From Aquimarina aquimarini (GTDB lineage: Bacteria > Bacteroidota > Bacteroidia > Flavobacteriales > Flavobacteriaceae), in the NCBI RefSeq assembly GCF_900299535.1, contig NZ_OMKE01000033.1, positions 1-64,000 of the forward strand: a stretch of DNA of 64,000 bases, given 5' to 3'. Below, piece after piece: positions 1 to 64,000 of this stretch. The first letter of the stretch is position 1; every line of letters begins with the position of its first letter. A program made the translations under genes and the position numbers. The notes below the pieces were generated by a model. The model saw only the letters and a program-made list of their open reading frames with translations. It made no database searches and was not told the DNA's origin.

Positions 1-294
1 CAATGTAATTATCTTGGTAATAAAGACCAATCAATCAGGTAGTTTTTCGATAAAACACTGTTTTATACAGATAAAAATCACGTATTATAATACCGTGACC
101 TATTTGCCTTACACACTTATCAAAATATAAGCCTTCTACCCCCCTTACTTTTCATAAGTATCTAGTCACCTTCCTCTAACAATTAACAAACTTTCACATT
201 TATTTTGCTTTTCATTCTTAAGGGTAGATTCTAATATCACGGTCTTTAGTACTATATACAAACTCAATATTAATTATAATTATTCTTAAGACCT
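1..294. other. Non-coding leader of the first SusC gene
   Basis: I see no open frame or RNA gene here. The stretch is very AT-rich and leads directly into the SusC start at 295, so it probably holds that gene's promoter and 5' untranslated region. I could not place a convincing TAnnTTTG element. The regulator expected for an STN-bearing receptor is not in this leader and would have to lie left of the window. Confidence 0.5.
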
Positions 295-3200
295 ATGAAA
301 AAAGAAGTAATAATTAATAAGAGGAGCTGTAGGCTTTTCTTATTACAACAATTCAAAAAGAAGCTTCTTCTTATTTTATTCCTGATTCCTATACTAGGAG
401 TAGCAGCAAAAAACAATGGCAAATACACCAAATTAAGTGTCGAACTAACTCAGGTTTCTATTTTGGATTTTTTTGATGAAATCGAACAAAAAACAGATTT
501 CAAATTTCTATTTAACACAAAAGATATTGATCCCGAAAAAAAGATATCAATTCGTGCTATGAATAAAGCACTGGATGAAATCCTCTATTCGGTACTAAAA
601 AAAGAGAGCTTACAACATCTTTTTGTAAAAAAACAGATTGTAATCAAACCATTGCTCATTGATAAAGATAATGACCAATCAGGAATTAGTGGTATTGTTA
701 CCAATGGAAAAGGAAAACCGCTATCTGGAGTCAATATTCTTGTCAAAGGGTCACAAACAGGCACCGTTACTCAAAGTGATGGTACATATTCTATACAAGC
801 GACTATTGGAGATATATTGGTGTTTTCTCTTTTGGGTTTTACTACTCATGAAGAAAAAATAACACAAGAAGACAATCTACATATTACCCTTGTTTCTGAG
901 AATATAGAACTAGATAAAGTAGTTCTTGTTGGATACGGAAAAATGAATGAAAAAGATGTATCTAGTGCTATAAAATCTATAGATGCCGAGAAAATAAAAT
1001 TACCAGTAACCAATAGCCTTGATCGCCTTTTTGGAGGAAAAATAGCAGGGCTCAATGCGGTACAAATATCAGGAAGCCCAGGTGCAGGAGCTGTGGTAAA
1101 TATAAGAGGTAGAACTTCTTTTAGAGGTATCAATCAACCTTTATATATAGTAGATGGAGTTCCTCTTGTTATAGAGGATAATCTTCCTGAACATTTTAAT
1201 AATGGTCATGGTGCTATCTTTAAAACCAACCCATTAGAACTCATTGATCCATCAGATATACTTAAAGTAGAGGTTCTCAAAGATGCTGCAGCCGCTTCTA
1301 TTTATGGATCGAGAGCTGCAAATGGGGTAATTTTGATTACCACTAAACGAGGTAAAAAAAACCATAAACCTCAAGTTACCTTACAGTATACCTACTCTGC
1401 AAATCAACCTGTTGGTAAACATAATTTATTAAATGCCCAGGAGTATAAAGATATGATGATTGCTACTGCCAGAACAACGCTACAAACAGATACTACCAAT
1501 CCTCTTGCCAATGAAATTATCGATCCCGTATCTGGTAATGTCAATTCTGATTATTTTATGAATAGTGATACAGATTGGCAGGATTTGGCCTTGAGAAATC
1601 ATGCAGATGTTCAAAATGTAAATCTTAATGTATCGGGAGGTAGCGAATCTAGTAATTATTTTTTCTCTCTCGGAAAAACAGAACAAGAAGGAATATTTAT
1701 CTATGAAGATTACTCAAAATATAATATGAGATTGAATTATGATACTACCATTCTAAATACATTGAAAGTCGGTGGGGGATTAAGTTATCAAACCTCTAAT
1801 CATGATAATATTGATATAAATTCTCTGGATTTTGCTTTCTATGTAAGGCCTGATATTCCTGCCAGAACAGATGATGGTTCTTTATTTATTCTAAATGATA
1901 AAGAGTATAATAATATTTTATCTAAAATAGATAAGGTGAAAAATAAAAATCAAGCACTTAATATCTCTAGTAATGTCTATGCCGAGTTACGTTTTTTTAA
2001 ACATTTTGCCTTAAAATCTGCAATCTATACTACTATTGCCGATAGTAAAGTTTCACGATTTTATGGTTTAGGCCAATATGATCAACGATCTGATAATAAT
2101 AGTCGCACACAAAATCATACTTGGGAGAACATCCTTACCTATAACAAATCATTCAACAAACACCGTATTACTCCCCTACTAGGAACTACTCTAGATTATA
2201 GGCAATTGGATTTACAGGGAGCAATCTATTTTGGGTTTCCATCTCCTGTATTTAATAATGATGCAGGGTTGGCAGAAGATGTAACCAATATTTTTCAACA
2301 TATTACAGAGAGTCGACTACATTCTTATTTTGGAAGAATCAATTATAATTACGACAAACGATACTATCTTTCTATAACCAATCGTGCAGATGGGTATTCA
2401 AAATTTGGGGTAAATAAACGATGGGCATATTTCCCATCACTAGCCGTTTCCTGGAGTATCGCAAACGAGTCTTTTTTAAGTAATATCGATGCTATAAATG
2501 AACTAAGGCTCAGGTTTTCTGTTGGGCGTACGGGACGAGCCAACCTTCCTGATTTTGCTAATCAACGATTTTATAGTACTGCTATTGATAATGTTTATAC
2601 CAATATTGGAGATATCAAAGGGATTGCTCTAACCAATATCCCTGATAAAAATATAGGTTGGGAAACAACAGAAGAGATAAACTATGGGATCAATACCTCA
2701 GTATTCAACTCTAGGATATCACTACAAGCAGATTATTTTAAAAAATCTTCTACTGGAATGATTATGTATAAAAAATTATTACCCTCTTCAGGCTTCAATA
2801 ATCAATTAACTAACTCTAAAAGCGTTATAGAAAACAAAGGGCTAGAAATCGAATTAGAAGCAAAAATCATCACTGCAAAAGAGCTACAATGGGATTCTTC
2901 TTTTAATATTAGTTTTATAAAAAATACTATTAAAAAAGCTGATGGCTCTCTATTTACAGGGCTAAGTTATAGACTGAATGAAGGAGAGTCTATGGGAGCT
3001 ATATCTGCTTTTGTAAGCGATGGGATTTTTAAAACCCAAGAAGAAATAGACAACCATGCTTTTCAAGAAGGAGCTCAAATCGGGGATTTGAAATATGTAG
3101 ATATCAACGAGGATGGAATCATAGATTTTAGTGATTTTAAAGTTGTTGGAGATAATCTGCCTCAGTTTTTTGGAGGATGGAACAATGCAGTCCGATTTAA

Positions 3201-3672
3201 TAATTTTGAACTGGGAATAGACCTACAGTTTAGTTATGGAGCAAAAAAGCAATGGGCTCCATTAGAATCTGTCATAAGTCAATATAAAGGAGATAATATT
3301 ACTCATGCTATGTACGAAAACACATGGTCTCCAGGAAAACCAGATACCAAATACCCACAATTAAGATTTAATAGACGTGGAAATTTTAATCGATCTACAG
3401 ATGCCTTGGTAGAAGATGCTTCTTATATACGGTTGCGTAATATCTCTTTGCGATACCATCTTCCTACAAAGTTTTTAAATAAACTTGGAATTAGTCAGGC
3501 AAGTATCTATACCAATACGCTCAATTTGATCACATGGACTCCCTACCCTGGTATAGACCCCGAAGGAGTAAACTCTAGCAATCTCGCAGTGAGCAGCTTT
3601 AATACAACAAGAGATTACAATGGGTATCCTATAACAAGGACATTCTCTTGGGGCATAAACATTTCATTATAA
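295..3672 (+). CDS. SusC/RagA-type TonB-dependent receptor with STN domain
   Basis: Outer-membrane TonB-dependent transporter of 1125 residues, the barrel half of a SusCD complex. After a basic N-terminus and hydrophobic export segment (about residues 18-38) comes an STN (secretin/TonB short N-terminal) domain at about 45-120. Next is a carboxypeptidase-regulatory-like domain (about 130-200, with SGVNILVKG), then a plug at about 210-350 with YIVDGVPL and SIYGSRAANGVILITT, both SusC signatures. The rest is a beta-barrel ending in an aromatic-rich strand. The SusD partner starts 22 bases downstream. In this family STN domains normally signal to a FecR-type anti-sigma factor and an ECF sigma factor; neither is adjacent on the right, so any partner lies outside the window. 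The substrate cannot be read from sequence. Confidence 0.95.
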   Translation: MKKEVIINKRSCRLFLLQQFKKKLLLILFLIPILGVAAKNNGKYTKLSVELTQVSILDFFDEIEQKTDFKFLFNTKDIDPEKKISIRAMNKALDEILYSVLKKESLQHLFVKKQIVIKPLLIDKDNDQSGISGIVTNGKGKPLSGVNILVKGSQTGTVTQSDGTYSIQATIGDILVFSLLGFTTHEEKITQEDNLHITLVSENIELDKVVLVGYGKMNEKDVSSAIKSIDAEKIKLPVTNSLDRLFGGKIAGLNAVQISGSPGAGAVVNIRGRTSFRGINQPLYIVDGVPLVIEDNLPEHFNNGHGAIFKTNPLELIDPSDILKVEVLKDAAAASIYGSRAANGVILITTKRGKKNHKPQVTLQYTYSANQPVGKHNLLNAQEYKDMMIATARTTLQTDTTNPLANEIIDPVSGNVNSDYFMNSDTDWQDLALRNHADVQNVNLNVSGGSESSNYFFSLGKTEQEGIFIYEDYSKYNMRLNYDTTILNTLKVGGGLSYQTSNHDNIDINSLDFAFYVRPDIPARTDDGSLFILNDKEYNNILSKIDKVKNKNQALNISSNVYAELRFFKHFALKSAIYTTIADSKVSRFYGLGQYDQRSDNNSRTQNHTWENILTYNKSFNKHRITPLLGTTLDYRQLDLQGAIYFGFPSPVFNNDAGLAEDVTNIFQHITESRLHSYFGRINYNYDKRYYLSITNRADGYSKFGVNKRWAYFPSLAVSWSIANESFLSNIDAINELRLRFSVGRTGRANLPDFANQRFYSTAIDNVYTNIGDIKGIALTNIPDKNIGWETTEEINYGINTSVFNSRISLQADYFKKSSTGMIMYKKLLPSSGFNNQLTNSKSVIENKGLEIELEAKIITAKELQWDSSFNISFIKNTIKKADGSLFTGLSYRLNEGESMGAISAFVSDGIFKTQEEIDNHAFQEGAQIGDLKYVDINEDGIIDFSDFKVVGDNLPQFFGGWNNAVRFNNFELGIDLQFSYGAKKQWAPLESVISQYKGDNITHAMYENTWSPGKPDTKYPQLRFNRRGNFNRSTDALVEDASYIRLRNISLRYHLPTKFLNKLGISQASIYTNTLNLITWTPYPGIDPEGVNSSNLAVSSFNTTRDYNGYPITRTFSWGINISL

Positions 3673-3693
3673 ATAAATACAAAACTCAAAATC

Positions 3694-5079
3694 ATGAAAT
3701 ACATATATAAAATTGTTGTACTTATCCTAGTACTATTCGTCTTTTCTTGTGAACCAATAGGGAGCTTAGATGATGTAGAAATCAATGGTCAAGTACCCGT
3801 GGATCAAGCTTATGAAAATGGTGATATTATAGAGTCTGCATTAATAGGCTCATATGCGTCTTTAAGAAAAATACTCCCAATGCCCTCTTACTTATCTGCG
3901 ATGAGTATATCAGGGCAAGAATCTATACACAGCGATAGAGAGGATGCTTTTTTAAATAATACCCTGAGCATAAAAAGTGGTACTATTCTACGTGTTTATT
4001 CTGGTATGTATCGTACACTAGCAAATGTGAATGAACTCATTACCAGAGTTCCTAAGACAAGTAATACTATTTTATCAGAAAATGATAAAAAAAGAGTGCT
4101 GGGAGAGGCAAAATTCATCAAAGCTTTAAGCCATTTTTACCTATTGCGTATGTATGGTCAGTTTTATGATATCAATTCAGCATATGGGATCATTTTAGAC
4201 CCTGCTGCACTGGATCAAAATAACCGCCTTATTCCTCAACCCAGAAATACTGTAGCAGAAGTATATCAGTCTATCTTGGCAAATCTTGATGAAGTGCTTA
4301 TAAGTGGTATCCCAACAGAAGGAGATGCATCTAGAGCTACCATAATGGCAGCCAAAGCACTCAAAGCAAAAGTATTGTTATTTATGAATCGATATTCAGA
4401 ATCCATTACGCTATCGCAGGATTTCTTAAATTTTGAGTTTACAGAAGATTATAAAGATATTTTTGCCAAAGCTCATACCGCTACAGAGGTGTTGTTTGCT
4501 ACCCCTACCGATTATTCTATGGGTAATCATCAAGGACAAGGATTTACAGGAGGCATTATTCCTGGATCTGAAACATTAAATGCACTCCATGAAACTGAAG
4601 GTGATACGATTAGAAGATCTACCACTGCAACCAATGTAAGCATACAGGAAATGACGGGATTTAAATGGAATTTCTTTTATGACAACCCTCCTGCTATTAT
4701 GCATTTACGTACTTCTGAAATTTTATTGATATATGCCGAAGCAAAAACTCGTAAAACAATAGAAGAAGGAGGAACTCTAAGTGATATAGCGGATGCAATT
4801 GCTCAAGTAAACAAAATAAGAAGTAGAGTCAATCTGCCAGAAAAAAATCCAACCAGCTTGGTAGAGTTTCTAGAGATAATTCGTCTAGAAAAACTTATGG
4901 AATTGTATTATGAAAATGGAGAGGATTGGTTTGATCTAGTTCGATACCATATTGCAGGAGATATCTCTATTGGCAGTATCAAACCAACTATATCCAATTC
5001 TAATCAGTTTATACTACCTATCCCTTTTGATGAAATAGAATTGGGAGAAGGGATTATCAAACAAAACCCTGGATATTGA
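3694..5079 (+). CDS. SusD/RagB family nutrient-binding lipoprotein
   Basis: Surface-exposed lipoprotein of 461 residues that caps the SusC barrel and binds substrate. The N-terminus is a lipoprotein signal peptide with the lipobox FSC and acylated Cys at residue 19. The body is helical, as in the SusD TPR-like fold. It has the recurring LGEAKFIKALSHFYLLRMYGQF-type segment near residues 135-155 (quoted in part) and a C-terminal ENGEDWFDLVRYH stretch near 406-418 typical of the family. It follows its SusC partner by 22 bases with no terminator between them, so they are co-transcribed. A very strong hairpin follows at 5109-5161. The substrate is unknown: no glycoside hydrolase, peptidase or other catabolic gene is beside it. 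Confidence 0.93.
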   Translation: MKYIYKIVVLILVLFVFSCEPIGSLDDVEINGQVPVDQAYENGDIIESALIGSYASLRKILPMPSYLSAMSISGQESIHSDREDAFLNNTLSIKSGTILRVYSGMYRTLANVNELITRVPKTSNTILSENDKKRVLGEAKFIKALSHFYLLRMYGQFYDINSAYGIILDPAALDQNNRLIPQPRNTVAEVYQSILANLDEVLISGIPTEGDASRATIMAAKALKAKVLLFMNRYSESITLSQDFLNFEFTEDYKDIFAKAHTATEVLFATPTDYSMGNHQGQGFTGGIIPGSETLNALHETEGDTIRRSTTATNVSIQEMTGFKWNFFYDNPPAIMHLRTSEILLIYAEAKTRKTIEEGGTLSDIADAIAQVNKIRSRVNLPEKNPTSLVEFLEIIRLEKLMELYYENGEDWFDLVRYHIAGDISIGSIKPTISNSNQFILPIPFDEIELGEGIIKQNPGY

Positions 5080-5108
5080 TTCTTCAGGTTTTTAATTTTG
5101 AACTTATT

Positions 5109-5161
5109 AAAACAATATCAAATATCGAAGACAATTTGTCTTCGATATTTGATATTGTTTT
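5109..5161 (+). terminator. 26-bp perfect inverted repeat, SusCD terminator
   Basis: Positions 5109-5134 are exactly complementary to 5136-5161 around a single central base. The downstream arm ends in TTTT and runs into more T, as expected of a factor-independent terminator. It begins 30 bases after the SusD stop codon. The arms are unusually long; see findings. Confidence 0.85.
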
Positions 5162-5289
5162 TACAACTATTTTTCTACCACTGACAGATGGTAAAAATTC
5201 CTTAGTTTTGGGTGCATCAACTATATATACCACTAGGTACATTACCTAAAGATCATTTAAATACTATATATTGAACCAAAATCTTCTAT

Positions 5290-5784
5290 ATGAAATATAC
5301 ACCCGAAGATGATTTCTCTTATTATTATGAATGGGCTAATGGTGATAGTTTATCAACACTTTTTGATACAACAGCTACCTTTACCTTTTTAAGAACAATC
5401 AATGAAGAAAAGGCTACATATCGTTATCAACCCAATAAATGGAGTATAAAACAAGTAATAGGACATATTACCGATCATGAAAGGATAAAAATGTTTAGGG
5501 CATTTAGACTGAGTAGAAATGAGGATATCCAGCTATGGGGCTACGATCAAAATTTTCTAACTGATAATAGCCGTTTTGATGAGTTGACACTAGAGCTTTT
5601 GATCACCGATTTTTATAATGTAAGAAAATCATCGTTAAGCTTTATCGAGACTTTATCAGAATCTCAATTAACCAAAACAGGTTTAGCGCAACAGCGCCAA
5701 ATTACATTAATAGATTTTATAAAATCAATTGTTGGTCATGAAAGACATCATTTAGATATAATTAAGGGTAGATACCTCAAATAA
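5290..5784 (+). CDS. DinB-like domain protein
   Basis: A 164-residue cytoplasmic protein of the DinB/DUF664-like four-helix superfamily. Members often bind a metal through three histidines and include thiol-dependent transferases. The segment around residues 45-65 (KWSIKQVIGHITDHERI) has the usual W-S-x-x-x-x-x-x-H-x-x-D-x-E pattern. A second conserved part, VGHERHHLDII near 148-158, supplies the C-terminal histidines. Together these give plausible metal ligands near residues 55, 149 and 153. Size is normal for the family. It stands alone between the SusCD terminator and an AraC-type gene 59 bases downstream. The reaction and partner thiol are not known. Confidence 0.85.
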   Translation: MKYTPEDDFSYYYEWANGDSLSTLFDTTATFTFLRTINEEKATYRYQPNKWSIKQVIGHITDHERIKMFRAFRLSRNEDIQLWGYDQNFLTDNSRFDELTLELLITDFYNVRKSSLSFIETLSESQLTKTGLAQQRQITLIDFIKSIVGHERHHLDIIKGRYLK

Positions 5785-5843
5785 GAAACAACTCTTATCG
5801 GTAATTTTGAAGCACTATATATCAAGGCCTAATAATCGACTTT

Positions 5844-6953
5844 ATGACATTTAACATTATTGAATTATTAAGTATTTTTATTGTCTTTTTATTTTTGTTT
5901 TTTGTAGCATATTTACTTATTACTAAAACGAATAAAAAGTTAAGCAACTTACTATTTGCAGTATACTTATTTATTGTTGCACTAGATTTTTCTGCATATT
6001 TTTATCCTAAATTCATAACGCTATCATACACTGGTGAAATGATACGGATGGAAGTCTTAGCAGGTCTCAAAGCTCCTATACTATACTTATATATCATTTC
6101 AGTATTATATGATAATTTTAAAATTAAAATTAAACATATACTCTTATTCGTTCCCCTTTTTATTAATTTAATAATACTCTACCCTACTTTTTTTAATATT
6201 AGTATTGATCAACAAAAATTATTTATTGAAAATTACTACAATCAACCAGAAGGTATATTTATTACTTTTTTTGGATATATTATTGGTTTTGCTTTTTTGT
6301 TTACTGGAGTTTATCAAGTTATGCGCTATCAGAAAATTGTAAAACAAAATTATTCCAATTCAAATGTTTTTATAAACTACACTTGGCTAAAACAATTTCT
6401 AATAATTAGTATTATCATTTCGCTAATTACATTATCAAAAAGTATTTATAGGTTTACGTATAATACTGTTGAGACGACAAACAACTTACGTATTGCCATG
6501 TTATTATTTAGCGTAGTTTTCATTTCATGGGTATTTAGCAAAGCACTTTTTGCCCCAAAAACATTTCAAGGAATAGATATAGGTTTATTACCTATTAAAG
6601 AAGGACCAAATAGCATTGAAGATATACGTGTTGAAAGTATAAAACAATTTATGCTAGACAAAGAACCGTATCTGGATGCATCCTTAACTCTTCAAAAATT
6701 AGCCAATCAATTAAATATTCCTTCACGAGAATTATCTGTTTTAATTAATCAACATATGGATACCCATTTTTTTGATTTTGTAAATGAATATCGAATAAAA
6801 AAGGCGATGCAAAAATTAAAAAATCCATCATTTAAAAAACATACAATTCAGGAGATCATGTATGATGTAGGCTTTAATTCTAAGACTCCTTTTAATACTG
6901 CATTCAAAAAACATACAAATACAACACCTTCTTTATACAGAAAAAACAGCTGA
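5844..6953 (+). CDS. AraC family regulator with N-terminal membrane domain
   Basis: A 369-residue DNA-binding protein anchored in the inner membrane. About the first 235 residues form roughly seven hydrophobic helices joined by short loops, starting directly after the Met. The last 100 or so residues are a typical AraC double helix-turn-helix: LTLQKLANQLNIPSRELSVLINQH near 282-305 (quoted in part) and IQEIMYDVGFNSKTPFNTAFKKH near 336-358. This 7TM-AraC architecture is common in Bacteroidota and usually regulates a neighbouring gene. Here the neighbour on the same strand is the serine beta-lactamase-like lipoprotein 107 bases downstream, so that is the most likely target, by inference only. 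Nothing shows what the membrane part senses. Confidence 0.9.
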   Translation: MTFNIIELLSIFIVFLFLFFVAYLLITKTNKKLSNLLFAVYLFIVALDFSAYFYPKFITLSYTGEMIRMEVLAGLKAPILYLYIISVLYDNFKIKIKHILLFVPLFINLIILYPTFFNISIDQQKLFIENYYNQPEGIFITFFGYIIGFAFLFTGVYQVMRYQKIVKQNYSNSNVFINYTWLKQFLIISIIISLITLSKSIYRFTYNTVETTNNLRIAMLLFSVVFISWVFSKALFAPKTFQGIDIGLLPIKEGPNSIEDIRVESIKQFMLDKEPYLDASLTLQKLANQLNIPSRELSVLINQHMDTHFFDFVNEYRIKKAMQKLKNPSFKKHTIQEIMYDVGFNSKTPFNTAFKKHTNTTPSLYRKNS

Positions 6954-7060
6954 TAATTAGCGTTTTGCATAAAGCAGCACTCATTCATAATAAAGTAGAA
7001 CGCTTTTTTTCACCCTAAATAGCACTTTTGTTTTTTAAAAAATCAAAAAAAATAGAATTC

Positions 7061-8782
7061 ATGAAAAAATATTTTACGATCTTATTATTCCTATCTCAAA
7101 TCATACTATCTGGATGCCTAGCTCAAGGCATAGATATCTCAGAAGAAGTTAAGAACAACATCAAATCTCGTATCAAAAATGGTACTAATACAGGGATAGT
7201 TGTAGGAGTTATTACTTCTGATGGAGTAACTTATTATAGTCATGGCGTAAGATCATTAGAAACTAATGTCCCTGTAGATGAAAATTCTATATTTGAGATT
7301 GGCTCTATCTCAAAAACTTTTACAGGAATTTTATTGGCCAATATGGCCGTAAATGGTGAGTTGAATTTAAAAACCCCTCTGCAAAGCCTTCTTCCTGATA
7401 GTATCACAGCTCCCAAAAGAAATGGAGAATCAATCAGATTACACCATCTATCCAATCACACCTCATCATTTCCTAGAATGCCAGATAACTTCACTCCTTC
7501 TAATCCTGCAAATCCTTATGTTGATTATTCAGAAAAACAATTATACTCTTTCTTAAACAGCTATCAACTTACTCGAGATATCGGTTCTAAATATGAATAT
7601 TCTAATTATGCTTCGGGTTTGTTAGGTCATCTATTGGCTAATAAAAATAACATGAGTTATGAAAAGCTAATGATAAAGGTTATTGCCAACCCACTCAAAC
7701 TAGAAAATACTCGTATCACCTTTACTCCTAAAATGAAGAAAAACTTAGCTATAGGACATAGTGCTGGAATAGAAGTAGAAAATTGGGACATTACCACTTT
7801 AGCTGGTGCAGGAGCAATTCGTTCTTCTGCTGTTGATATGATTAAGTATCTAGCAGCTAATATGGGGTTAAAAAAAGGGAATCTATACCCTGCTATGCAG
7901 TTGTCCCATAAAAATTCAAGAAGTGCTGGTAGTAACCCAATGGTAGGGTTAGGATGGCATATTATGCAACGTGATGAATTAGAAATTATTTGGCATAATG
8001 GAGGTACTGGAGGATATCGAGCATTTGTAGGTTTTATTAAAGGTGGTAATAAAGGTGTTGTGGTACTCACAAACTCAAAAGTTGGGGTTGATGATATCGG
8101 AACCCATTTATTAGACTCTACATCAGCATTAGACAAACCAAAAAAACCATCTATTGGTACTTATCTTAAAAATAGTATCGAAAACAAAGGGATTGAAATG
8201 GCTATAAAAACTTATTGGGAATTAAAGAAAAATCAAACCGACACATATGATTTTGGAGAAAATCAATTGAATACTTTGGGGTATTATTATCTTGGAAAAG
8301 GAGATATTGAAAAAGCTATTTCAATATTCAAAATAAATACAATAGCATTTCCTAATTCTTCAAATGTATACAATAGTTATGGTGAAGCATTGGTAAAAAA
8401 CAATGAAAAAACAAAAGCTATTACCAGTTATACAAAATCTATTGAACTCAACCCTGGTAATACTAATAGTATCACAATGCTTAAAAAATTAGGAGTAGAA
8501 ACAAAAGGTCTAATAAAAAAAATAAATATCAAAGATGCAATTCTAGAAAACTATATAGGTAATTATGAGCATGCTGGTTTTGTTATGGCTATTACCAAAG
8601 ATGGTAAACAAATGAAAATTCAAATAACAGGGCAAGAAAAAATTGATATGTATCCTATATCTGAAAATGTTTTTTATTTAAAAGTAGCTTTAGCCAACAT
8701 TACATTTAATAAAAATAAAAAGGGTAAGGTTGAGAGCTTGACTTTATCACAAAACGGAGAAGATATTATTTACAAAAGATAA
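7061..8782 (+). CDS. Serine beta-lactamase-like hydrolase lipoprotein with TPR
   Basis: I take the ATG at 7061 as start because a lipoprotein signal peptide with lipobox LSGC (Cys19) begins there. A TTG at 7028 would add 11 charged residues ahead of it. Of 573 residues, about 25-360 form a class C beta-lactamase/penicillin-binding fold. All three active-site motifs are present: SISK (nucleophile Ser82, Lys85), YSN (Tyr180-Asn182) and HNG near 312. About residues 395-475 hold one or two TPR units. The last 90 residues are a beta-rich domain as found at the C-terminus of many such Bacteroidota hydrolases. Members include esterases and D-amino-acid peptidases, so this should not be read as antibiotic resistance. 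The AraC-type gene upstream may control it. Confidence 0.88.
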   Translation: MKKYFTILLFLSQIILSGCLAQGIDISEEVKNNIKSRIKNGTNTGIVVGVITSDGVTYYSHGVRSLETNVPVDENSIFEIGSISKTFTGILLANMAVNGELNLKTPLQSLLPDSITAPKRNGESIRLHHLSNHTSSFPRMPDNFTPSNPANPYVDYSEKQLYSFLNSYQLTRDIGSKYEYSNYASGLLGHLLANKNNMSYEKLMIKVIANPLKLENTRITFTPKMKKNLAIGHSAGIEVENWDITTLAGAGAIRSSAVDMIKYLAANMGLKKGNLYPAMQLSHKNSRSAGSNPMVGLGWHIMQRDELEIIWHNGGTGGYRAFVGFIKGGNKGVVVLTNSKVGVDDIGTHLLDSTSALDKPKKPSIGTYLKNSIENKGIEMAIKTYWELKKNQTDTYDFGENQLNTLGYYYLGKGDIEKAISIFKINTIAFPNSSNVYNSYGEALVKNNEKTKAITSYTKSIELNPGNTNSITMLKKLGVETKGLIKKINIKDAILENYIGNYEHAGFVMAITKDGKQMKIQITGQEKIDMYPISENVFYLKVALANITFNKNKKGKVESLTLSQNGEDIIYKR

Positions 8783-8813
8783 AACCTTTACCAACAAATA
8801 ATTATAACAAAAA

Positions 8814-8848
8814 AAGAAACTACATAGTGGGTTTACTATTTGTTTCTT
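8814..8848 (+). terminator. Terminator of the beta-lactamase-like gene
   Basis: AAGAAAC at 8814-8820 pairs with GTTTCTT at 8842-8848. An inner helix forms from ATAGT (8824-8828) and ACTAT (8835-8839). It lies 31 bases after the stop codon. The T-tract after it is poor, so termination may be inefficient. Confidence 0.5.
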
Positions 8849-9048
8849 ATTACTTAAAGAAAGTATTGCAACAAAATAATAACTTGTTTTGTATGAGAAT
8901 AGAGCTATCAAAAATATCAAATTGCGATATTTGATCTAAGTTTTTGTAAAAATGATGCCATAAGTTATTTTGGAAAATTAAACTACTATAAAGATGGATC
9001 TGTAATAAAGACAGATACTATAATTAATCTGTGTAAAAAAAGAAATAA

Positions 9049-9468
9049 GTGAACGATACAATTCCTGAAATTAAACAAATTACCACTGCTGAAACTTTAC
9101 CTATTAGACACAAAGTTATGTGGCCCAATAAGCCGATAGCATATGTTGCTCTACCAAATGATAAAGATGCAAGACATTTTGGTTTATTTGTAAATAAAGA
9201 GATAACATCTATACTATCTCTATTTGTAGAGAATAACGAAGCTCAATTTAGAAAATTCGCAACATTAATTGAGTTTCAGGGATTAGGGTATGGAACAATA
9301 TTATTAAAAAACATAATAGATCTAATAGAAAAAGAAGGAATTAGAAAATTATGGTGTAATGCACGAGTAGAAAAATCAAAATTCTATGAGAGATTCAACT
9401 TAAAAACCACAGATAAAAAATTTGAGAAAGGTGGGATCGAATATGTAATTATGGAAAAAACTTTCTAA
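9049..9468 (+). CDS. GNAT family N-acetyltransferase
   Basis: A 139-residue protein with the GNAT fold, which transfers an acetyl group from acetyl-CoA to an amine. The cofactor loop is seen in EFQGLGYGTILLKNII (about residues 75-90), matching the Q/R-x-x-G-x-G/A motif A, followed by a strand with the conserved LWCNAR near 99-104. Final strand and SKFYERFNLKTT match the C-terminal half of small GNATs. The start is GTG at 9049. A TAA stop lies immediately before it in frame and the next in-frame ATG would remove about 22 residues of the fold, so GTG is preferred. Flanked by non-coding DNA on both sides; the substrate is unknown. Confidence 0.85.
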   Translation: MNDTIPEIKQITTAETLPIRHKVMWPNKPIAYVALPNDKDARHFGLFVNKEITSILSLFVENNEAQFRKFATLIEFQGLGYGTILLKNIIDLIEKEGIRKLWCNARVEKSKFYERFNLKTTDKKFEKGGIEYVIMEKTF

Positions 9469-9675
9469 TACAATTTTCTAAGCAAGAAAACCTCTACAAA
9501 ATCATTCAAGAAATTAAAAATCAACAAAATATAATAAGGTAAGTATTTATTATTATCAAGTATTAATGCCTAATTAATTTGGTATAAAACCTATGTGTCG
9601 AAAAAAAATATGGGTAGAGGGTGTAACAAATACTGTTTTTTTTATCAAAGGGATAGAACATAAAAAAATAACAGT

Positions 9676-10563
9676 ATGAAAACTTTACTTCAAGCATTAA
9701 TATTTTTAATTTTTCTATTTGCACATACATTTGGTTTTTCAAATACCCAAAATAGTACACATCTATCGAAAACTATCGCACCTCAACCGATCATCGTTGA
9801 GACTATAGGTACAGGAAAACCAATTTTATTTTTACCAGGATTTACAACTCCAGGTACTATCTGGAAAGAAACGATCAAAAACCTTAATACAAACAGACAA
9901 TCTCATCTCTTTTCTTATGCTGGGTTTAATGGCCATGCTCCTATAAAAATGCCTTGGTATGCTACCATAAAAAAAGCAATTATAGCGTATATACAACATC
10001 ATACACTTACCGATGTTATCATCGTTGGTCATAGTATGGGAGGTAATCTTGCGGTTGATATTGCAGCAGAAATCCCAGAAAAAATTTCTAAATTAGTTAT
10101 CGTAGATGCCTTACCTTGTATGAGGGAGGTAATGATGCCAAATGTGCCTGCAGAAAATTTTTATTATGATAGTCCTTACAATACTCAAATGTTACAGATG
10201 GATGCAGATCAATTTAAAAATGTTGCTAGTATGATGGCTTCCAATATGACCAATTCTACCGATAAAGTATCAACATTAATGAATTGGATACTAGAGGCAG
10301 ACAGAACTACTTATGTATATGGATATACCGATTTATTAAAACTAGACTTAAGACCTGTACTCCCTATGGTAACTGCAAAAACGTTAATTCTAGGAGCTTC
10401 TTTTCCTAATGCAAAAACGGTAAAACCTAATTATGAAAGTCAATACGCTACCTTAGCCAATAAAACTATTTTAATAGCCGAGAATAGTAAGCATTTTATA
10501 ATGTTTGATCAACCAGAATGGTTATATACTACCCTAAATACTTTTTTGGCGAATGAAAAGTAA
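9676..10563 (+). CDS. Exported alpha/beta hydrolase
   Basis: A 295-residue alpha/beta-fold hydrolase. Residues 1-21 form a signal peptide with no lipobox, so the enzyme probably works in the periplasm. The oxyanion-hole region is PILFLPGFTTPG near 48-59. The nucleophile elbow is VGHSMGG with Ser near residue 119. A C-terminal NSKHFIMFDQPEW segment near 276-288 offers the catalytic His. The class covers esterases, lipases and peptidases and the substrate cannot be inferred. Its 3' end overlaps the start of the ECF sigma gene by 11 bases, so the two are translationally coupled. That links this enzyme to the sigma factor; see findings. Confidence 0.9.
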   Translation: MKTLLQALIFLIFLFAHTFGFSNTQNSTHLSKTIAPQPIIVETIGTGKPILFLPGFTTPGTIWKETIKNLNTNRQSHLFSYAGFNGHAPIKMPWYATIKKAIIAYIQHHTLTDVIIVGHSMGGNLAVDIAAEIPEKISKLVIVDALPCMREVMMPNVPAENFYYDSPYNTQMLQMDADQFKNVASMMASNMTNSTDKVSTLMNWILEADRTTYVYGYTDLLKLDLRPVLPMVTAKTLILGASFPNAKTVKPNYESQYATLANKTILIAENSKHFIMFDQPEWLYTTLNTFLANEK

Positions 10564-11059
10564 TCAGAATATTCTTTTTGAAGAAATATACCAGCAACAT
10601 CATGCCATGGTAATGCAAATGTGCCTTGGTTTTGTTAGAGGGGATCATGATATTGCAAAGGATCTACAGCAAGAAGTTTTTATAAGTGTATGGAAAAACT
10701 TAAAAACATTTAGAGGTGCTTCTTCTTACAAAACCTGGATTTATAGAATCACAGTGAATACGTGTTTACAATATGTAAAAAAGAAGAAAAAAGAACCTAC
10801 ATTCTCTATATCTGAAATAGAAAATCAAGTCCCTTTTCCTGAACAAAAAACTCCTGAAAAAAGAGCTATTTCTACATTATATACTGCCATTGGACAGTTG
10901 AATGAACTAGACCGATTGTTAATTATGATGGTTCTAGATAATCAGGATTATGATACAATTGCAGAAGTTATTGGTATACAACCAACTAATGTACGAGTGA
11001 AAATTCATAGAGTAAAGAAACGTCTTAAAAAAATTTTAGAAAATAATGGTAATGGATAA
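10553..11059 (+). CDS. ECF-type RNA polymerase sigma factor
   Basis: A 168-residue sigma-70 family protein of the extracytoplasmic-function group. Region 2 lies at about residues 14-78 and includes DIAKDLQQEVFISVWKNLKTF (quoted in part), typical of the -10 binding helix. Region 4 lies at about 105-160, with YDTIAEVIGIQPTNVRVKIHRVKKRLKK as its helix-turn-helix (about 139-166). There is no region 1 or 3. The gene overlaps the hydrolase gene before it by 11 bases and the membrane protein gene after it by 14, so all three form one translational unit. ECF factors usually regulate their own operon and are held by a membrane anti-sigma factor; the next gene is the obvious candidate. Confidence 0.92.
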   Translation: MKSNQNILFEEIYQQHHAMVMQMCLGFVRGDHDIAKDLQQEVFISVWKNLKTFRGASSYKTWIYRITVNTCLQYVKKKKKEPTFSISEIENQVPFPEQKTPEKRAISTLYTAIGQLNELDRLLIMMVLDNQDYDTIAEVIGIQPTNVRVKIHRVKKRLKKILENNGNG

Positions 11060-11645
11060 TGATTTTAAAGAATTCCAGAATGAATGGAATAATAACAAAA
11101 ATAATATAGAGCTATCGCCTAATGGTATCAATACTCTATATGACAAAATAAAGAAAAAGGAGAAAGCTAATTATTTCTTTTACTATGGTACGATTATAAT
11201 TCTATTAGCCACATTGATTGTTATCTCTCTTTTCTTTTACTATGTAGCTCCTGTAAAAGAAATCTTGAGTAGAATTGGTGCAGGGTTAATGATCTGTGGA
11301 TTGATCGTTAGAATTGGTATTGAAATTATTAGTATTGGCAAGGCAAAACGAATGAATAAAATTCATAATACATTGACTGCTACAGAAAATACGATTCGTT
11401 TTCATCAATTCAGGAAAGTTATTCACTCTATCGTTGCTCCTATCATTGTGGGGCTCTATACAATAGGATTTTATATGATTACTCCAGAATTCAGTTTATA
11501 CATAAGTCGCTGGAATCTCTTATTGATTGACATATCGTATATAGTAATTGCTATCATTCTATTTTTTATCATAAGAAAAGGTATAAAAAAAGAAATGGTA
11601 ATACTGAGTGAGATCATGAATTTACGTAAAGAAATAACTGAATAA
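11046..11645 (+). CDS. Four-helix membrane protein, candidate anti-sigma partner
   Basis: I do not recognise a named family. The protein has 199 residues: a charged, helical cytoplasmic N-terminus of about 40 residues (EFQNEWNNN, then YDKIKKKEK), then four hydrophobic helices at about 42-67, 75-100, 122-147 and 154-178, and a charged tail. An in-frame ATG at 11052 is an equally good start and would shorten it by two residues. It overlaps the ECF sigma gene by 14 bases, and this arrangement suggests it restrains the sigma factor. The N-terminal segment does not resemble a zinc-finger anti-sigma motif: no His/Cys cluster is visible. The role is inferred from position only. Confidence 0.7.
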   Translation: MVMDNDFKEFQNEWNNNKNNIELSPNGINTLYDKIKKKEKANYFFYYGTIIILLATLIVISLFFYYVAPVKEILSRIGAGLMICGLIVRIGIEIISIGKAKRMNKIHNTLTATENTIRFHQFRKVIHSIVAPIIVGLYTIGFYMITPEFSLYISRWNLLLIDISYIVIAIILFFIIRKGIKKEMVILSEIMNLRKEITE

Positions 11646-11677
11646 TATTCTTTCTAAAACAGTCTAATTAAAATAAA

Positions 11678-11704
11678 AAAGACTGCCTAAAAAGGCAGTC
11701 TTTT
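11678..11704. terminator. Bidirectional terminator between sigma operon and lipoprotein gene
   Basis: AAAGACTGCC at 11678-11687 pairs with GGCAGTCTTT at 11694-11703, with an A-tract before and a T-tract after, so it can end transcripts from both strands. It serves the convergent genes ending at 11645 and 11727. Its core stem nearly matches the one at 59934-59961. Confidence 0.85.
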
Positions 11705-11726
11705 ACTTAACTAACTATACTCATAT

Positions 11727-12908
11727 TTAATTTATTGGCAAGCTTATTCCTGTCCATTCAAAAACAGTTGCATCAGCACCTCCTGTTGCTTCTGCAACCT
11801 CTGTAAGTGTTACTGTTGCTTCATCTGGATTATTTACTGTATCTTCATCAGCTCCCAAAACATTTGCTGTAATACTGGTAGAAACATCCGCATTTCCCTT
11901 TCTATCAGTAAGGTCTACTACATTTCCTGTAGTTGCGCCTCCTGTCAATACAAGTAATGCATTAGAAATAGTAACACTACTTCCTCTTCTTATATTGATA
12001 AGGTCTTCCATTTTTACGTTGGCTGCATTTACAATGGTAAGTCCCGTAATTGTAGGATTTGATCTAGGCATAGCTGTATCATTATTTACTGCTTCCTGAT
12101 TATCACCTTCAATACCATGAGAGTCACTTGTTACTTTTTCAAAACCTTCAAGACGAGCTCCATAGAGATTGTTTGCTGTTCCTGTCCATCCATCAGTCCA
12201 ATCAAACATATCATCTTCTGAATTAACTACCAGAATATTAGATAAATTCACTGTACCTCCAAACAAATCAATACCATCATCTGCTCCGTTTGCAACCACC
12301 AGGTGATTAATCGTAGTACCATTACCTACACCATATAAACTTAATCCGTTGAATTCAGTTTCTTCATTTATACGAGCTCCTGTATATTCAATTTTTAAAT
12401 AGGTGATAGTTCCAGAATCATCTGCTGGTTGGTTTCCTCCATACGTTAATCTAAATAATTCTGCTTCTGTAGGTACCCCAGTATTTACTGGAGCATTTCC
12501 TGCAATAATTAGACCACCCCAATCACCTGCTTTTGGTGATGCTGCAGCAGATGTCATTACTACTGGATTCTTTGCCGTACCTTGAACAAATATTTGTGCT
12601 CCTTGTTCTACAGAAATAAAAATATTGGTTCCTCCTGGTACTGCTTTGATAGTAGTACCAGCTTCTATAGTAAGAGTTGCTCCTGATTTTACAATCAATG
12701 GTCCCGCCAATTTCCATTCATTTTCTGCATTTAATGTTACTTCTCCTGTTATTTCAGAAGTAAGGTATGCAGCATCAAGATCTGGATCTTCCTGTGAAGT
12801 AATGATACCATCTTTTCCAGAGGTTATTACTTCAGAGATATCATCATCACAGCTAGACATAGCAACCAGAAGTGTGCTGATGATTATAATTTTTTTTATC
12901 ACTTTCAT
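11727..12908 (-). CDS. Beta-helix-like surface lipoprotein next to TonB receptor
   Basis: A 393-residue lipoprotein. I start it at 12908, where the lipoprotein signal peptide begins; an upstream ATG would add 13 residues that break the signal. The lipobox is MSSC (Cys20) followed by DDD, an acidic run similar to signals that send Flavobacteriia lipoproteins to the cell surface. The mature part is rich in Gly, Thr, Asn and Val. It has repeating short strands (ATLTIEAGTTI, NPVVMTSA, GDWGGLIIAG, TITYLKIEYTGA, LVVNSEDDMFDW), which suggests a right-handed beta-helix. It lies 72 bases after the TonB receptor gene on the same strand and is probably co-transcribed. Homologues are sometimes annotated as transporters, which the sequence does not support. 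The ligand is unknown. Confidence 0.75.
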   Translation of the reverse strand: MKVIKKIIIISTLLVAMSSCDDDISEVITSGKDGIITSQEDPDLDAAYLTSEITGEVTLNAENEWKLAGPLIVKSGATLTIEAGTTIKAVPGGTNIFISVEQGAQIFVQGTAKNPVVMTSAAASPKAGDWGGLIIAGNAPVNTGVPTEAELFRLTYGGNQPADDSGTITYLKIEYTGARINEETEFNGLSLYGVGNGTTINHLVVANGADDGIDLFGGTVNLSNILVVNSEDDMFDWTDGWTGTANNLYGARLEGFEKVTSDSHGIEGDNQEAVNNDTAMPRSNPTITGLTIVNAANVKMEDLINIRRGSSVTISNALLVLTGGATTGNVVDLTDRKGNADVSTSITANVLGADEDTVNNPDEATVTLTEVAEATGGADATVFEWTGISLPIN

Positions 12909-12980
12909 ATTGATATATTTTTTATTTAAACTTAATTCTTCCATCAAACAACTACTTATTGTTTATGGTGAATTGATCTT

Positions 12981-15746
12981 CTATAAATTATTGATTAATA
13001 GGTTTACATAATATACTGAGCCTATTGCTCCTGGTCCAATTGCGGTAAAGTATTCTTTACCTCCTAAATTGGTTGCTCCTAATTTGATAGTTGATTTTAA
13101 TCCAGGGATCTTATAACTAAGTTGCGCATCAATTACCGAAAATGATGGTATCTCTCCTTCTCCAAAAGGAGCTTGCCATAAGTAACTATCACTCCAACGG
13201 AATGCTGTATTAAATCCAAAGTTTTTAAATATTTTTTTGTGACCAAATACTACTTTTGCTTTATGTTCTGGTGTATTGAATCCTGGACGGAAATTTGGGT
13301 CTTCACTTTCATCAAAATCTAATTGAGCAAAAGTATAATTCATATCCAGATCAAATCCTCCTAGAATTTTTGTTCCTACTCCTACTGTAGCTCCATAAGA
13401 ATTAATAGCCGCACCAGAGTTGGTATATATTTGATATTGACGTACATCATTATTTGAAAGCGCTGACAAACCAGTTACATCATTTACATTACCATATAAA
13501 GGTACCAATACATTTTCTGTAGATATAAAATTTGTATACTCATTGTAGTACCCACTTACATCTAGTGTTATTTTATTAATTTTCCCTCTATATCCTAATT
13601 CTACAGCTACAATTTCTTCTGGAGCAACGACATCGTTATTTGCGGCTGTTGGTGCTCTATTAGTAACAGAAACCAGTGAATATGCATTCTCATAAGCTTG
13701 TCTTCCTGAAATAGTTGCTGTATTACTGCCTGTTATCGATCTTCCATTAGAAGAAAGGTTATACGTTCTCTCTTCTCGATCAAGGTTATCTGGTGCAGAT
13801 CCAACATTAACTGTTTGTCCAACATCTAAATCTATATAAAGGTTTTGTGCTGTTGGGTTTCTAAATCCTGTTTGATAAGAAGCTCTAATATTATGGTTTC
13901 TTCTTTCTCCTAATGTATATCCAACAGAAACCCTTGGCGAGATGTTACCATCAAATAATTGAGATTTATCATATCGTACAGATCCAGTAACTTTAAACCT
14001 ATCATCAGCAAATTTTTTCTGAATTTGTGTATATATTCCATATTCAGAATATACAATAGGTTTTTCAAAATCTGTAAAGATTGTTCCTGCAGAATTTAAT
14101 TCATATTCTCTAAATGAACCTCCTACTTGAATATCTGCAAAATCCTGTGTCAAATGACTAAAGTTATAATTGGCATCTGCATGTCTAAATAGAGACTTAT
14201 CTATAAATCGTGCACCTCCTTCAAGGTCTGTTTTACCGATTACATTATTAAAAGCATTTTGGTATTCTGATGTCCCTGGTACTAATCTTCCTGTATCTGC
14301 AGCAGTTCTAGATAAAGCATGTGCTTGTTCTGTGGTTTCTCCTAATCGAACAGCATTTACATAGGCACTACTATAATCTGCAAACCATTGATCATCACTT
14401 TTCCATGCTCTATTCAGGTTAATTCCTGCAAACACAGCATCATATGATTTTTTTGCATCTCCAGAAGTGATATATCCACGTAAGAAAAAGTTATTATTCT
14501 TTATTTCAATCTTATGCTGTTGCATTATAGATCCTTTTGCGATATATCGAGTTGCATTTTGAAAAGCAGATGTACCTTTATTGATACGAGCGTTATAAAT
14601 TATTTCAAAATCGTTTTCAAAAGGCTTATAATGTATTGCTCCATTAAATCGTAATGTATTAATTTTATCATCATAAAGATCAACTTCATTATATCCAGTT
14701 CTACTTACAACTTGATTAGGCAAAAATTGTGCATCTACGGTAGTAAGTGCTCCGCTATCAACCAATGCTGTTGATAAATTTGATAGGTTAAAACGAACCT
14801 CATCTCCATAAACATTTACACCATTATAAGATGGATCTGTTCTATCTGTAGCAGCGTTAACAAGGTTATCTGTATTATCTGCATGCCAGTCAGTTCCCTG
14901 AAAATAAGAAAGACTTGCTTTGGCAGCGATCTTCTTAGAAAAAGCATACGCAATACGTACACCAAAATCATAAAATTGGTTATTACCTGCAGCTTCTTGC
15001 GAAGTAACTCCTGTTTTTAAATAAGTACTTACTCCTTGGTGATCAAATGGATTTTTACTGGCTATAAATAAACTTCCGTTAAATGCATTTGCCCCATATA
15101 ATGCAGAAGAAGGTCCTGGAACCATCTCTATACTATTGATGTCTAAAATATTAATTCCTGAAAGATCTCCTAAATTGGATCCTAATGTAGGGTTCGTATT
15201 ATCCATCCCATCAATCAAATGTACAAAACGTGTATTCTCTAAAGTAGAAAACCCTCTGGTATTAAGAAGCTTAAGATTATAGCTACTAGCATTCAGGTCT
15301 ACTCCTTTTAAATATTTCAGCGCATCAAAGTAATCCATCGCATCATAATTTGCCAGATCTTTACGACCAAAACGTTCAATACTAACTGGTGAATCAAAAA
15401 GACGTTCTGGAGCTCTCGATGCAGAAACAACGACCATATCTAATTTTGAATCCTCCTCTAATGTAACCAATATATTACCTGAAGCATCTTTTGAAGGAAT
15501 GGTAGTTGTTTGACTTTTAAAACCAAAACTTTTGATCTCAATTACAACAGGGAATTGTGGTTTATTTACTTCTAAAGTAAAAAATCCATCAAAATCAGTA
15601 GACGCAATAATATCTGTTCCTCGTATTGAAATTACTGCTCCTGGAACTGGTTTATTACTGGAGTCCGTTATCTGTCCAGTAAAGGTAGATTGGGCATATG
15701 CAATTGTACCTGCCCATAGCATAAACATTAGTAAAAATTTCTTCAT
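12981..15746 (-). CDS. TonB-dependent receptor with carboxypeptidase-like N-terminal domain
   Basis: Outer-membrane transporter of 921 residues. A signal peptide (1-19) is followed by a carboxypeptidase-regulatory-like domain at about 20-100 (KPVPGAVISIRGTD), then the plug at about 110-225 with LNTRGFSTLENTRFVHLIDG and GPSSALYGANAFNGSLFI (shortened), and a long barrel. The C-terminus, YYVNLLINNL, is a plausible last strand. It lacks the SusC hallmark segments, and its partner downstream is a beta-helix-like lipoprotein, not SusD. This looks like a distinct two-component uptake system. There is no STN domain. The substrate is unknown; vitamin, metal and siderophore ligands all remain possible. 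Confidence 0.92.
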   Translation of the reverse strand: MKKFLLMFMLWAGTIAYAQSTFTGQITDSSNKPVPGAVISIRGTDIIASTDFDGFFTLEVNKPQFPVVIEIKSFGFKSQTTTIPSKDASGNILVTLEEDSKLDMVVVSASRAPERLFDSPVSIERFGRKDLANYDAMDYFDALKYLKGVDLNASSYNLKLLNTRGFSTLENTRFVHLIDGMDNTNPTLGSNLGDLSGINILDINSIEMVPGPSSALYGANAFNGSLFIASKNPFDHQGVSTYLKTGVTSQEAAGNNQFYDFGVRIAYAFSKKIAAKASLSYFQGTDWHADNTDNLVNAATDRTDPSYNGVNVYGDEVRFNLSNLSTALVDSGALTTVDAQFLPNQVVSRTGYNEVDLYDDKINTLRFNGAIHYKPFENDFEIIYNARINKGTSAFQNATRYIAKGSIMQQHKIEIKNNNFFLRGYITSGDAKKSYDAVFAGINLNRAWKSDDQWFADYSSAYVNAVRLGETTEQAHALSRTAADTGRLVPGTSEYQNAFNNVIGKTDLEGGARFIDKSLFRHADANYNFSHLTQDFADIQVGGSFREYELNSAGTIFTDFEKPIVYSEYGIYTQIQKKFADDRFKVTGSVRYDKSQLFDGNISPRVSVGYTLGERRNHNIRASYQTGFRNPTAQNLYIDLDVGQTVNVGSAPDNLDREERTYNLSSNGRSITGSNTATISGRQAYENAYSLVSVTNRAPTAANNDVVAPEEIVAVELGYRGKINKITLDVSGYYNEYTNFISTENVLVPLYGNVNDVTGLSALSNNDVRQYQIYTNSGAAINSYGATVGVGTKILGGFDLDMNYTFAQLDFDESEDPNFRPGFNTPEHKAKVVFGHKKIFKNFGFNTAFRWSDSYLWQAPFGEGEIPSFSVIDAQLSYKIPGLKSTIKLGATNLGGKEYFTAIGPGAIGSVYYVNLLINNL

Positions 15747-15885
15747 ATTTAAGCGGTATTTAAATTTAATAATTATTAATTAAGTTATTATAAATCAACA
15801 TATAACATACAGGAAAGGGGCACTTATCCATATGAATATGCAAAAAATATAAATCGAAGTTTTTGTTTAAAAAAAGATTAAAATA

Positions 15886-16587
15886 TTATTCTTCCTGCCT
15901 TTTACTTATAAGGCTTTTATTTGTAGTGTTATCACTTTGTTTTAAGGCATTATACTTGGCTATAAATCGCACAAGATCTTCTTCCTTTTTCAATCGAAGT
16001 TTCTCTTTTTTAAGGTAAGCTGCTAATTCTATTCTTTTATCACTGAAAAGCTCTAGAATATCTTTTTCATTCTGTGATAATTCTGCGATCACACCATTTT
16101 CCTCTAGGTAATAGGTGCAAATTTGTTTGATCTCTCCAGGTTCAACACCATAGGTACTTCCTGAGCTTTTCTCCGGTTCAGTAATATCCAAAGTGTATCT
16201 TTTATACATTCTGTATTGATCATGTAATTCTAACAAAACATAATACCCTTCTCTTTTTGAACCTCTGGGCGATACAAAATGGCAGTAATAAAAAAAGTGA
16301 TCTTCATTACGTATATGAATTTCAGCTTCTTTGATGATTTGATAAAACTTAGAACCGTCTTTATACTCAAACGCATCTAAATCAATATTGTATTTTAGTT
16401 TACCAGTAAAAGTTCCTGTTTTTTCATTAATAACATCGTAGGCTACATATCTATCCTTTAAATACGGAGAACCTTCATATTCCTCAAAGAAATAAGACCT
16501 TTTGCTTTCAACTATCATTGATTTCGGTAATTGAGCTATCAATAAAGTAGGGGCAAATAAAATAAAGTAAAGTAATTTTTTTTTCAT
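15886..16587 (-). CDS. Secreted protein of unknown function
   Basis: I do not recognise this 233-residue protein. Residues 1-19 form a clear signal peptide (LLYFILFAPTLLIAQ) without lipobox. The middle is rich in Tyr, Phe and charged residues and is predicted to be mainly beta. The last 60 or so residues (from about 175) are strongly charged and helical, with KKEKLRLKKEEDL suggesting a short coiled coil. It is a lone gene 139 bases upstream of the TonB receptor, in the same direction, and is preceded by the long AT-rich intergenic region that holds several dyads. No catalytic motif is visible. Confidence 0.65.
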   Translation of the reverse strand: MKKKLLYFILFAPTLLIAQLPKSMIVESKRSYFFEEYEGSPYLKDRYVAYDVINEKTGTFTGKLKYNIDLDAFEYKDGSKFYQIIKEAEIHIRNEDHFFYYCHFVSPRGSKREGYYVLLELHDQYRMYKRYTLDITEPEKSSGSTYGVEPGEIKQICTYYLEENGVIAELSQNEKDILELFSDKRIELAAYLKKEKLRLKKEEDLVRFIAKYNALKQSDNTTNKSLISKRQEE

Positions 16588-17158
16588 ACAAAGTAGGATT
16601 ACTTATTAGCATTTTTTTTTGGTAGACGGGGCGTCGTCTTTTAAAACTATTTACTGTTAAAAATAATTTTTGCAAAGCTATAGAAAATCATTTTTTAATT
16701 ACGGTAAAACCGTATATTATTTTATGTTAATTTAACATAATTTACTGTTAATCAATTTATAAAAAAGAATTACACCACCTCAAATCAATGAAACAAAACA
16801 TTGATTTACAGTTATTTACATGAATTTACTTTGTTTTTTAATAGTCTTATTATTGGACATTTTATTTATAAAAAAAAGCTGTTTTAAGTCGATTTTTGTA
16901 AACAAATTCACTTGTTTTTGCATGAAATTCTTTAAAAATTCACTTTTTTTACAAGTATAAAATAATTTTATTTTTTTCATTATAGCGATCTGACAATCAG
17001 AATACTAAAAAAAAGGTTCTATTCAACCTCATTAATGACAGTTCTAATTTGTTATATTTTATAATTTATACATCAATATGTTGTCAGAGTTATAATAAAC
17101 AGAAGTTAATTTCCTTATTATGTATTGACATAAAAATAAAATGCTATTTTGTTAAAAT
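16588..17158. other. AT-rich divergent intergenic region with dyads and repeats
   Basis: A gene-free stretch of 571 bases between divergent genes. It holds a perfect 9-bp dyad at 16722-16740 (TTATGTTAA, one base, TTAACATAA). It also holds a smaller dyad, ACGGT-aaa-ACCGT, at 16701-16713. A 12-base direct repeat, ATTTACTGTTAA, occurs at 16649-16660 and 16740-16751, and AAATTCACTT is repeated at 16904 and 16936. No open frame worth calling and no structured RNA family were recognised. Confidence 0.5.
16722..16740. promoter_or_regulatory. Perfect dyad, candidate operator
   Basis: TTATGTTAA and its exact reverse complement are separated by one base, centred 145 bases upstream of the secreted-protein start at 16587 and 428 bases upstream of the gene at 17159. 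The size and symmetry suit a dimeric regulator, but no regulator is adjacent. Perfect short dyads also arise by chance in DNA this AT-rich. Confidence 0.3.
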
Positions 17159-17770
17159 ATGGAAAAAATATACTCAGTAGATAGCAAAGAAGTTAAATCA
17201 ATTTATATAGGAAAGGATGCGATCTCTTTTTGTAAACTAAAAGAGAACAATCCTGAAAGGTTTATCTACTTCTATAAGTATCCTGAAATAATGGAGAAAA
17301 CTACTAAGTTTAAATTTCACGATATAAAAGAAATCAAAATTCGAGGTGGAATAATGTATTTCAAAGGATTTTGCAAAGTAGAAGATATTATGATTTATTG
17401 GAAAGAAATAGCTTTTGATTCTGAACAAGAAGCTCTTGATTTTTCTACACAATTAGACCAGTTAGATGTATTAAAGAAAAAGGTGAAAACCGAGAAAAAG
17501 CTTAATGCAGTATTCAATAGCTCCTCTTTTTATATTTTTATTTTTGGACTTTGTATGGTTTATTTAACTATCGATGGAGAAACAAATCTAGGGGAATCTG
17601 CTATTAGATCTCGTAATAAACTTGCTGGCAAAATATTAGATTCTCTATTTAATTTTCTTGGTCCAACAGTATCTATTTTATTTTCTATTCTTATTGTAAT
17701 ATTTGCTATTTATTTTATGTGGAAAAAGTTTAAAACCCCTTTAGACATTATTACTTTTAAAGAAAAATAA
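17159..17770 (+). CDS. Membrane protein with N-terminal PH-like region, unknown function
   Basis: I do not recognise a named family. Of 203 residues, about 1-95 are beta-rich with a final helix, and look like a bacterial PH-type domain (IKEIKIRGGIMYFKG, then DSEQEALDFSTQL). A charged linker follows (about 98-112), then two membrane helices at about 118-135 and 166-190, with a cytoplasmic basic tail. No signal peptide. It stands alone after a long AT-rich intergenic region and is convergent with the Crp-like gene. Membrane-anchored PH-like proteins are common and mostly uncharacterised. Confidence 0.6.
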   Translation: MEKIYSVDSKEVKSIYIGKDAISFCKLKENNPERFIYFYKYPEIMEKTTKFKFHDIKEIKIRGGIMYFKGFCKVEDIMIYWKEIAFDSEQEALDFSTQLDQLDVLKKKVKTEKKLNAVFNSSSFYIFIFGLCMVYLTIDGETNLGESAIRSRNKLAGKILDSLFNFLGPTVSILFSILIVIFAIYFMWKKFKTPLDIITFKEK

Positions 17771-17930
17771 TCCTCTTTTTATCAAAAAACAGTTCAAACT
17801 ACACCTTTCTTTACAATACACAGATTAATGAGTAGACCAAAAGATATAATCAATACTCCCAAAATACCATTTGAGATATATCAATGCTTTTTTGAAAACC
17901 TTTTTAATTATTGATGTTATAGTCAAATTT

Positions 17931-18491
17931 TTAGATATGTACTTTATTAATTAGTTTGCTGAAATTGGTTGAATCGATCCTTAAATAAGAAGCCAGATCA
18001 TTTTGGGAAATCATATTAAATAAATGTGGACTTCTTTTGGCAAATGTTTTGAATCGTGTTTCTATATCAAAAGCCATAAGCTCATGATGCCTCTGTATAA
18101 CTCCTGCCAAAAATTGCTCTGTTGCTTTGCGGAATAAAGTTTCGATCTCTCTATAATCTTGCATGAGTTGCTCATGTTTCTCATAAGAAATTCTTAAAAA
18201 TGCACTATCTGTAATTGTTTCCAAATAATATCTTGATGGTGTTTGTGTAAAGAAAGATTCCAAAACTCCACTGAATGAAGGAGCGTATGCAAAAAATGTA
18301 ATATGTTCTTTTGATTCATTAAGGTAATATGATTTCTGAATTCCTTCTAGCACAAAATAGATATATCGTTCTGTTTGCCCAGGTGAAGTAAGTATCGTTT
18401 TTTTAGGTACCTTATACGGTGTCCAATACGAGATATACGCATCCAATATCTCATCATCTATTTTATGTATTTTGGATAAAAAAGATTTCAT
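17931..18491 (-). CDS. Crp/Fnr family transcriptional regulator
   Basis: A 186-residue protein. Residues about 20-120 form the cyclic-nucleotide-binding-like beta-barrel (GQTERYIYFVLEGIQKSYYL and similar). About 125-186 is a short winged-helix region ending in ISQNDLASYLRIDSTNFSKLINK (about 161-183), which is the recognition helix-turn-helix. The gene stops soon after that helix, a length usual for the compact Bacteroidota members of this family. The phosphate-binding arginine of true cAMP receptors is not evident, so the effector is unknown. It lies 40 bases downstream of the large TPR gene, in the same direction, and may be co-transcribed with it. Confidence 0.87.
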   Translation of the reverse strand: MKSFLSKIHKIDDEILDAYISYWTPYKVPKKTILTSPGQTERYIYFVLEGIQKSYYLNESKEHITFFAYAPSFSGVLESFFTQTPSRYYLETITDSAFLRISYEKHEQLMQDYREIETLFRKATEQFLAGVIQRHHELMAFDIETRFKTFAKRSPHLFNMISQNDLASYLRIDSTNFSKLINKVHI

Positions 18492-18531
18492 ATATTCATT
18501 GTATTATTTAAACAACTATAGAAAATAGACC

Positions 18532-20529
18532 TTATCCTTTGTTTTTCTTTTTCCCTTTGCTTTTACCATTTGCCATGGCATAAATCATTCCGCCAATTAT
18601 AAATATGAGCATAAAAGGAAAAGTAATCACTTGTATAATACGAGCAAATATTCCTTTTTCTTTATTTTTATTTTTAATTACTTTTCCTCCTAAAGCTTTT
18701 ATATATCCTTCTGCACGATTACATTTTTCTTCATAAAACTCCCAATCTGTGTCTTGTAAATAATCTACCGTAACCTGAAATGCATTTATTGCTTTTTCTT
18801 TTTGCAGAGTCTCTTTATAACATACTCCTAAATAATAGCTTACTAAACCATGCTCTTTGGGTTCTTGCTCTTTTGCTACTTCTTGATCCAACCACCATTC
18901 AATTTCTTCAATATATGCACTATATTCTTTCTTTTTTGATACTACATAGGTATAAAAGAGTTTGGATGCAAAAATGAAATTATAATTAGCATCTTTTGAT
19001 CCTCTACCTACTTTCTCGTACAATTTCTTTGCTTCTTGATAATATTTTTCGGCATTTACTATATCGTCTAGTTTAATGTAAGAACGTACAATCTGATAAT
19101 AGTGAAACTGAAAATCATATACATTGAGATCTTCTCTATAAGCTTGTAATGTTTCTAGTGAGTACTTTATAGAATCTTTATAATTTTTTCCTTTAAAAAA
19201 ATCCATAGAAGCATTTTCTATATTTTCTACAAACTGACTAGTCTTGTATCCTTCTATATGAATTTGACCTGCATAATTATAGGTGTTTTCCTTTTCTTCT
19301 TTTTTCAGGAACAACTCTGCATAACGCCCTAATGCATTTGCATAGTTATTACACAACATTGCAAACATATGTGGCTGATTATTATAAGTATCACCAGTAC
19401 CATTGTCTAAATATTCGTGATATTGGTTATAACCAACTTCTCCAAATTGAACTGCTAATTCTATATATCTTTTTTGCGTTTTTTTCTTTTTTGCTTTATC
19501 GGCAAAGCTAGACAAATCAGTCATTGCATTATACATTACACTAGATAGCCCTTCGAATTTAAATTTTAATTCAAAAAAATCATTTCCTGACTTTTTTGTT
19601 GCTTTTATAATTCTGTCAACTCCAGTATAATGAATGGTTTTATCGCATTCTAGCATTTTAGAAAACTCGATAAAAGCTTTCTCATAATTTTTGGTATCAA
19701 AAAAATAGGTATGTGCCAAAACGGTCTTAATAATTGCACTTCTAGGATATAACTCTGCCCATTTTTCTATTTCTGGAAAATATTGTTCGTAAAAATCAAG
19801 TTTTCCCTCTATCTTAAAATATCCTTTTTCGTTTCGTATAATATTAAACAATAATCCTATCAATGATGGGTGATTGTCTAACTCCTTATTATCGTATAAC
19901 TCTTTTAATTTTATTCCATATTGCAGGCGATAATCATCTTCGTAGTCATAAGACCAATCATAGTGTGTTAAGATAAACTTTTTTGCTTTTTCTATATTTC
20001 TGTTTTCCAAAAAAAGCATTCCAACAAAACCATTTCGTTTTATTATATAGGGATATCTATCAAAGGATTTTTCCCATAATGCCAAAGCTTCTTCTTTCTG
20101 ATCATTGTTATATTGTACAATGGCCATTTTATTTAGCAATTCACTCTCTAATTTATCTTTTTCAAAACGTTTGTCATACAAAGAGTGAACCTCAACCAGT
20201 TGTTCCTCTATCATTTCTACAACTTTTTCTGGCAGCCCCATTATCTCATCATATACCCATACCAGCCACTCATACCCTACCAGCTTATTCTTACCAAAAG
20301 CTTCGTTTTCGATAAAAAATTTTGCATCCTGAATAATCTCTTGCGAATTACTAAAAACCCAATCTGTATTCAAACGCATTCTATCTACTCTTACATCTAC
20401 ATCAAATGGGTTTTCACTCAAAATAGCATCTATAATTGACAAAGCTTCATAACCTAATTCTTGCTTATTATCATTGGAATTGTCTAATTGAGTTAAAATG
20501 CTACTCAACTCTCTTTTTAATTGCATCAT
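18532..20529 (-). CDS. Large TPR-type protein with C-terminal membrane anchor
   Basis: A 665-residue, almost fully helical protein of unrecognised specific function. Repeated 34-residue-like units (for example EEALALWEKSFDRYP, YEKAFIEFSKMLE, VNAEKYYQEAKKLYEKVG and KEKAINAFQVTVDYL) indicate TPR repeats spread over about 130-620. One hydrophobic helix sits near residues 632-652, followed by a Lys-rich tail, so the bulk should be cytoplasmic and tail-anchored in the inner membrane. The start codon is doubled (ATGATG); either can serve. It is divergent from the LysR gene and 40 bases upstream of the Crp-like gene. A scaffolding role is the general expectation for such proteins. Confidence 0.75.
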   Translation of the reverse strand: MMQLKRELSSILTQLDNSNDNKQELGYEALSIIDAILSENPFDVDVRVDRMRLNTDWVFSNSQEIIQDAKFFIENEAFGKNKLVGYEWLVWVYDEIMGLPEKVVEMIEEQLVEVHSLYDKRFEKDKLESELLNKMAIVQYNNDQKEEALALWEKSFDRYPYIIKRNGFVGMLFLENRNIEKAKKFILTHYDWSYDYEDDYRLQYGIKLKELYDNKELDNHPSLIGLLFNIIRNEKGYFKIEGKLDFYEQYFPEIEKWAELYPRSAIIKTVLAHTYFFDTKNYEKAFIEFSKMLECDKTIHYTGVDRIIKATKKSGNDFFELKFKFEGLSSVMYNAMTDLSSFADKAKKKKTQKRYIELAVQFGEVGYNQYHEYLDNGTGDTYNNQPHMFAMLCNNYANALGRYAELFLKKEEKENTYNYAGQIHIEGYKTSQFVENIENASMDFFKGKNYKDSIKYSLETLQAYREDLNVYDFQFHYYQIVRSYIKLDDIVNAEKYYQEAKKLYEKVGRGSKDANYNFIFASKLFYTYVVSKKKEYSAYIEEIEWWLDQEVAKEQEPKEHGLVSYYLGVCYKETLQKEKAINAFQVTVDYLQDTDWEFYEEKCNRAEGYIKALGGKVIKNKNKEKGIFARIIQVITFPFMLIFIIGGMIYAMANGKSKGKKKNKG

Positions 20530-20769
20530 TTTGTATTTATTTCTATAAGAAGATTATGTGCAAATTTTTTTTTAAAAATATGTATTATTTACTAATTTAA
20601 CAGGCTTTGGCAACGTTAATTCTATTCTAAATTAGCTTTGATTATATATGCAAACAATACTCATAGCAACACATGAATCGTATAAAACACAGGATATCAA
20701 TTTATTATTATTACAAACCTATTAACAATTTCTGAACCAAGAATTTTTGTGATTTACTACAAAAACTAT

Positions 20770-20790
20770 CTATATTATTTTACCATATAG
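20770..20790. promoter_or_regulatory. Candidate LysR operator, distal dyad
   Basis: CTATAT at 20770-20775 and ATATAG at 20785-20790 form an inverted repeat with a 9-base spacer. AACTAT (20764-20769) and ATAGTT (20787-20792) also form a wider, partly overlapping inverted pair. It lies about 150 bases upstream of the LysR start and shares its motif with the proximal dyad. Confidence 0.35.
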
Positions 20791-20831
20791 TTGTCCTCTG
20801 TTTTACGTCAATACTTAACCTATAAATACAC

Positions 20832-20856
20832 AACTATAGTAATTCTCTATATAGTT
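20832..20856. promoter_or_regulatory. Candidate LysR operator, proximal dyad
   Basis: AACTATA at 20832-20838 and TATAGTT at 20850-20856 are perfect inverted 7-base arms with an 11-base spacer, the geometry usual for LysR-type binding sites (T-N11-A). It lies 86 bases upstream of the regulator's ATG, fitting autoregulation. It has not been tested. Confidence 0.4.
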
Positions 20857-20942
20857 TTAATATAGTACTATTGGATTTTCTATATTAGCATCATAGTAGG
20901 CTTAGTCTGGGTATATTGATTAAGGCTTTTCATACAAATCAA

Positions 20943-21827
20943 ATGAAAACAAAACTACATATATTCAAAGAGGTAGCGTACCATTTGAGTTTTACAAAAG
21001 CGGCAGAACATCTTTTTTTGTCTCAACCTGCAATCTCAAAAACCATACGTCTTTTGGAAGATGAATATAAAAGTACTTTTTTTTTAAGAAAAAGAAATTC
21101 TATCGAATTGACTGAAGATGGAAAAGTATTCTTAATCTACACAAAAAAAATATTGAAACTATACGCCGAATTAGATAATCAATTTCTAAGCTTAGAAGAC
21201 GAGAAACCAACTCATATTACCTTTGGAGTAAGTACTACTTTAGCAAATTACATCGTTCCTAAAATCATTGCAAAATTTAGAAAACATTCTCCTCAAACTA
21301 ATTTTATTGCAAAAAGTGGCAATTCTAAAGAGGTAGAAACATTGATTGTAAATCAACAAATAGATTTTGGCATTATAGAAGGGGAAAGAACGAATTATCA
21401 ATTACAATTCAAAAAATTTATAAAGGACGAAATTGTTTTGGTTACTAATTCTAGAAATACCGATTTTAAAAATGGAGTAATCAGTAAAGATGATTTAACC
21501 AAAATTCCATTAATAGAACGAGAATTAGGCTCTGGTACTCGGCAGATTATATATAACAAGCTACAAGATTTAAATATCAATAAACTCAATATTCAAGTAG
21601 TTCTTAACAGTACAGAGGCTATCAAAAATTATTTATACTATTCAGATAGCTACGCTTTTGTTTCTATTAATGCTGTACATGAAGATTTACTAAATAATAA
21701 ATTAAAAGTAATTGATATAAAAGATATCTCGTTTGAAAGATGGTTCTATTTCGTATCAAGAACAGGTTTTCAATCTAAAATCATGAACTATTTTGAAAAA
21801 CTAATTACAAGCAACTATAACTTTTAG
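20943..21827 (+). CDS. LysR family transcriptional regulator
   Basis: A 294-residue LysR-type regulator. I choose the ATG at 20943 because the protein then begins MKTKLHIFKEVA, the normal distance before the winged helix-turn-helix SFTKAAEHLFLSQPAISKTIRLLE (quoted in two parts; about residues 17-42). An earlier TTG at 20916 would add nine residues. From about 85 to the end is the periplasmic-binding-protein-like effector domain, with HITFGVSTTLANYIVPKII as its first strand-helix. The YeiH-type transporter gene follows after 77 bases in the same direction, a pairing seen in many bacteria, so that transporter is its probable target. Candidate binding dyads lie upstream. Confidence 0.92.
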   Translation: MKTKLHIFKEVAYHLSFTKAAEHLFLSQPAISKTIRLLEDEYKSTFFLRKRNSIELTEDGKVFLIYTKKILKLYAELDNQFLSLEDEKPTHITFGVSTTLANYIVPKIIAKFRKHSPQTNFIAKSGNSKEVETLIVNQQIDFGIIEGERTNYQLQFKKFIKDEIVLVTNSRNTDFKNGVISKDDLTKIPLIERELGSGTRQIIYNKLQDLNINKLNIQVVLNSTEAIKNYLYYSDSYAFVSINAVHEDLLNNKLKVIDIKDISFERWFYFVSRTGFQSKIMNYFEKLITSNYNF

Positions 21828-21904
21828 TTATCCTACATTCTACTATGTATTGCTCAAAAGTTATTTCTTAACACTATTTTTGCTTCAGTAATCAGGATAT
21901 CATA

Positions 21905-22822
21905 ATGGCCACTGTGCAAAAAATAATTTTCTTTCTCATCATCGTTTTAGCTTTATTGGGGTTTATAAATAGCCCTACAGCGTTACTACTAGGATTCACT
22001 TTTACATTTTTTTTCAAAAACCCATATTCACAATATAGCCAAATTGCAATCAATTACTTATTAAAAATTGCTGTGATTGGTCTGGGTTTTGGCATGTTCT
22101 TAAAAGAAACCCTTGCTACTAGTAAGAATAGCTTTGGGTTGACCTTTTTTTCTATTTTATTAACTGTTATACTGGGTATACTCTTGGGTAAAGCTTTAAA
22201 ACTAGATAAAAAACTAAGTCATCTTATTACCTCTGGAACTTCTATTTGTGGTGGGAGTGCTATTGCTGCAATTTCACCTGTAATCAAAGCTGAATACAAA
22301 GCAATTAGCATTGCTTTGAGTGTCATATTTTTTTTAAACGCTATTGCTTTATTTGTATTTCCTGTGGCTGGCCATTATTTTGAATTAACCCAAAATCAAT
22401 TTGGTGTATGGTGTGCTATTGCTATACATGATACCAGCTCTGTAATAGGTGCGGCTATTGATTATGGAGATGAAGCGTTGAGAACGGCAACAACAGTAAA
22501 ACTTTCTAGAACACTCTGGATAATTCCTCTTTCTATTTTGTCTACTTTTCTTTTTAAAACCAAAGGAGAAAAAATAAAAATACCATATTTTATTATCGCT
22601 TTTATCGCGGCTATATTAATAAATAGCTGCCATATACTACCCACTACTATTACAGAGTCTATAGTAATGATCTCAAAACGATTATTGGTAATAACTCTTT
22701 TTTTGGTTGGGTCTTCATTATCTATTTCTGATCTTAAATCAACTGGATTCAAGCCCATATTATTTGCCTTAATCCTATGGGTATTCATATCTGTTATTTC
22801 ATTGATCTTTATCCTTTATTAA
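21905..22822 (+). CDS. YeiH-family membrane protein, putative sulfate exporter
   Basis: A 305-residue inner-membrane protein with about nine to ten transmembrane helices. It belongs to the YeiH/UPF0324 family: the diagnostic segment SGTSICGGSAIAAISPVI (about residues 112-129) and AIHDTSSVIGAA (about 176-187) are both present. Family members are annotated as putative sulfate exporters, but the transported substrate is poorly established. Length is somewhat short of the usual 330-350, with the loss mainly at the N-terminus. The LysR gene lies 77 bases upstream in the same direction and presumably controls it. Confidence 0.88.
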   Translation: MATVQKIIFFLIIVLALLGFINSPTALLLGFTFTFFFKNPYSQYSQIAINYLLKIAVIGLGFGMFLKETLATSKNSFGLTFFSILLTVILGILLGKALKLDKKLSHLITSGTSICGGSAIAAISPVIKAEYKAISIALSVIFFLNAIALFVFPVAGHYFELTQNQFGVWCAIAIHDTSSVIGAAIDYGDEALRTATTVKLSRTLWIIPLSILSTFLFKTKGEKIKIPYFIIAFIAAILINSCHILPTTITESIVMISKRLLVITLFLVGSSLSISDLKSTGFKPILFALILWVFISVISLIFILY

Positions 22823-22875
22823 AAACCTATAATAAAAAAGACATTCAATCCATAGAAAATTTGTCAACTTCATCA

Positions 22876-23613
22876 CTATTTCAAACTATTTACTTTTTTA
22901 ATCGCAAATTTTGGTGCGATTCTAGAAACAAAATAAAGCAATCTCGACCCTCCAATTCTAATCTCTTTTTTATCTTTTTTCAAACCAATAATCATCTCAT
23001 CTACCGCTTTTTCTACAGAGATAGCAATTTTTGGTGGAGTCCCCTTGTGCCAAGGTGTTTTTACTGCTGGAAACATTACCTCTACCACTCTTGTTTGTGT
23101 ATCTTTAAGTTGTATTCTTATTGTTTGAGTAAATGAGTGTAATGCAGTTTTTGTAGCATTATAAAACGAATAAGCCGCTTTTGGAGCATAAATCAACCCC
23201 GTAGTTATATTAATAATCATTGGTTTATTCTCTTTTAGAATAGGGTATATTAATTTTATGAGTCTTACAGGTGCCAAAAAATTAGTTTCAACCTCAGCAT
23301 CTAGCATTGGTAAGATACCCTCTGTTTCAAAAAAAGGAGTTTGATGTACTATAGCAGCATTATTTATCAAAACATTTAATTGAGGGTACAGCTCTTTAAT
23401 CCATTCAGATAATCGTTTACACTCTGCTGGTTTTGAAATATCACATTGATAAGTAATCACATTAGGCAACTTATATTTTGCTTCTTCTAGTTTTTGTGAT
23501 GTTCTAGAGCAAATAATCACCTGATTGCCCATTTCTAGAAAACGCCCTGCCATCTCAAGTCCAAGCCCTGAGCTTCCTCCTGTGATAAGAATAGTACTAT
23601 TAATAAACGTCAT
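22876..23613 (-). CDS. Short-chain dehydrogenase/reductase (DltE-like)
   Basis: A 245-residue NAD(P)-dependent oxidoreductase of the classical SDR family. The cofactor motif TGGSSGLG is at residues 11-18, NNAA near 83-86, and the catalytic Tyr and Lys in YNATK near 149-153, with the serine expected in the preceding ITTG strand. Overall it looks like the DltE subgroup of SDRs, many of which lie beside regulators and act on unknown carbonyl substrates. The Crp-like gene ends 65 bases upstream on the same strand, so the two may share a transcript. It is convergent with the YeiH-type gene. Confidence 0.9.
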   Translation of the reverse strand: MTFINSTILITGGSSGLGLEMAGRFLEMGNQVIICSRTSQKLEEAKYKLPNVITYQCDISKPAECKRLSEWIKELYPQLNVLINNAAIVHQTPFFETEGILPMLDAEVETNFLAPVRLIKLIYPILKENKPMIINITTGLIYAPKAAYSFYNATKTALHSFTQTIRIQLKDTQTRVVEVMFPAVKTPWHKGTPPKIAISVEKAVDEMIIGLKKDKKEIRIGGSRLLYFVSRIAPKFAIKKVNSLK

Positions 23614-23678
23614 AATTCCATTTTTTTTGATTATTCGCCAAAAATAGAAAGTGATATATTATAAAAAATTGACCTATG

Positions 23679-24245
23679 TTAGTTCGTCATTTTTTTTCTT
23701 ATTCTACTCAAAGATTCAGGCTTAATCCCTAAATAAGAAGCAATTGTCTGAAGTTTTACTCTTTTTTCTAAATCAGGAAATTCTTCAAGAAATATATGGT
23801 ATCGTCTTTCTGCATTCAATAACAATAATTCTCGTTCTCTTTTTTCCTTAGTACAATATCCTTTTTGGAGTGCACTAATCAAAAATTTATCCCAATACGG
23901 ATTGTTTTCCTGCAGTAAAAGCCACTCTGTATAACTGATATCCAGAATCTCTGAATGCTCTAACGCTTGAATAAAAAAATGTGAGGGTGTTTGGTATAGC
24001 ATTGCAGAATATGAACTAAGTACATTACTTTCTGTTATAAATCCTTTTGTAAATTCATTTCCTTCGTTATCAATATAATAATATCTAAAAAGTCCGCTTT
24101 TGAGTATTGCAAACCTTTGAGGCACTTGCCCCTGAGTAATATAACACTCTTCTTTATCTATCTGTTTTACTCTGGAAATACCTATCAAATCAATTGACTC
24201 TTTTTCTGGAATATTTATTTTTGATAGAAGTGCTTGTGTATTCAT
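23679..24245 (-). CDS. Crp/Fnr family transcriptional regulator
   Basis: A 188-residue regulator with the cyclic-nucleotide-binding-like barrel at about 20-115 (VPQRFAILKSGLFRYYYI) and a C-terminal helix-turn-helix, LQTIASYLGIKPESLSRIRKK (about 165-186, quoted in part). The recognition helix SLSRIRKK is the usual form of this Bacteroidota subfamily. It is the second such regulator within 6 kb but is not a recent duplicate of the first (their sequences differ throughout). The SDR gene follows after 65 bases and is a plausible target or operon partner. Confidence 0.9.
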   Translation of the reverse strand: MNTQALLSKINIPEKESIDLIGISRVKQIDKEECYITQGQVPQRFAILKSGLFRYYYIDNEGNEFTKGFITESNVLSSYSAMLYQTPSHFFIQALEHSEILDISYTEWLLLQENNPYWDKFLISALQKGYCTKEKRERELLLLNAERRYHIFLEEFPDLEKRVKLQTIASYLGIKPESLSRIRKKMTN

Positions 24246-24572
24246 ATATTAAAATTATGCTATTATTTATACCGTTTGATTCAAGTGAAAAAATAGTTCT
24301 TTTTATCAATCGAAGTGTTTTTTTAATTCCATAATACAATTACTAATCAAAAAAGGCAACTATTAATTTACCTTTACTCCTACTTTTTGTTTTTCTATTA
24401 CATCTCTATCGCTTATAAAGATATTTTCTTTGTATTTTTCGAAGATAAACCCTGTATTAATGAAAAATCTTACATGCTTCTCATCCTTTAATATGTTATA
24501 TCACCCTCAAAAACAACCAAAAACAGATATCAAATACTAAAACTATATTTAGAGTTTTTCAAAAAATAGCAT
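24246..24572. other. Divergent intergenic region, nothing recognised
   Basis: A stretch of 327 AT-rich bases separating the minus-strand Crp-like gene from the plus-strand recycling operon. It must contain promoters for both. I see no repeat, hairpin or RNA gene in it. Confidence 0.4.
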
Positions 24573-25841
24573 ATGCCAATTTCAAACAAAGATAAAAACA
24601 CATGGGCTTGGGTTCCTTCTTTATATTTTACAGAAGGATTACCCTACGTTATTATCATTACTGTTTCTGTAATCATGTATAAACAATTAGGGATTAACAA
24701 TACTGATATCGCTTTATATACTAGCTGGCTCTATCTACCTTGGGTTCTAAAACCATTTTGGAGTCCATTTGTTGATATAAAAAGTACAAAACGCAACTGG
24801 TTCCTTACCATGCAATTACTCATTGCAATAGTATTTTTGGGAGTCGGTTTTACAATTCCCACTCATAATTTTTTTGTAGTAAGTCTTTCTCTTTTTTGGA
24901 TTGCTTCTTTTGCTTCTGCTACCAATGACATTGCATCAGACGGGTATTATCTAATTGCGCTTTCAGAAAAGAAACAATCGCTCTTTTTAGGGATTCGAAG
25001 TACTTTTTATCGACTGGCCATGATAACAGGACAAGGGTTAATTGTTATAGTTGCAGGTTTTTTAGAAGAATATTATGGGGCTCCTCAAAAAGCTTGGTCA
25101 TATACTATGATTATTACCGCCATCTTTATGATTATACTTACCGTAATGAATCTGCTTACAACTCCAAAAATAGAAGATCAAGCTACAACTAATGCCAAAC
25201 CTTTGCGTTTTCTTGATGTTTTAGGAACATTCTTTGAGAAAAAAAATATAGGAATTGCTCTAGCTTTTATTCTTGTATATCGCCTAGGAGAATCACAGTT
25301 AGTCAAAATGGCATCCCCCTTTTTACTAGATAAAACAAAAGAAGGTGGATTAGCATTATCAACTACAGAAGTAGGAACTATTTATGGTACTTTTGGAGTT
25401 ATTGCGTTAACTATTGGTGGTATTCTGGGAGGGGTTGTTATTTCTAAACATGGATTAAAAAAATGGATGCTCCCTATGATTTTGGCTCTCAATCTGCCTA
25501 ATCTACTTTATGTGTTACTAGCGATATGGCAACCTTCTTCCATTTTATTTGCAACATTGGTCGTTATTATAGAGCAATTTGGATATGGTTTTGGCTTTGC
25601 TGCCTATCTCATGTTTTTGATTTATGTAGCAGATGGGGTTTCAAAAACTTCACATTATGCAATTGCAACTGGTTTTATGGCAATGGGTATGATGCTCCCT
25701 GGTATGTTAAGCGGTTTTATCCAACAAACACTTGGGTATACAGGTTTTTTTATCTGGGTAGCTATTGCAGCAATACCAGGTATTATCCTAACACGTTATA
25801 TACAATACCCTGCAACTTATGGTAAAAAAGAAGCGAATTAA
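24573..25841 (+). CDS. ampG: AmpG-like muropeptide permease (MFS)
   Basis: A 422-residue major-facilitator protein with about twelve transmembrane helices. The N-terminal signature YFTEGLPYV followed by WVLKPFWSPFVD (about residues 18-65) matches the AmpG family, which imports anhydro-muropeptides or GlcNAc-anhydroMurNAc from the periplasm. Conserved ASATNDIASDGYYL near 113-126 fits the same group. The assignment is strengthened by context: the next two genes, 31 and 2 bases apart, encode a NagZ-like hexosaminidase and AnmK, which act on this imported product. AmpG-like permeases of siderophore uptake have a similar signature, but the neighbours argue against that here. Confidence 0.85.
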   Translation: MPISNKDKNTWAWVPSLYFTEGLPYVIIITVSVIMYKQLGINNTDIALYTSWLYLPWVLKPFWSPFVDIKSTKRNWFLTMQLLIAIVFLGVGFTIPTHNFFVVSLSLFWIASFASATNDIASDGYYLIALSEKKQSLFLGIRSTFYRLAMITGQGLIVIVAGFLEEYYGAPQKAWSYTMIITAIFMIILTVMNLLTTPKIEDQATTNAKPLRFLDVLGTFFEKKNIGIALAFILVYRLGESQLVKMASPFLLDKTKEGGLALSTTEVGTIYGTFGVIALTIGGILGGVVISKHGLKKWMLPMILALNLPNLLYVLLAIWQPSSILFATLVVIIEQFGYGFGFAAYLMFLIYVADGVSKTSHYAIATGFMAMGMMLPGMLSGFIQQTLGYTGFFIWVAIAAIPGIILTRYIQYPATYGKKEAN

Positions 25842-25872
25842 AATCATATAATAAAACAGCATTTCTCAATCT

Positions 25873-27429
25873 ATGAACCTCTCAAAACTTACAAAAACAG
25901 AAAAAATTGGGCAATTTTTCTTTCCTGCTGCATTCATTAATGATACAGATAAGGAGATAAAAGAAATCGAAGAATTAATAAAAAATCATAAAATCGGAGG
26001 ACTTACTTTTTTTCATAGTAGAGCTAGTGCAGCTACCAATTTTGAAGGGAAGAAAAAAGTAATTAGAAATGAAGATAGCTCAAATCGATTAGCACAACTT
26101 ATTACACATTATCAGAGTATTGCCCACTCCCCTCTTTTGATAAGTATTGATGCAGAATGGGGACTAGCTATGCGAGTAGAAAACACCTCACACTATCCTT
26201 ATGCTATTACTCTTGGTGCGCTTCCTGATCATAAAAAAGCACTGATCTATGAAGTAGGACAACATATTGGGTATGATCTTAAAAATATGGGGATCCACCT
26301 TAATCTAGCTCCTGTGGTCGATATTAATATCAATCCTAGTAATCCTGTAATTGGATATCGGTCTTTTGGAGAAGAGAAAAAACAGGTGACAGATAAATCT
26401 CTGGCTTTTTACAAAGGACTCAAAAGTGCTGGAATACTAGGTTGTTTTAAGCATTTTCCTGGACATGGCGATACCGCTGTAGATTCACATCTAGGTCTAC
26501 CTATAATTTCTAAATCCAAACAAGAATTATATACAGAAGAACTCTACCCATTTATCAAAGCAATAGACTCGGGAGTAGACAGTATACTTATTGGTCATCT
26601 TGCGGTTCCCTCTCTCTCCCAAGGAAAAAACATATCAGCTACCTTATCAAAAGATATTATCAAAGGATTATTACGTCAGGAATTAGGCTTTGATGGAGTT
26701 GTTATCTCTGATGCACTTAATATGCATAGTGTTTCTAAACTTTATACTGAAAAGGGAATGCTGGAATGGAAAGCTTTTGATGCAGGAAATGATATTTTGT
26801 GCTTTGCCGAAAATGTAGAAGAAGGTATCCTTGCTATCGAAAAAAATGCTACCAACCTACAAATTGAAGAAAGTTTCGAAAGAATTCAAAAATTAAAACA
26901 AAAAGCATTCATAGAAAACAGCACCGATCATACTTTTGATTTTGAAAAAACAAATGCTTTAAATTATTCTATTGCCAAAGGATCAATTACTCACTATAAA
27001 TCAAACATAAAAAGTTTTGAAAAATTTAGTGTCGAAAATTTTGACGCCATTGTTTATGGTAAATCTACAGATTGTACGTTTTTTAAAGAAATTATAAAAT
27101 CAAAGAACTGTACCGTTATGAGTGACACTCACCTCTCACTAGCAGATTCTTCTGATAACATCTTGATCGCATTATTTCCTCCATCTATAAAACCGATGAA
27201 TGAATTTGGTATTACTCCTGAAATCAAAGAAAACATAATCAAGTTGAGTGCTACAAAAAATGTTACGCTATATCTCTTTGGCAATCCTTATACTATAAAG
27301 ATTTTACCTACCAAAAATATTAATAACATAATAATTGCCTATCAGGATTTTGATGCTTTTCAGCAAGTCGCTGCGCAACACTTTATTAAACAATATAACA
27401 CTATTGGTAACTCTCCTGTACAACTCTAG
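25873..27429 (+). CDS. nagZ: NagZ-like beta-N-acetylglucosaminidase (GH3)
   Basis: A 518-residue glycoside hydrolase family 3 enzyme that removes GlcNAc from imported anhydro-muropeptides. The NagZ hallmark KHFPGHGDTAVDSH is at residues 193-206, with the His general acid/base in the D-S-H end. The nucleophile Asp is D280 in VVISDALNMHS. No signal peptide is visible, so it acts in the cytoplasm, in line with an upstream importer. About residues 350-518 form an extra C-terminal domain beyond the roughly 340 residues of Gram-negative NagZ. It lacks the serine-hydrolase domain fused to some Bacteroidota homologues. It sits between the ampG-like and anmK genes. Confidence 0.9.
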   Translation: MNLSKLTKTEKIGQFFFPAAFINDTDKEIKEIEELIKNHKIGGLTFFHSRASAATNFEGKKKVIRNEDSSNRLAQLITHYQSIAHSPLLISIDAEWGLAMRVENTSHYPYAITLGALPDHKKALIYEVGQHIGYDLKNMGIHLNLAPVVDININPSNPVIGYRSFGEEKKQVTDKSLAFYKGLKSAGILGCFKHFPGHGDTAVDSHLGLPIISKSKQELYTEELYPFIKAIDSGVDSILIGHLAVPSLSQGKNISATLSKDIIKGLLRQELGFDGVVISDALNMHSVSKLYTEKGMLEWKAFDAGNDILCFAENVEEGILAIEKNATNLQIEESFERIQKLKQKAFIENSTDHTFDFEKTNALNYSIAKGSITHYKSNIKSFEKFSVENFDAIVYGKSTDCTFFKEIIKSKNCTVMSDTHLSLADSSDNILIALFPPSIKPMNEFGITPEIKENIIKLSATKNVTLYLFGNPYTIKILPTKNINNIIIAYQDFDAFQQVAAQHFIKQYNTIGNSPVQL

Positions 27430-27431
27430 AT

Positions 27432-28511
27432 ATGAACACTAAAAATCAATACACTGTAATTGGCTTAATGTCTGGCACCTCTCTAGATGGTTTAGATATT
27501 GCCAATTGTCATTTTGAAAAAAAAGGTCAAAACTGGGTATTCTCTATCCTCAATACCAGTAGTATTGATTATACACCTGATTTTAAAGAAAAGTTGAAAA
27601 ATTCTATCTATATGGATACAGCTTCTTTACTGGCTTTTCATAATGAATATGGCAACTGGTTAGGCAATCAAGTCAAAAAATTTATAACTCAGAATAACAT
27701 TCAAGTAGATTTTATTGCGAGTCATGGCCATACTGTTTTTCATCAACCAGAAATTGGACTTACCTACCAAATAGGCTCTGGGCAGCATTTGGCTAATGCT
27801 TGTAAAAAAAAAGTGATATGTGACTTTAGAACCAAAGACGTAGCGCTTGGCGGCCAAGGAGCTCCCCTTGTTCCGGTAGGAGATCAATTATTATTTGACA
27901 CTTATGATTTTTGCCTTAATCTAGGAGGAATCAGTAATATTTCTTTTAATCTAGATAAAAAAAGAATTGCCTATGATATATCTCCTGCCAATATGTTGCT
28001 CAATTACATCTGTGCTACAATTGATAAAGCATATGACAAAGGAGGAAAAATAGCTGAGACTGGAACTTTAAACAGTTCATTATTAAAAACACTAAATTCT
28101 CTAGACTATTATCAACTCCCACATCCTAAATCATTAGGATATGAATGGTTCTCAGAAAAAGTAATTCCAATTATTGACCAAACTCAGGATACACCAGAAA
28201 ACTTATTACATACCGCCGTTCATCATATCGCTCATCAAATTGCTACTTGCATCATTGCAACCAATAAAAAGCACACATCGCTATTGATCACAGGAGGTGG
28301 TGCAAAAAATGATTTTCTTATTAAAATACTACAACAAAAACTACATAATTTTGCTACTGTAATTGTACCAGAAGAAAAGGTTATTGATTTTAAAGAAGCA
28401 CTAATTTTTGCCTTTATGGGAGTATTAAAAGAACGAAATGAAATCAATTGCTTACACTCTGTTACTGGTGCCCATAAAGACTCTTCATCAGGTGTAATTT
28501 ATCATCCATAA
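27432..28511 (+). CDS. anmK: Anhydro-N-acetylmuramic acid kinase
   Basis: A 359-residue sugar kinase that opens and phosphorylates 1,6-anhydroMurNAc to MurNAc-6-phosphate, using ATP. The family signature GLMSGTSLDGLD (residues 11-22) is intact, ASHGHTVFHQP (about 96-106) and NLGGISN follow, and ITGGGAKN near 281-288 is the nucleotide-binding part of the ASKHA fold. It starts two bases after the hexosaminidase stop, so the genes are co-transcribed. The next enzyme of the pathway (MurQ etherase) is not in the window. Confidence 0.95.
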   Translation: MNTKNQYTVIGLMSGTSLDGLDIANCHFEKKGQNWVFSILNTSSIDYTPDFKEKLKNSIYMDTASLLAFHNEYGNWLGNQVKKFITQNNIQVDFIASHGHTVFHQPEIGLTYQIGSGQHLANACKKKVICDFRTKDVALGGQGAPLVPVGDQLLFDTYDFCLNLGGISNISFNLDKKRIAYDISPANMLLNYICATIDKAYDKGGKIAETGTLNSSLLKTLNSLDYYQLPHPKSLGYEWFSEKVIPIIDQTQDTPENLLHTAVHHIAHQIATCIIATNKKHTSLLITGGGAKNDFLIKILQQKLHNFATVIVPEEKVIDFKEALIFAFMGVLKERNEINCLHSVTGAHKDSSSGVIYHP

Positions 28512-28579
28512 TAACAGTATAGTATACACCTATTTTTTACTTATAATGTTCATTCACTATAATACTCGAAAACAATTTT

Positions 28580-28587
28580 TACATTTG
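28580..28587 (+). promoter_or_regulatory. Candidate -7 promoter element of uridine kinase gene
   Basis: TACATTTG matches the Bacteroidota TAnnTTTG element exactly and ends 14 bases before the ATG at 28602. No clear -33 TTG was found at the usual distance, so this rests on the -7 element alone. Confidence 0.4.
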
Positions 28588-28601
28588 CCAAAAAATCAAA
28601 A

Positions 28602-29210
28602 ATGCTAATTATCGGTATCGCCGGAGGAACTGGTTGTGGTAAAACCACTGTTGTAAATCATATTATAAATGAATTACCAGAAAATGAGGTATGTGTCATC
28701 TCTCAAGACTCATATTATAAAGACACCAGTCACCTTACCTATGATGAGAGAGTACTCATAAATTTTGACCACCCTCAATCTATAGATTTTGATCTACTAG
28801 GAGAACACCTTATTGCTCTTAGAAAAGGAGAAACTATCGAACAACCGATATATTCTTTTGTAGAACATAATCGTACTGGTAAAACTGTTACTACCGCACC
28901 GAGCAAAGTAATCATCGTAGAAGGGATTTTGATTCTTACCAATGCTAAAATAAGAGATATGTTTGACATCAAAATATATGTGCAAACTGATAGCGATGAA
29001 CGGTTAATAAGAAGATTAAAAAGAGATATTTCTGAACGAGGTAGAGATATGGATGAGGTTTTAGACCGATATCAAAACACATTAAAACCCATGCATCAGC
29101 AATTCATTGATCCAACCAAAGAATTTGCTGATCTTATTATACCCAACAATAACTATAATAATGTAGCTGTAGATATTGTACGAACCATTATCAAGGAGCG
29201 TTTGAATTAA
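28602..29210 (+). CDS. udk: Uridine kinase
   Basis: A 202-residue P-loop kinase of pyrimidine salvage that phosphorylates uridine and cytidine. The Walker A motif is GGTGCGKTT (residues 8-16). SQDSYYKD (about 34-41), NFDHPQSIDFDLL and the Walker-B-like VIIVEGILILTN (about 103-114) are typical of Udk. IRRLKRDISERGR is the lid with its basic residues. Length matches the family. It is preceded by a clear promoter-like element, and the FtsB-like gene starts 38 bases after it. Confidence 0.95.
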   Translation: MLIIGIAGGTGCGKTTVVNHIINELPENEVCVISQDSYYKDTSHLTYDERVLINFDHPQSIDFDLLGEHLIALRKGETIEQPIYSFVEHNRTGKTVTTAPSKVIIVEGILILTNAKIRDMFDIKIYVQTDSDERLIRRLKRDISERGRDMDEVLDRYQNTLKPMHQQFIDPTKEFADLIIPNNNYNNVAVDIVRTIIKERLN

Positions 29211-29218
29211 CTTTTTGT

Positions 29219-29226
29219 ACCTTTAC
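29219..29226 (+). promoter_or_regulatory. Candidate -7 promoter element of ftsB-like gene
   Basis: TACCTTTA matches TAnnTTTG at all but the last position, 22 bases before the TTG start at 29249. It may allow the ftsB-like and mutase small-subunit genes to be transcribed separately from udk. Confidence 0.25.
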
Positions 29227-29248
29227 ACCAATAATATTCTTAATTAGA

Positions 29249-29608
29249 TTGAAGTTAAAGCAATATTTTCAGAAACTAAAAAACAAACCGGCACTCATTC
29301 CGATATTTGCTATATTTTTAAATAAATATGTGCTCATAATTTTATTATTCATTATATGGATGTTGTTTCTTGATACAAACTCATGGCTAATTCATAGAGA
29401 ATTAGATGAGGAAATACAGGAACTTGAGGATAATAAAAAGTACTATATAAAAGAGATTGTAAAAGATCAAAAAAACATCAAAGTATTAAAAGATAGTAGC
29501 GAGCTGGAAAAATTTGCCCGAGAAGAATATTTTATGAAACGAGATAATGAAGAAATATACATTATCGAGTATGAAGATAGTATACCTAAAAATGATAAAG
29601 ATGACTAA
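29249..29608 (+). CDS. FtsB/DivIC-like septum formation protein
   Basis: A 119-residue bitopic division protein. A short basic N-terminus is followed by one membrane helix (about 28-45) and a coiled coil at about 52-85 (ELDEEIQELEDNKKYYIKEI, shortened), then the ELEKFAREEYFMKRDNEEIYII segment characteristic of FtsB/DivIC. The start is TTG at 29249; no ATG lies before the membrane helix, so this unusual start is needed. The 3' end overlaps the methylmalonyl-CoA mutase gene by 8 bases. This udk-ftsB-mutA order is common in Flavobacteriia. Confidence 0.87.
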   Translation: MKLKQYFQKLKNKPALIPIFAIFLNKYVLIILLFIIWMLFLDTNSWLIHRELDEEIQELEDNKKYYIKEIVKDQKNIKVLKDSSELEKFAREEYFMKRDNEEIYIIEYEDSIPKNDKDD

Positions 29609-30968
29609 ATCCCTATTTGATAGTTTTGATGAAGTTTCTGCAAAAGAGTGGAAACAAAAAATTCAATTTGACCTCAAAGGCGCTGATTATAATGAAGCAT
29701 TGATTTATAATTCTTTAGAAGGGATTGATATTAAACCTTTCTACCATCAAGAAGATGTAGCAGCTATTGACACCCCTGTTACACATCCTGTTTCTTGGAA
29801 AAATGCTTTAAAAATAGTTGTAGAACAAACAACAACTAGTAATCAAAAAGCACTGAGCTCTATAAAGAAAGGTGCAGAGAGTATTCATTTTGTAATCACA
29901 CAAAAAGAGACTGATGCAAAAGAGCTTTTGAAAGGTATCCCTTCAACTATCAATATTTTTGTAGAAACTCAATTTCTATGTGCTTCATATATTCAGAAAT
30001 TAAACAACATTGCTGATAAAACTGATTTGAATATTTTTGTTTTAACAGATATCATAGGTAATCTAGCAAAAACAGGAAATTGGTTTGATAATTTAAAGAA
30101 TGATCATTCTTTATTAAAAGAAATCATATGCAGTTCTCATCTCAAAAGTAGCCTTAGTATTGATATCGGATTGTATCAAAATGCTGGTGCGACTATGGTA
30201 CAACAATTAGCCTATGGATTGGCACACGCAAATGAATATTTGAATCATTGTAACAACACAAAAATATCTTTAGGAAAAACGCCTATAGTTTTTAAAGTTG
30301 CAGTAGGTGGTAATTACTTTTTTGAAATTGCAAAATTAAGAGCCCTTAGATGGTTATGGAAAACGTTGGCTTCAGAATATAATACACTATCAGAATGTCA
30401 TATCATTGCATACCCTTCTCATAGAAATAAAACTATTCTTGATTACAATGTAAATATGTTACGTACTACTACAGAATGTATGAGTGCTATATTAGGTGGT
30501 GCAGATACTGTACAAAATTTACCTTATGATGATGTATACCATCTTGAGAATGATTTTGGCACAAGGATTTCTTTAAATCAATTATTACTCCTCAAAAATG
30601 AAAGTTATTTTGATATCGTATCCAATCCAGCATCAGGATCGTATTATATAGAGAGTTTGACAAATCAATTGGCAGAAAAAGCTTTAGCACTATTCAAAAA
30701 CATTGAAGATAGTGGTGGATTCTTAAAACAGCTAAAATCGGGCACTCTTCAGAAAAAAATAAAAGAGAGTGCTACCAAAGAACAAGAATTATTTGATAAT
30801 GAAAATATCGTTCTTACTGGAACAAACAAGTATCAAAACTCAAATGAGCATATTCCTGAGATTCAGAAACCTATTTTTCCTGAAAAAAAGGTTAGAAAAA
30901 CACTATTAGCTCCAATACTAACAAAAAGGTTATCAGAAAAAATTGAAAAAAAAGCTATGCATGCATAG
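29601..30968 (+). CDS. mutA: Methylmalonyl-CoA mutase small subunit
   Basis: A 455-residue protein, the cofactor-free partner of MutB in the methylmalonyl-CoA/succinyl-CoA interconversion. I start it at 29601, where MTKSLFDSFDEVSAKEWKQK begins, overlapping the previous gene by 8 bases; earlier in-frame Met codons at 29547 and after lie inside the FtsB-like gene. The TIM-barrel part is clear (for example LRALRWLWKTLASEY and NPASGSYYIESLTNQLAEKA, about residues 248-370). The B12-binding C-terminal domain is absent, as is normal for this subunit. The last codons and stop form a 16-bp palindrome at 30954-30969. Two unrelated genes separate it from mutB. Confidence 0.93.
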   Translation: MTKSLFDSFDEVSAKEWKQKIQFDLKGADYNEALIYNSLEGIDIKPFYHQEDVAAIDTPVTHPVSWKNALKIVVEQTTTSNQKALSSIKKGAESIHFVITQKETDAKELLKGIPSTINIFVETQFLCASYIQKLNNIADKTDLNIFVLTDIIGNLAKTGNWFDNLKNDHSLLKEIICSSHLKSSLSIDIGLYQNAGATMVQQLAYGLAHANEYLNHCNNTKISLGKTPIVFKVAVGGNYFFEIAKLRALRWLWKTLASEYNTLSECHIIAYPSHRNKTILDYNVNMLRTTTECMSAILGGADTVQNLPYDDVYHLENDFGTRISLNQLLLLKNESYFDIVSNPASGSYYIESLTNQLAEKALALFKNIEDSGGFLKQLKSGTLQKKIKESATKEQELFDNENIVLTGTNKYQNSNEHIPEIQKPIFPEKKVRKTLLAPILTKRLSEKIEKKAMHA

Positions 30969-30969
30969 C
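30954..30969. repeat. 16-bp palindrome over the mutA stop codon
   Basis: GCTATGCATGCATAGC is a perfect palindrome, and it encodes the end of MutA including the TAG. The inner 14 bases, CTATGCATGCATAG, occur again at 36919-36932 inside a longer palindrome upstream of the dienoyl-CoA-reductase-like gene. Confidence 0.6.
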
Positions 30970-31033
30970 ATAAGTCATTAATTTTTTGTACTTTACAAAG
31001 ACCTAACATTTTTTATAACTTAATTTTAATCTC

Positions 31034-31675
31034 ATGCCCCTAAGGATTAAATATAAGGTTGTGTTACTTTTTTTACCGCTATTTATAAGCATTATTGGTA
31101 ATACTCAAACCTCTGCAGAAAACTTTGATTGTCTTAAAATTGATAATCAAGGATTACTAAACCAATCATTTACTTCATTTGAAAAAGACTTGTTCGCTCA
31201 TTATAAATTCAATAATGATACTATCAAAACATATAGAACCTTTCTTACAGAAGTTTACAATTTGTCAATAAATCTCAGAAAACTCCCTTCTCAAAACTCT
31301 ATCCGTCTTGCACGTATATATAAACAAAAAGCTACAGATAGAAACTCTCTTTGGGTATTACTTAGCCAATATGACGAAGAAATGGTTGCTTCAGAAGAAA
31401 ACACTACTATAAAAACTGGTACAGATAAAGAAGAGGTACTAACTTTTAACTATCGAGGAGGTTTCATACAATGCTTAAAAAACACCAGTAATAGTGAAAA
31501 TTTTAAAGATATCATCGATATGTTAGAATATGATGGTAACGTAAGCCCATCTTTAATTGCTCAAAAACTACATGATTTGCCAACTGAGGAATTCAATAGC
31601 TATGAGGTAAAAAGTTTTATTGCTTTCGATATTTATTATTCTATTTTATTAGTCATAGAAAAAGCTTTTAAATAA
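31034..31675 (+). CDS. Secreted protein, first of a tandem paralogous pair
   Basis: I do not recognise a family. The protein has 213 residues with a signal peptide at about 1-25 and no lipobox. It is about half identical to the next gene along the full length: shared blocks include SFEKDLFAHYKF, IKTYRTFL, LRKLPSQNSIRLAR, FNYRGGFIQCLKNT and FIAFDIYYSILLVIEKAF. Two cysteines are conserved between the paralogs (Cys33 and Cys147), which could form a disulphide in the periplasm. The body looks mainly helical. A promoter-like TACTTTAC lies at 30989-30996, so it is probably transcribed apart from mutA, 65 bases upstream. Confidence 0.75.
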   Translation: MPLRIKYKVVLLFLPLFISIIGNTQTSAENFDCLKIDNQGLLNQSFTSFEKDLFAHYKFNNDTIKTYRTFLTEVYNLSINLRKLPSQNSIRLARIYKQKATDRNSLWVLLSQYDEEMVASEENTTIKTGTDKEEVLTFNYRGGFIQCLKNTSNSENFKDIIDMLEYDGNVSPSLIAQKLHDLPTEEFNSYEVKSFIAFDIYYSILLVIEKAFK

Positions 31676-31862
31676 TCTGCTACCTACCATCTTTTGGCAC
31701 AAAACACTATCTTTCAAATAGTAATACATCAAAAAATAATGCTCTTTTTTTGATTAAATTCAAAAAAAACATAATAAAACGTTAATATATACTAACTTAT
31801 TGTTAACTTTCGCCTAATTTTTAAAACAAAACTTATACACTAACATTACTAAATCTAAATTA

Positions 31863-32486
31863 ATGCCCCTTAAGATTAGATCTAGAATTATAGCCTTGTC
31901 TTTATTATTATGTATAAAGGCTACTTATTCTCAATCTGGTATCAACTGTTATGATGTAGATGAAACTGGTATCATAAAAAAAGCATACAATTCTTTTGAA
32001 AATGATTTGTTTGCGCATTATAAGTTTGGCACTGATTCTATAAAAACCTATCGAACTTTTCTGGCAGAAGTGGCCAGTCTATCGATTGATCTTAGAAAAC
32101 TCCCCTCAGAAAACTCGATTCGCCTAGCACGAGAGTTTAAAAAAATAGCAAACAATAAAAATTCACTTTGGATTAAATTAAGTGAATATGAAAACAATGA
32201 GACTATAACAAAAGTACCTCCTACCAATAAAAAAAATCAAAAAGAACTTCTAATTTTTAATTATAGAGGTGGTTACATCCAGTGTCTCAAAAACACTACT
32301 AATAGTAATGATTTTAAAGATCTAATTTCTACACTCGAAAAAGATGGAAATGTGAGCACCTCACTGATTTCTCAAAAGATATATTATATTACTGATAAAG
32401 AACTTCGTACATCAGGAATAAAAAACTTTATTGCTTTTGATATATACTACTCTATTTTAATGGTTATTGAAAAAGCTTTTAATTAA
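31863..32486 (+). CDS. Secreted protein, second of a tandem paralogous pair
   Basis: A 207-residue protein with a signal peptide at about 1-23, paralogous to the gene before it and of unknown function. Conserved cysteines are Cys29 and Cys141. The region between about 108 and 130 (after SEYEN) differs in length and sequence between the two copies and looks like a flexible, Asn/Lys-rich loop. The 187-base gap between the copies includes TAACTTTC at 31804-31811, a fair -7 element, so each copy may have its own promoter. Both share the opening MPL(R/K)I, so the start codons are well supported. Confidence 0.75.
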   Translation: MPLKIRSRIIALSLLLCIKATYSQSGINCYDVDETGIIKKAYNSFENDLFAHYKFGTDSIKTYRTFLAEVASLSIDLRKLPSENSIRLAREFKKIANNKNSLWIKLSEYENNETITKVPPTNKKNQKELLIFNYRGGYIQCLKNTTNSNDFKDLISTLEKDGNVSTSLISQKIYYITDKELRTSGIKNFIAFDIYYSILMVIEKAFN

Positions 32487-32610
32487 TTTTTTTACATTAT
32501 TCTCTATAAACTTACTTGTGAATTGTATTTTTTTAATAAAAATCAGTTTTAAAACCTTAATTTTATAGCCTTGTTAATTTATCATCCTGAAAAAAATGAG
32601 GCTTTGAGCT

Positions 32611-34743
32611 ATGAATAGAAAAGACATACAACATATACAATTAGCAAAAGTAGCAACACCAAACAAATCACAGCAGACTTCTACCTATAGCACACCTGAA
32701 GGGATCAATATAAAATCAACTTATAACAAAGATGATCTTGGCTCTATAGATCACCTTAATTTCTCTGCAGGAATACCCCCTTATCTACGCGGCCCTTACT
32801 CTACGATGTATGTTCGTAGACCATGGACTATAAGACAATATGCAGGGTTTTCTACAGCAGAAGAAAGTAATGCTTTTTATCGCAGAAATCTTGCTGCTGG
32901 ACAAAAAGGATTATCCGTAGCCTTTGATTTGGCTACACATCGTGGATACGATAGTGATCATGAACGCGTATTTGGTGATGTTGGTATGGCAGGGGTAGCT
33001 ATTGATACGGTAGAGGATATGAAAATATTATTTGATCAAATTCCTCTTGATAAAATGTCTGTTTCTATGACTATGAATGGTGCTGTTTTACCCATTATGG
33101 CATTTTATATTGTTGCAGCAGAAGAGCAAGGTGTTGATAAAAAATTACTTTCAGGAACAATCCAAAACGATATCCTCAAAGAATTTATGGTGCGTAATAC
33201 TTATGTATATCCTCCTACTCCATCCATGCGAATTATAGGAGATATCTTTGAGTATTGCTCTAAGAATATGCCAAAATTTAACCCTATAAGCATCTCTGGG
33301 TATCATATGCAAGAAGCAGGCGCAACCTGTGATATAGAATTAGCATATACCCTTGCAGATGGATTAGAATATATACGTAAAGGAATAGAAGCAGGAATGG
33401 ATGTAGATGCATTTGCTCCTCGTCTCTCTTTCTTTTGGGCAATCGGTATGAATCATTTTATGGAAATTGCTAAAATGCGTGCAGCACGTATGCTATGGGC
33501 AAAACTGATCCAGCAATTCAACCCAAAAAACCCAAAATCATTAATGCTCCGTACGCACTGTCAAACTAGTGGATGGAGTCTTACTGCCCAAGATCCTTTT
33601 AACAACGTAGCACGAACTTGTATAGAAGCCAGCGCCGCCGCTTTTGGAGGCACACAAAGTTTACACACCAATGCATTGGATGAAGCCATTGCATTACCAA
33701 CAGATTTTTCGGCAAGAATTGCCAGAAACACACAAATATATCTGCAAGAAGAGACTCGAATTACACGCACAGTAGACCCATGGGCAGGTAGCTACTATGT
33801 AGAATCTTTGACAAATGATATTGCAGAAAAAGCTTGGAAACTTCTGGAAGAAGTAGAAGAATTAGGAGGAATGACCAAGGCTATCGAAGCTGGAATTCCT
33901 AAAATGAGAATAGAGGAAGCCGCTGCCCGTAAACAAGCAAGGATTGATAGTGAACAAGATGTTATCATTGGTGTAAACAAATACACCCTAGAAGAGGAAG
34001 AAGCTATCAAAACCTTAAAAGTCGACAATCAAGCTGTAAGAACCCAACAGATAGAAGGACTTACCAGAGTAAAGGCTTCAAGAAATGAAGAAGATGTACA
34101 ACAAGCTTTAAAAAAATTAACGCTGGCAGCAACAGATGATCATCAAAATTTATTAGAATTAGCTGTAGATGCAGCAAGGCTTAGAGCTACTTTAGGAGAA
34201 ATCAGTGATGCCCTAGAAAAAGAATTCGGAAGATATAAAGCAGAAATAAAATCATTTACAGGAGTGTATGCCAAAGAGATAAAAGATGATGCTTCTTTTA
34301 ATAAAGCAAGAGAACTCGCAAATCAATATGCAGATTTAGAAGGACGAAGACCCAGAATCATGATTGCCAAGATGGGGCAAGATGGTCATGATCGTGGCGC
34401 AAAAGTAGTAGCCACCAGTTATGCAGATGTAGGCTTTGATGTAGATATAGGGCCATTGTTTCAAACACCAGCAGAAGCTGCAAAACAAGCAGTAGAAAAC
34501 GATGTACATATTGTAGGCGTTTCCTCTCTCGCTGGAGGTCACAAAACATTAGTCCCACAAATCGTTGCTGAACTCAAAAAATATAACAGAGAAGATATTA
34601 TGGTTATAGTAGGAGGAGTAATCCCCCCTGATGACTATGACTTTCTTTTTGAGGCTGGTGCAGTTGCCATTTTTGGCCCTGGTACAAAAATAAGTGATGC
34701 CGCTATTACAATATTAGAAATTCTAATTTCTACATTCGAATAA
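32611..34743 (+). CDS. mutB: Methylmalonyl-CoA mutase large subunit
   Basis: A 710-residue adenosylcobalamin-dependent enzyme converting methylmalonyl-CoA to succinyl-CoA, for propionate and branched-chain amino acid breakdown. The catalytic TIM barrel covers about residues 30-540 ([21 protein letters not shown], quoted short; [23 protein letters not shown]). A linker leads to the B12-binding domain at about 575-705, with the D-x-H-x-x-G motif DGHDRG whose cobalt ligand is His593. Later GVSSLAGGH and VGGVIPPDD complete the domain. The length is normal for a large subunit. Its partner is the gene at 29601, two genes upstream. Confidence 0.97.
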
Positions 34744-34758
34744 TACAAAAATATCCTT

Positions 34759-36498
34759 TTACCTAAACAATGAGTTAAATGTAAATAATTGCATTTTATG
34801 GTTATATTTATTGAGTTTGAATAGTTTGACATCTTTTACTTGATTCTCCCTACCCCAATTCCTGTAAACCGTTGCTTTTAAATAAGTAGGCACATTTTTC
34901 TTATTCCCTAAATACTTTATATTTATCAACCACTCCCCTTTATTTAAATTATAAATAAAAAACTCATCAGAAGAATACCCTTTTATCTTCTCATCAAGAA
35001 TACGATCCTTACTTTTTTCTTGAGAATGCTCGTAAACAAAAGAATTTAACTCGGGATCAACAAATTCTAATAAAAACTCTGCCTCAGAGGTATTCCATTC
35101 AAAAACAACACGAATATCACTAGTCAATGTTTCTTCTTCTTCTTTTTTAATTTCAAAAGTTTCTTTAATTTTTGCTACATCTTTTTTATGGGTATACAAA
35201 TACTTCATTTCATTATAAACCATTTGCTCAATACCTTTTTCTTCTAATTTAAACCCTCGTTGTAAATACCTTAAATACATATCCCATGCATTTTGATATT
35301 CTCTGTTTGCAAAATAAGAATTCGCTAAATCTCGAAAAGACTGTGCATAAGAAGGTCTTAAATAAACAATTGTATTATAAACATTCAGAGCTTTTGATTG
35401 CTCTCCTAGCTCCTCATATGTATATGCAAGAGCCTTAAGAGCTTCTGCATTTTCATGAAACTCCTTTTCCATATCTGATAATACTTCTAAAGAAAGTTTT
35501 CTATTGTTTTTTTCTTTTTTGAAATAAGTAGCTATATCTAGATAAAAACTCGGTTGTTTTTTATGCTTATTTAATAAAGCTCTATAAGCTTCATACAATC
35601 CAGTATCGGTAGCGCTTGAATTTACTTTTTTAAAATCATCAATAATTGTAGTTGATACAGCATCTATATAAGGGAAAGCATCATTTTTATATTGATTACC
35701 CCTAGCTTTTTGTTCTGCTTTATGTGTATTAAGAAATATTGAGCTCTTTGTTGTTACAACAATCACTCCTCCTGCTCCTCGCATTCCATAATTTGTTGTC
35801 CCTCCTAAACCTTTAAGAACTACCATATGTTCTATATCATTTATATCAATATGAGGAGGGTAATTATAAACAACTCCATCAATATCCCAAATTGCAAATC
35901 CATTTTTTTCACTCATTACTGGCCGCACTCTAACTCTTTTTCTACCAAGTCCATCATTAGAAATACCATAAGTAGGAATAACTCCTTGTATCGCTTCTAT
36001 CAAATCTACACCCCCTCTATTAAGGTGTTTTCCTTCTACGAGCCAATAAGAAAATGCCGAACTTTTCATATCAATTTCTCCATAAGCAGTATTCAACTTA
36101 TCTAATTCTGTTTTTTTTGCTAAAGAATATTGTTTTTTATCAGCCTCTTTTTTAATCAAAACTTCATCTAGCTTATTAACATCGTTTGTCATCTTGATAT
36201 TGAGAAGTTGAGTAACATCTTCTACAATAATTTCTACTGTTTTTTTCCCTACAAAAGAAAACTGGATAGTTTCTCTTTCTGATGCTTCTATATAATAATA
36301 GCCTTTTTCATCTGTAATTGTTCTCCTATTTTTATTCTTTACAAAAATGTTAACATTTTTTATAGGAATATTATCGGCTGTAACATATCCATAGATTTTA
36401 TGTAAACTTGATTTTGATTGAGCAGAAAGAAAAGAAAAACCTCCTAGTAGAGATAGAGCCAAAATCATCCAAGAAAATAAGTACTTTTTTATAATCAT
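34759..36498 (-). CDS. Plug-TPR protein with DUF2135-like C-terminus, no barrel
   Basis: An exported protein of 579 residues with an unusual domain string. After a signal peptide (1-26) comes a carboxypeptidase-regulatory-like domain at about 34-103 (IPIKNVNIFVKNK). Next is a TonB-receptor plug at about 150-252 (IWDIDGVVYNYPPH; VVLKGLGGTTNYGMRGAGG, shortened). TPR-like helices follow at about 340-440 (EALKALAYTYEELGEQSKALNVY). The end, about 461-575, is a beta domain resembling DUF2135 (RVVFEWNTSEAEFLLEFVDP; GYSSDEFFIYN; VYRNWGRENQ). No beta-barrel follows the plug, so it cannot be a TonB receptor. It is a single gene, convergent with mutB after 15 bases. Function unknown; possibly a cell-envelope assembly or secretion factor. 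Confidence 0.75.
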   Translation of the reverse strand: MIIKKYLFSWMILALSLLGGFSFLSAQSKSSLHKIYGYVTADNIPIKNVNIFVKNKNRRTITDEKGYYYIEASERETIQFSFVGKKTVEIIVEDVTQLLNIKMTNDVNKLDEVLIKKEADKKQYSLAKKTELDKLNTAYGEIDMKSSAFSYWLVEGKHLNRGGVDLIEAIQGVIPTYGISNDGLGRKRVRVRPVMSEKNGFAIWDIDGVVYNYPPHIDINDIEHMVVLKGLGGTTNYGMRGAGGVIVVTTKSSIFLNTHKAEQKARGNQYKNDAFPYIDAVSTTIIDDFKKVNSSATDTGLYEAYRALLNKHKKQPSFYLDIATYFKKEKNNRKLSLEVLSDMEKEFHENAEALKALAYTYEELGEQSKALNVYNTIVYLRPSYAQSFRDLANSYFANREYQNAWDMYLRYLQRGFKLEEKGIEQMVYNEMKYLYTHKKDVAKIKETFEIKKEEEETLTSDIRVVFEWNTSEAEFLLEFVDPELNSFVYEHSQEKSKDRILDEKIKGYSSDEFFIYNLNKGEWLINIKYLGNKKNVPTYLKATVYRNWGRENQVKDVKLFKLNKYNHKMQLFTFNSLFR

Positions 36499-36971
36499 AA
36501 GAATGTAGAGTTAAAAGGTAAAAATTGCATTACAAAAATCAACTATAAACTAAATTTAATTGATTTACTGAACATTACAATAGGCTTTAACGTTCTATTA
36601 TGTATGTCATAACAAGACAAAACGTTACCTAATTAGTAGCATTTCTTTACTAATTTTATAATTCTCATGTATTAGATCACAACTGCATAAAAACCAACAT
36701 TAATTCATCTATTATGACTGAGTAATATATGATAGGTCTATTGTGATTATAAACCAGTACTCTTTATTATTTTTCAGTAAGCAATCTTTTTTTTTACTAG
36801 CTACCTCACTGATAATCAAACACACTAACTAAATGTTGTTTTTTTAAACTTCGTATTACGTAGTGCATTATAATTAATAGTATTTTAGCTAAATAGCTAA
36901 AAGGAGGTGTTAAAAAAACTATGCATGCATAGTTTTTTTAGTACTTTAGCAAAATATCGATACTTATACTT
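36499..36971. other. Divergent intergenic region with long palindrome
   Basis: A gene-free stretch of 473 bases. Its right end holds a 30-bp palindrome (36911-36940) and a promoter-like TACTTTAG (36942-36949) before the SDR start. Before those lie a repeated TAGCTAA (36886-36900 region) and AAGGAGG at 36901-36907, a strong ribosome-binding-like sequence in a genome that otherwise shows few. The rest shows nothing I recognise. Confidence 0.5.
36911..36940. promoter_or_regulatory. 30-bp perfect palindrome, operator or hairpin
   Basis: The sequence is T, seven A, CTATGCATGCATAG, seven T, A: a perfect palindrome with no central gap. It ends two bases before a TACTTTAG promoter-like element, so a protein bound here would block RNA polymerase. 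As RNA, ACTATG-CATG-CATAGT followed by seven U would also look like a short terminator. No plus-strand gene lies upstream for it to terminate. Confidence 0.5.
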
Positions 36972-37853
36972 ATGAACTATACAGATAAAATGCTTCGTGA
37001 CGGAGCGCTAAAAGGAAAAAATATTGTTGTTACTGGTGGAGGTAGCGGGCTAGGTAAATCTATGACTCGGTATTTTTTAGAACTTGGAGCCAATGTAGCT
37101 ATTTCCTCTCGTAATTTAGAGAAGTTACAAAATACTGCCAAAGAACTAGAAGCCGAAACAGGTGGTACATGCCTACCTGTACAATGTGATGTTAGAGAGT
37201 ATGATCAGGTAGAAGCTATGAGAGATCAAGTTCTAGATGCTTTTGGATCTGTAGATATATTACTTAACAATGCTGCTGGAAATTTTATTTCTCCAACAGA
37301 ACGTTTATCTCACCGTGCATTTGATATTATAATCGATATTGTACTAAAGGGAACCAAAAACTGTACTCTTGCCTTTGGAAAATACTGGATTGAGAACAAG
37401 TATAAGAATACTGTGGTCCTTAATATTGTAACAACATACGCATGGACTGGATCTGCCTATGTAGTACCAAGTGCAACTGCAAAAGCAGGAGTATTGGCAA
37501 TGACTAGATCATTGGCAGTAGAATGGGCAAAATACGGCATGCGTTTTAATGCTATTGCTCCAGGCCCTTTTCCTACAAAAGGAGCATGGGATCGATTATT
37601 ACCAGGAGATCTCAAAGATAAAATAGATATGGCAAAGCAAGTACCTCTTGCACGAGTAGGTGATCATCAAGAACTTGCAAATCTTGCCGCTTATTTAGTT
37701 TCTGACTTTTCTGCATACGTAAATGGTGAAGTAGTAACTCTAGATGGAGGTGAATGGTTAAAAGGAGCTGGTCAATTCAATTTATTGGAGCAAATACCTG
37801 AAGAAATGTGGGATCAACTCGAAGCAATGATTAGAGCAAAAAAAAATAAGTAA
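36972..37853 (+). CDS. 2,4-dienoyl-CoA reductase-like SDR
   Basis: A 293-residue NADP(H)-type short-chain reductase. The cofactor motif TGGGSGLG is at residues 21-28 and LLNNAAGNFISPTE at 97-110. The active site lacks the usual Y-x-x-x-K and instead has Tyr156 (in TTYAWTG), Ser167 and Lys171 (in VPSATAK). These spacings are the same as the Tyr, Ser and Lys of mammalian mitochondrial 2,4-dienoyl-CoA reductase, so a role in oxidation of unsaturated fatty acids is likely. MRFNAIAPGPFPTKGAWDRL agrees with that family. It is a single gene with a 30-bp palindrome upstream and a hairpin terminator downstream. Confidence 0.88.
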   Translation: MNYTDKMLRDGALKGKNIVVTGGGSGLGKSMTRYFLELGANVAISSRNLEKLQNTAKELEAETGGTCLPVQCDVREYDQVEAMRDQVLDAFGSVDILLNNAAGNFISPTERLSHRAFDIIIDIVLKGTKNCTLAFGKYWIENKYKNTVVLNIVTTYAWTGSAYVVPSATAKAGVLAMTRSLAVEWAKYGMRFNAIAPGPFPTKGAWDRLLPGDLKDKIDMAKQVPLARVGDHQELANLAAYLVSDFSAYVNGEVVTLDGGEWLKGAGQFNLLEQIPEEMWDQLEAMIRAKKNK

Positions 37854-37882
37854 AATTTTATTAACAATAATAAAAGTAGATC

Positions 37883-37908
37883 AGACCATTCACACAGGGG
37901 GATGGTCT
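37883..37908 (+). terminator. Terminator of the dienoyl-CoA-reductase-like gene
   Basis: AGACCAT at 37883-37889 pairs with ATGGTCT at 37902-37908 around a 12-base loop, followed by a T-rich run. It begins 30 bases after the stop codon and separates this gene from the parA operon. Confidence 0.8.
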
Positions 37909-37993
37909 TTTTTATTTCTTACTGTTAACATTTTTCATTTTTATAATATATAATAAATCGTATTTTTATCGCTATAAATCCAAATCTCCCCCT

Positions 37994-38758
37994 ATGGGTA
38001 AAATAATAGCGATTGCCAATCAAAAAGGTGGTGTAGGTAAAACTACTACCTCAGTAAATTTAGCAGCTTCTCTAGGTGTTTTAGAGAAAAAAGTACTTCT
38101 TATCGATGCCGATCCGCAAGCCAATGCGACTTCTGGACTAGGATTAGATGTAGAAAGTATTGAGAAAGGAACTTATCAAATCCTTGAACATACAGTAACA
38201 CCTCTAGATGCAATTTTGGAGACAAATGCTCCAAATGTAGATATCATCCCAGCACATATTGACCTTGTGGCTATTGAGATAGAGCTTGTTGACAAAGATC
38301 AACGTGAGTATATGTTGAAAAAAGTTATAGAAGGTTTAAAATCTGAATATGATTATATCCTTATAGATTGTGCCCCGTCTCTTGGTTTATTAACTCTAAA
38401 TGCATTGACCGCAGCGGATTCTGTAATGATCCCTATTCAATGTGAGTATTTTGCCTTAGAAGGATTAGGAAAACTTTTGAACACTATAAAAAGTGTACAA
38501 AAAGTTCATAATCAAAACCTAGATATAGAAGGATTACTCCTTACTATGTATGATTCGAGATTAAGATTATCAAATCAGGTAGTAGAAGAAGTTCAAAAAC
38601 ACTTTAATGAAATGGTGTTTAAAACAATTATTCAAAGGAATATTCGTTTAAGTGAAGCTCCTAGTTATGGTGAAAGCATAATTAATTATGATGCTTCTAG
38701 CAAAGGTGCCAGTAATTACTTAAGTTTGGCACACGAAATTATTAAGAAAAATAGTTAA
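37994..38758 (+). CDS. parA: ParA family chromosome-partitioning ATPase
   Basis: A 254-residue deviant-Walker ATPase that moves the replication origin together with ParB. The motif NQKGGVGKTT is at residues 9-18 and the Walker A' element LLIDADPQANAT at 36-47, with DYILIDCAPSLGLL near 115-128. No N-terminal helix-turn-helix is present, as expected for the chromosomal (Soj) type. ParB begins 7 bases later. The parAB-DUF5683-dapB-lepB order is characteristic of Flavobacteriia. Confidence 0.96.
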   Translation: MGKIIAIANQKGGVGKTTTSVNLAASLGVLEKKVLLIDADPQANATSGLGLDVESIEKGTYQILEHTVTPLDAILETNAPNVDIIPAHIDLVAIEIELVDKDQREYMLKKVIEGLKSEYDYILIDCAPSLGLLTLNALTAADSVMIPIQCEYFALEGLGKLLNTIKSVQKVHNQNLDIEGLLLTMYDSRLRLSNQVVEEVQKHFNEMVFKTIIQRNIRLSEAPSYGESIINYDASSKGASNYLSLAHEIIKKNS

Positions 38759-38765
38759 GGACAAC

Positions 38766-39680
38766 ATGGCGAAGGCAACCAAAAAACAGGCGTTAGGTAG
38801 AGGATTATCAGCATTATTAAAAGATCCTGATAATGATATAAAATCTGTTGAGGATAAAAATGCAGATAAAGTAGTAGGTAACATTATAGAATTAGAACTA
38901 GAAAGTATAGAGGTCAACCCTTTTCAACCTCGTACAAGTTTTAATGATGAAACCATACGAGAACTTGCTACCTCTATAAAAGAAATAGGTGTTATACAAC
39001 CTATAACGGTAAGGAAACTAGATTTCAACAACTATCAGCTAGTCAGTGGGGAACGACGTTTTAGAGCTTCTAAATTAGTAGGACTAAAAACGATTCCTGC
39101 TTACATTCGTATTGCCAATGATCAGGAGTCTCTAACCATGGCGCTGGTAGAGAATATACAAAGACAAGACTTAGATCCTATAGAGATCGCATTGTCTTAC
39201 CAGCGACTTATTGATGAGATTAGTCTTACTCAAGAACAATTGAGTGACAGAGTAGGTAAAAAAAGATCTACTATTGCCAATTACCTCAGATTACTCAAAC
39301 TAGACCCAATTGTGCAAACAGGAATGCGAGATGGTTTTATATCAATGGGCCATGGTCGCGCTTTGATTAATATAGAAGACCAGCAACAACAATTGGATAT
39401 CTATGAGAGTATTATAGGAAAATCATTATCGGTTAGAGATACAGAGCAACTGGTTCGATCTATTAATAACAAAGACGAAAACCCAAGTACGGATAGCAAA
39501 GTTTCTAAAACTAATGAAATACCTGTTCATGTAAAAAAAGGAATAAAAGAGTTTTCTGACTACTTTGGCGCAAAAATTGATGTAAAAATCTCTGGAAAAG
39601 GAAGTGGTAAACTTATCATACCATTTTCTTCTGAAGAAGATTTCAAACGTATAAAGAAACTTATAAATAGTGAAGATTAA
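38766..39680 (+). CDS. parB: ParB family chromosome-partitioning protein
   Basis: A 304-residue CTP-dependent DNA clamp that loads at parS. The N-terminal segment ALGRGLSALL (about 9-18) is the ParA-stimulating peptide. The CTPase/ParB domain runs about 40-135 with NPFQPR, SGERRFRAS and ENIQRQDLDP. The central helix-turn-helix (LSDRVGKKRSTIANYLRLL) lies near 160-178, and MGHGRALI near 196-203. The C-terminal dimerisation region ends at SED. It overlaps the next gene by 11 bases. I did not notice a parS-like site in the window. Confidence 0.96.
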   Translation: MAKATKKQALGRGLSALLKDPDNDIKSVEDKNADKVVGNIIELELESIEVNPFQPRTSFNDETIRELATSIKEIGVIQPITVRKLDFNNYQLVSGERRFRASKLVGLKTIPAYIRIANDQESLTMALVENIQRQDLDPIEIALSYQRLIDEISLTQEQLSDRVGKKRSTIANYLRLLKLDPIVQTGMRDGFISMGHGRALINIEDQQQQLDIYESIIGKSLSVRDTEQLVRSINNKDENPSTDSKVSKTNEIPVHVKKGIKEFSDYFGAKIDVKISGKGSGKLIIPFSSEEDFKRIKKLINSED

Positions 39681-40260
39681 ATTCTTTTATATTACTCTTT
39701 TTGTATTACTTTCTATTCACACTATTTCTGCACAAGAAAATGACGAATTAAAAGTTACTACAGAAGAAGTTCCCGTAAAAAAGAAAAAGAAAGAAAAGAA
39801 AAGAAAAATTCGCCCATACGAGCCTTTAGCTCCTGCAAGGGCGGCATTTTATTCTGCTGTTCTTCCTGGACTTGGTCAAGCATACACCAAAAAATATTGG
39901 AAAATTCCTATTGTATATGCTGCCATAGGAACAGGAGTTTATTTCTATATCGATAATAATAATAATTACAATCGTTTCAGAGATATTTACAAACGTAGAC
40001 TCGCAGGATTTACAGATGATGAATTCCCTAACATAACCAATGATCAATTAATATCATTACAAGATCGTTTTCGTCGTGATAAAGAGTTATCATTGTTGGT
40101 AACTGTAGGGATATATCTTCTCAATATAGTAGATGCCAATGTAACTGCACATTTAATGCAATATAACGTTACAGATGACCTTTCTTTTAAACCAAAAATA
40201 AATTTTAACGAGTTTGACAGTAAACCCAATTATGGAATGTCACTCAATTATAGTTTTTAA
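39670..40260 (+). CDS. DUF5683 domain membrane protein
   Basis: A 196-residue envelope protein of the Bacteroidota-specific DUF5683 group. It starts with GTG at 39670, overlapping parB by 11 bases; this start gives a good signal peptide or anchor (residues 1-21). A Lys-rich stretch (about 37-47) is followed by the conserved RAAFYSAVLPGLGQAYTKKYWKIPIVY block at about 57-83 (quoted in short parts here: SAVLPGLGQAY), two hydrophobic helices (about 79-96 and 137-152), and a C-terminal beta part. Function unknown, but the gene is nearly always linked to parB and dapB. Confidence 0.85.
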   Translation: MKIKFFYITLFVLLSIHTISAQENDELKVTTEEVPVKKKKKEKKRKIRPYEPLAPARAAFYSAVLPGLGQAYTKKYWKIPIVYAAIGTGVYFYIDNNNNYNRFRDIYKRRLAGFTDDEFPNITNDQLISLQDRFRRDKELSLLVTVGIYLLNIVDANVTAHLMQYNVTDDLSFKPKINFNEFDSKPNYGMSLNYSF

Positions 40261-40308
40261 GGGATTCTAACTAATTTTTCTAAAAACTAATTAATACCAA
40301 CCAAAAAT

Positions 40309-41007
40309 ATGAAAATTGCCTTACTAGGATATGGTAAAATGGGTAAAACCATAGAAAAAATTGCAATAGAGCGAGGCCATACTATAGTGCTGAAAGTAGA
40401 TAAAGATGATACCACATATGATCTTTCTGATGCAGATGTGGCAATAGATTTTAGTATTCCCTCTGCTGCTGTAAATAACATCACAAATTGTTTCAATACA
40501 AATACTCCTGTTATCTCGGGAACTACTGGTTGGCTAGATCATTATGATGATATGATCACATTATGCAAAGAAAAAAAAGGAGGATTTATTTATGCTTCTA
40601 ATTATAGTTTGGGTGTAAATTTATTTTTTGAACTCAATAAAAAGTTAGCAAAAATGATGAAGCCTCTAGAAGGATATGAGATTGCTATGGAGGAAATTCA
40701 TCATACAGAAAAACTAGATGCTCCTAGTGGAACCGCAATAACACTTGCAGAAGGGATCATTGAAAACTCAAACAAAGAAGCTTGGCAATTGGATAGTAAT
40801 GACAAAAACACAATTCCAATCACTGCAAAAAGAATCGATAAAACCCCTGGTACACATACTGTAACTTATTCTTCGGCCGTTGATGATATCGAAATCAAAC
40901 ATACTGCACACAACCGTAATGGATTTGCTCTAGGTGCAGTAGTGGCTGCAGAATGGCTAAAAGATAAAACAGGAGTTTATAATATGAAAGACGTATTAGG
41001 ACTATAA
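40309..41007 (+). CDS. dapB: 4-hydroxy-tetrahydrodipicolinate reductase
   Basis: A 232-residue enzyme of the lysine/diaminopimelate pathway, reducing HTPA with NAD(P)H. The N-terminal nucleotide-binding motif is GYGKMGKTI (residues 6-14). The substrate-binding signature EIHHTEKLDAPSGTA at about residues 127-141 is intact. FxxxxSxGVN (ASNYSLGVNLFF) near 99-110 belongs to the same family. Length is slightly short of the E. coli enzyme (about 270), normal for Bacteroidota. It precedes lepB by 51 bases. Confidence 0.96.
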   Translation: MKIALLGYGKMGKTIEKIAIERGHTIVLKVDKDDTTYDLSDADVAIDFSIPSAAVNNITNCFNTNTPVISGTTGWLDHYDDMITLCKEKKGGFIYASNYSLGVNLFFELNKKLAKMMKPLEGYEIAMEEIHHTEKLDAPSGTAITLAEGIIENSNKEAWQLDSNDKNTIPITAKRIDKTPGTHTVTYSSAVDDIEIKHTAHNRNGFALGAVVAAEWLKDKTGVYNMKDVLGL

Positions 41008-41058
41008 AAGTGTAACATTACACACAAAAGAAGGACTGATATAAAAAAATAGTAAAGT

Positions 41059-42630
41059 ATGATACTTACAGAATGGCTTATTTTTTTCCTGATAGTTCAG
41101 GTAATTCATTTTCTAGGCACTTGGAAATTATATGTTAAGGCAGGTAGAAAAGCTTGGGAAGCTCTTATCCCAGTTTATAATGCAGTAATCTTAATGAAAA
41201 TCATAAACCGCCCTTGGTGGTGGGTGATATTATTATTTATCCCTGTTATTAATGTAATTATGTTACCCGTAATCTGGGTAGAAACCATTAGAAGTTTTGG
41301 TAAAAACACCACAACAGATACAGTACTTGTTATTGTTACACTTGGGTTTTATATATTTTATGTCAACTACGCTCTAGATGTACACCATATTACGGATCGA
41401 GACCTAAAACCAAAAACTGCTGCAGGAGAATGGATAAGCTCTATCTTATTTGCCATTGTTGCGGCAACAATAGTACATACTTATTTTATGCAACCTTACA
41501 CCATTCCTACTGGTTCTTTAGAAAGAACATTATTGGTAGGGGATTTCTTATTTGTAAGTAAATTTCATTATGGTGCACGTACTCCAATGACAGCAGTATC
41601 TTTTCCTATGGTTCATGACACTATCCCTGTGGTACGAACTAAATCATACACTAGCACACCACAATATCCATATTTTAGATTACCAGGTTTTCAAAAAATT
41701 AAACGTAACGATATCGTCGTATTTAGCTGGCCAATAGATACTGTAAATGCTTTTCAACAATATGGAGATGGAAAACATCATTACAAGCCAATTGATAAAA
41801 AATCTAATTACGTAAAGCGCTGTGTAGGAGTTCCTGGAGATTCTTTATCTGTAGTTGATGGATATGTACATATCAATGGGAAACAAAATAAATTACCAAA
41901 ACGTGCTCAATTACAGTTTTCTTATAATGGAATCACCAAGGGAAGTAGTTTTAACCCTCAAAATCTATACAATCGATACAAAATAAAACCAAATGAATTT
42001 TGGTACGATAATTCTCAGTTTCGTTCAGCAGGAATGACAGAAGAAGCTGCATCTAGATTCAAAAACCATCAAAATGTAGAAAATCTACAAAGAGCCATCG
42101 CACCAAAAGGACTAAAAGATCCTAAGATATTTCCTAATAATGGCAAGGTAGACTGGAATTCTGATAATTTTGGAGCTATCTATATTCCAGAAGCAGGAAA
42201 AACTGTAAAAATGGATCTCAAAAGCTTTTCTTTATATAGAAGAATCATTGAAGTCTACGAGGGGTCAGAAATGGGAATTGATAACAAACTATCTGTAAAT
42301 GGCACACAGATACTTCTTAACAACAAACCAATTAACGAGTACACATTCAAACAAGACTATTACTGGATGATGGGTGATAACCGCCATAATAGTGAAGACA
42401 GTCGTGTATGGGGATATGTACCTGCTAATCATATTGTAGGTAAGCCTGTATTTATTTGGCTTAGTCTTGATGCCAACGCCAAAGGTCTATTCAACAAAAT
42501 ACGTTGGGAACGTATGTTTACAACCGTTGGAGGAAGCGGAAAACCTGTTTCCTATTTCAAATATTTCCTTATTGTTTTAGCTGGATGGATTATTTATAAC
42601 CAATATCGTAAAAGAAAGAAAAAAGCATAA
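41059..42630 (+). CDS. lepB: Signal peptidase I
   Basis: A 523-residue inner-membrane protease that removes signal peptides. About residues 1-105 hold three to four membrane helices, an extension that Bacteroidota LepB has. A further helix at about 126-144 leads to the catalytic part. The nucleophile is Ser153 in PTGSLERTLL and the general base Lys253 in YVKRCVGVPGD. Box E, GDNRHNSEDSR, is near 443-453. A large insertion between the Lys box and box E (about 270-430) explains the length, roughly twice that of many LepB. A last hydrophobic segment near 503-516 ends the protein. Confidence 0.95.
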   Translation: MILTEWLIFFLIVQVIHFLGTWKLYVKAGRKAWEALIPVYNAVILMKIINRPWWWVILLFIPVINVIMLPVIWVETIRSFGKNTTTDTVLVIVTLGFYIFYVNYALDVHHITDRDLKPKTAAGEWISSILFAIVAATIVHTYFMQPYTIPTGSLERTLLVGDFLFVSKFHYGARTPMTAVSFPMVHDTIPVVRTKSYTSTPQYPYFRLPGFQKIKRNDIVVFSWPIDTVNAFQQYGDGKHHYKPIDKKSNYVKRCVGVPGDSLSVVDGYVHINGKQNKLPKRAQLQFSYNGITKGSSFNPQNLYNRYKIKPNEFWYDNSQFRSAGMTEEAASRFKNHQNVENLQRAIAPKGLKDPKIFPNNGKVDWNSDNFGAIYIPEAGKTVKMDLKSFSLYRRIIEVYEGSEMGIDNKLSVNGTQILLNNKPINEYTFKQDYYWMMGDNRHNSEDSRVWGYVPANHIVGKPVFIWLSLDANAKGLFNKIRWERMFTTVGGSGKPVSYFKYFLIVLAGWIIYNQYRKRKKKA

Positions 42631-42635
42631 TATAA

Positions 42636-42681
42636 AAGTGGTTTAAACTTTTTTACCAAAATCAAAAAGTTTAGACCACTT
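42636..42681. terminator. Hairpin between lepB and wbqC-like gene
   Basis: An 18-base arm at 42636-42653 pairs with 42664-42681, with a single T-G wobble, around a loop of 10 bases. It lies just after the lepB stop. There is no T-run after it, so it may act as an RNA-stabilising stem or processing site instead of a strong terminator. Confidence 0.6.
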
Positions 42682-42758
42682 CACATAAACAAAAGAGTAG
42701 CAAACATCAATACCTAGGCAATTATGGCATTACATAATAATTTTAACTATCGGTACAA

Positions 42759-43382
42759 TTGAAGACTGCCCTACTCCATCCTATGTATTTTGGAACTATT
42801 GCTCAGTATGTAGCAATCGCTCAATCAGATAGTATTGTATTTGAAAATGAAGATAATTATCAAAAACAAACCTATCGTAATCGCACGTATATTTATGGAG
42901 CCAATGGTAAATTATTATTAACCATTCCTATTAAACACTCAAAAACAAAAGAAAAAATACTATATAGAGATGTACAGATAGAAAATGATTTTCAATGGCA
43001 AATACTACACTGGAGATCACTAGAAGCTGCTTATAGAACCTCTCCCTTTTTTGAATATTATGAGGATGAGTTGCTTCATTTGTTCAAAACACCTAAAAAG
43101 TATCTTTTGGATTTTAATTATGAGTGCATGCAGGTTATTATGGATTGTTTACAACTAGAAGTACCTTTTACTAAAACAGTTTTGTACCATAAAAACCCAA
43201 AAGAAATTACTGACCTAAGAGAATTAATTCGCGCTAAAAAGGAAAAAGCATTTACTTTTAAACCATACATTCAGGTTTTTGAAAACAAACAAGGTTTCCT
43301 AACCAATCTATCTATTCTCGATTTATTATTTAATGAAGGTACAAATGCGATACCCTATCTTGAAAATCAATCTATTTTTTAA
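42759..43382 (+). CDS. WbqC family protein
   Basis: A 207-residue protein of the WbqC-like family, linked elsewhere to polysaccharide biosynthesis but of unproven activity. The start is TTG at 42759, placing the family's opening HPMYFGTIAQYVAIAQSD a few residues from the N-terminus, where the consensus expects it. Other typical parts are YRNRTYIYGANGKLLLTIPI (about 39-58, quoted in one part) and ILHWRSLEAAYRTSPFFEYY near 82-101. The next gene overlaps by one base (TAATG). It is the usual neighbour of lepB in this lineage. Confidence 0.85.
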   Translation: MKTALLHPMYFGTIAQYVAIAQSDSIVFENEDNYQKQTYRNRTYIYGANGKLLLTIPIKHSKTKEKILYRDVQIENDFQWQILHWRSLEAAYRTSPFFEYYEDELLHLFKTPKKYLLDFNYECMQVIMDCLQLEVPFTKTVLYHKNPKEITDLRELIRAKKEKAFTFKPYIQVFENKQGFLTNLSILDLLFNEGTNAIPYLENQSIF

Positions 43383-43690
43383 TGCTACGACCTTTTATCC
43401 ACTATGGGTTTCATTTTATAATTCCTATAATTTTTGCACTACTTTTTTTCCCTAAACAATGGAAAAAAGTATACCTTATTTTTATTGCTGCTATGCTAAT
43501 TGATCTTGATCATTTATTAGCAAATCCGATTTTTGATCCAAATCGATGTAGCATTGGCTTTCACCCTTTACACAGTTATTATGCAATAGCAGCATATCTT
43601 TTTATGTTATTCTTTTCTAGAATACGCATCATCGGCTTAGCATTACTATGGCACATATGTACAGATCAGGTTGACTGCTGGATGAGATAA
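43382..43690 (+). CDS. DUF6122 family small membrane protein
   Basis: A 102-residue inner-membrane protein with three to four hydrophobic helices. Several acidic and histidine residues lie at helix ends: HYGFHF (about 7-12), IDLDHLLANP (about 40-49), HPLHSYY (about 61-67) and HICTD (about 91-95). The pattern recalls membrane metal-dependent hydrolases of the YdjM type, so a metal site is possible, though no activity is known. It overlaps the WbqC gene by one base and ends the plus-strand core cluster. Confidence 0.75.
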   Translation: MLRPFIHYGFHFIIPIIFALLFFPKQWKKVYLIFIAAMLIDLDHLLANPIFDPNRCSIGFHPLHSYYAIAAYLFMLFFSRIRIIGLALLWHICTDQVDCWMR

Positions 43691-43711
43691 GCCTATACAA
43701 AAAAACACCTT

Positions 43712-44452
43712 CTAATAACACTTATAATAATGTATCATTTTTTGAAGCCCTCTGTCTTCTACATATGAAGAAACACTATCGTGATGCCTATAGAGTATCT
43801 TGGTTATATTCTTTTTTACAGTATTAATGTATTTTTTTTCTTCAACCACTCTATTTTTAGAAAAATACCTCGTATAATCAAGAGGGATTGTAGGGATAAA
43901 GCGATAGTAATTAGGTTGATCATTATGTTCCCAAATATTCTCATGATTATAAGTATTTCCTTGCACTTCTGTAGAGGTAGTGAGATGAGTCAAATTACCT
44001 AATGAATCATTTGTTACATTCTGAACTAATCTTAAATACTGAGTTCTTTGGTGAATTTTTGACAATTTACCCTGTTCATATTCAAATCTGGAATCTAGCA
44101 ACGTATCTTTATAAATATTAAGATATGTATATCGCATCAATTCTTTTTCTTTGTATTCAAGATAACATACAGTATCAGTCCTCTTAGGGTTTCTTTGAGT
44201 ACGAATAATATATCTTACATTTTGTAGATCATCATACACAAACCTATCAACCTTAAAGAGTGTATCTTTTTCATAAAATTTACGTTTGGTTAAAATATGA
44301 TTTTCATAACTATATTTAACCTCAAATCCCGTTCCCCATGCATTAGAAACTACCCTCCTATCAGGCACACAAAACGTTGCATCAGTACCCTTATCTACTC
44401 CTGAACAATTAAACAACAAAATAGAAAAAGCAAAAACATGTATGTATTTCAT
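43712..44452 (-). CDS. Lipoprotein of unknown function
   Basis: A 246-residue lipoprotein. I start it at 44452, where a lipoprotein signal peptide begins, with lipobox LFNC and Cys at residue 16; an upstream ATG at 44497 would add 15 residues containing another hydrophobic stretch. The body is rich in Tyr, Arg and Lys in alternating patterns (YDDLQNVRYIIRT, ELMRYTYLNIY, RFEYEQGKLSKI), like the wall-type repeats of MORN or RHS-like lipoproteins, so a beta-solenoid is possible. It is a lone gene, convergent with the DUF6122 gene. No catalytic motif is visible. Confidence 0.65.
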   Translation of the reverse strand: MKYIHVFAFSILLFNCSGVDKGTDATFCVPDRRVVSNAWGTGFEVKYSYENHILTKRKFYEKDTLFKVDRFVYDDLQNVRYIIRTQRNPKRTDTVCYLEYKEKELMRYTYLNIYKDTLLDSRFEYEQGKLSKIHQRTQYLRLVQNVTNDSLGNLTHLTTSTEVQGNTYNHENIWEHNDQPNYYRFIPTIPLDYTRYFSKNRVVEEKKYINTVKKNITKILYRHHDSVSSYVEDRGLQKMIHYYKCY

Positions 44453-44600
44453 AATTATAACTAAATATATAAATTTTCCCTTGCCAAAAATAATCAATCC
44501 TACAGCAAATCAAATCTACATTTAACATGATAAAACTTAAGAAATTCGTTTTTTTAAATCATTATAAAATTCAAAATGTATGTATTAATCAGAAATCTCC

Positions 44601-44608
44601 TAGATTTG
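44601..44608 (+). promoter_or_regulatory. Candidate -7 promoter element of HD hydrolase gene
   Basis: TAGATTTG fits TAnnTTTG exactly, 39 bases before the ATG at 44648. No clear TTG -33 element was seen. Confidence 0.4.
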
Positions 44609-44647
44609 CATATTCAAAAAAAGTAGAGTTACCCAAAACTAAAATTT

Positions 44648-45187
44648 ATGACACAAGAGCTATATCAAAAAGCAATGAAGTTTGCTGGAGAAAAACATAA
44701 AGATCAAAAATATCCAGGAACCAACATCAACTATTTATTACATATCTCTAATGTAGCTATGGAAGTATTACTAGCTCATACTTCTGAAAATAATTTTGAC
44801 ATTAATTTTGCTATTCAAGCAGCTATCTTGCATGACACTATAGAAGATACTAATACCAATTTTGAAGAAATAAAAAATGAATTTGGTGAACGTATTGCTA
44901 AGGCTGTTGCTGCTTTATCAAAAGATAAAACACTATCTACAAAAGAAGAACAAATGACCGATAGCTTAAACAGAATAAATCAATTAGAAAAAGAGGTCGG
45001 CATCGTTAAACTAGCAGATAGAATCAGTAATTTACAAGGCCCTCCTAAACATTGGAGTAAAGAAAAAATAATAAGGTATCACACTGAGGCCAAAGCAATT
45101 TCAAAATCATTAAAAGATAAAAATGAATACCTAAACAATAGACTAGAACAAAAAATTGATGAATACAAAATAAGTATAGAAGCCTAA
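44648..45187 (+). CDS. Small SpoT-type HD hydrolase (alarmone hydrolase-like)
   Basis: A 179-residue HD-domain protein made of only the hydrolase half of SpoT/Rel proteins. The metal and catalytic residues line up: His32 in YLLHIS, His62-Asp63 in ILHDTIEDT with Glu66-Asp67, and Asp123 with Asn128 in KLADRISN. Proteins of this shape, such as MESH1, degrade (p)ppGpp, and some act on NADPH or other nucleotides. There is no synthetase, TGS or ACT domain, so it cannot make the alarmone. It is followed after 32 bases by the short endonuclease V gene and probably co-transcribed with it. Confidence 0.88.
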   Translation: MTQELYQKAMKFAGEKHKDQKYPGTNINYLLHISNVAMEVLLAHTSENNFDINFAIQAAILHDTIEDTNTNFEEIKNEFGERIAKAVAALSKDKTLSTKEEQMTDSLNRINQLEKEVGIVKLADRISNLQGPPKHWSKEKIIRYHTEAKAISKSLKDKNEYLNNRLEQKIDEYKISIEA

Positions 45188-45219
45188 ACTTAGGCCTGAC
45201 AATAGAAAACCTACTCCAT

Positions 45220-45732
45220 ATGATCTTAGCCTTTGATACTTATTATTTTGACAACAAAGCAAAAACAGTCTGTATCTCTTTTAGTTCATGGGCTGATACG
45301 CAACCAATAGAAATCTATTCTGAAATAATCGAAGAAATTGCTGATTATGAGCCTGGGGCTTTTTATAAAAGAGAATTACCTTGTATCATTAGTTTATTAA
45401 AGAAAATAAATCTCAAAAAAATCGATTTGATAATTGTAGATAGTTTTGTGTTTTTAGATGATTTTGATAAACCAGGATTAGGTGCATATTTATTTGAGAG
45501 TCTTAAAAGCAAAACTCCGATCATTGGAGTTGCTAAATCTGGCTTCTATAAAAACATAAAAAATGTAAGACACTTACTAAGAGGGGAAAGCAAAAAACCC
45601 CTTTACATCTCTGCAATAGGTATTGATCTAGATACTGCCTATCACCATATTCAATCTATGCACGGAAATTATAGAAATCCAACTCTTTTACAACTACTAG
45701 ATACAAAAACCAAAGAAAAAGAAAACACTTAA
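45220..45732 (+). CDS. Endonuclease V homologue, short form
   Basis: A 170-residue protein matching endonuclease V, which cuts DNA or RNA near deaminated adenine (inosine). Catalytic residues correspond to Asp6 (AFDTYYF), Glu52 (FYKREL), Asp74 (LIIVDSF), Lys106 (IGVAKSG) and His148 (SMHGNYRNPT), with spacing near that of the E. coli enzyme's Asp35, Glu89, Asp110, Lys139 and His214. The usual protein is about 220-230 residues; here the first 30 or so residues and parts of the later insertions are missing. It begins with Met just before the first catalytic strand, so it is compact, not truncated by a frameshift. Activity is plausible but untested. Confidence 0.72.
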   Translation: MILAFDTYYFDNKAKTVCISFSSWADTQPIEIYSEIIEEIADYEPGAFYKRELPCIISLLKKINLKKIDLIIVDSFVFLDDFDKPGLGAYLFESLKSKTPIIGVAKSGFYKNIKNVRHLLRGESKKPLYISAIGIDLDTAYHHIQSMHGNYRNPTLLQLLDTKTKEKENT

Positions 45733-45766
45733 TACTTTCTTAGCTATAAAATGGTAAGAATAAAAC

Positions 45767-46783
45767 TCAAAAACCTATCTGAGTAAGTATAGGATAATGA
45801 TCAGAAAGTTCTTGATCAAAAGTTTGAAAACTAAACACCTCATATTCTTCAGGAACTAAAATAAAATCAATACGTGCAGGAAAGAGTTCAAAATTAAATG
45901 TCTTACCAAAGCCTTTTCCAGCATTCTTAAAAGTATCTTGTAGTTTTTCTGATCTAATTTTATCGTACACATATGAGTATGCTGTATTATTAAAATCTCC
46001 CATCACTATATTTTTATAAGGAGAAGATTCCATATGTGTCAATAGCTGCTCTGTTTGAACTTGCTGTTTTTTGAACGAGTTACTAATTCGTTTCAATAAC
46101 TTCTGAGAATCTGCTTTGGCCAGCTCATCTGTTTTAGAACTAATACTATGTGACTGCAAGTGAATATTATATACCCTAACTGTATCTTTAGGAAGTGCCA
46201 AATCTGCAAAAATCACATTATTTGCCGTTTTTTTAAAATTTAAAGAGCCTCTATTAACTATCGGAAATTGTGAAAAAATCGCCAATGCCAATTCTCCATT
46301 ATTATCATTAAATTCCTGATATTTATATGAGTATTGTTTAAAATTGGTATCTGGATTATTATAATACTCTTGCACACAAAAAATATCAGGATTCTGTTCT
46401 CGTACCAGTTTTGAAATGTCTTGGGGTATTGTTTTTGAGTCTATCCAATAAAAGCGATTAAAACTATGTACATTATAACTCATTAACGAAATACTGTTTT
46501 CTATTTTATCTATAGATTTCCCTCTGAGCTTATAAAGTGAAGATATATGTGTCACCCCTAAAATCAACACTACAAGAGAAAGAATTAACCTCTTACTAAA
46601 CAAAATGGCCCAATAGAGTAAAAACGATACATTAATCAATATCAAAACAGGTACAGCCAAACTCAAAACCGATAGCAAAGGAAACATTTTGGGTGATACG
46701 TATGGTAATAGATAAGATAATAATAGTGCAAAAGCAGCTATAGAATTCATCACAAAGATGATCTTTTGTAATATCTTTCTCAT
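45767..46783 (-). CDS. Membrane-anchored endonuclease/exonuclease/phosphatase family protein
   Basis: A 338-residue protein with three hydrophobic helices in the first 100 residues, then an EEP (DNase I-like) domain. Its motifs are SYNVHSF near 100-106, IFCVQEYY with the catalytic Glu near 134-141, VMGDFNNTAYS near 260-270 (Asp and Asn), and a final SDHYPILTQIGF at the C-terminus with Asp-His. The active site should face the periplasm. The substrate could be nucleic acid, phosphoinositide-like lipid or sugar phosphate; sequence does not decide. It is the last gene of the tight minus-strand run that begins with the 97-residue protein and mutL. Confidence 0.87.
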   Translation of the reverse strand: MRKILQKIIFVMNSIAAFALLLSYLLPYVSPKMFPLLSVLSLAVPVLILINVSFLLYWAILFSKRLILSLVVLILGVTHISSLYKLRGKSIDKIENSISLMSYNVHSFNRFYWIDSKTIPQDISKLVREQNPDIFCVQEYYNNPDTNFKQYSYKYQEFNDNNGELALAIFSQFPIVNRGSLNFKKTANNVIFADLALPKDTVRVYNIHLQSHSISSKTDELAKADSQKLLKRISNSFKKQQVQTEQLLTHMESSPYKNIVMGDFNNTAYSYVYDKIRSEKLQDTFKNAGKGFGKTFNFELFPARIDFILVPEEYEVFSFQTFDQELSDHYPILTQIGF

Positions 46784-46785
46784 AC

Positions 46786-47664
46786 TTACTCCTTACCTGC
46801 TTTAAATAAAAAATCCTTTTCTTCTTTTGTTAAACTATCATAACCGCTTTTACTAATTTTATCTAAAATAGCATCTATTTGCTGTTGATTAAGAGTCTTA
46901 TTTGAAGAAGTTTTAGTTCTTGTTGTAGTTTTCTTATATGTTTTTGATTTATGAACTGTCTTTAAAGGGCTTTTCTTTTTGAAGGTAAATAAGGCCACAA
47001 TTCTATCTATTAATTTTTCAAACCACTCCCCTATATCTTTTCCGTTTTTTAACTGAACTGCATACATATACCCAAAAATAGCCCCTCCTAGGTGAGCAAT
47101 CAACCCTCCTGCATTGGCCGAAGTTGGTATCTGTATAAGATCAGAAAGCACAACAAAAACTCCTATATGCCATAATTTGACATTAAAAAATATAATTCGC
47201 ACTTCTGAATTTGGAGTATATGCTGCTATAAAAATCATAATAGCTCGTACTGCTGCAGAAGCACCTATCAAATACGCTAGAGAACCGTTTAAAACTGGGA
47301 AAAGATTATACGCCGCAACAAACAGTATGCCACCACAAATAGCGCCTAATAAATATATAGTAAGAAATCTTTTTTCTGTAAAGAGATTCAATACATATTG
47401 CCCAAACCAATATAACACCAACATGTTCCAGAAAATATGCCAAAAGTCAAAATGTAAAAAACTATAGGTAAGTACACTCCAAAACTGAAATAACAACGAC
47501 CCTGGATCTACTGGTAATACAAACCAATTCATTAATATTCCTGGACTCGTTTTAAAAACCCAAGAACACAATGTAGCAGACAAAAACAAAACTACATTGA
47601 TAACAATCAATCTAATTACAATATTAGCCGTTTTGAACTGATATAATAAATTATTAGTTGTCAT
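46786..47664 (-). CDS. Rhomboid family intramembrane protease with C-terminal helix
   Basis: A 292-residue intramembrane serine protease. I begin it at 47664 (MTTNNLLYQF), two bases downstream of the previous stop, since the longer reading runs back through that gene. The catalytic Ser136 lies in GASAAV (usually GASG) and His191 in AHLGGAIFG. WNMLVLYWFGQY near 79-90 is the usual N-terminal helix. After the membrane core comes a basic, Thr-rich linker (about 230-260) and a helix, DAILDKISKSGYDSLTKEEKDF, near 264-285, seen at the C-terminus of many Bacteroidota rhomboids. One or both rhomboid genes are normal here. Confidence 0.87.
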   Translation of the reverse strand: MTTNNLLYQFKTANIVIRLIVINVVLFLSATLCSWVFKTSPGILMNWFVLPVDPGSLLFQFWSVLTYSFLHFDFWHIFWNMLVLYWFGQYVLNLFTEKRFLTIYLLGAICGGILFVAAYNLFPVLNGSLAYLIGASAAVRAIMIFIAAYTPNSEVRIIFFNVKLWHIGVFVVLSDLIQIPTSANAGGLIAHLGGAIFGYMYAVQLKNGKDIGEWFEKLIDRIVALFTFKKKSPLKTVHKSKTYKKTTTRTKTSSNKTLNQQQIDAILDKISKSGYDSLTKEEKDFLFKAGKE

Positions 47665-47665
47665 A

Positions 47666-48406
47666 TTAATACCACCGTTTATTATTAAACGAATTCTTTT
47701 TCCAGTACCACATTGTGATAAACCCAATTACTGCACCCCCAATATGTGCCCAGTGAGCAACATTAGAAGGCCCCAAGATAGCTTGTCCCGTTATTCCACC
47801 ATACAAATCGAGTAAGAAATACCCTCCTATCAAGTATTTTGCTTTTATAGGAACAGGTATAAACATAATATATAGTGGCAAATTAGGATATAACACCGCA
47901 AATGCAGCTAATACTCCAAAAATAGCACCTGAAGCTCCTACCATTGGAGTTACATAAGCCTCAACGGTATTTTGCATTATTTCTGGATAGTTCAAATATT
48001 CCCTAGAATTATAACCATTTATTATAATATTACGTATTTCTATATTCGAAAAGCCCTGTTCTACTAATTGTTGATATCCTGGGCCAAATTGGAAATAAGA
48101 GAATAACAACTGAAATCCTGCTGCCCCAAAACCTGAGAAAAAATAAATAAAAAGAAATTTCTTTTGCCCTATTGAGTTTTCAAGATGACTACCAAACATA
48201 TACAAGGCAAACATATTAAAGAAAATATGTCCCGTTCCTCCATGCATAAACATATGAGATACAAGTTGCCATATTTGGAAATTATCATTTTTTGGAAACC
48301 AAAGTGCGAACCACTCAAACGCTCTATCACCTAAGGTTGATGATCCTATAAAAAAAATGATGTTTATAATTAATATCCCCTTTACTGTATCTGTAATTCT
48401 CCCCAT
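47666..48406 (-). CDS. Rhomboid family intramembrane serine protease
   Basis: A 246-residue intramembrane protease. Catalytic Ser159 is in GASGAIFG and His221 in AHIGGAVIGF; His60 in the HIFFNMFALYMFG segment and the conserved Asn are in place. An insertion of about 40 residues, 108-150, between two membrane helices is not part of the minimal fold. Upstream, mutL ends seven bases before this gene; downstream, the second rhomboid starts one base after it. Substrates are unknown. Confidence 0.92.
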   Translation of the reverse strand: MGRITDTVKGILIINIIFFIGSSTLGDRAFEWFALWFPKNDNFQIWQLVSHMFMHGGTGHIFFNMFALYMFGSHLENSIGQKKFLFIYFFSGFGAAGFQLLFSYFQFGPGYQQLVEQGFSNIEIRNIIINGYNSREYLNYPEIMQNTVEAYVTPMVGASGAIFGVLAAFAVLYPNLPLYIMFIPVPIKAKYLIGGYFLLDLYGGITGQAILGPSNVAHWAHIGGAVIGFITMWYWKKNSFNNKRWY

Positions 48407-48412
48407 TTATTT

Positions 48413-50299
48413 TTAAAATTTCTTGTCAATTTCATCTACTGTTAACGTAATGAAAGTTGGCTTATTATCTGGTGTTACTGTAGGTTCTGTACAGGCAAAG
48501 AGGCTATTTACCATATATTGTTGTTGTTCTGGAGCTAATTCTACTCCAGAACGTATAGCAATACTTTTAGCTATTGATTTAGCAAGTAAGTCTGTTTGCG
48601 AAAAACTACTATCTGGTACTTCATTCTCTAAATCACTTACTAATTTCTCTAATAGTTCAGCCACCTCTTTTTCTGTGGCAACCGATGGTATTGCAGTTAT
48701 TTTTACTTCTCCTGGAGACAACCCATCAAAAACAAACCCTGTATTTTCTAACTGTTCTTTTACAATCTCTAAAAGAGCAATTTCTTTTTGAGAAAAAGAA
48801 AGAGTAAGAGGAAATAGTAATTGTTGACTTACTGCACTTGCCATAGTAATATTACGCAAAAACTCTTCGTATAAAATACGTTGGTGAGCTCTGTATTGAT
48901 TTACGATAACCATACCACTTTTTATGGTAGTGACAATATATTTTTTTCTAAGTTGGTAGGTAGTATGATGCCCTACTTTTTTCTCATCTGTTTCAAATAA
49001 TGAACCAGTAACCTCTGCACTTTCAAATTCTACTGAGGAAAAATCATTTTCCTCTGATTTTGATGTACCCATATCTGACTCTAATCCAACATACAAATTC
49101 TCCCAACTTCCTGCGGCTTCTTTTTTGAAAGGCGTATAATTACTTTTACTGGAAAAAGTCTCTTTCTTTTCAGACACATCATTATCCTCCTCGGCAAAAG
49201 GATTAAAACTACGATCCACCTCTATCATAGGTGTCTGAGCTGTTTTACCTTTATATTCATATGGAGTATCCATTGATGAATCTCTATTAAAATCTAATAC
49301 AGGCGCTACATTAAACTGCCCTAAACTATGTTTTATAGAAGAACGTAACATTGCGTATAATGCATGCTCATCTTCAAATTTAATTTCCGTTTTGGTAGGA
49401 TGAATATTAATATCAATAGACACAGGATCTACGGTAAGGTATAAAAAGTAACTAGGATGTGTTTTTTCTTTTAACAATCCTTCAAAAGCTGCATTGACTG
49501 CGTGATTGAGATAAGCACTTTTTATAAACCTATCATTGACAAAGAAAAATTGTTCCCCTCGGGTACGTTTTGCATATTCAGGTTTTCCTACAAAACCATT
49601 GATAGTAACTAAATCCGTTTCTTCCTTTACAGGAACCAATTTTTCATTAGTTTTTCCTCCAAAGATATTTACTATACGTTGACGTTGTTTTGATATTGGT
49701 AAATTAAAAACCTCATTCCCATTATGATACATATCAAACTTTATAGTAGGATGCGCCATCGCTACACGATGAAATTCATCAATAATATGTCGAAGCTCTA
49801 CCGCATTAGATTTCAAAAAGTTACGCCGTGCAGGAATATTATAAAACAAGTTTTTCGCACTTATAGAAGTTCCTACTGGTGTAACACATACTTCTTGAGA
49901 TACTATTGTACTCCCTTCTATTTTTATCTCTGTTCCTACTTCGTCTTTTTTCTGTCTGGTTTTTAACTCTACATGGGCAATTGCCGCAATAGAAGCTAGA
50001 GCTTCCCCTCTAAAACCTTTGGTATCTAATTGAAAAAGATCTTCTGCCGTTCTTATTTTTGAAGTTGCATGACGCTCAAAACTCAGTCTAGCATCGGTAG
50101 CGCTCATCCCTACTCCATCATCAATCACTTGCACCAGAGTTTTACCTGCCTCTTTAATGATTAACTTAATATGAGTAGCCTTTGCATCTATAGCATTTTC
50201 TAACAACTCTTTTACTAGTGAAGCTGGTCTTTGAACCACTTCTCCTGCAGCAATTTGGTTTGCTACGTGATCTGGTAATAATTGAATAATATCAGACAT
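48413..50299 (-). CDS. mutL: DNA mismatch repair protein MutL
   Basis: A 628-residue mismatch-repair protein. The N-terminal GHKL ATPase (about 1-330) has the catalytic LLENAIDA near 31-38, IDDGVGM near 58-64, and TKGFRGEALASI near 92-103. The C-terminal dimerisation domain (about 440-620) should carry the endonuclease motif DQHAxxExxxxE, but the equivalent here is NQYRAHQRILYE (467-478), with Asn, Tyr and Gln at the Asp, His and Glu positions. The C-terminal CxR-type metal site is also not clear. I infer reduced or absent nicking. The gene directly abuts the 97-residue gene upstream and is followed by two rhomboid genes. Confidence 0.95.
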   Translation of the reverse strand: MSDIIQLLPDHVANQIAAGEVVQRPASLVKELLENAIDAKATHIKLIIKEAGKTLVQVIDDGVGMSATDARLSFERHATSKIRTAEDLFQLDTKGFRGEALASIAAIAHVELKTRQKKDEVGTEIKIEGSTIVSQEVCVTPVGTSISAKNLFYNIPARRNFLKSNAVELRHIIDEFHRVAMAHPTIKFDMYHNGNEVFNLPISKQRQRIVNIFGGKTNEKLVPVKEETDLVTINGFVGKPEYAKRTRGEQFFFVNDRFIKSAYLNHAVNAAFEGLLKEKTHPSYFLYLTVDPVSIDINIHPTKTEIKFEDEHALYAMLRSSIKHSLGQFNVAPVLDFNRDSSMDTPYEYKGKTAQTPMIEVDRSFNPFAEEDNDVSEKKETFSSKSNYTPFKKEAAGSWENLYVGLESDMGTSKSEENDFSSVEFESAEVTGSLFETDEKKVGHHTTYQLRKKYIVTTIKSGMVIVNQYRAHQRILYEEFLRNITMASAVSQQLLFPLTLSFSQKEIALLEIVKEQLENTGFVFDGLSPGEVKITAIPSVATEKEVAELLEKLVSDLENEVPDSSFSQTDLLAKSIAKSIAIRSGVELAPEQQQYMVNSLFACTEPTVTPDNKPTFITLTVDEIDKKF

Positions 50300-50593
50300 T
50301 TATCGTCTTGCAGTAAATATGGATAAATCAAAATCTATTATATATAAAAAAATAAAAACCAATAATATCACAACATATATGACTCTTCTATTGATTTCGC
50401 GATTGCCGCGAGTACGACTTGATGTTCGAGCTTCTGCCCAATGCGCACCAAAATCTATATCGTTTGTTGTATCCCTATATTTAGTAATTCTATTTTCAAA
50501 ATCATAGATATTACCTTCACTCTTACCTTCATAATACCTAGGCGTGTAGTTGAATCTTCTGTTTTTTCTTCTTTTAGGGATGCTTAACTTCAC
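50300..50593 (-). CDS. Small single-helix membrane protein upstream of mutL
   Basis: A 97-residue protein with a basic N-terminus (KRRKNRRFNY), a polar middle with Tyr and Asp, and one membrane helix near 70-88. It ends in a short tail. Homologues in Flavobacteriaceae are often labelled riboflavin synthase beta subunit, which is unfounded: nothing here resembles that enzyme, and the real RibH is encoded 273 bases upstream. The stop codon sits directly before the mutL ATG, so the two are translationally linked. Function unknown. Confidence 0.75.
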   Translation of the reverse strand: MKLSIPKRRKNRRFNYTPRYYEGKSEGNIYDFENRITKYRDTTNDIDFGAHWAEARTSSRTRGNREINRRVIYVVILLVFIFLYIIDFDLSIFTARR

Positions 50594-50866
50594 AATCTAC
50601 TCTATCTTTATATTATCCAAATATACTCAAAATGCATTGCATTCTAAAGCTTTTAGCATTACAATAACATCAAAATATAAACAACAAGGATTATGCCGTT
50701 TAAGGCTTAATAACAAAACATTCTTTCTTTTAAGGTATCTATTTTTTAAAATCATACCCCATAAAAATCTACTATCTTGTAAATTATTATTGTTTTATTA
50801 CTGTTACATTCCAAATTAACACCAATAAACAATAACTAAATCAATCATTAATTAGGTCAAAAAAAG

Positions 50867-51364
50867 TTAAAACTTAGCGTCTTTTCGCAATTGAGCCATT
50901 TTGATAGCTGCAATTGCAGCTTCTGTTCCTTTATTACCATGTTTCCCTCCAGAACGATCTATAGATTGCTGTAGAGTATTATCTGTAAGCACACAAAAAA
51001 TCACAGGGATATCGCTAGCAATATTAAGATCCTTAATTCCTTGAGTAACTCCTTCACACACAAAATCAAAATGTTTGGTTTCTCCTTGAATCACACAACC
51101 AATAACTACAATAGCATCTAGCATATCGTATGATTCTTGCATTTTTTTACATCCATATACCAGCTCAAAACTTCCTGGCACATTCCATCGAACTATGTTT
51201 TCTTTTACCGCTCCGCAATCAATAAAAGCATCAAAAGCTCCTTGAAACAGACCTTGCGTGATTTCTTCATTCCATTCTGAAACAACAATCCCAAATCGAA
51301 AATTTTTCGCATTTGGGATTGTTGCTTTATCGTATTGTGATAAATTCTTATTTTCTGTAGCCAT
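50867..51364 (-). CDS. ribH: 6,7-dimethyl-8-ribityllumazine synthase
   Basis: A 165-residue enzyme of riboflavin synthesis that joins 5-amino-6-ribitylaminouracil and a four-carbon phosphate. Typical segments are FGIVVSEWNEEI (about 23-34), VPGSFELVYG (about 62-71), VIGCVIQGETKHFDFVCEG (His near 98 is the active-site histidine, shortened here) and FCVLTDNT near 121-128. It assembles as a pentamer or icosahedral shell in the family. The TPR membrane protein gene lies 71 bases upstream on the same strand. Confidence 0.96.
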   Translation of the reverse strand: MATENKNLSQYDKATIPNAKNFRFGIVVSEWNEEITQGLFQGAFDAFIDCGAVKENIVRWNVPGSFELVYGCKKMQESYDMLDAIVVIGCVIQGETKHFDFVCEGVTQGIKDLNIASDIPVIFCVLTDNTLQQSIDRSGGKHGNKGTEAAIAAIKMAQLRKDAKF

Positions 51365-51435
51365 ATAAGTTTATAAGTTATTATTTTTAAGAACAGCGTT
51401 GTTTGATATACAAAACACTAACTCAAAATCATAAA

Positions 51436-52206
51436 CTATTTCATTGCTTGCGCTTTACCTAAATGCACGTCAACTTGATTAGCTTCTACACTTTTAGGAA
51501 ATTCTTCTTTAATTCTTTCTAGAAAAGGAACTGCCACTTCTGGTTTATCAAGAGATATAGCTGTAATCGCAGCTTTCAACAAAAACCTTGGCGTAACAAG
51601 CTCATTACTCTTTGCATTGGCAGCTTTTTCATAATAACCAAGAGCTTCTTCTGGTTGATCTAATTGAGAAAAAGCATCTCCTATACCTCCAATAGCTAAA
51701 GGACCTAACATATCATCCTCTCCTTTAAAATCACCTAGATAATCAATTGCTTCCTTATATTTATTCATATTTAGATAAGAAAATCCAGCGTAGTAATTTG
51801 CTCTGTTTGCTGCACTAGTACCACCATAATTTTCAATGATCTCTAAAAACCCATACTTACCTTCTCCTCCATTAAGAGCTAGATTATATAACGAATCGCT
51901 AATTTTAGAATTACCATTTACAGCATTATCAAAATATTGTTGCGCCGTAAACATCTCATTGGCAGCTTCTTGCTCTTTAGGCTCTTGTATGAATTTCTGA
52001 AACCCAAGATATCCTAATATTACAAGTGCCACTAATCCAACAGCCCCTAGTATATATTTTTGATTGGCCGCAACCCATTCTTCGGTTTTTGAAGCTCCCT
52101 CGTCTAAGGTATTAAATACCTCTGCGGTAGTTGAATGCTCTTCGATCTGTTCAACTTCTTCAACCTTATTTTTTGGTTTGTATCCTCGTTTCTTGTAAGT
52201 TGCCAT
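51436..52206 (-). CDS. TPR-containing membrane protein (YfgM-like)
   Basis: A 256-residue protein with a cytoplasmic N-terminus of about 50 residues, one membrane helix at about 51-70 (GAVGLVALVILGYLGF), and a helical TPR-like domain from about 75 on (YKEAIDYLGDFKGED, PEEALGYYEKAANAKS). It resembles YfgM, which in other bacteria binds the SecYEG translocon and periplasmic chaperones. The order TPR gene-ribH, divergent from recF, is common in Flavobacteriia. Confidence 0.85.
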   Translation of the reverse strand: MATYKKRGYKPKNKVEEVEQIEEHSTTAEVFNTLDEGASKTEEWVAANQKYILGAVGLVALVILGYLGFQKFIQEPKEQEAANEMFTAQQYFDNAVNGNSKISDSLYNLALNGGEGKYGFLEIIENYGGTSAANRANYYAGFSYLNMNKYKEAIDYLGDFKGEDDMLGPLAIGGIGDAFSQLDQPEEALGYYEKAANAKSNELVTPRFLLKAAITAISLDKPEVAVPFLERIKEEFPKSVEANQVDVHLGKAQAMK

Positions 52207-52342
52207 AAATTTTCTTTAATGAACGGCAAAAATAAAATTTTTATTCATAATTAAAAGCACAACTATTTATTATTTTTCAATAATTTGCGCAGATTAACTA
52301 AGAATTTTATTAAAGTAAGAATTCTCTGATGGTTGCTGTTTT

Positions 52343-53422
52343 ATGATTTTAAAATCTCTTTCTCTACTTAATTATAAAAATTTTGAATCTGTCAATTTTG
52401 AATTTGATGACAAAATAAATTGTTTTGTAGGAAACAATGGCGTTGGAAAAACAAATGTTCTTGATGCCATCTATCACTTATCTTTTGGCAAAAGTTATTT
52501 CAATCCTGTCACTAGTCAAAACATAAGACATACCACAGATTTTTTTGTCATAGATAGTCATTATCAAAAAGAAAAAAGAGACGAGAAAGTTATTGTAAGT
52601 GTAAAAAAAGGGCAAAAAAAAATAATAAAACGTAACGGAAAAGTATACGATACCCTTAGTCAACATATTGGCTTTCTACCTTTGGTTATTGTTTCTCCAA
52701 CAGATAGAGACTTAATTACAGAAGGAAGTCATACACGACGTAAGTTTATAGATGGTGTAATTTCTCAAAGTGACCAGTCCTATCTAAAAACCCTATTATC
52801 ATATTCTAAAACTGTATCACAACGCAATTCTTTATTAAAATACTTTGTAGCCAACAATACTTTTGACCCCTCTACATTAGATATATACAACCAACAACTA
52901 TCTGAATATGGTACTATCATATTCAAAAAAAGAACAGATTTCTTAGAAACTTTTATTCCCATTTTTATAGAGAGATATCAAGCTATTAGTTCTGGTGAAG
53001 AAAATGTTTCTTTATCGTACCAAAGTAAACTGGCAGAAACAGATTTACTATCTCTTTTAGAACAAAACTTACCCAAAGATAGAATACTACAGTATACAGG
53101 TGTTGGGATACATAAGGATGATTTATCTTTTGAAATAGATGGTCACCCCATTAAAAAGTTTGGAAGTCAAGGACAGCAAAAATCTTTCCTGATCGCATTA
53201 AAACTAGCTCAATTTGATTTTATAAAACAACAAAGTAAAGTAAACCCTATACTCTTACTTGATGATATCTTTGACAAGCTTGACGAAAAACGAGTAGAGC
53301 ACATCATAAAACTAGTAGACGATCAAAATTTTGGACAGTTATTCATCAGCGACACACATGCCAACAGAACCGAAGATGTGGTAAAAAAAATATCACAATC
53401 ATATAAAATCATTAAATTATAA
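52343..53422 (+). CDS. recF: DNA replication and repair protein RecF
   Basis: A 359-residue SMC-like ATPase that helps load RecA at gaps. Walker A is GNNGVGKTN (residues 30-38), with [12 protein letters not shown] before it. [20 protein letters not shown] near 120-139 is typical of RecF. The ABC signature region is [18 protein letters not shown] near 273-290 (shortened) and Walker B is [16 protein letters not shown] near 305-320. A TAATTTGCG promoter-like stretch lies at 52281-52289. Downstream gene is a small lipoprotein 92 bases away. Confidence 0.95.
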
Positions 53423-53514
53423 TCTAAATATCATTACACCGTAGCACAGCCAGTAATCAAAAAACTTTGTAAACAATAGCTTGTTTCACAAACAAAAAAC
53501 CACAGCATTTACAC

Positions 53515-53946
53515 ATGAATCAAAGACTTAATACATATTTTTTATACTCAACATTAATCATTAGTATTTTCACTTCTTGCTCTAAAAACAACCCAAAAAA
53601 CTATACTCAATACTTAAATGGATATTGGGAGATTAAAAAGGTAATAATGCCAAATGGCAATGAAAAAGAATACAAATTCAATCAAAACATTGATTTTTTT
53701 CAGATTAACGACACCTCAGGTATACGCAAAAAGGTACGACCAAAATTTGATGGAAGTTTTACCACAACAGGAACAAGTGAAACATTTACATTGCGTATTA
53801 AGAATGATAGCTTAAGGCTATACTACAAAACTTCGTTTGCTACTTGGGTAGAAACAGTTATTTCTGCAGAAGAAAATGAAATAGTAATCAAGAATGAAAC
53901 AGGAAATGTGTATTTTTACCAACGGTACCAAAAGATTGAATTATAA
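53515..53946 (+). CDS. Lipocalin-like lipoprotein
   Basis: A 143-residue lipoprotein with lipobox FTSC (Cys22). The mature part begins YLNGYWEIKKVIMPNG and alternates short strands (SGIRKKVRPKFDG, ETFTLRIKNDSLRLYY, NEIVIKNETGNVYFYQRY), as in the small lipocalin-like lipoproteins common in Bacteroidota. It lies between recF and a DciA-like gene, overlapping the latter by one base. The ligand is unknown. The position near recF and DciA is probably operonic, but no functional link is known. Confidence 0.8.
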   Translation: MNQRLNTYFLYSTLIISIFTSCSKNNPKNYTQYLNGYWEIKKVIMPNGNEKEYKFNQNIDFFQINDTSGIRKKVRPKFDGSFTTTGTSETFTLRIKNDSLRLYYKTSFATWVETVISAEENEIVIKNETGNVYFYQRYQKIEL

Positions 53947-54242
53947 TGAAAAAAAGACACCAAGAACATCAAACTCTAGAGCAAGTTTTAAAAAATTTTG
54001 TCACAGATAACAATCTACAAAAAGGGTTAGACAAAGTTGCTGTACGTGATGTTTGGGAAAAGGTAATGGGACCAGCAATAACAAAATACACTAGAAATAT
54101 CAAATTAGAAAGAGAAACATTATTTGTTGAACTTACCTCATCTGTTCTTAGAGAAGAATTAAGCTATGGAAAACAAAAAATCATTGATAATCTTAATGAA
54201 GAATTAACCAAAACATTAATCACAAAATTAATATTAAGATAA
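53946..54242 (+). CDS. DciA-like protein (DUF721)
   Basis: A 98-residue protein of the DUF721 family, to which the bacterial helicase loader DciA belongs. The core matches the family: LEQVLKNFVTDNNLQKGLDKV at about 12-32 (shortened), VWEKVMGPAITKYTRNI near 39-55 and LFVELTSSVLREELSYGKQKIIDNL near 60-84. It is short, being only the DUF721 core. It may help load the replicative helicase, in keeping with recF next to it. It starts within the stop codon of the lipoprotein gene (TAATG). Confidence 0.85.
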   Translation: MKKRHQEHQTLEQVLKNFVTDNNLQKGLDKVAVRDVWEKVMGPAITKYTRNIKLERETLFVELTSSVLREELSYGKQKIIDNLNEELTKTLITKLILR

Positions 54243-54899
54243 TCTATCTTTTCCTTACAACTTTCATTTTACCCCCCCCTATAACATAAATCTTTTTATT
54301 TAGATCAGACATTAGTAGTAATCCTCTATCTGAATAGTTAGTCTTGTACACTGCCCCCATTCTTATAATATTACGTATCCACAACAAAGCTTACAAAGTT
54401 AACTCCTAGTATAAAACTTAGTCATATCTTACCTACCTTCTAATCATACAACGATTATACAACACCTTTTTTTTCAAAAACAATCTATAGGTAATTTACT
54501 GACGCTTTTTTCTCTTTTTAAACACTCAACCCTTTATCTCCTTATCATCATATTACCGTCGTAAAAAAGCATTTTTTACATCAAACTTCACTAAAAACTA
54601 TTTTATAAAAAAAGAACTCAAAAAAATACACATACTTAAATAACAATCAAATTATTAACCTCAAAAAACAAACAAAAACTCAATTAATTAATTTTATTAA
54701 ATTAACAAAATAACAGTGTTTTTTTTATATTTTTCTTTTAATCCTTAAGATATCATTTGCACTAAAATCAACTGCGACGAAACAAACATGACATCCTTAC
54801 AAAAACAAGGTTAATCTTTTGTTAAACTATAGTTATTACACTTATTACGTTAATTTTCTTAATAATCTTGTTCGTCTAACAAAAAATCATATCACACAA
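54243..54899. other. Long AT-rich upstream region of the second SusCD operon
   Basis: A gene-free stretch of 657 bases. It holds an eight-C run at about 54272-54279, several A/T homopolymers, and TATCATTTGC at 54761-54770, a fair promoter element with a 3-base spacer. The SusC frame stays open back to a TTG at 54819, but the signal peptide begins at 54900. I found no RNA gene or operator. Confidence 0.45.
54761..54769 (+). promoter_or_regulatory. Candidate -7 element of second SusCD operon
   Basis: TATCATTTG resembles TAnnTTTG with one extra spacer base, followed by C as is frequent in Flavobacteriia. It lies 131 bases before the ATG at 54900, so a long leader would result. Weak evidence. 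Confidence 0.3.
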
Positions 54900-57800
54900 A
54901 TGAAATTATTAACACAAAAACTACTAATGCTTCTATGCGTATTAGTAACACAACTCTCTATTGCGCAAGATGGCCCAATAACAGGTAAGGTCACAGACGA
55001 TGGCGGGATGCCTTTACCTGGTGTAAACATCGTGGTAAAAGGCACAAATAATGGCGCTCAAACAGATTTTGACGGAATGTATTCACTAAATGCTTCTTCA
55101 GGAAGCACTCTTCTATTTACCTATCTAGGTTTTGCAGATAAAGAAATAATAGTGGGTACTCAAAAAAAAATTGATGTACAATTAGAAGTTGCCGCTTCTC
55201 AATTAGATGAAATTGTAGTTACAGCCCTTGGTATTTCTAGAGATAAGAAATCATTAGGTTATGCTACTCAAGAAGTAGACGGAGAAGATCTAAACAAAGT
55301 AAAAACAGCAAACTTTGTAAATTCTCTCTCAGGAAAAGCTTCTGGTGTACAAATTAAAAGAAATAACAATTTAGGTGGATCAACAAATGTGGTGATCAGG
55401 GGTAATGCCTCTTTAACAGGAAGTAATCAAGCTTTATTTGTTATCGACGGAATTCCTATCAATAACACCAACACAAATTCAAAAATTCAAGGACAAGCCA
55501 GAGGAGGACAATATGACTACGGAAATGCAGCTTCTGACATCAATCCTGAAGATATTGAATCTATTAACGTTTTAAAAGGTGCTGCGGCATCTGCCCTTTA
55601 TGGGTCTAGAGCTGCCAATGGAGTAATCATGATTACAACAAAAAAAGGTGGAAAATCTACAGGAATGGGAGTTACCATTAATTCAGGATTAACTGTTGGG
55701 TCTATTGACAAAAGTACATTTGCAAAATATCAAAAACAATATGGAGCAGGTTACGGCCCTTATTATGGTCCTAATGAAGATAGTTATTTAGATTTAAAAG
55801 ACATCGACAATGATGGTACTTTGGATTTTGTAACTCCATTAACAGAAGATGCATCATATGGAGCTGCATTTGATCCAAATATTCTGGTGTACCAATGGGA
55901 TGCATTTGACCCAGACTCTCCTAATTATAGAACACCAACCCCTTGGGTAAATGCAAAAAATGGTCCTATTACCTTTTTTGAAACCCCTATAACCATTACA
56001 AACTCTATATCTCTGGATAAGGGATTTGATAAAGGTAGCTACAGATTAAACTATACTCAATTTGACCAAACAGGTTTAATGCCCAATAGTTCTATCAAAA
56101 AGCATAATTTTTCTATGAGCGGAAACATCAAATTAACCGATAAATTAACCGCTACAGGATACGCTAATTACATCAAAACAAGTGGATTAGGTCGTAATTC
56201 TACTGGATACAATGATAACATCATTGGTAATTTTAAACAATGGTGGCAAACCAATGTTGATATCAAACAACAAAAAGACATCTATTTTGCTACTCGTAGA
56301 AACGTAACATGGAATCCTGCCAACACTGATGCTGGATCATTACCAATTTACTGGGATAACCCATATTGGACACGATATGAAAATTTCCAAACAGATTCTA
56401 GAAATCGTTTTCTAGGGAATATCTCTCTAAATTACAAAGTTACCGATTGGTTTGATATAACAGGGAGAGTAGCTACTGACACCTATTCTGAATTACAAGA
56501 AGAACGAAGAGCTAATGGGAGTGTTGCCACTGCTTTTGGTGTTAATTCTGGAGGAGGAGATACTGACAACAGAGGAACTGTTAATTCTGGATATGCAAGA
56601 AAAGACTTAAGAAATACAGAGACTAATTACGATTTGATGTTCAACTTTTACAAAGATTTAAGTGACGAATTTAACATCAAAGGTATATTAGGAACAAATG
56701 TGAGAAGAAATCATTTTCAATCGATTCATGCATCTACTAGTGGTGGATTGAGTGTTCCAAAGCTATATTCTTTACAAAATAGTGCAGGACCACTTCCTCT
56801 GCCTGTAGAAAGAGATGAAAAACTAGGAGTAGATGGTATCTATGCCAGTGCTTCTTTAGGATATAAAGAAACTTATTTCTTAGATGCAACCATCCGTAGA
56901 GATCATTCTTCTAGTTTACCAAAAGGGAACAACACATTTTATTATCCATCTGTAGCTGGTAGTTTTGTATTTTCTAATCTTATCGATGCCGATTTTATAT
57001 CTTTTGGTAAGATCAGAGCCAATTATGCAGAAGTAGGAAACAGTGCTCCTTTTGATTTCTTATACGACAGCTATGTTGTAAACACACCAATTGGAGGTGC
57101 AAGCACTTCTGTTGGGAATGTTAAAAAGAACCCAGATCTCAAGCCAGAAAATACTACTAGTATGGAAATTGGTTTAGAAATGAAGCTTTTACAAAACAGA
57201 TTAGGTTTTGATATTGCATATTATAAGAACAATTCTATAGATCAAATCTTTGGGGTTCCTATTACCAGAGCAGCAGGGTTTTCTTCCAAAATTTTAAATG
57301 CTGGAGAAATCGAAAACAAAGGAATAGAAATTTCCTTATATGGTACTCCTATAGAAACTACAAACTTCTCTTGGAATGTAAATGTAAACTGGTCTAAAAA
57401 TGAGAATAAAGTAATATCTCTAGAAGATGGAATAGAAAACCTACAATTAGGTTCTTTTCAAGGAGGAATTACAATCAACGCACAAGTAGGAAAACCGTAT
57501 GGTATTATACAAGGTACGGATTACACCTATCTAAACGGAGAAAGAGTAGTTGACGGTCGAGAAACTTTACCTATAGATGAAGATGGGGATGGTCAAGATG
57601 ACCCAAATCCTGCTCAAGGACAATACATAAAAACAAGCACATCAAATAATAATATTGGAGATACCAACCCTGATTGGCTGATGGGGATATCAAACTCATT
57701 TACCTACAAGAATCTTTCTTTTAGCTTCTTGATAGATATTCAAAAAGGAGGAAGTATCTTTTCTCTAGATCAATATTACGGGCAAGCAACTGGTTTATAC

Positions 57801-58226
57801 GAAGAAACTGCTTTTATCAATGACCTAGGAAACCCTGTAAGAAATAGTCTTGCTGATGGAGGAGGGTTCATTAACCAAGGGGTTAACACTGATGGATCAG
57901 CAAACACAACAAGAATTAGAGCAGATCGATTTGGTGCTTTTGGGTACAGAAGAGGATTACCAGATGCTGCCTTTGTATACGATGCTAGCTTTGTAAAATT
58001 AAGAGAAGTCTCTTTAACTTATAGTTTCCCTAAACAGCTTATCAAAAAGACATTCTTAAATGATGTTTCGTTTAGTGTAATTGGTTCTAACCTATGGATC
58101 ATTGACAAAAACCTTCCACATGCCGATCCTGAAAGTGGATTAAGTTCAGGTAACTTACAAGGGTACTCTGTAGGTTCTTTACCTACTACAAGAGATATAG
58201 GTTTCAATTTAAAATTACAATTCTAA
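54900..58226 (+). CDS. SusC/RagA-type TonB-dependent receptor
   Basis: Outer-membrane transporter of 1108 residues. I choose the ATG at 54900 because a clean signal peptide (about 1-22, LLMLLCVLVTQLSIAQ) starts there; a TTG at 54819 would add 27 non-signal residues. The regulatory-like domain (about 24-105) has PLPGVNIVVKGTNNG and DFDGMYSL. The plug at about 110-245 has ALFVIDGIPINN and SALYGSRAANGVIMITTKKG (shortened). A long barrel ends in FNLKLQF. Unlike the first SusC it has no STN domain, so regulation by FecR is not expected. The SusD-like gene follows after 13 bases. Confidence 0.95.
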   Translation: MKLLTQKLLMLLCVLVTQLSIAQDGPITGKVTDDGGMPLPGVNIVVKGTNNGAQTDFDGMYSLNASSGSTLLFTYLGFADKEIIVGTQKKIDVQLEVAASQLDEIVVTALGISRDKKSLGYATQEVDGEDLNKVKTANFVNSLSGKASGVQIKRNNNLGGSTNVVIRGNASLTGSNQALFVIDGIPINNTNTNSKIQGQARGGQYDYGNAASDINPEDIESINVLKGAAASALYGSRAANGVIMITTKKGGKSTGMGVTINSGLTVGSIDKSTFAKYQKQYGAGYGPYYGPNEDSYLDLKDIDNDGTLDFVTPLTEDASYGAAFDPNILVYQWDAFDPDSPNYRTPTPWVNAKNGPITFFETPITITNSISLDKGFDKGSYRLNYTQFDQTGLMPNSSIKKHNFSMSGNIKLTDKLTATGYANYIKTSGLGRNSTGYNDNIIGNFKQWWQTNVDIKQQKDIYFATRRNVTWNPANTDAGSLPIYWDNPYWTRYENFQTDSRNRFLGNISLNYKVTDWFDITGRVATDTYSELQEERRANGSVATAFGVNSGGGDTDNRGTVNSGYARKDLRNTETNYDLMFNFYKDLSDEFNIKGILGTNVRRNHFQSIHASTSGGLSVPKLYSLQNSAGPLPLPVERDEKLGVDGIYASASLGYKETYFLDATIRRDHSSSLPKGNNTFYYPSVAGSFVFSNLIDADFISFGKIRANYAEVGNSAPFDFLYDSYVVNTPIGGASTSVGNVKKNPDLKPENTTSMEIGLEMKLLQNRLGFDIAYYKNNSIDQIFGVPITRAAGFSSKILNAGEIENKGIEISLYGTPIETTNFSWNVNVNWSKNENKVISLEDGIENLQLGSFQGGITINAQVGKPYGIIQGTDYTYLNGERVVDGRETLPIDEDGDGQDDPNPAQGQYIKTSTSNNNIGDTNPDWLMGISNSFTYKNLSFSFLIDIQKGGSIFSLDQYYGQATGLYEETAFINDLGNPVRNSLADGGGFINQGVNTDGSANTTRIRADRFGAFGYRRGLPDAAFVYDASFVKLREVSLTYSFPKQLIKKTFLNDVSFSVIGSNLWIIDKNLPHADPESGLSSGNLQGYSVGSLPTTRDIGFNLKLQF

Positions 58227-58239
58227 AAAAATAGCACAG

Positions 58240-59895
58240 ATGAAAAAAATATTCATTTTAATTACAGCAGTAATTATAGCCTCTTGTTCAGACAATCTCG
58301 AAAGTCTGAATGAGAATATCAAAGACCCATCTTCTGTTCCTGGTGAAACCCTATTCACAGGCGCGCAGAAAAACTTAGTAGACCAAATCGTTGACTTAAG
58401 TGTAAACAATAACAACACCAAACTTTGGGCTCAATACCTACAAGAAACTACCTATACTGATGAAAGTAATTATGATCAGGTAACCAGAACAATCCCGGCA
58501 ACACACTGGAGTGTTTTATATAAAGATGTATTAAAGGATCTTGATGAAGCTTCTAAAATCATTACTGACACAGAATATACTTTACCTGGAGACATAGAAA
58601 CCAAAGCAAATAAATTACAGGTAATAGAGATACTAACCATCTATGCGTATAGTGTATTAATAGAAACTTTTGGAGATGTTCCTTACTCAGAAGCGCTGGA
58701 TATTGACAACCTATTACCTACCTATGATGATGGTGAAACTACATACAAAGCTCTTATTGCAAGGTTAACGACTGCTATAGATGCTTTAGACACTAGTAAA
58801 GGAAGCTTTGGCGTTGCTGACAACATTTACGAAGGAGATGTATCGCTATGGAAAAAGTTTGCAGCTTCTTTAAAACTCAGAATGGGAATCTTATTATCTG
58901 ATGTAGACAATTCATTCGCCAGAACTACTGTAGAGTCTGCCGTAACCACTGGTGTTTTCACTAGCAGAGCAGACAATGCTAATTTTAAGTATTTGACTGC
59001 TGCACCAAACACAAACCCTATACATGCCAATCTTGTATTAAGCGGAAGAGCTGATTTTGTTGCAGGAGCTACCATTGTAAATGATATGAATGATCTAAAA
59101 GATCCTAGAAGGTCTTTATATTTCAAAAGAACTCAGGTAATTGTAGACACAATCGTATCTACTTCTACTTCTGGTATTACAACAACTTTAAACTTAAAAA
59201 ACCCAATTGATGTAAGTATTGAAATAGGAGATAAAGCCTCAAACGGTCCAACTACTCTTGGAGATATATCAGCAATAGGAACATCCTCTCTAGGCATTGA
59301 TAATATTGCTGAAACACCAGAAGCAGGAGATATTATAACATACCTAGGATATAAAGGCGGAAAAATCGGTAGCACATCTAGTTTTTCTTCACACTCTCAT
59401 GTATCTGATTATATAGCAGCTGCAGATACACCAGGTGTACTTTTTGACTATGCAGAAGTTGAATTTTTATTAGCAGAAGCAGCTGCAAGAAACTTTGCTG
59501 TTGGCGGAACTGCCAAAAGTCACTATGATGCTGGTATTATTGAGTCTATCGAAAGTTGGGGAGGAACAAATGCAGATGCTGTAACATATCTAGCACAGGC
59601 AACTGTAGATTACGATACAGCACTGGCAGCAAGTACTGCTACTACTCCTTGGAAAGAAGTTATTGGTAACCAAAAGTGGATTGCATTATTCAACAGAGGT
59701 ATAGAAGCTTGGACATCTATCAGGTTATTAGATTTCCCAACGCTAGCAAAACCCGCTGAAGCTGTTTCTGGATTCCCTAATAGATATACCTATCCTATTG
59801 TAGAACAAACATTAAACGGTGCAAACTGGGAATCTGCCTCTACTGCGATAGGTGGTGACAAAGCCGAAACGAAATTATTCTGGGATTTGAATTAG
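58240..59895 (+). CDS. SusD-like outer-membrane lipoprotein
   Basis: A 551-residue lipoprotein partner of the preceding SusC, with lipobox IASC (Cys16) followed by acidic residues (SDNLESLNEN). The helical body belongs to the SusD-like family close to RagB/SusD type 2, with FGDVPYSEAL near 143-152, LWKKFAASLKLRMGI near 203-217 and EVEFLLAEAAARNF near 405-418. The last part (GNQKWIALFNRGIEAWTSIR) carries the usual C-terminal pattern. Substrate unknown. The terminator at 59934 ends the pair. Confidence 0.92.
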   Translation: MKKIFILITAVIIASCSDNLESLNENIKDPSSVPGETLFTGAQKNLVDQIVDLSVNNNNTKLWAQYLQETTYTDESNYDQVTRTIPATHWSVLYKDVLKDLDEASKIITDTEYTLPGDIETKANKLQVIEILTIYAYSVLIETFGDVPYSEALDIDNLLPTYDDGETTYKALIARLTTAIDALDTSKGSFGVADNIYEGDVSLWKKFAASLKLRMGILLSDVDNSFARTTVESAVTTGVFTSRADNANFKYLTAAPNTNPIHANLVLSGRADFVAGATIVNDMNDLKDPRRSLYFKRTQVIVDTIVSTSTSGITTTLNLKNPIDVSIEIGDKASNGPTTLGDISAIGTSSLGIDNIAETPEAGDIITYLGYKGGKIGSTSSFSSHSHVSDYIAAADTPGVLFDYAEVEFLLAEAAARNFAVGGTAKSHYDAGIIESIESWGGTNADAVTYLAQATVDYDTALAASTATTPWKEVIGNQKWIALFNRGIEAWTSIRLLDFPTLAKPAEAVSGFPNRYTYPIVEQTLNGANWESASTAIGGDKAETKLFWDLN

Positions 59896-59933
59896 CCAAT
59901 ATTCTATATCAAACAAGTAACATTGTAATAGAT

Positions 59934-59963
59934 AAAAGACTGTCTTTTTAGGCAGTCTTTTTT
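59934..59963 (+). terminator. Terminator of the second SusCD operon
   Basis: AAAAGACTGTC at 59934-59944 pairs with GGCAGTCTTTT at 59951-59961 around a 6-base loop, with one T-G wobble, followed by a T-run. The stem is nearly the same as that at 11678-11704. Confidence 0.9.
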
Positions 59964-60078
59964 ATGTTGTATACCATCAAGAAAAATTAGTTAGCAAATC
60001 CACTTCCTAAAATTACTAAAAGCTACCATTACTCTGCTGTTTTTCTTACCCATAGCAGTATTATAGTCATAAAAAAAC

Positions 60079-60109
60079 AAAAGGTAGTAATTTAAAATTA
60101 CTACCTTTT
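60079..60109 (-). terminator. Terminator of ndk
   Basis: Perfect 15-base arms at 60079-60093 and 60095-60109 around one base. Read on the minus strand, the stem is followed by TTTTGTTTTTTT, as expected for the ndk transcript ending at 60162. Together with the stem at 59934 it insulates the two convergent genes. Confidence 0.88.
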
Positions 60110-60161
60110 AATTATATTAAATTTTGCTATAATCCTTCAGAATTTAGCAAAAAATATGTTC

Positions 60162-60581
60162 TTAAAACTGCTCTCTTCCTGAGAAATGAAAAGCTCCTTC
60201 AATGGCAGCGTTCTCATCACTATCACTACCATGCACTGCATTTTCACTTATAGAAGTTGCGTATTTTTTACGAATAGTTCCTTCTGCAGCCTCCTCGGGA
60301 TTTGTAGCTCCTATCAAAGTTCTAAAATCTTCTACCGCATTTTCTTTTTCAAGAATTGCCGCTACAATAGGACCACTAGTCATATACTCTACTAATTCTC
60401 CATAAAAAGGACGTTCTTTATGAACTGCATAAAAAGCAGCTGCATCATCTGTAGTAAGTTGAGTTAATTTCATTGCCACAATTCTAAATCCTGAAGCTGT
60501 AATTTGCTCTACAATACCACCAATATATCCTTTTCTTACCGCATCTGGTTTAAGCATTGTAAAAGTTCTGTTTGTTGCCAT
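60162..60581 (-). CDS. ndk: Nucleoside-diphosphate kinase
   Basis: A 139-residue enzyme that balances nucleoside triphosphates by a phospho-histidine intermediate. [11 protein letters not shown] near 8-18 and the catalytic NAVHGSDS, with His near 117, are both present. Length matches bacterial Ndk. It is transcribed alone, with a hairpin terminator downstream, and is divergent from the nrnA-like gene. Confidence 0.97.
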
Positions 60582-60914
60582 AGTATAAGTGTGTTTTTGT
60601 TATATATCACTTCTAACTAGAAGTAATTCAATTTATTATTCTGGTATATAAATACCTGTTTTTTCTAAAAATTTTGTGCAAAAATATATATAAAAGCATC
60701 AAAAACAAGAATTATTATACGAAATGCCTTCAAATAACATTTATTCACCGTTTTCAAAGCATTCCTAACTACTCCAAAAAAATAAAAATAATCATATGAA
60801 TTACCCCCATACAACCTCTGCAAAAGTTCAATATATAACTACCAAACATTAGAACTTTTACAAAAAAGCATTCTACCATCTCCAAAATATTATTTATTGT
60901 ATCTTCGCTGACCT
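60582..60914. other. Divergent intergenic region, nothing recognised
   Basis: A stretch of 333 AT-rich bases between ndk and the DHH phosphoesterase gene. TATCTTCG at 60900-60907 is a partial -7 match seven bases before the plus-strand ATG, which would give an almost leaderless message. No repeat or RNA gene seen. Confidence 0.4.
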
Positions 60915-61931
60915 ATGAATAGTAATGAAACAAATAAAATAAAGGAGTTACTATCTACTCCAAAAAATATTATAATTGTAACACATAAAAACCCTGATGG
61001 TGATGCTATTGGTTCTAGTCTAGCACTGTACCATTATCTGAAATTTTCAGAACACCATGTTACCGTTATTACTCCTAATGACTACCCTTCTTTTCTAAAA
61101 TGGGTGCCAGGAGAAAAAAACATTATCAAATATGATAATGATACGCAAATTGCTAGTGATAGAATAATAGAAGCAGACATTATTTTTACATTAGATTTTA
61201 ATCATTTATCCAGAAGTGGTGATATGCAAAATATTTTGGCAGCTACAAAAAGCACTTTTGTTATGATCGACCATCACCAGCAACCAGATACCTATGCCAC
61301 CTATACATATAGTGATTCAAGCATGAGTTCTACCTGTCAAATGATTTATCATTTTATAGAAAAATTAGGCGACCTTGATAAAATTACCCCTGATATAGCT
61401 ACTTCTATCTATGTAGGAATAATGACAGACACAGGATCTTTCAGGTATAGATCTACCACAAGTACAACTCATAGAGTACTTGCTGATCTAATTGATAAAG
61501 GAGCAGACAACACCAGAATTCATGAAAAGATTTATGACACAAATACACTTTCGCGAATTCAGTTAAAAGGTATTGCTTTTAAAAACCTAAGAGTATTACC
61601 CGAATACAATACCGCATACATTACTTTATCTCAAAAAGAACTAGATCAACATAGTTTTAAAAAAGGAGATACAGAAGGTTTTGTTAATTTCGGGCTTTCT
61701 ATTTTAGATGTTAAATTCGCAGTTATTTTTATCGAAAATAAAGGAGAAAGAATTATCAAAATTTCTCTACGCTCCAAAGGTGATTTTTCTGTAAACGAAT
61801 TTTCAAGAAATCATTTTGAAGGAGGCGGGCATCATAATGCTGCAGGAGGAAGAAGTAATCTCTCATTATCTGATACCGTTGAAAAATTTATTAGTATCTT
61901 ACCAGCTTATAAAAACGTCCTGAATCAATGA
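60915..61931 (+). CDS. DHH/DHHA1 family phosphoesterase (NrnA-like)
   Basis: A 338-residue metal-dependent phosphoesterase, the NrnA/oligoribonuclease type that degrades short RNA and 3'-phosphoadenosine 5'-phosphate (pAp). Motif I is THKNPDGDAIGSSLA (about 22-36), motif II has LDFNHLSR near 94-101, the DHH motif is MIDHHQQP near 118-125, and TDTGSFRYRST near 172-182 follows. The DHHA1 domain ends in EGGGHHNAAGGR near 303-314. The stop overlaps the gldI start by 4 bases (ATGA), so the genes are coupled. The nrnA-gldI pairing is common in Flavobacteriia. Confidence 0.92.
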   Translation: MNSNETNKIKELLSTPKNIIIVTHKNPDGDAIGSSLALYHYLKFSEHHVTVITPNDYPSFLKWVPGEKNIIKYDNDTQIASDRIIEADIIFTLDFNHLSRSGDMQNILAATKSTFVMIDHHQQPDTYATYTYSDSSMSSTCQMIYHFIEKLGDLDKITPDIATSIYVGIMTDTGSFRYRSTTSTTHRVLADLIDKGADNTRIHEKIYDTNTLSRIQLKGIAFKNLRVLPEYNTAYITLSQKELDQHSFKKGDTEGFVNFGLSILDVKFAVIFIENKGERIIKISLRSKGDFSVNEFSRNHFEGGGHHNAAGGRSNLSLSDTVEKFISILPAYKNVLNQ

Positions 61932-62479
61932 GATTAGTACTTCACACACTCTGTCTTGTTTTTCTATGCTTTTCTTGTAAAACACCAGAAGCTCGCAGAC
62001 CAAAAAATGTAAAATCTGGTTCTTTTATCGATGAATCTATCTTACGAAATAAAGAACTCGCTGCTCGAGAAGAAGCCAGAATTCAAAAAATTATTACCGC
62101 AGATAGCCTAAACAATTACATAACATCAGAAACAGGCTTTTGGTATTTCTACAAAAAAAAGGACTCTATTTCTACTATAACCCCTCAATTTGGAGATATC
62201 GTAACCTTTGATTACAATGTAAAAGATTTAAACGGCAATATAATTTATACCCAACAAGAATTAAAAACTATTACGTATCGTATTGACAAAGAAGAGCTTT
62301 TTTTAGGCCTTAGAGAAGGATTAAAGCTTATGAAACAAGGAGAAATGGTAACATTTCTTTTTCCTTCTTATCAAGCTTACGGATATTATGGTGATGATAA
62401 TAAGATTGGAACAAATATTCCGTTAATAGCAGAAGTAACACTCAACACAATTAGAAAAGAATCAACAACAAAAAATTAA
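61928..62479 (+). CDS. gldI: Gliding motility-associated peptidyl-prolyl isomerase GldI
   Basis: A 183-residue FKBP-type lipoprotein. Signal peptide with lipobox CFSC (Cys17) and a mature region with SETGFWYFYKKKDS and QFGDIVTFDYNVKD near 75-97, then the FKBP fold to PLIAEVTLNTIRK near 164-176. In Flavobacterium GldI is required for gliding and is thought to help fold envelope proteins. It starts four bases before the NrnA stop and is followed 15 bases later by a second isomerase gene, so three isomerase-fold domains are encoded in succession. Confidence 0.92.
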   Translation: MRLVLHTLCLVFLCFSCKTPEARRPKNVKSGSFIDESILRNKELAAREEARIQKIITADSLNNYITSETGFWYFYKKKDSISTITPQFGDIVTFDYNVKDLNGNIIYTQQELKTITYRIDKEELFLGLREGLKLMKQGEMVTFLFPSYQAYGYYGDDNKIGTNIPLIAEVTLNTIRKESTTKN

Positions 62480-62494
62480 TTTATTAATAAAAAA

Positions 62495-63664
62495 ATGAAA
62501 AAATTAAATTTATTATTCTTAGCCATTATTACATTAACTCTTAGCAGTTGTAATGAAAAATACCCAGATTTACAAGATGGGCTTTATGCAGAAATTATCA
62601 CAAACAAAGGAACGGCTGTTGCAAAATTACACTACGACTTAGTTCCTATGACAGTAGCAAACTTTGTTACTTTGGCAGAAGGAACCAATACCATGGTAGA
62701 TAGTACCTATAAAGGAAAAAAATATTATAATGGAATTATATTCCATAGAATCATCAAAGATTTCATGATCCAAACAGGAGATCCTCTTGGTACTGGAACT
62801 GGTGATCCAGGTTATAAATTTCCTGATGAAATTGTAGATTCTCTAACTCACAAATCTAAAGGAATATTATCAATGGCAAATTCTGGACCTAATACTAATG
62901 GGAGTCAGTTTTTTATCACATTAAAAGAAACTCCTTGGTTAGATGGAAAACATACTGTATTTGGAGAAATTGTTGTAGGACAAGACGTTATTGACAGCCT
63001 TGGAGTTGTAAAAACAGTATCTGGAAATAAACCTGAAGAAGAAGTAAAAATGATGGAAGTTAACATCATCCGTAAAGGTTCTAATGCTAAAGGGTTTGAT
63101 ACTGCAACCGCTTTTACTGATAAACTTAAAGTTCTTGAAGCTGAAAAAGCTGAAAAAGAAAAAGCTGAAAAAGAGCGTAATGCCGCAATTGCCGCTAAGT
63201 TTAATGAAACAAAAGCTAACGCTACCAAACTAGAAAGTGGTTTAGAAATTGTTTTTACTCATAAAGGAAAAGGTCAAAAACCAAAACAAGGAGATTTAGT
63301 AAACATCAATTATGCTGGATATTTTACTGATGGAAAAGTTTTTGACACAAATATTGCAGAAAAGGCTAAAGAATTAGGTGTTTATGATGAGCGTAGAGCT
63401 GCAGACCCAAGAGGGTATGCGCCAATAGAAATGCCATATTCTCCTGAAGCAAGAATGATTCCTGGTTTTAAAGAAGGAGTTCAACAAATGAGTGTAGGAG
63501 ATAAAGCTATTCTTTTTATACCTGCTCACCTTGCATATGGAGAAAGAGGTGCTGGACCAATCCCTCCTAACAGTGAAATTATTTTTGAATTGGAGTTGGT
63601 AAATATTAAAGCTCCCGAAAACACTAATACAAAGGATATTAAAAAGACTGATACTAAGAAATAA
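62495..63664 (+). CDS. Cyclophilin-FKBP fusion peptidyl-prolyl isomerase lipoprotein
   Basis: A 389-residue lipoprotein (lipobox SSC, Cys19) containing two different prolyl isomerase folds. A cyclophilin domain covers about residues 30-195, with the active-site segment FHRIIKDFMIQTGDP near 83-97, GSQFFIT and LDGKHTVFGEI. A charged Lys/Glu/Ala linker (about 205-235) leads to an FKBP domain (about 245-375) with GDLVNINYAGYF and PGFKEGVQQMSVGDK, LAYGERG and PPNSEIIFELEL. Fused cyclophilin-FKBP lipoproteins of this kind accompany gldI in Flavobacteriia. The periplasmic role is inferred. Confidence 0.93.
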   Translation: MKKLNLLFLAIITLTLSSCNEKYPDLQDGLYAEIITNKGTAVAKLHYDLVPMTVANFVTLAEGTNTMVDSTYKGKKYYNGIIFHRIIKDFMIQTGDPLGTGTGDPGYKFPDEIVDSLTHKSKGILSMANSGPNTNGSQFFITLKETPWLDGKHTVFGEIVVGQDVIDSLGVVKTVSGNKPEEEVKMMEVNIIRKGSNAKGFDTATAFTDKLKVLEAEKAEKEKAEKERNAAIAAKFNETKANATKLESGLEIVFTHKGKGQKPKQGDLVNINYAGYFTDGKVFDTNIAEKAKELGVYDERRAADPRGYAPIEMPYSPEARMIPGFKEGVQQMSVGDKAILFIPAHLAYGERGAGPIPPNSEIIFELELVNIKAPENTNTKDIKKTDTKK

Positions 63665-63695
63665 AAAACTTAGAAATCATACCTGATTTAATAAA

Positions 63696-63726
63696 AAAAG
63701 CATCCTAAAAAATTTGGGATGCTTTT
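63696..63726. terminator. Bidirectional terminator after the isomerase gene
   Basis: AAAAGCATCC at 63696-63705 pairs with GGATGCTTTT at 63717-63726 around an 11-base loop, with A before and T after. It serves the isomerase gene (plus) and the PorP/SprF-like gene (minus), which converge here. Confidence 0.88.
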
Positions 63727-63783
63727 CTATTTCAACATTATTTATTTTAACCTATTACTCTACCTTGTTTAAAACGATTTAAT

Positions 63784-64000
63784 TTAAAAGAACCTTGGTG
63801 TTAACATTCTATTATATTTCTTAAAAAGTTCAAACCGCAACATCACCTCATAACTTCCATCATTAAATTGTGTTTGTCCTAATTCTGTAGTTTCACGATC
63901 ATACGCAAAACCAATCATAAGAGCATCAGAAACCTGAAAACCAATCATACCACTCAAAGCAGCATCCCAACGATACGCAGCTCCCAATGTTAAACGATCA
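63784..64000 (-). CDS. PorP/SprF-type type IX secretion protein, partial
   Basis: The C-terminal end of a protein whose start lies beyond the right edge of the window. The visible 71 residues include RLTLGAAYRWDAALSGM, IGFQVSDALMIGFAYDRETTELG and VMLRFEL, the alternating beta-strand pattern and ending common to PorP/SprF outer-membrane proteins, which help in type IX secretion and gliding. The nearest Met within the frame is internal, so no start should be placed here. Family members lie next to gliding genes often. Confidence 0.72.
   Translation of the reverse strand, partial: DRLTLGAAYRWDAALSGMIGFQVSDALMIGFAYDRETTELGQTQFNDGSYEVMLRFELFKKYNRMLTPRFF

Follow-up and report, generated by a model that had tools for sequence, protein, structure and literature searches.

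What does a transporter plug do in a protein that has no barrel to fill? The question is raised by a gene on the minus strand of the window, the whole 64,000-nucleotide stretch of Aquimarina aquimarini DNA that was analysed. To our knowledge, plugs are known solely as the corks of transporters, and a neisserial plug, going by the title of a study cited in PMC12419801, reportedly retains its structure without its barrel. The original prediction, made from the sequence alone, described a protein with a signal peptide, a carboxypeptidase-regulatory-like domain, a plug, TPR-type helices and a DUF2135-like domain, held that the plug had taken the place of a VIT-type domain, and proposed a soluble or envelope-bound factor acting on another complex. 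The open reading frame starts with ATG, encodes 579 aa and contains no in-frame interruption, and its features are as follows.

34759..36498, minus strand: whole gene of the barrel-less plug/TPR/DUF2135-like protein (579-aa open reading frame and domain searches)
36418..36498, minus strand: signal peptide-like N-terminus, residues 1-27, type I, no lipobox (sequence reading, ...FLSAQ/SKSS)
36154..36402, minus strand: CarboxypepD_reg-like domain (REG) of the SusC N-terminal extension type, residues 33-115 (PF13715; local profile)
36154..36171, minus strand: TonB-box-like LDEVLI, residues 110-115 (position of the Bt1763 TonB box VDEVVV)
35740..36066, minus strand: SusC-type plug, residues 145-253, without a barrel behind it (SusC/RagA profile, solved SusC chain, local profile)
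35746..35838, minus strand: SusC/RagA signature segment, residues 221-251 (TIGR04057, E 1.2e-8)
35146..35640, minus strand: TPR region, residues 287-451 (family profile, NCBIfam TPR model, model helices matching TPR structures)
34774..35127, minus strand: DUF2135-like domain, residues 458-575 (profile comparison; model of the domain alone)
36499..36971, no strand: intergenic stretch towards the SDR gene (tblastn for a second plug gene)

A SusC-type plug without a barrel

The gene lies tail to tail with a methylmalonyl-CoA mutase-like gene 15 bases away, and an SDR-like gene lies 473 bases upstream, both neighbours being named by reading their translations. A tblastn search of the upstream gap found no remnant of the second tandem plug gene that some Aquimarina relatives carry, and the gap held no match to a Bacteroidota promoter pattern. 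A promoter scan returned about as many matches as expected by chance, the two terminator-like sites found both lie inside the gene, and a viral-contig scan gave no lead. Elsewhere in the window, the plus-strand frame at 7028-8782 encodes a protein similar to AmpH and class C beta-lactamases, with every listed model scoring below its cut-off.

The predicted signal peptide agreed with our own reading of residues 1-27, and the carboxypeptidase-regulatory-like domain, placed by the prediction at about 34-103, was recovered by PF13715 (CarbopepD_reg_2) at residues 35-115 with E 4.6e-13. Local profiles gave E 3e-34 for REG and E 4e-40 for the plug, values that are inflated because these profiles were seeded with the query and its relatives, the query being one of seven seeds for REG and one of six for the plug. 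The TPR-type helices expected at about 340-440 fall within a longer region (287-451) delimited by the family profile; the NCBIfam TPR protein model matched with E 1.9e-8, several Pfam TPR profiles matched below their cut-offs, and Foldseek returned TPR structures.

The plug, predicted at about 150-252, is of the SusC type. The NCBIfam SusC/RagA profile matched residues 37-252 (E 4.1e-24, under its curated cut-off), the SusC signature TIGR04057 matched residues 221-251 with 34.6 of the 46.2 bits of its curated cut-off, and the best solved SusC chain aligned with residues 21-252 (E 8e-10), whereas Pfam Plug alone gave a weak match at 160-245 (18.3 bits, E 0.0035, cut-off 23.9). All SusC matches on the query end with the plug, the SusC/RagA match covering positions 5-205 of the 981-position profile, and the remainder is TPR and DUF2135-like, as the prediction of a barrel-less protein had held. 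Since two SusC-type proteins in the same window span positions 3-981 of this model, the missing barrel is a property of the query gene. An AlphaFold model, poor overall (mean pLDDT 50.7), likewise contains no barrel, and its TPR part is more confident, with Foldseek matches of the full model mostly to TPR structures. In one VIT form of the family, the REG-plug piece (572-776) matched a solved SusC with E 7.5e-43, and this match too stops where the plug does. The explanation of the gene as a truncated or frame-shifted transporter was rejected, given that the downstream half is the TPR-DUF2135 unit common to 112/112 sampled relatives and that the adjoining gene is a mutase-like reading frame, not a barrel. 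Judged from these comparisons, the anatomy and homology of the predicted protein are well supported.

The DUF2135-like domain and its family

PF09906 (DUF2135) gave no Pfam hit on the query up to E 1, and among ten short barrel-less relatives, six matched at 15.8-21.8 bits, below the cut-off of 22, and four gave no match. Three VIT-bearing relatives matched at E 4e-11 to 7e-11 (42-43 bits against the same cut-off), PF09906 reached E <= 0.01 in 18 of 39 aligned C-terminal halves, the query among the 39, and an hhalign comparison of the C-terminal profiles of 13 short forms and eight VIT forms covered 116 columns with a probability of 99.3% (E 3.8e-20). These profile comparisons bear out the predicted DUF2135 identity of residues 461-575 or so as a remote homology to members that exceed the cut-off, which the query itself does not reach.

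An acidic triad, D/N-x-D-x-D, which is our own observation and not a Pfam rule, was present in the DUF2135 domain of 36/36 VIT-bearing members and of 0/76 VIT-less members, the middle Asp being kept in four of the latter; the query has E472, E474 and L476 at these positions. The loss of the triad and the loss of VIT are not an independent correlation, because they trace mostly to one event on one branch. A model of the query's domain alone (pLDDT 65, pTM 0.60) consists mostly of beta strands with one helix. It gave no Foldseek match at E <= 0.001, and the best VIA-align score was Z 6.5 (3u6g, 99 residues, 4.1 A) against the tool's caution level of 8, with further scores of 6.3 for 2lge, a calcium-bound NMR structure, 5.7 for lipoxygenase N-terminal domains and 5.6 for TerD. 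Calcium-binding sandwiches are included among the best matches of the model (Z 5-6.5), a hint too weak for a claim about the fold. A profile search at E up to 1 found no solved relative of DUF2135, and nothing was found under that name in the literature searched, beyond which papers may exist. The query family gives DUF2135 a lineage and candidate partners.

Genome searches scored six to eight candidates per genome, and the prevalence values are therefore lower bounds. In the Flavobacteriaceae, at least 62 of 199 genomes contained a match at E <= 1e-30, and at least 106 of 298 matched the TPR-DUF profile at E <= 1e-25. Within the genus, 25 of 37 genomes matched at E <= 1e-8, two of them (G599 and G603) through weak TPR-type hits alone, so that the family is distributed patchily in both the Flavobacteriaceae and the genus. 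Across the phylum, at least 36 of 395 genomes matched at E <= 1e-50, the other rows being at E 9.5e-12 or weaker and mostly to the TPR part. Twenty phylum hits were fetched, of which 18 were VIT-vWA proteins with TPR-DUF2135 and without a plug; the two with a plug (L129 and L136) come from one family of another order of the class.

Architectures were assigned with the local domain profiles in a census of 112 proteins, after removal of four identical repeats from L149 and L150; since the sampling followed similarity to the query and to its alignment, the counts are not population frequencies. TPR-DUF ends every architecture (112/112). The query type, REG-plug followed by TPR-DUF, accounts for 42 members, and other plug-bearing forms are vWA-REG-plug (14), VIT-vWA-REG-plug (11), REG-vWA-REG-plug (11), REG-REG-plug (6), VIT-vWA-plug (1) and a doubled REG-plug (1). 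The others comprise 20 VIT-vWA proteins without a plug, four VIT-vWA-REG proteins and two without a recognised plug or VIT. The vWA motif DxSxS was found in 59 of the 61 vWA-bearing members. No description of proteins combining a barrel-less plug with TPR and DUF2135 was found in the literature searched, and papers beyond it may exist; this is apparently a large, undescribed family of barrel-less plug proteins. Two irregular copies were also seen. In L044:4978-8445, a 521-aa family copy stands beside pieces of 285 and 160 aa resembling a broken second copy, and L154:5302-8253 is a REG-plug frame of the family, 983 aa long, that lacks the DUF2135 end and has a TAA inside the match, which could be a natural truncation or a sequencing error. 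A protein of about 385 aa with a REG at each end lies close to plug genes at L055:13339-14496 and in L046, L049, L056, L059 and L075.

Order of domain changes and selection on the plug

The idea that a plug replaced the VIT-type domain did not survive the census, in which 12/112 members carry VIT and plug in one protein, where the plug follows vWA and precedes TPR. The TPR-DUF tree was rooted with 18 VIT rows that lack a plug and come mostly from other families, an outgroup that is not quite one side of a branch, with two rows misplaced. A single branch (SH-aLRT 100), nested among the VIT-bearing rows, gathers 75 of the 76 VIT-less rows, and the query falls, with support of 97, into a branch of 12 rows from its own genus; L067_5201, the one VIT-less row outside, groups with a VIT form from its own locus. 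The tree needs two changes in the presence of VIT, four for vWA and seven for the plug, and a single clade of all VIT-less rows, a group named after the tree had been seen, was rejected with p-AU 0.009. VIT appears from this tree to have been lost at least twice in the Flavobacteriaceae forms, as an event separate from the arrival of the plug, and replacement of one by the other was rejected. What stands of the overall prediction is the combination of a plug lacking a barrel with TPR and a DUF2135-like domain, found in a lineage to which VIT proteins also belong.

It is reasonably supported by these comparisons that an ancestral VIT-vWA-TPR-DUF2135 protein took up a SusC REG and plug between vWA and TPR, and that VIT and vWA were lost later. 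The order from vWA-bearing to short form is suggested by branches with support of 88 and 94, not 95. In the tree of the REG-plug part, the plugs of VIT forms fall among the 14 SusC plugs of the window's genome; 73 plugs from VIT-less proteins cluster (92) with a single SusC row on a long branch, and L067_5201 is placed elsewhere. This suggests more than one plug uptake within the DUF2135 family, as judged from a tree whose well supported branches do not force more than one.

The genomic sites of the family were also compared. Both menE and the carboxyltransferase gene accD are present in 17 of the 59 loci of at least 11 kb, and these 17 loci hold 22 short, five vWA and three VIT forms. At this site the query's own genome has a YfbK-type protein and no family member, its family gene lying between the mutase and SDR genes as in seven other Aquimarina loci, four of which (L038, L039, L151 and L152) have two family genes and three of which (L155, L158 and L159) have one. 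In this assembly, 95.6% complete, the query was the only family member found and no vWA paralogue of the family was detected. Among loci with short forms, 9 of 35 also hold a vWA- or VIT-bearing member.

In 11 hand-chosen pairs, dN/dS was below 1 for every domain in 11/11, with values for the plug of 0.02-0.42, and under such purifying selection the plug is no relic. The highest plug value, 0.42, is that of the query against Aquimarina macrocephali, a comparison with 16 indel columns. The plug segments DVDG and YG..GGVIV.TK are conserved in 41 short members, and the loops between them are variable. The plug is the least similar domain in 6/8 comparisons of the query with its genus, but plug dN is below TPR dN in 6/11 pairs, which weakens the notion of a hypervariable plug. 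In the tandem of four genes in L055, copies 2 and 4 have about 99% DNA identity over TPR-DUF and about 60% over REG-plug, and copy 4 is sister to copy 1 in the REG-plug tree (99) and to copy 2 in the TPR-DUF tree (99). Because the two halves differ both in identity and in sister pairs, recombination or gene conversion between the copies is indicated, which points to L055:7872-9614 and L055:11445-13334 as a putative gene-conversion mosaic in which the base was homogenised and the plugs differ. A similar dip in identity over the plug was seen in L168. From these sequences, the head seems to change in jumps and not by steady hypervariability.

Possible roles and known counterparts

A signal peptide-like start was found by a crude test in 108 of the 112 members, and the lipobox pattern in 0/112. 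From the signal peptide-like start and the missing lipobox, we infer that the query protein is soluble and periplasmic. Our preferred reading, to which we give a probability of about one half, is that of a soluble periplasmic adaptor in which the TPR-DUF2135 part is the base and the plug unit an exchangeable recognition head. The protein would be exported by Sec; its TPR-DUF2135 half would bind a partner common to the family, one candidate being the vWA-bearing paralogue that some genomes encode next to short forms, and its REG-plug half would be a folded head docking onto a different protein of the envelope. Counting against this reading are the lack of a vWA paralogue of the family among the hits in the query's genome, the small share (9/35) of short-form loci that also hold a vWA- or VIT-bearing member, the patchy distribution of the family, and a plug that is not always the fastest-changing part. 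The TonB-box-like strand of the head may be presented to TonB, and the protein would then be a TonB client or competitor outside any barrel. The predicted gating of, or docking on, another complex is possible, as is coupling of the query to TonB.

The TonB-box-like strand is central to a rival proposal, in which TonB grips LDEVLI of the soluble REG-plug and pulls on, unfolds or releases whatever TPR-DUF2135 has bound, which would direct the proton-motive force at a periplasmic complex in place of a channel. The query's strand occupies the position of the Bt1763 TonB box VDEVVV, which lies directly after the PF13715 domain and which, when mutated, leads to poor growth on levan (PMC7782687). The LDEVLI-type pattern is kept by 78 of 85 plug-bearing members, and among the 11 VIT forms with REG-plug, seven retain at the end of the box the GYG that is also seen in SusC. 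In 4/59 loci a YfbK-type vWA protein, in some cases with an evident REG-plug, is encoded near the family, and vWA proteins, likened to YfbK, have been proposed elsewhere as motor-coupled force transducers in an account (PMC12204202) whose available part makes no mention of plug fusions. However, of ten REG proteins without a plug that the family's loci encode, eight also carry the pattern (six of the eight belonging, by eye, to one family), so the box is no proof of TonB contact; this control did not separate the two groups and weakens the box as a sign of contact. Moreover, 7/85 plug-bearing members lack it, the query's own box lacks GYG, and neither TonB nor ExbBD was found among the 13 neighbour proteins scanned. 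We consider TonB-driven action of this kind unlikely.

A similar balance applies to a plug acting in trans, in which the soluble plug would enter or regulate the barrel of another protein, either a TonB-dependent transporter or BamA, so as to block it or assist its assembly. The SusC-like core residues are conserved, and BamP, described in PMC12611786 as a periplasmic protein with a loop entering the BamA barrel, is the next-best NCBIfam model after SusC. However, the likeness to BamP is confined to residues 11-156 and scores 53.2 bits against the NCBIfam equivalog cut-off of 230, at which membership was rejected; the genome has at least 56 other plug hits, all in frames of at least 648 aa; and the 13 neighbour proteins scanned include no transporter save one ABC protein. 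This explanation, too, is improbable. Exposure at the surface or secretion, with plug loops binding glycans or peptides outside the cell, would agree with the signal peptide and the variable loops, but the pattern for a lipobox is absent from all 112 members and no type IX sorting domain is among the Pfam and NCBIfam matches of the query, and we regard it as quite unlikely. Decay is the least credible of the explanations and close to refuted: the short forms seem to derive from longer proteins, the top dN/dS among the plugs compared is the query's, with the indel columns noted above, and pieces of a broken copy exist in one genome (L044), but a non-functional remnant of a larger VIT-vWA-plug protein is contradicted by dN/dS below 1 for every domain in all 11 pairs, by frames of 560-640 aa in 27 other genomes of the 199-genome Flavobacteriaceae search, and by tandem arrays of up to four short copies (L055).

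A large barrel-less plug family under selection would show a second use of the plug fold, and would offer a soluble system in which plug-TonB or plug-ligand contacts are measurable without a membrane. A bolder generalisation, which we consider a long shot, is that the SusC plug has turned into a mobile recognition head of the periplasm that needs no barrel. On this view, envelope proteins of the vWA type would have acquired it more than once (VIT-vWA-TPR-DUF2135 proteins in one case, YfbK-type proteins in another), recombination among tandem copies would swap it on an unchanging TPR-DUF2135 base, and TonB would use it to apply force to periplasmic complexes and not to open a channel.

The query's own genome also encodes a YfbK-type vWA protein of 689 aa (L202:4889-6958, contig C37) with its own barrel-less SusC-type REG-plug; Pfam matches are CarbopepD_reg_2 at 24-105, Plug at 141-206 (28.7 bits, cut-off 23.9), vWF_A, VWA and YfbK_C. 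The plug search of the whole genome had passed over this protein. Pfam Plug scored 43.3 bits on the YfbK-type relative in L067 and 20.8 bits on that in L062, while the relatives in L047 and L050 had no Pfam Plug match and were matched by the local plug profile.

Four known systems can be set beside the query. SusC/RagA TonB-dependent transporters (PF13715 with the plug PF07715) have in common with it the N-terminal extension, the plug core and the position of the TonB box; they differ in having an outer-membrane barrel, where the query, probably soluble, continues from the plug into TPR and a DUF2135-like domain. The VIT-vWA-TPR-DUF2135 proteins of Bacteroidota have a TPR-DUF2135 half homologous to that of the query, which has neither VIT nor vWA, has a REG-plug, and carries Glu, Glu and Leu in place of the acidic triad. 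BamP of the Flavobacterium BAM complex is periplasmic and has a PF13715-like N-terminal region as in the query, whose match to it is limited to that end and far below the family cut-off. YfbK-type vWA proteins carry a barrel-less SusC-type REG-plug like that of the query, as a second vWA family with this module, but they end in YfbK_C and lack the TPR and DUF2135 domains that the query has.
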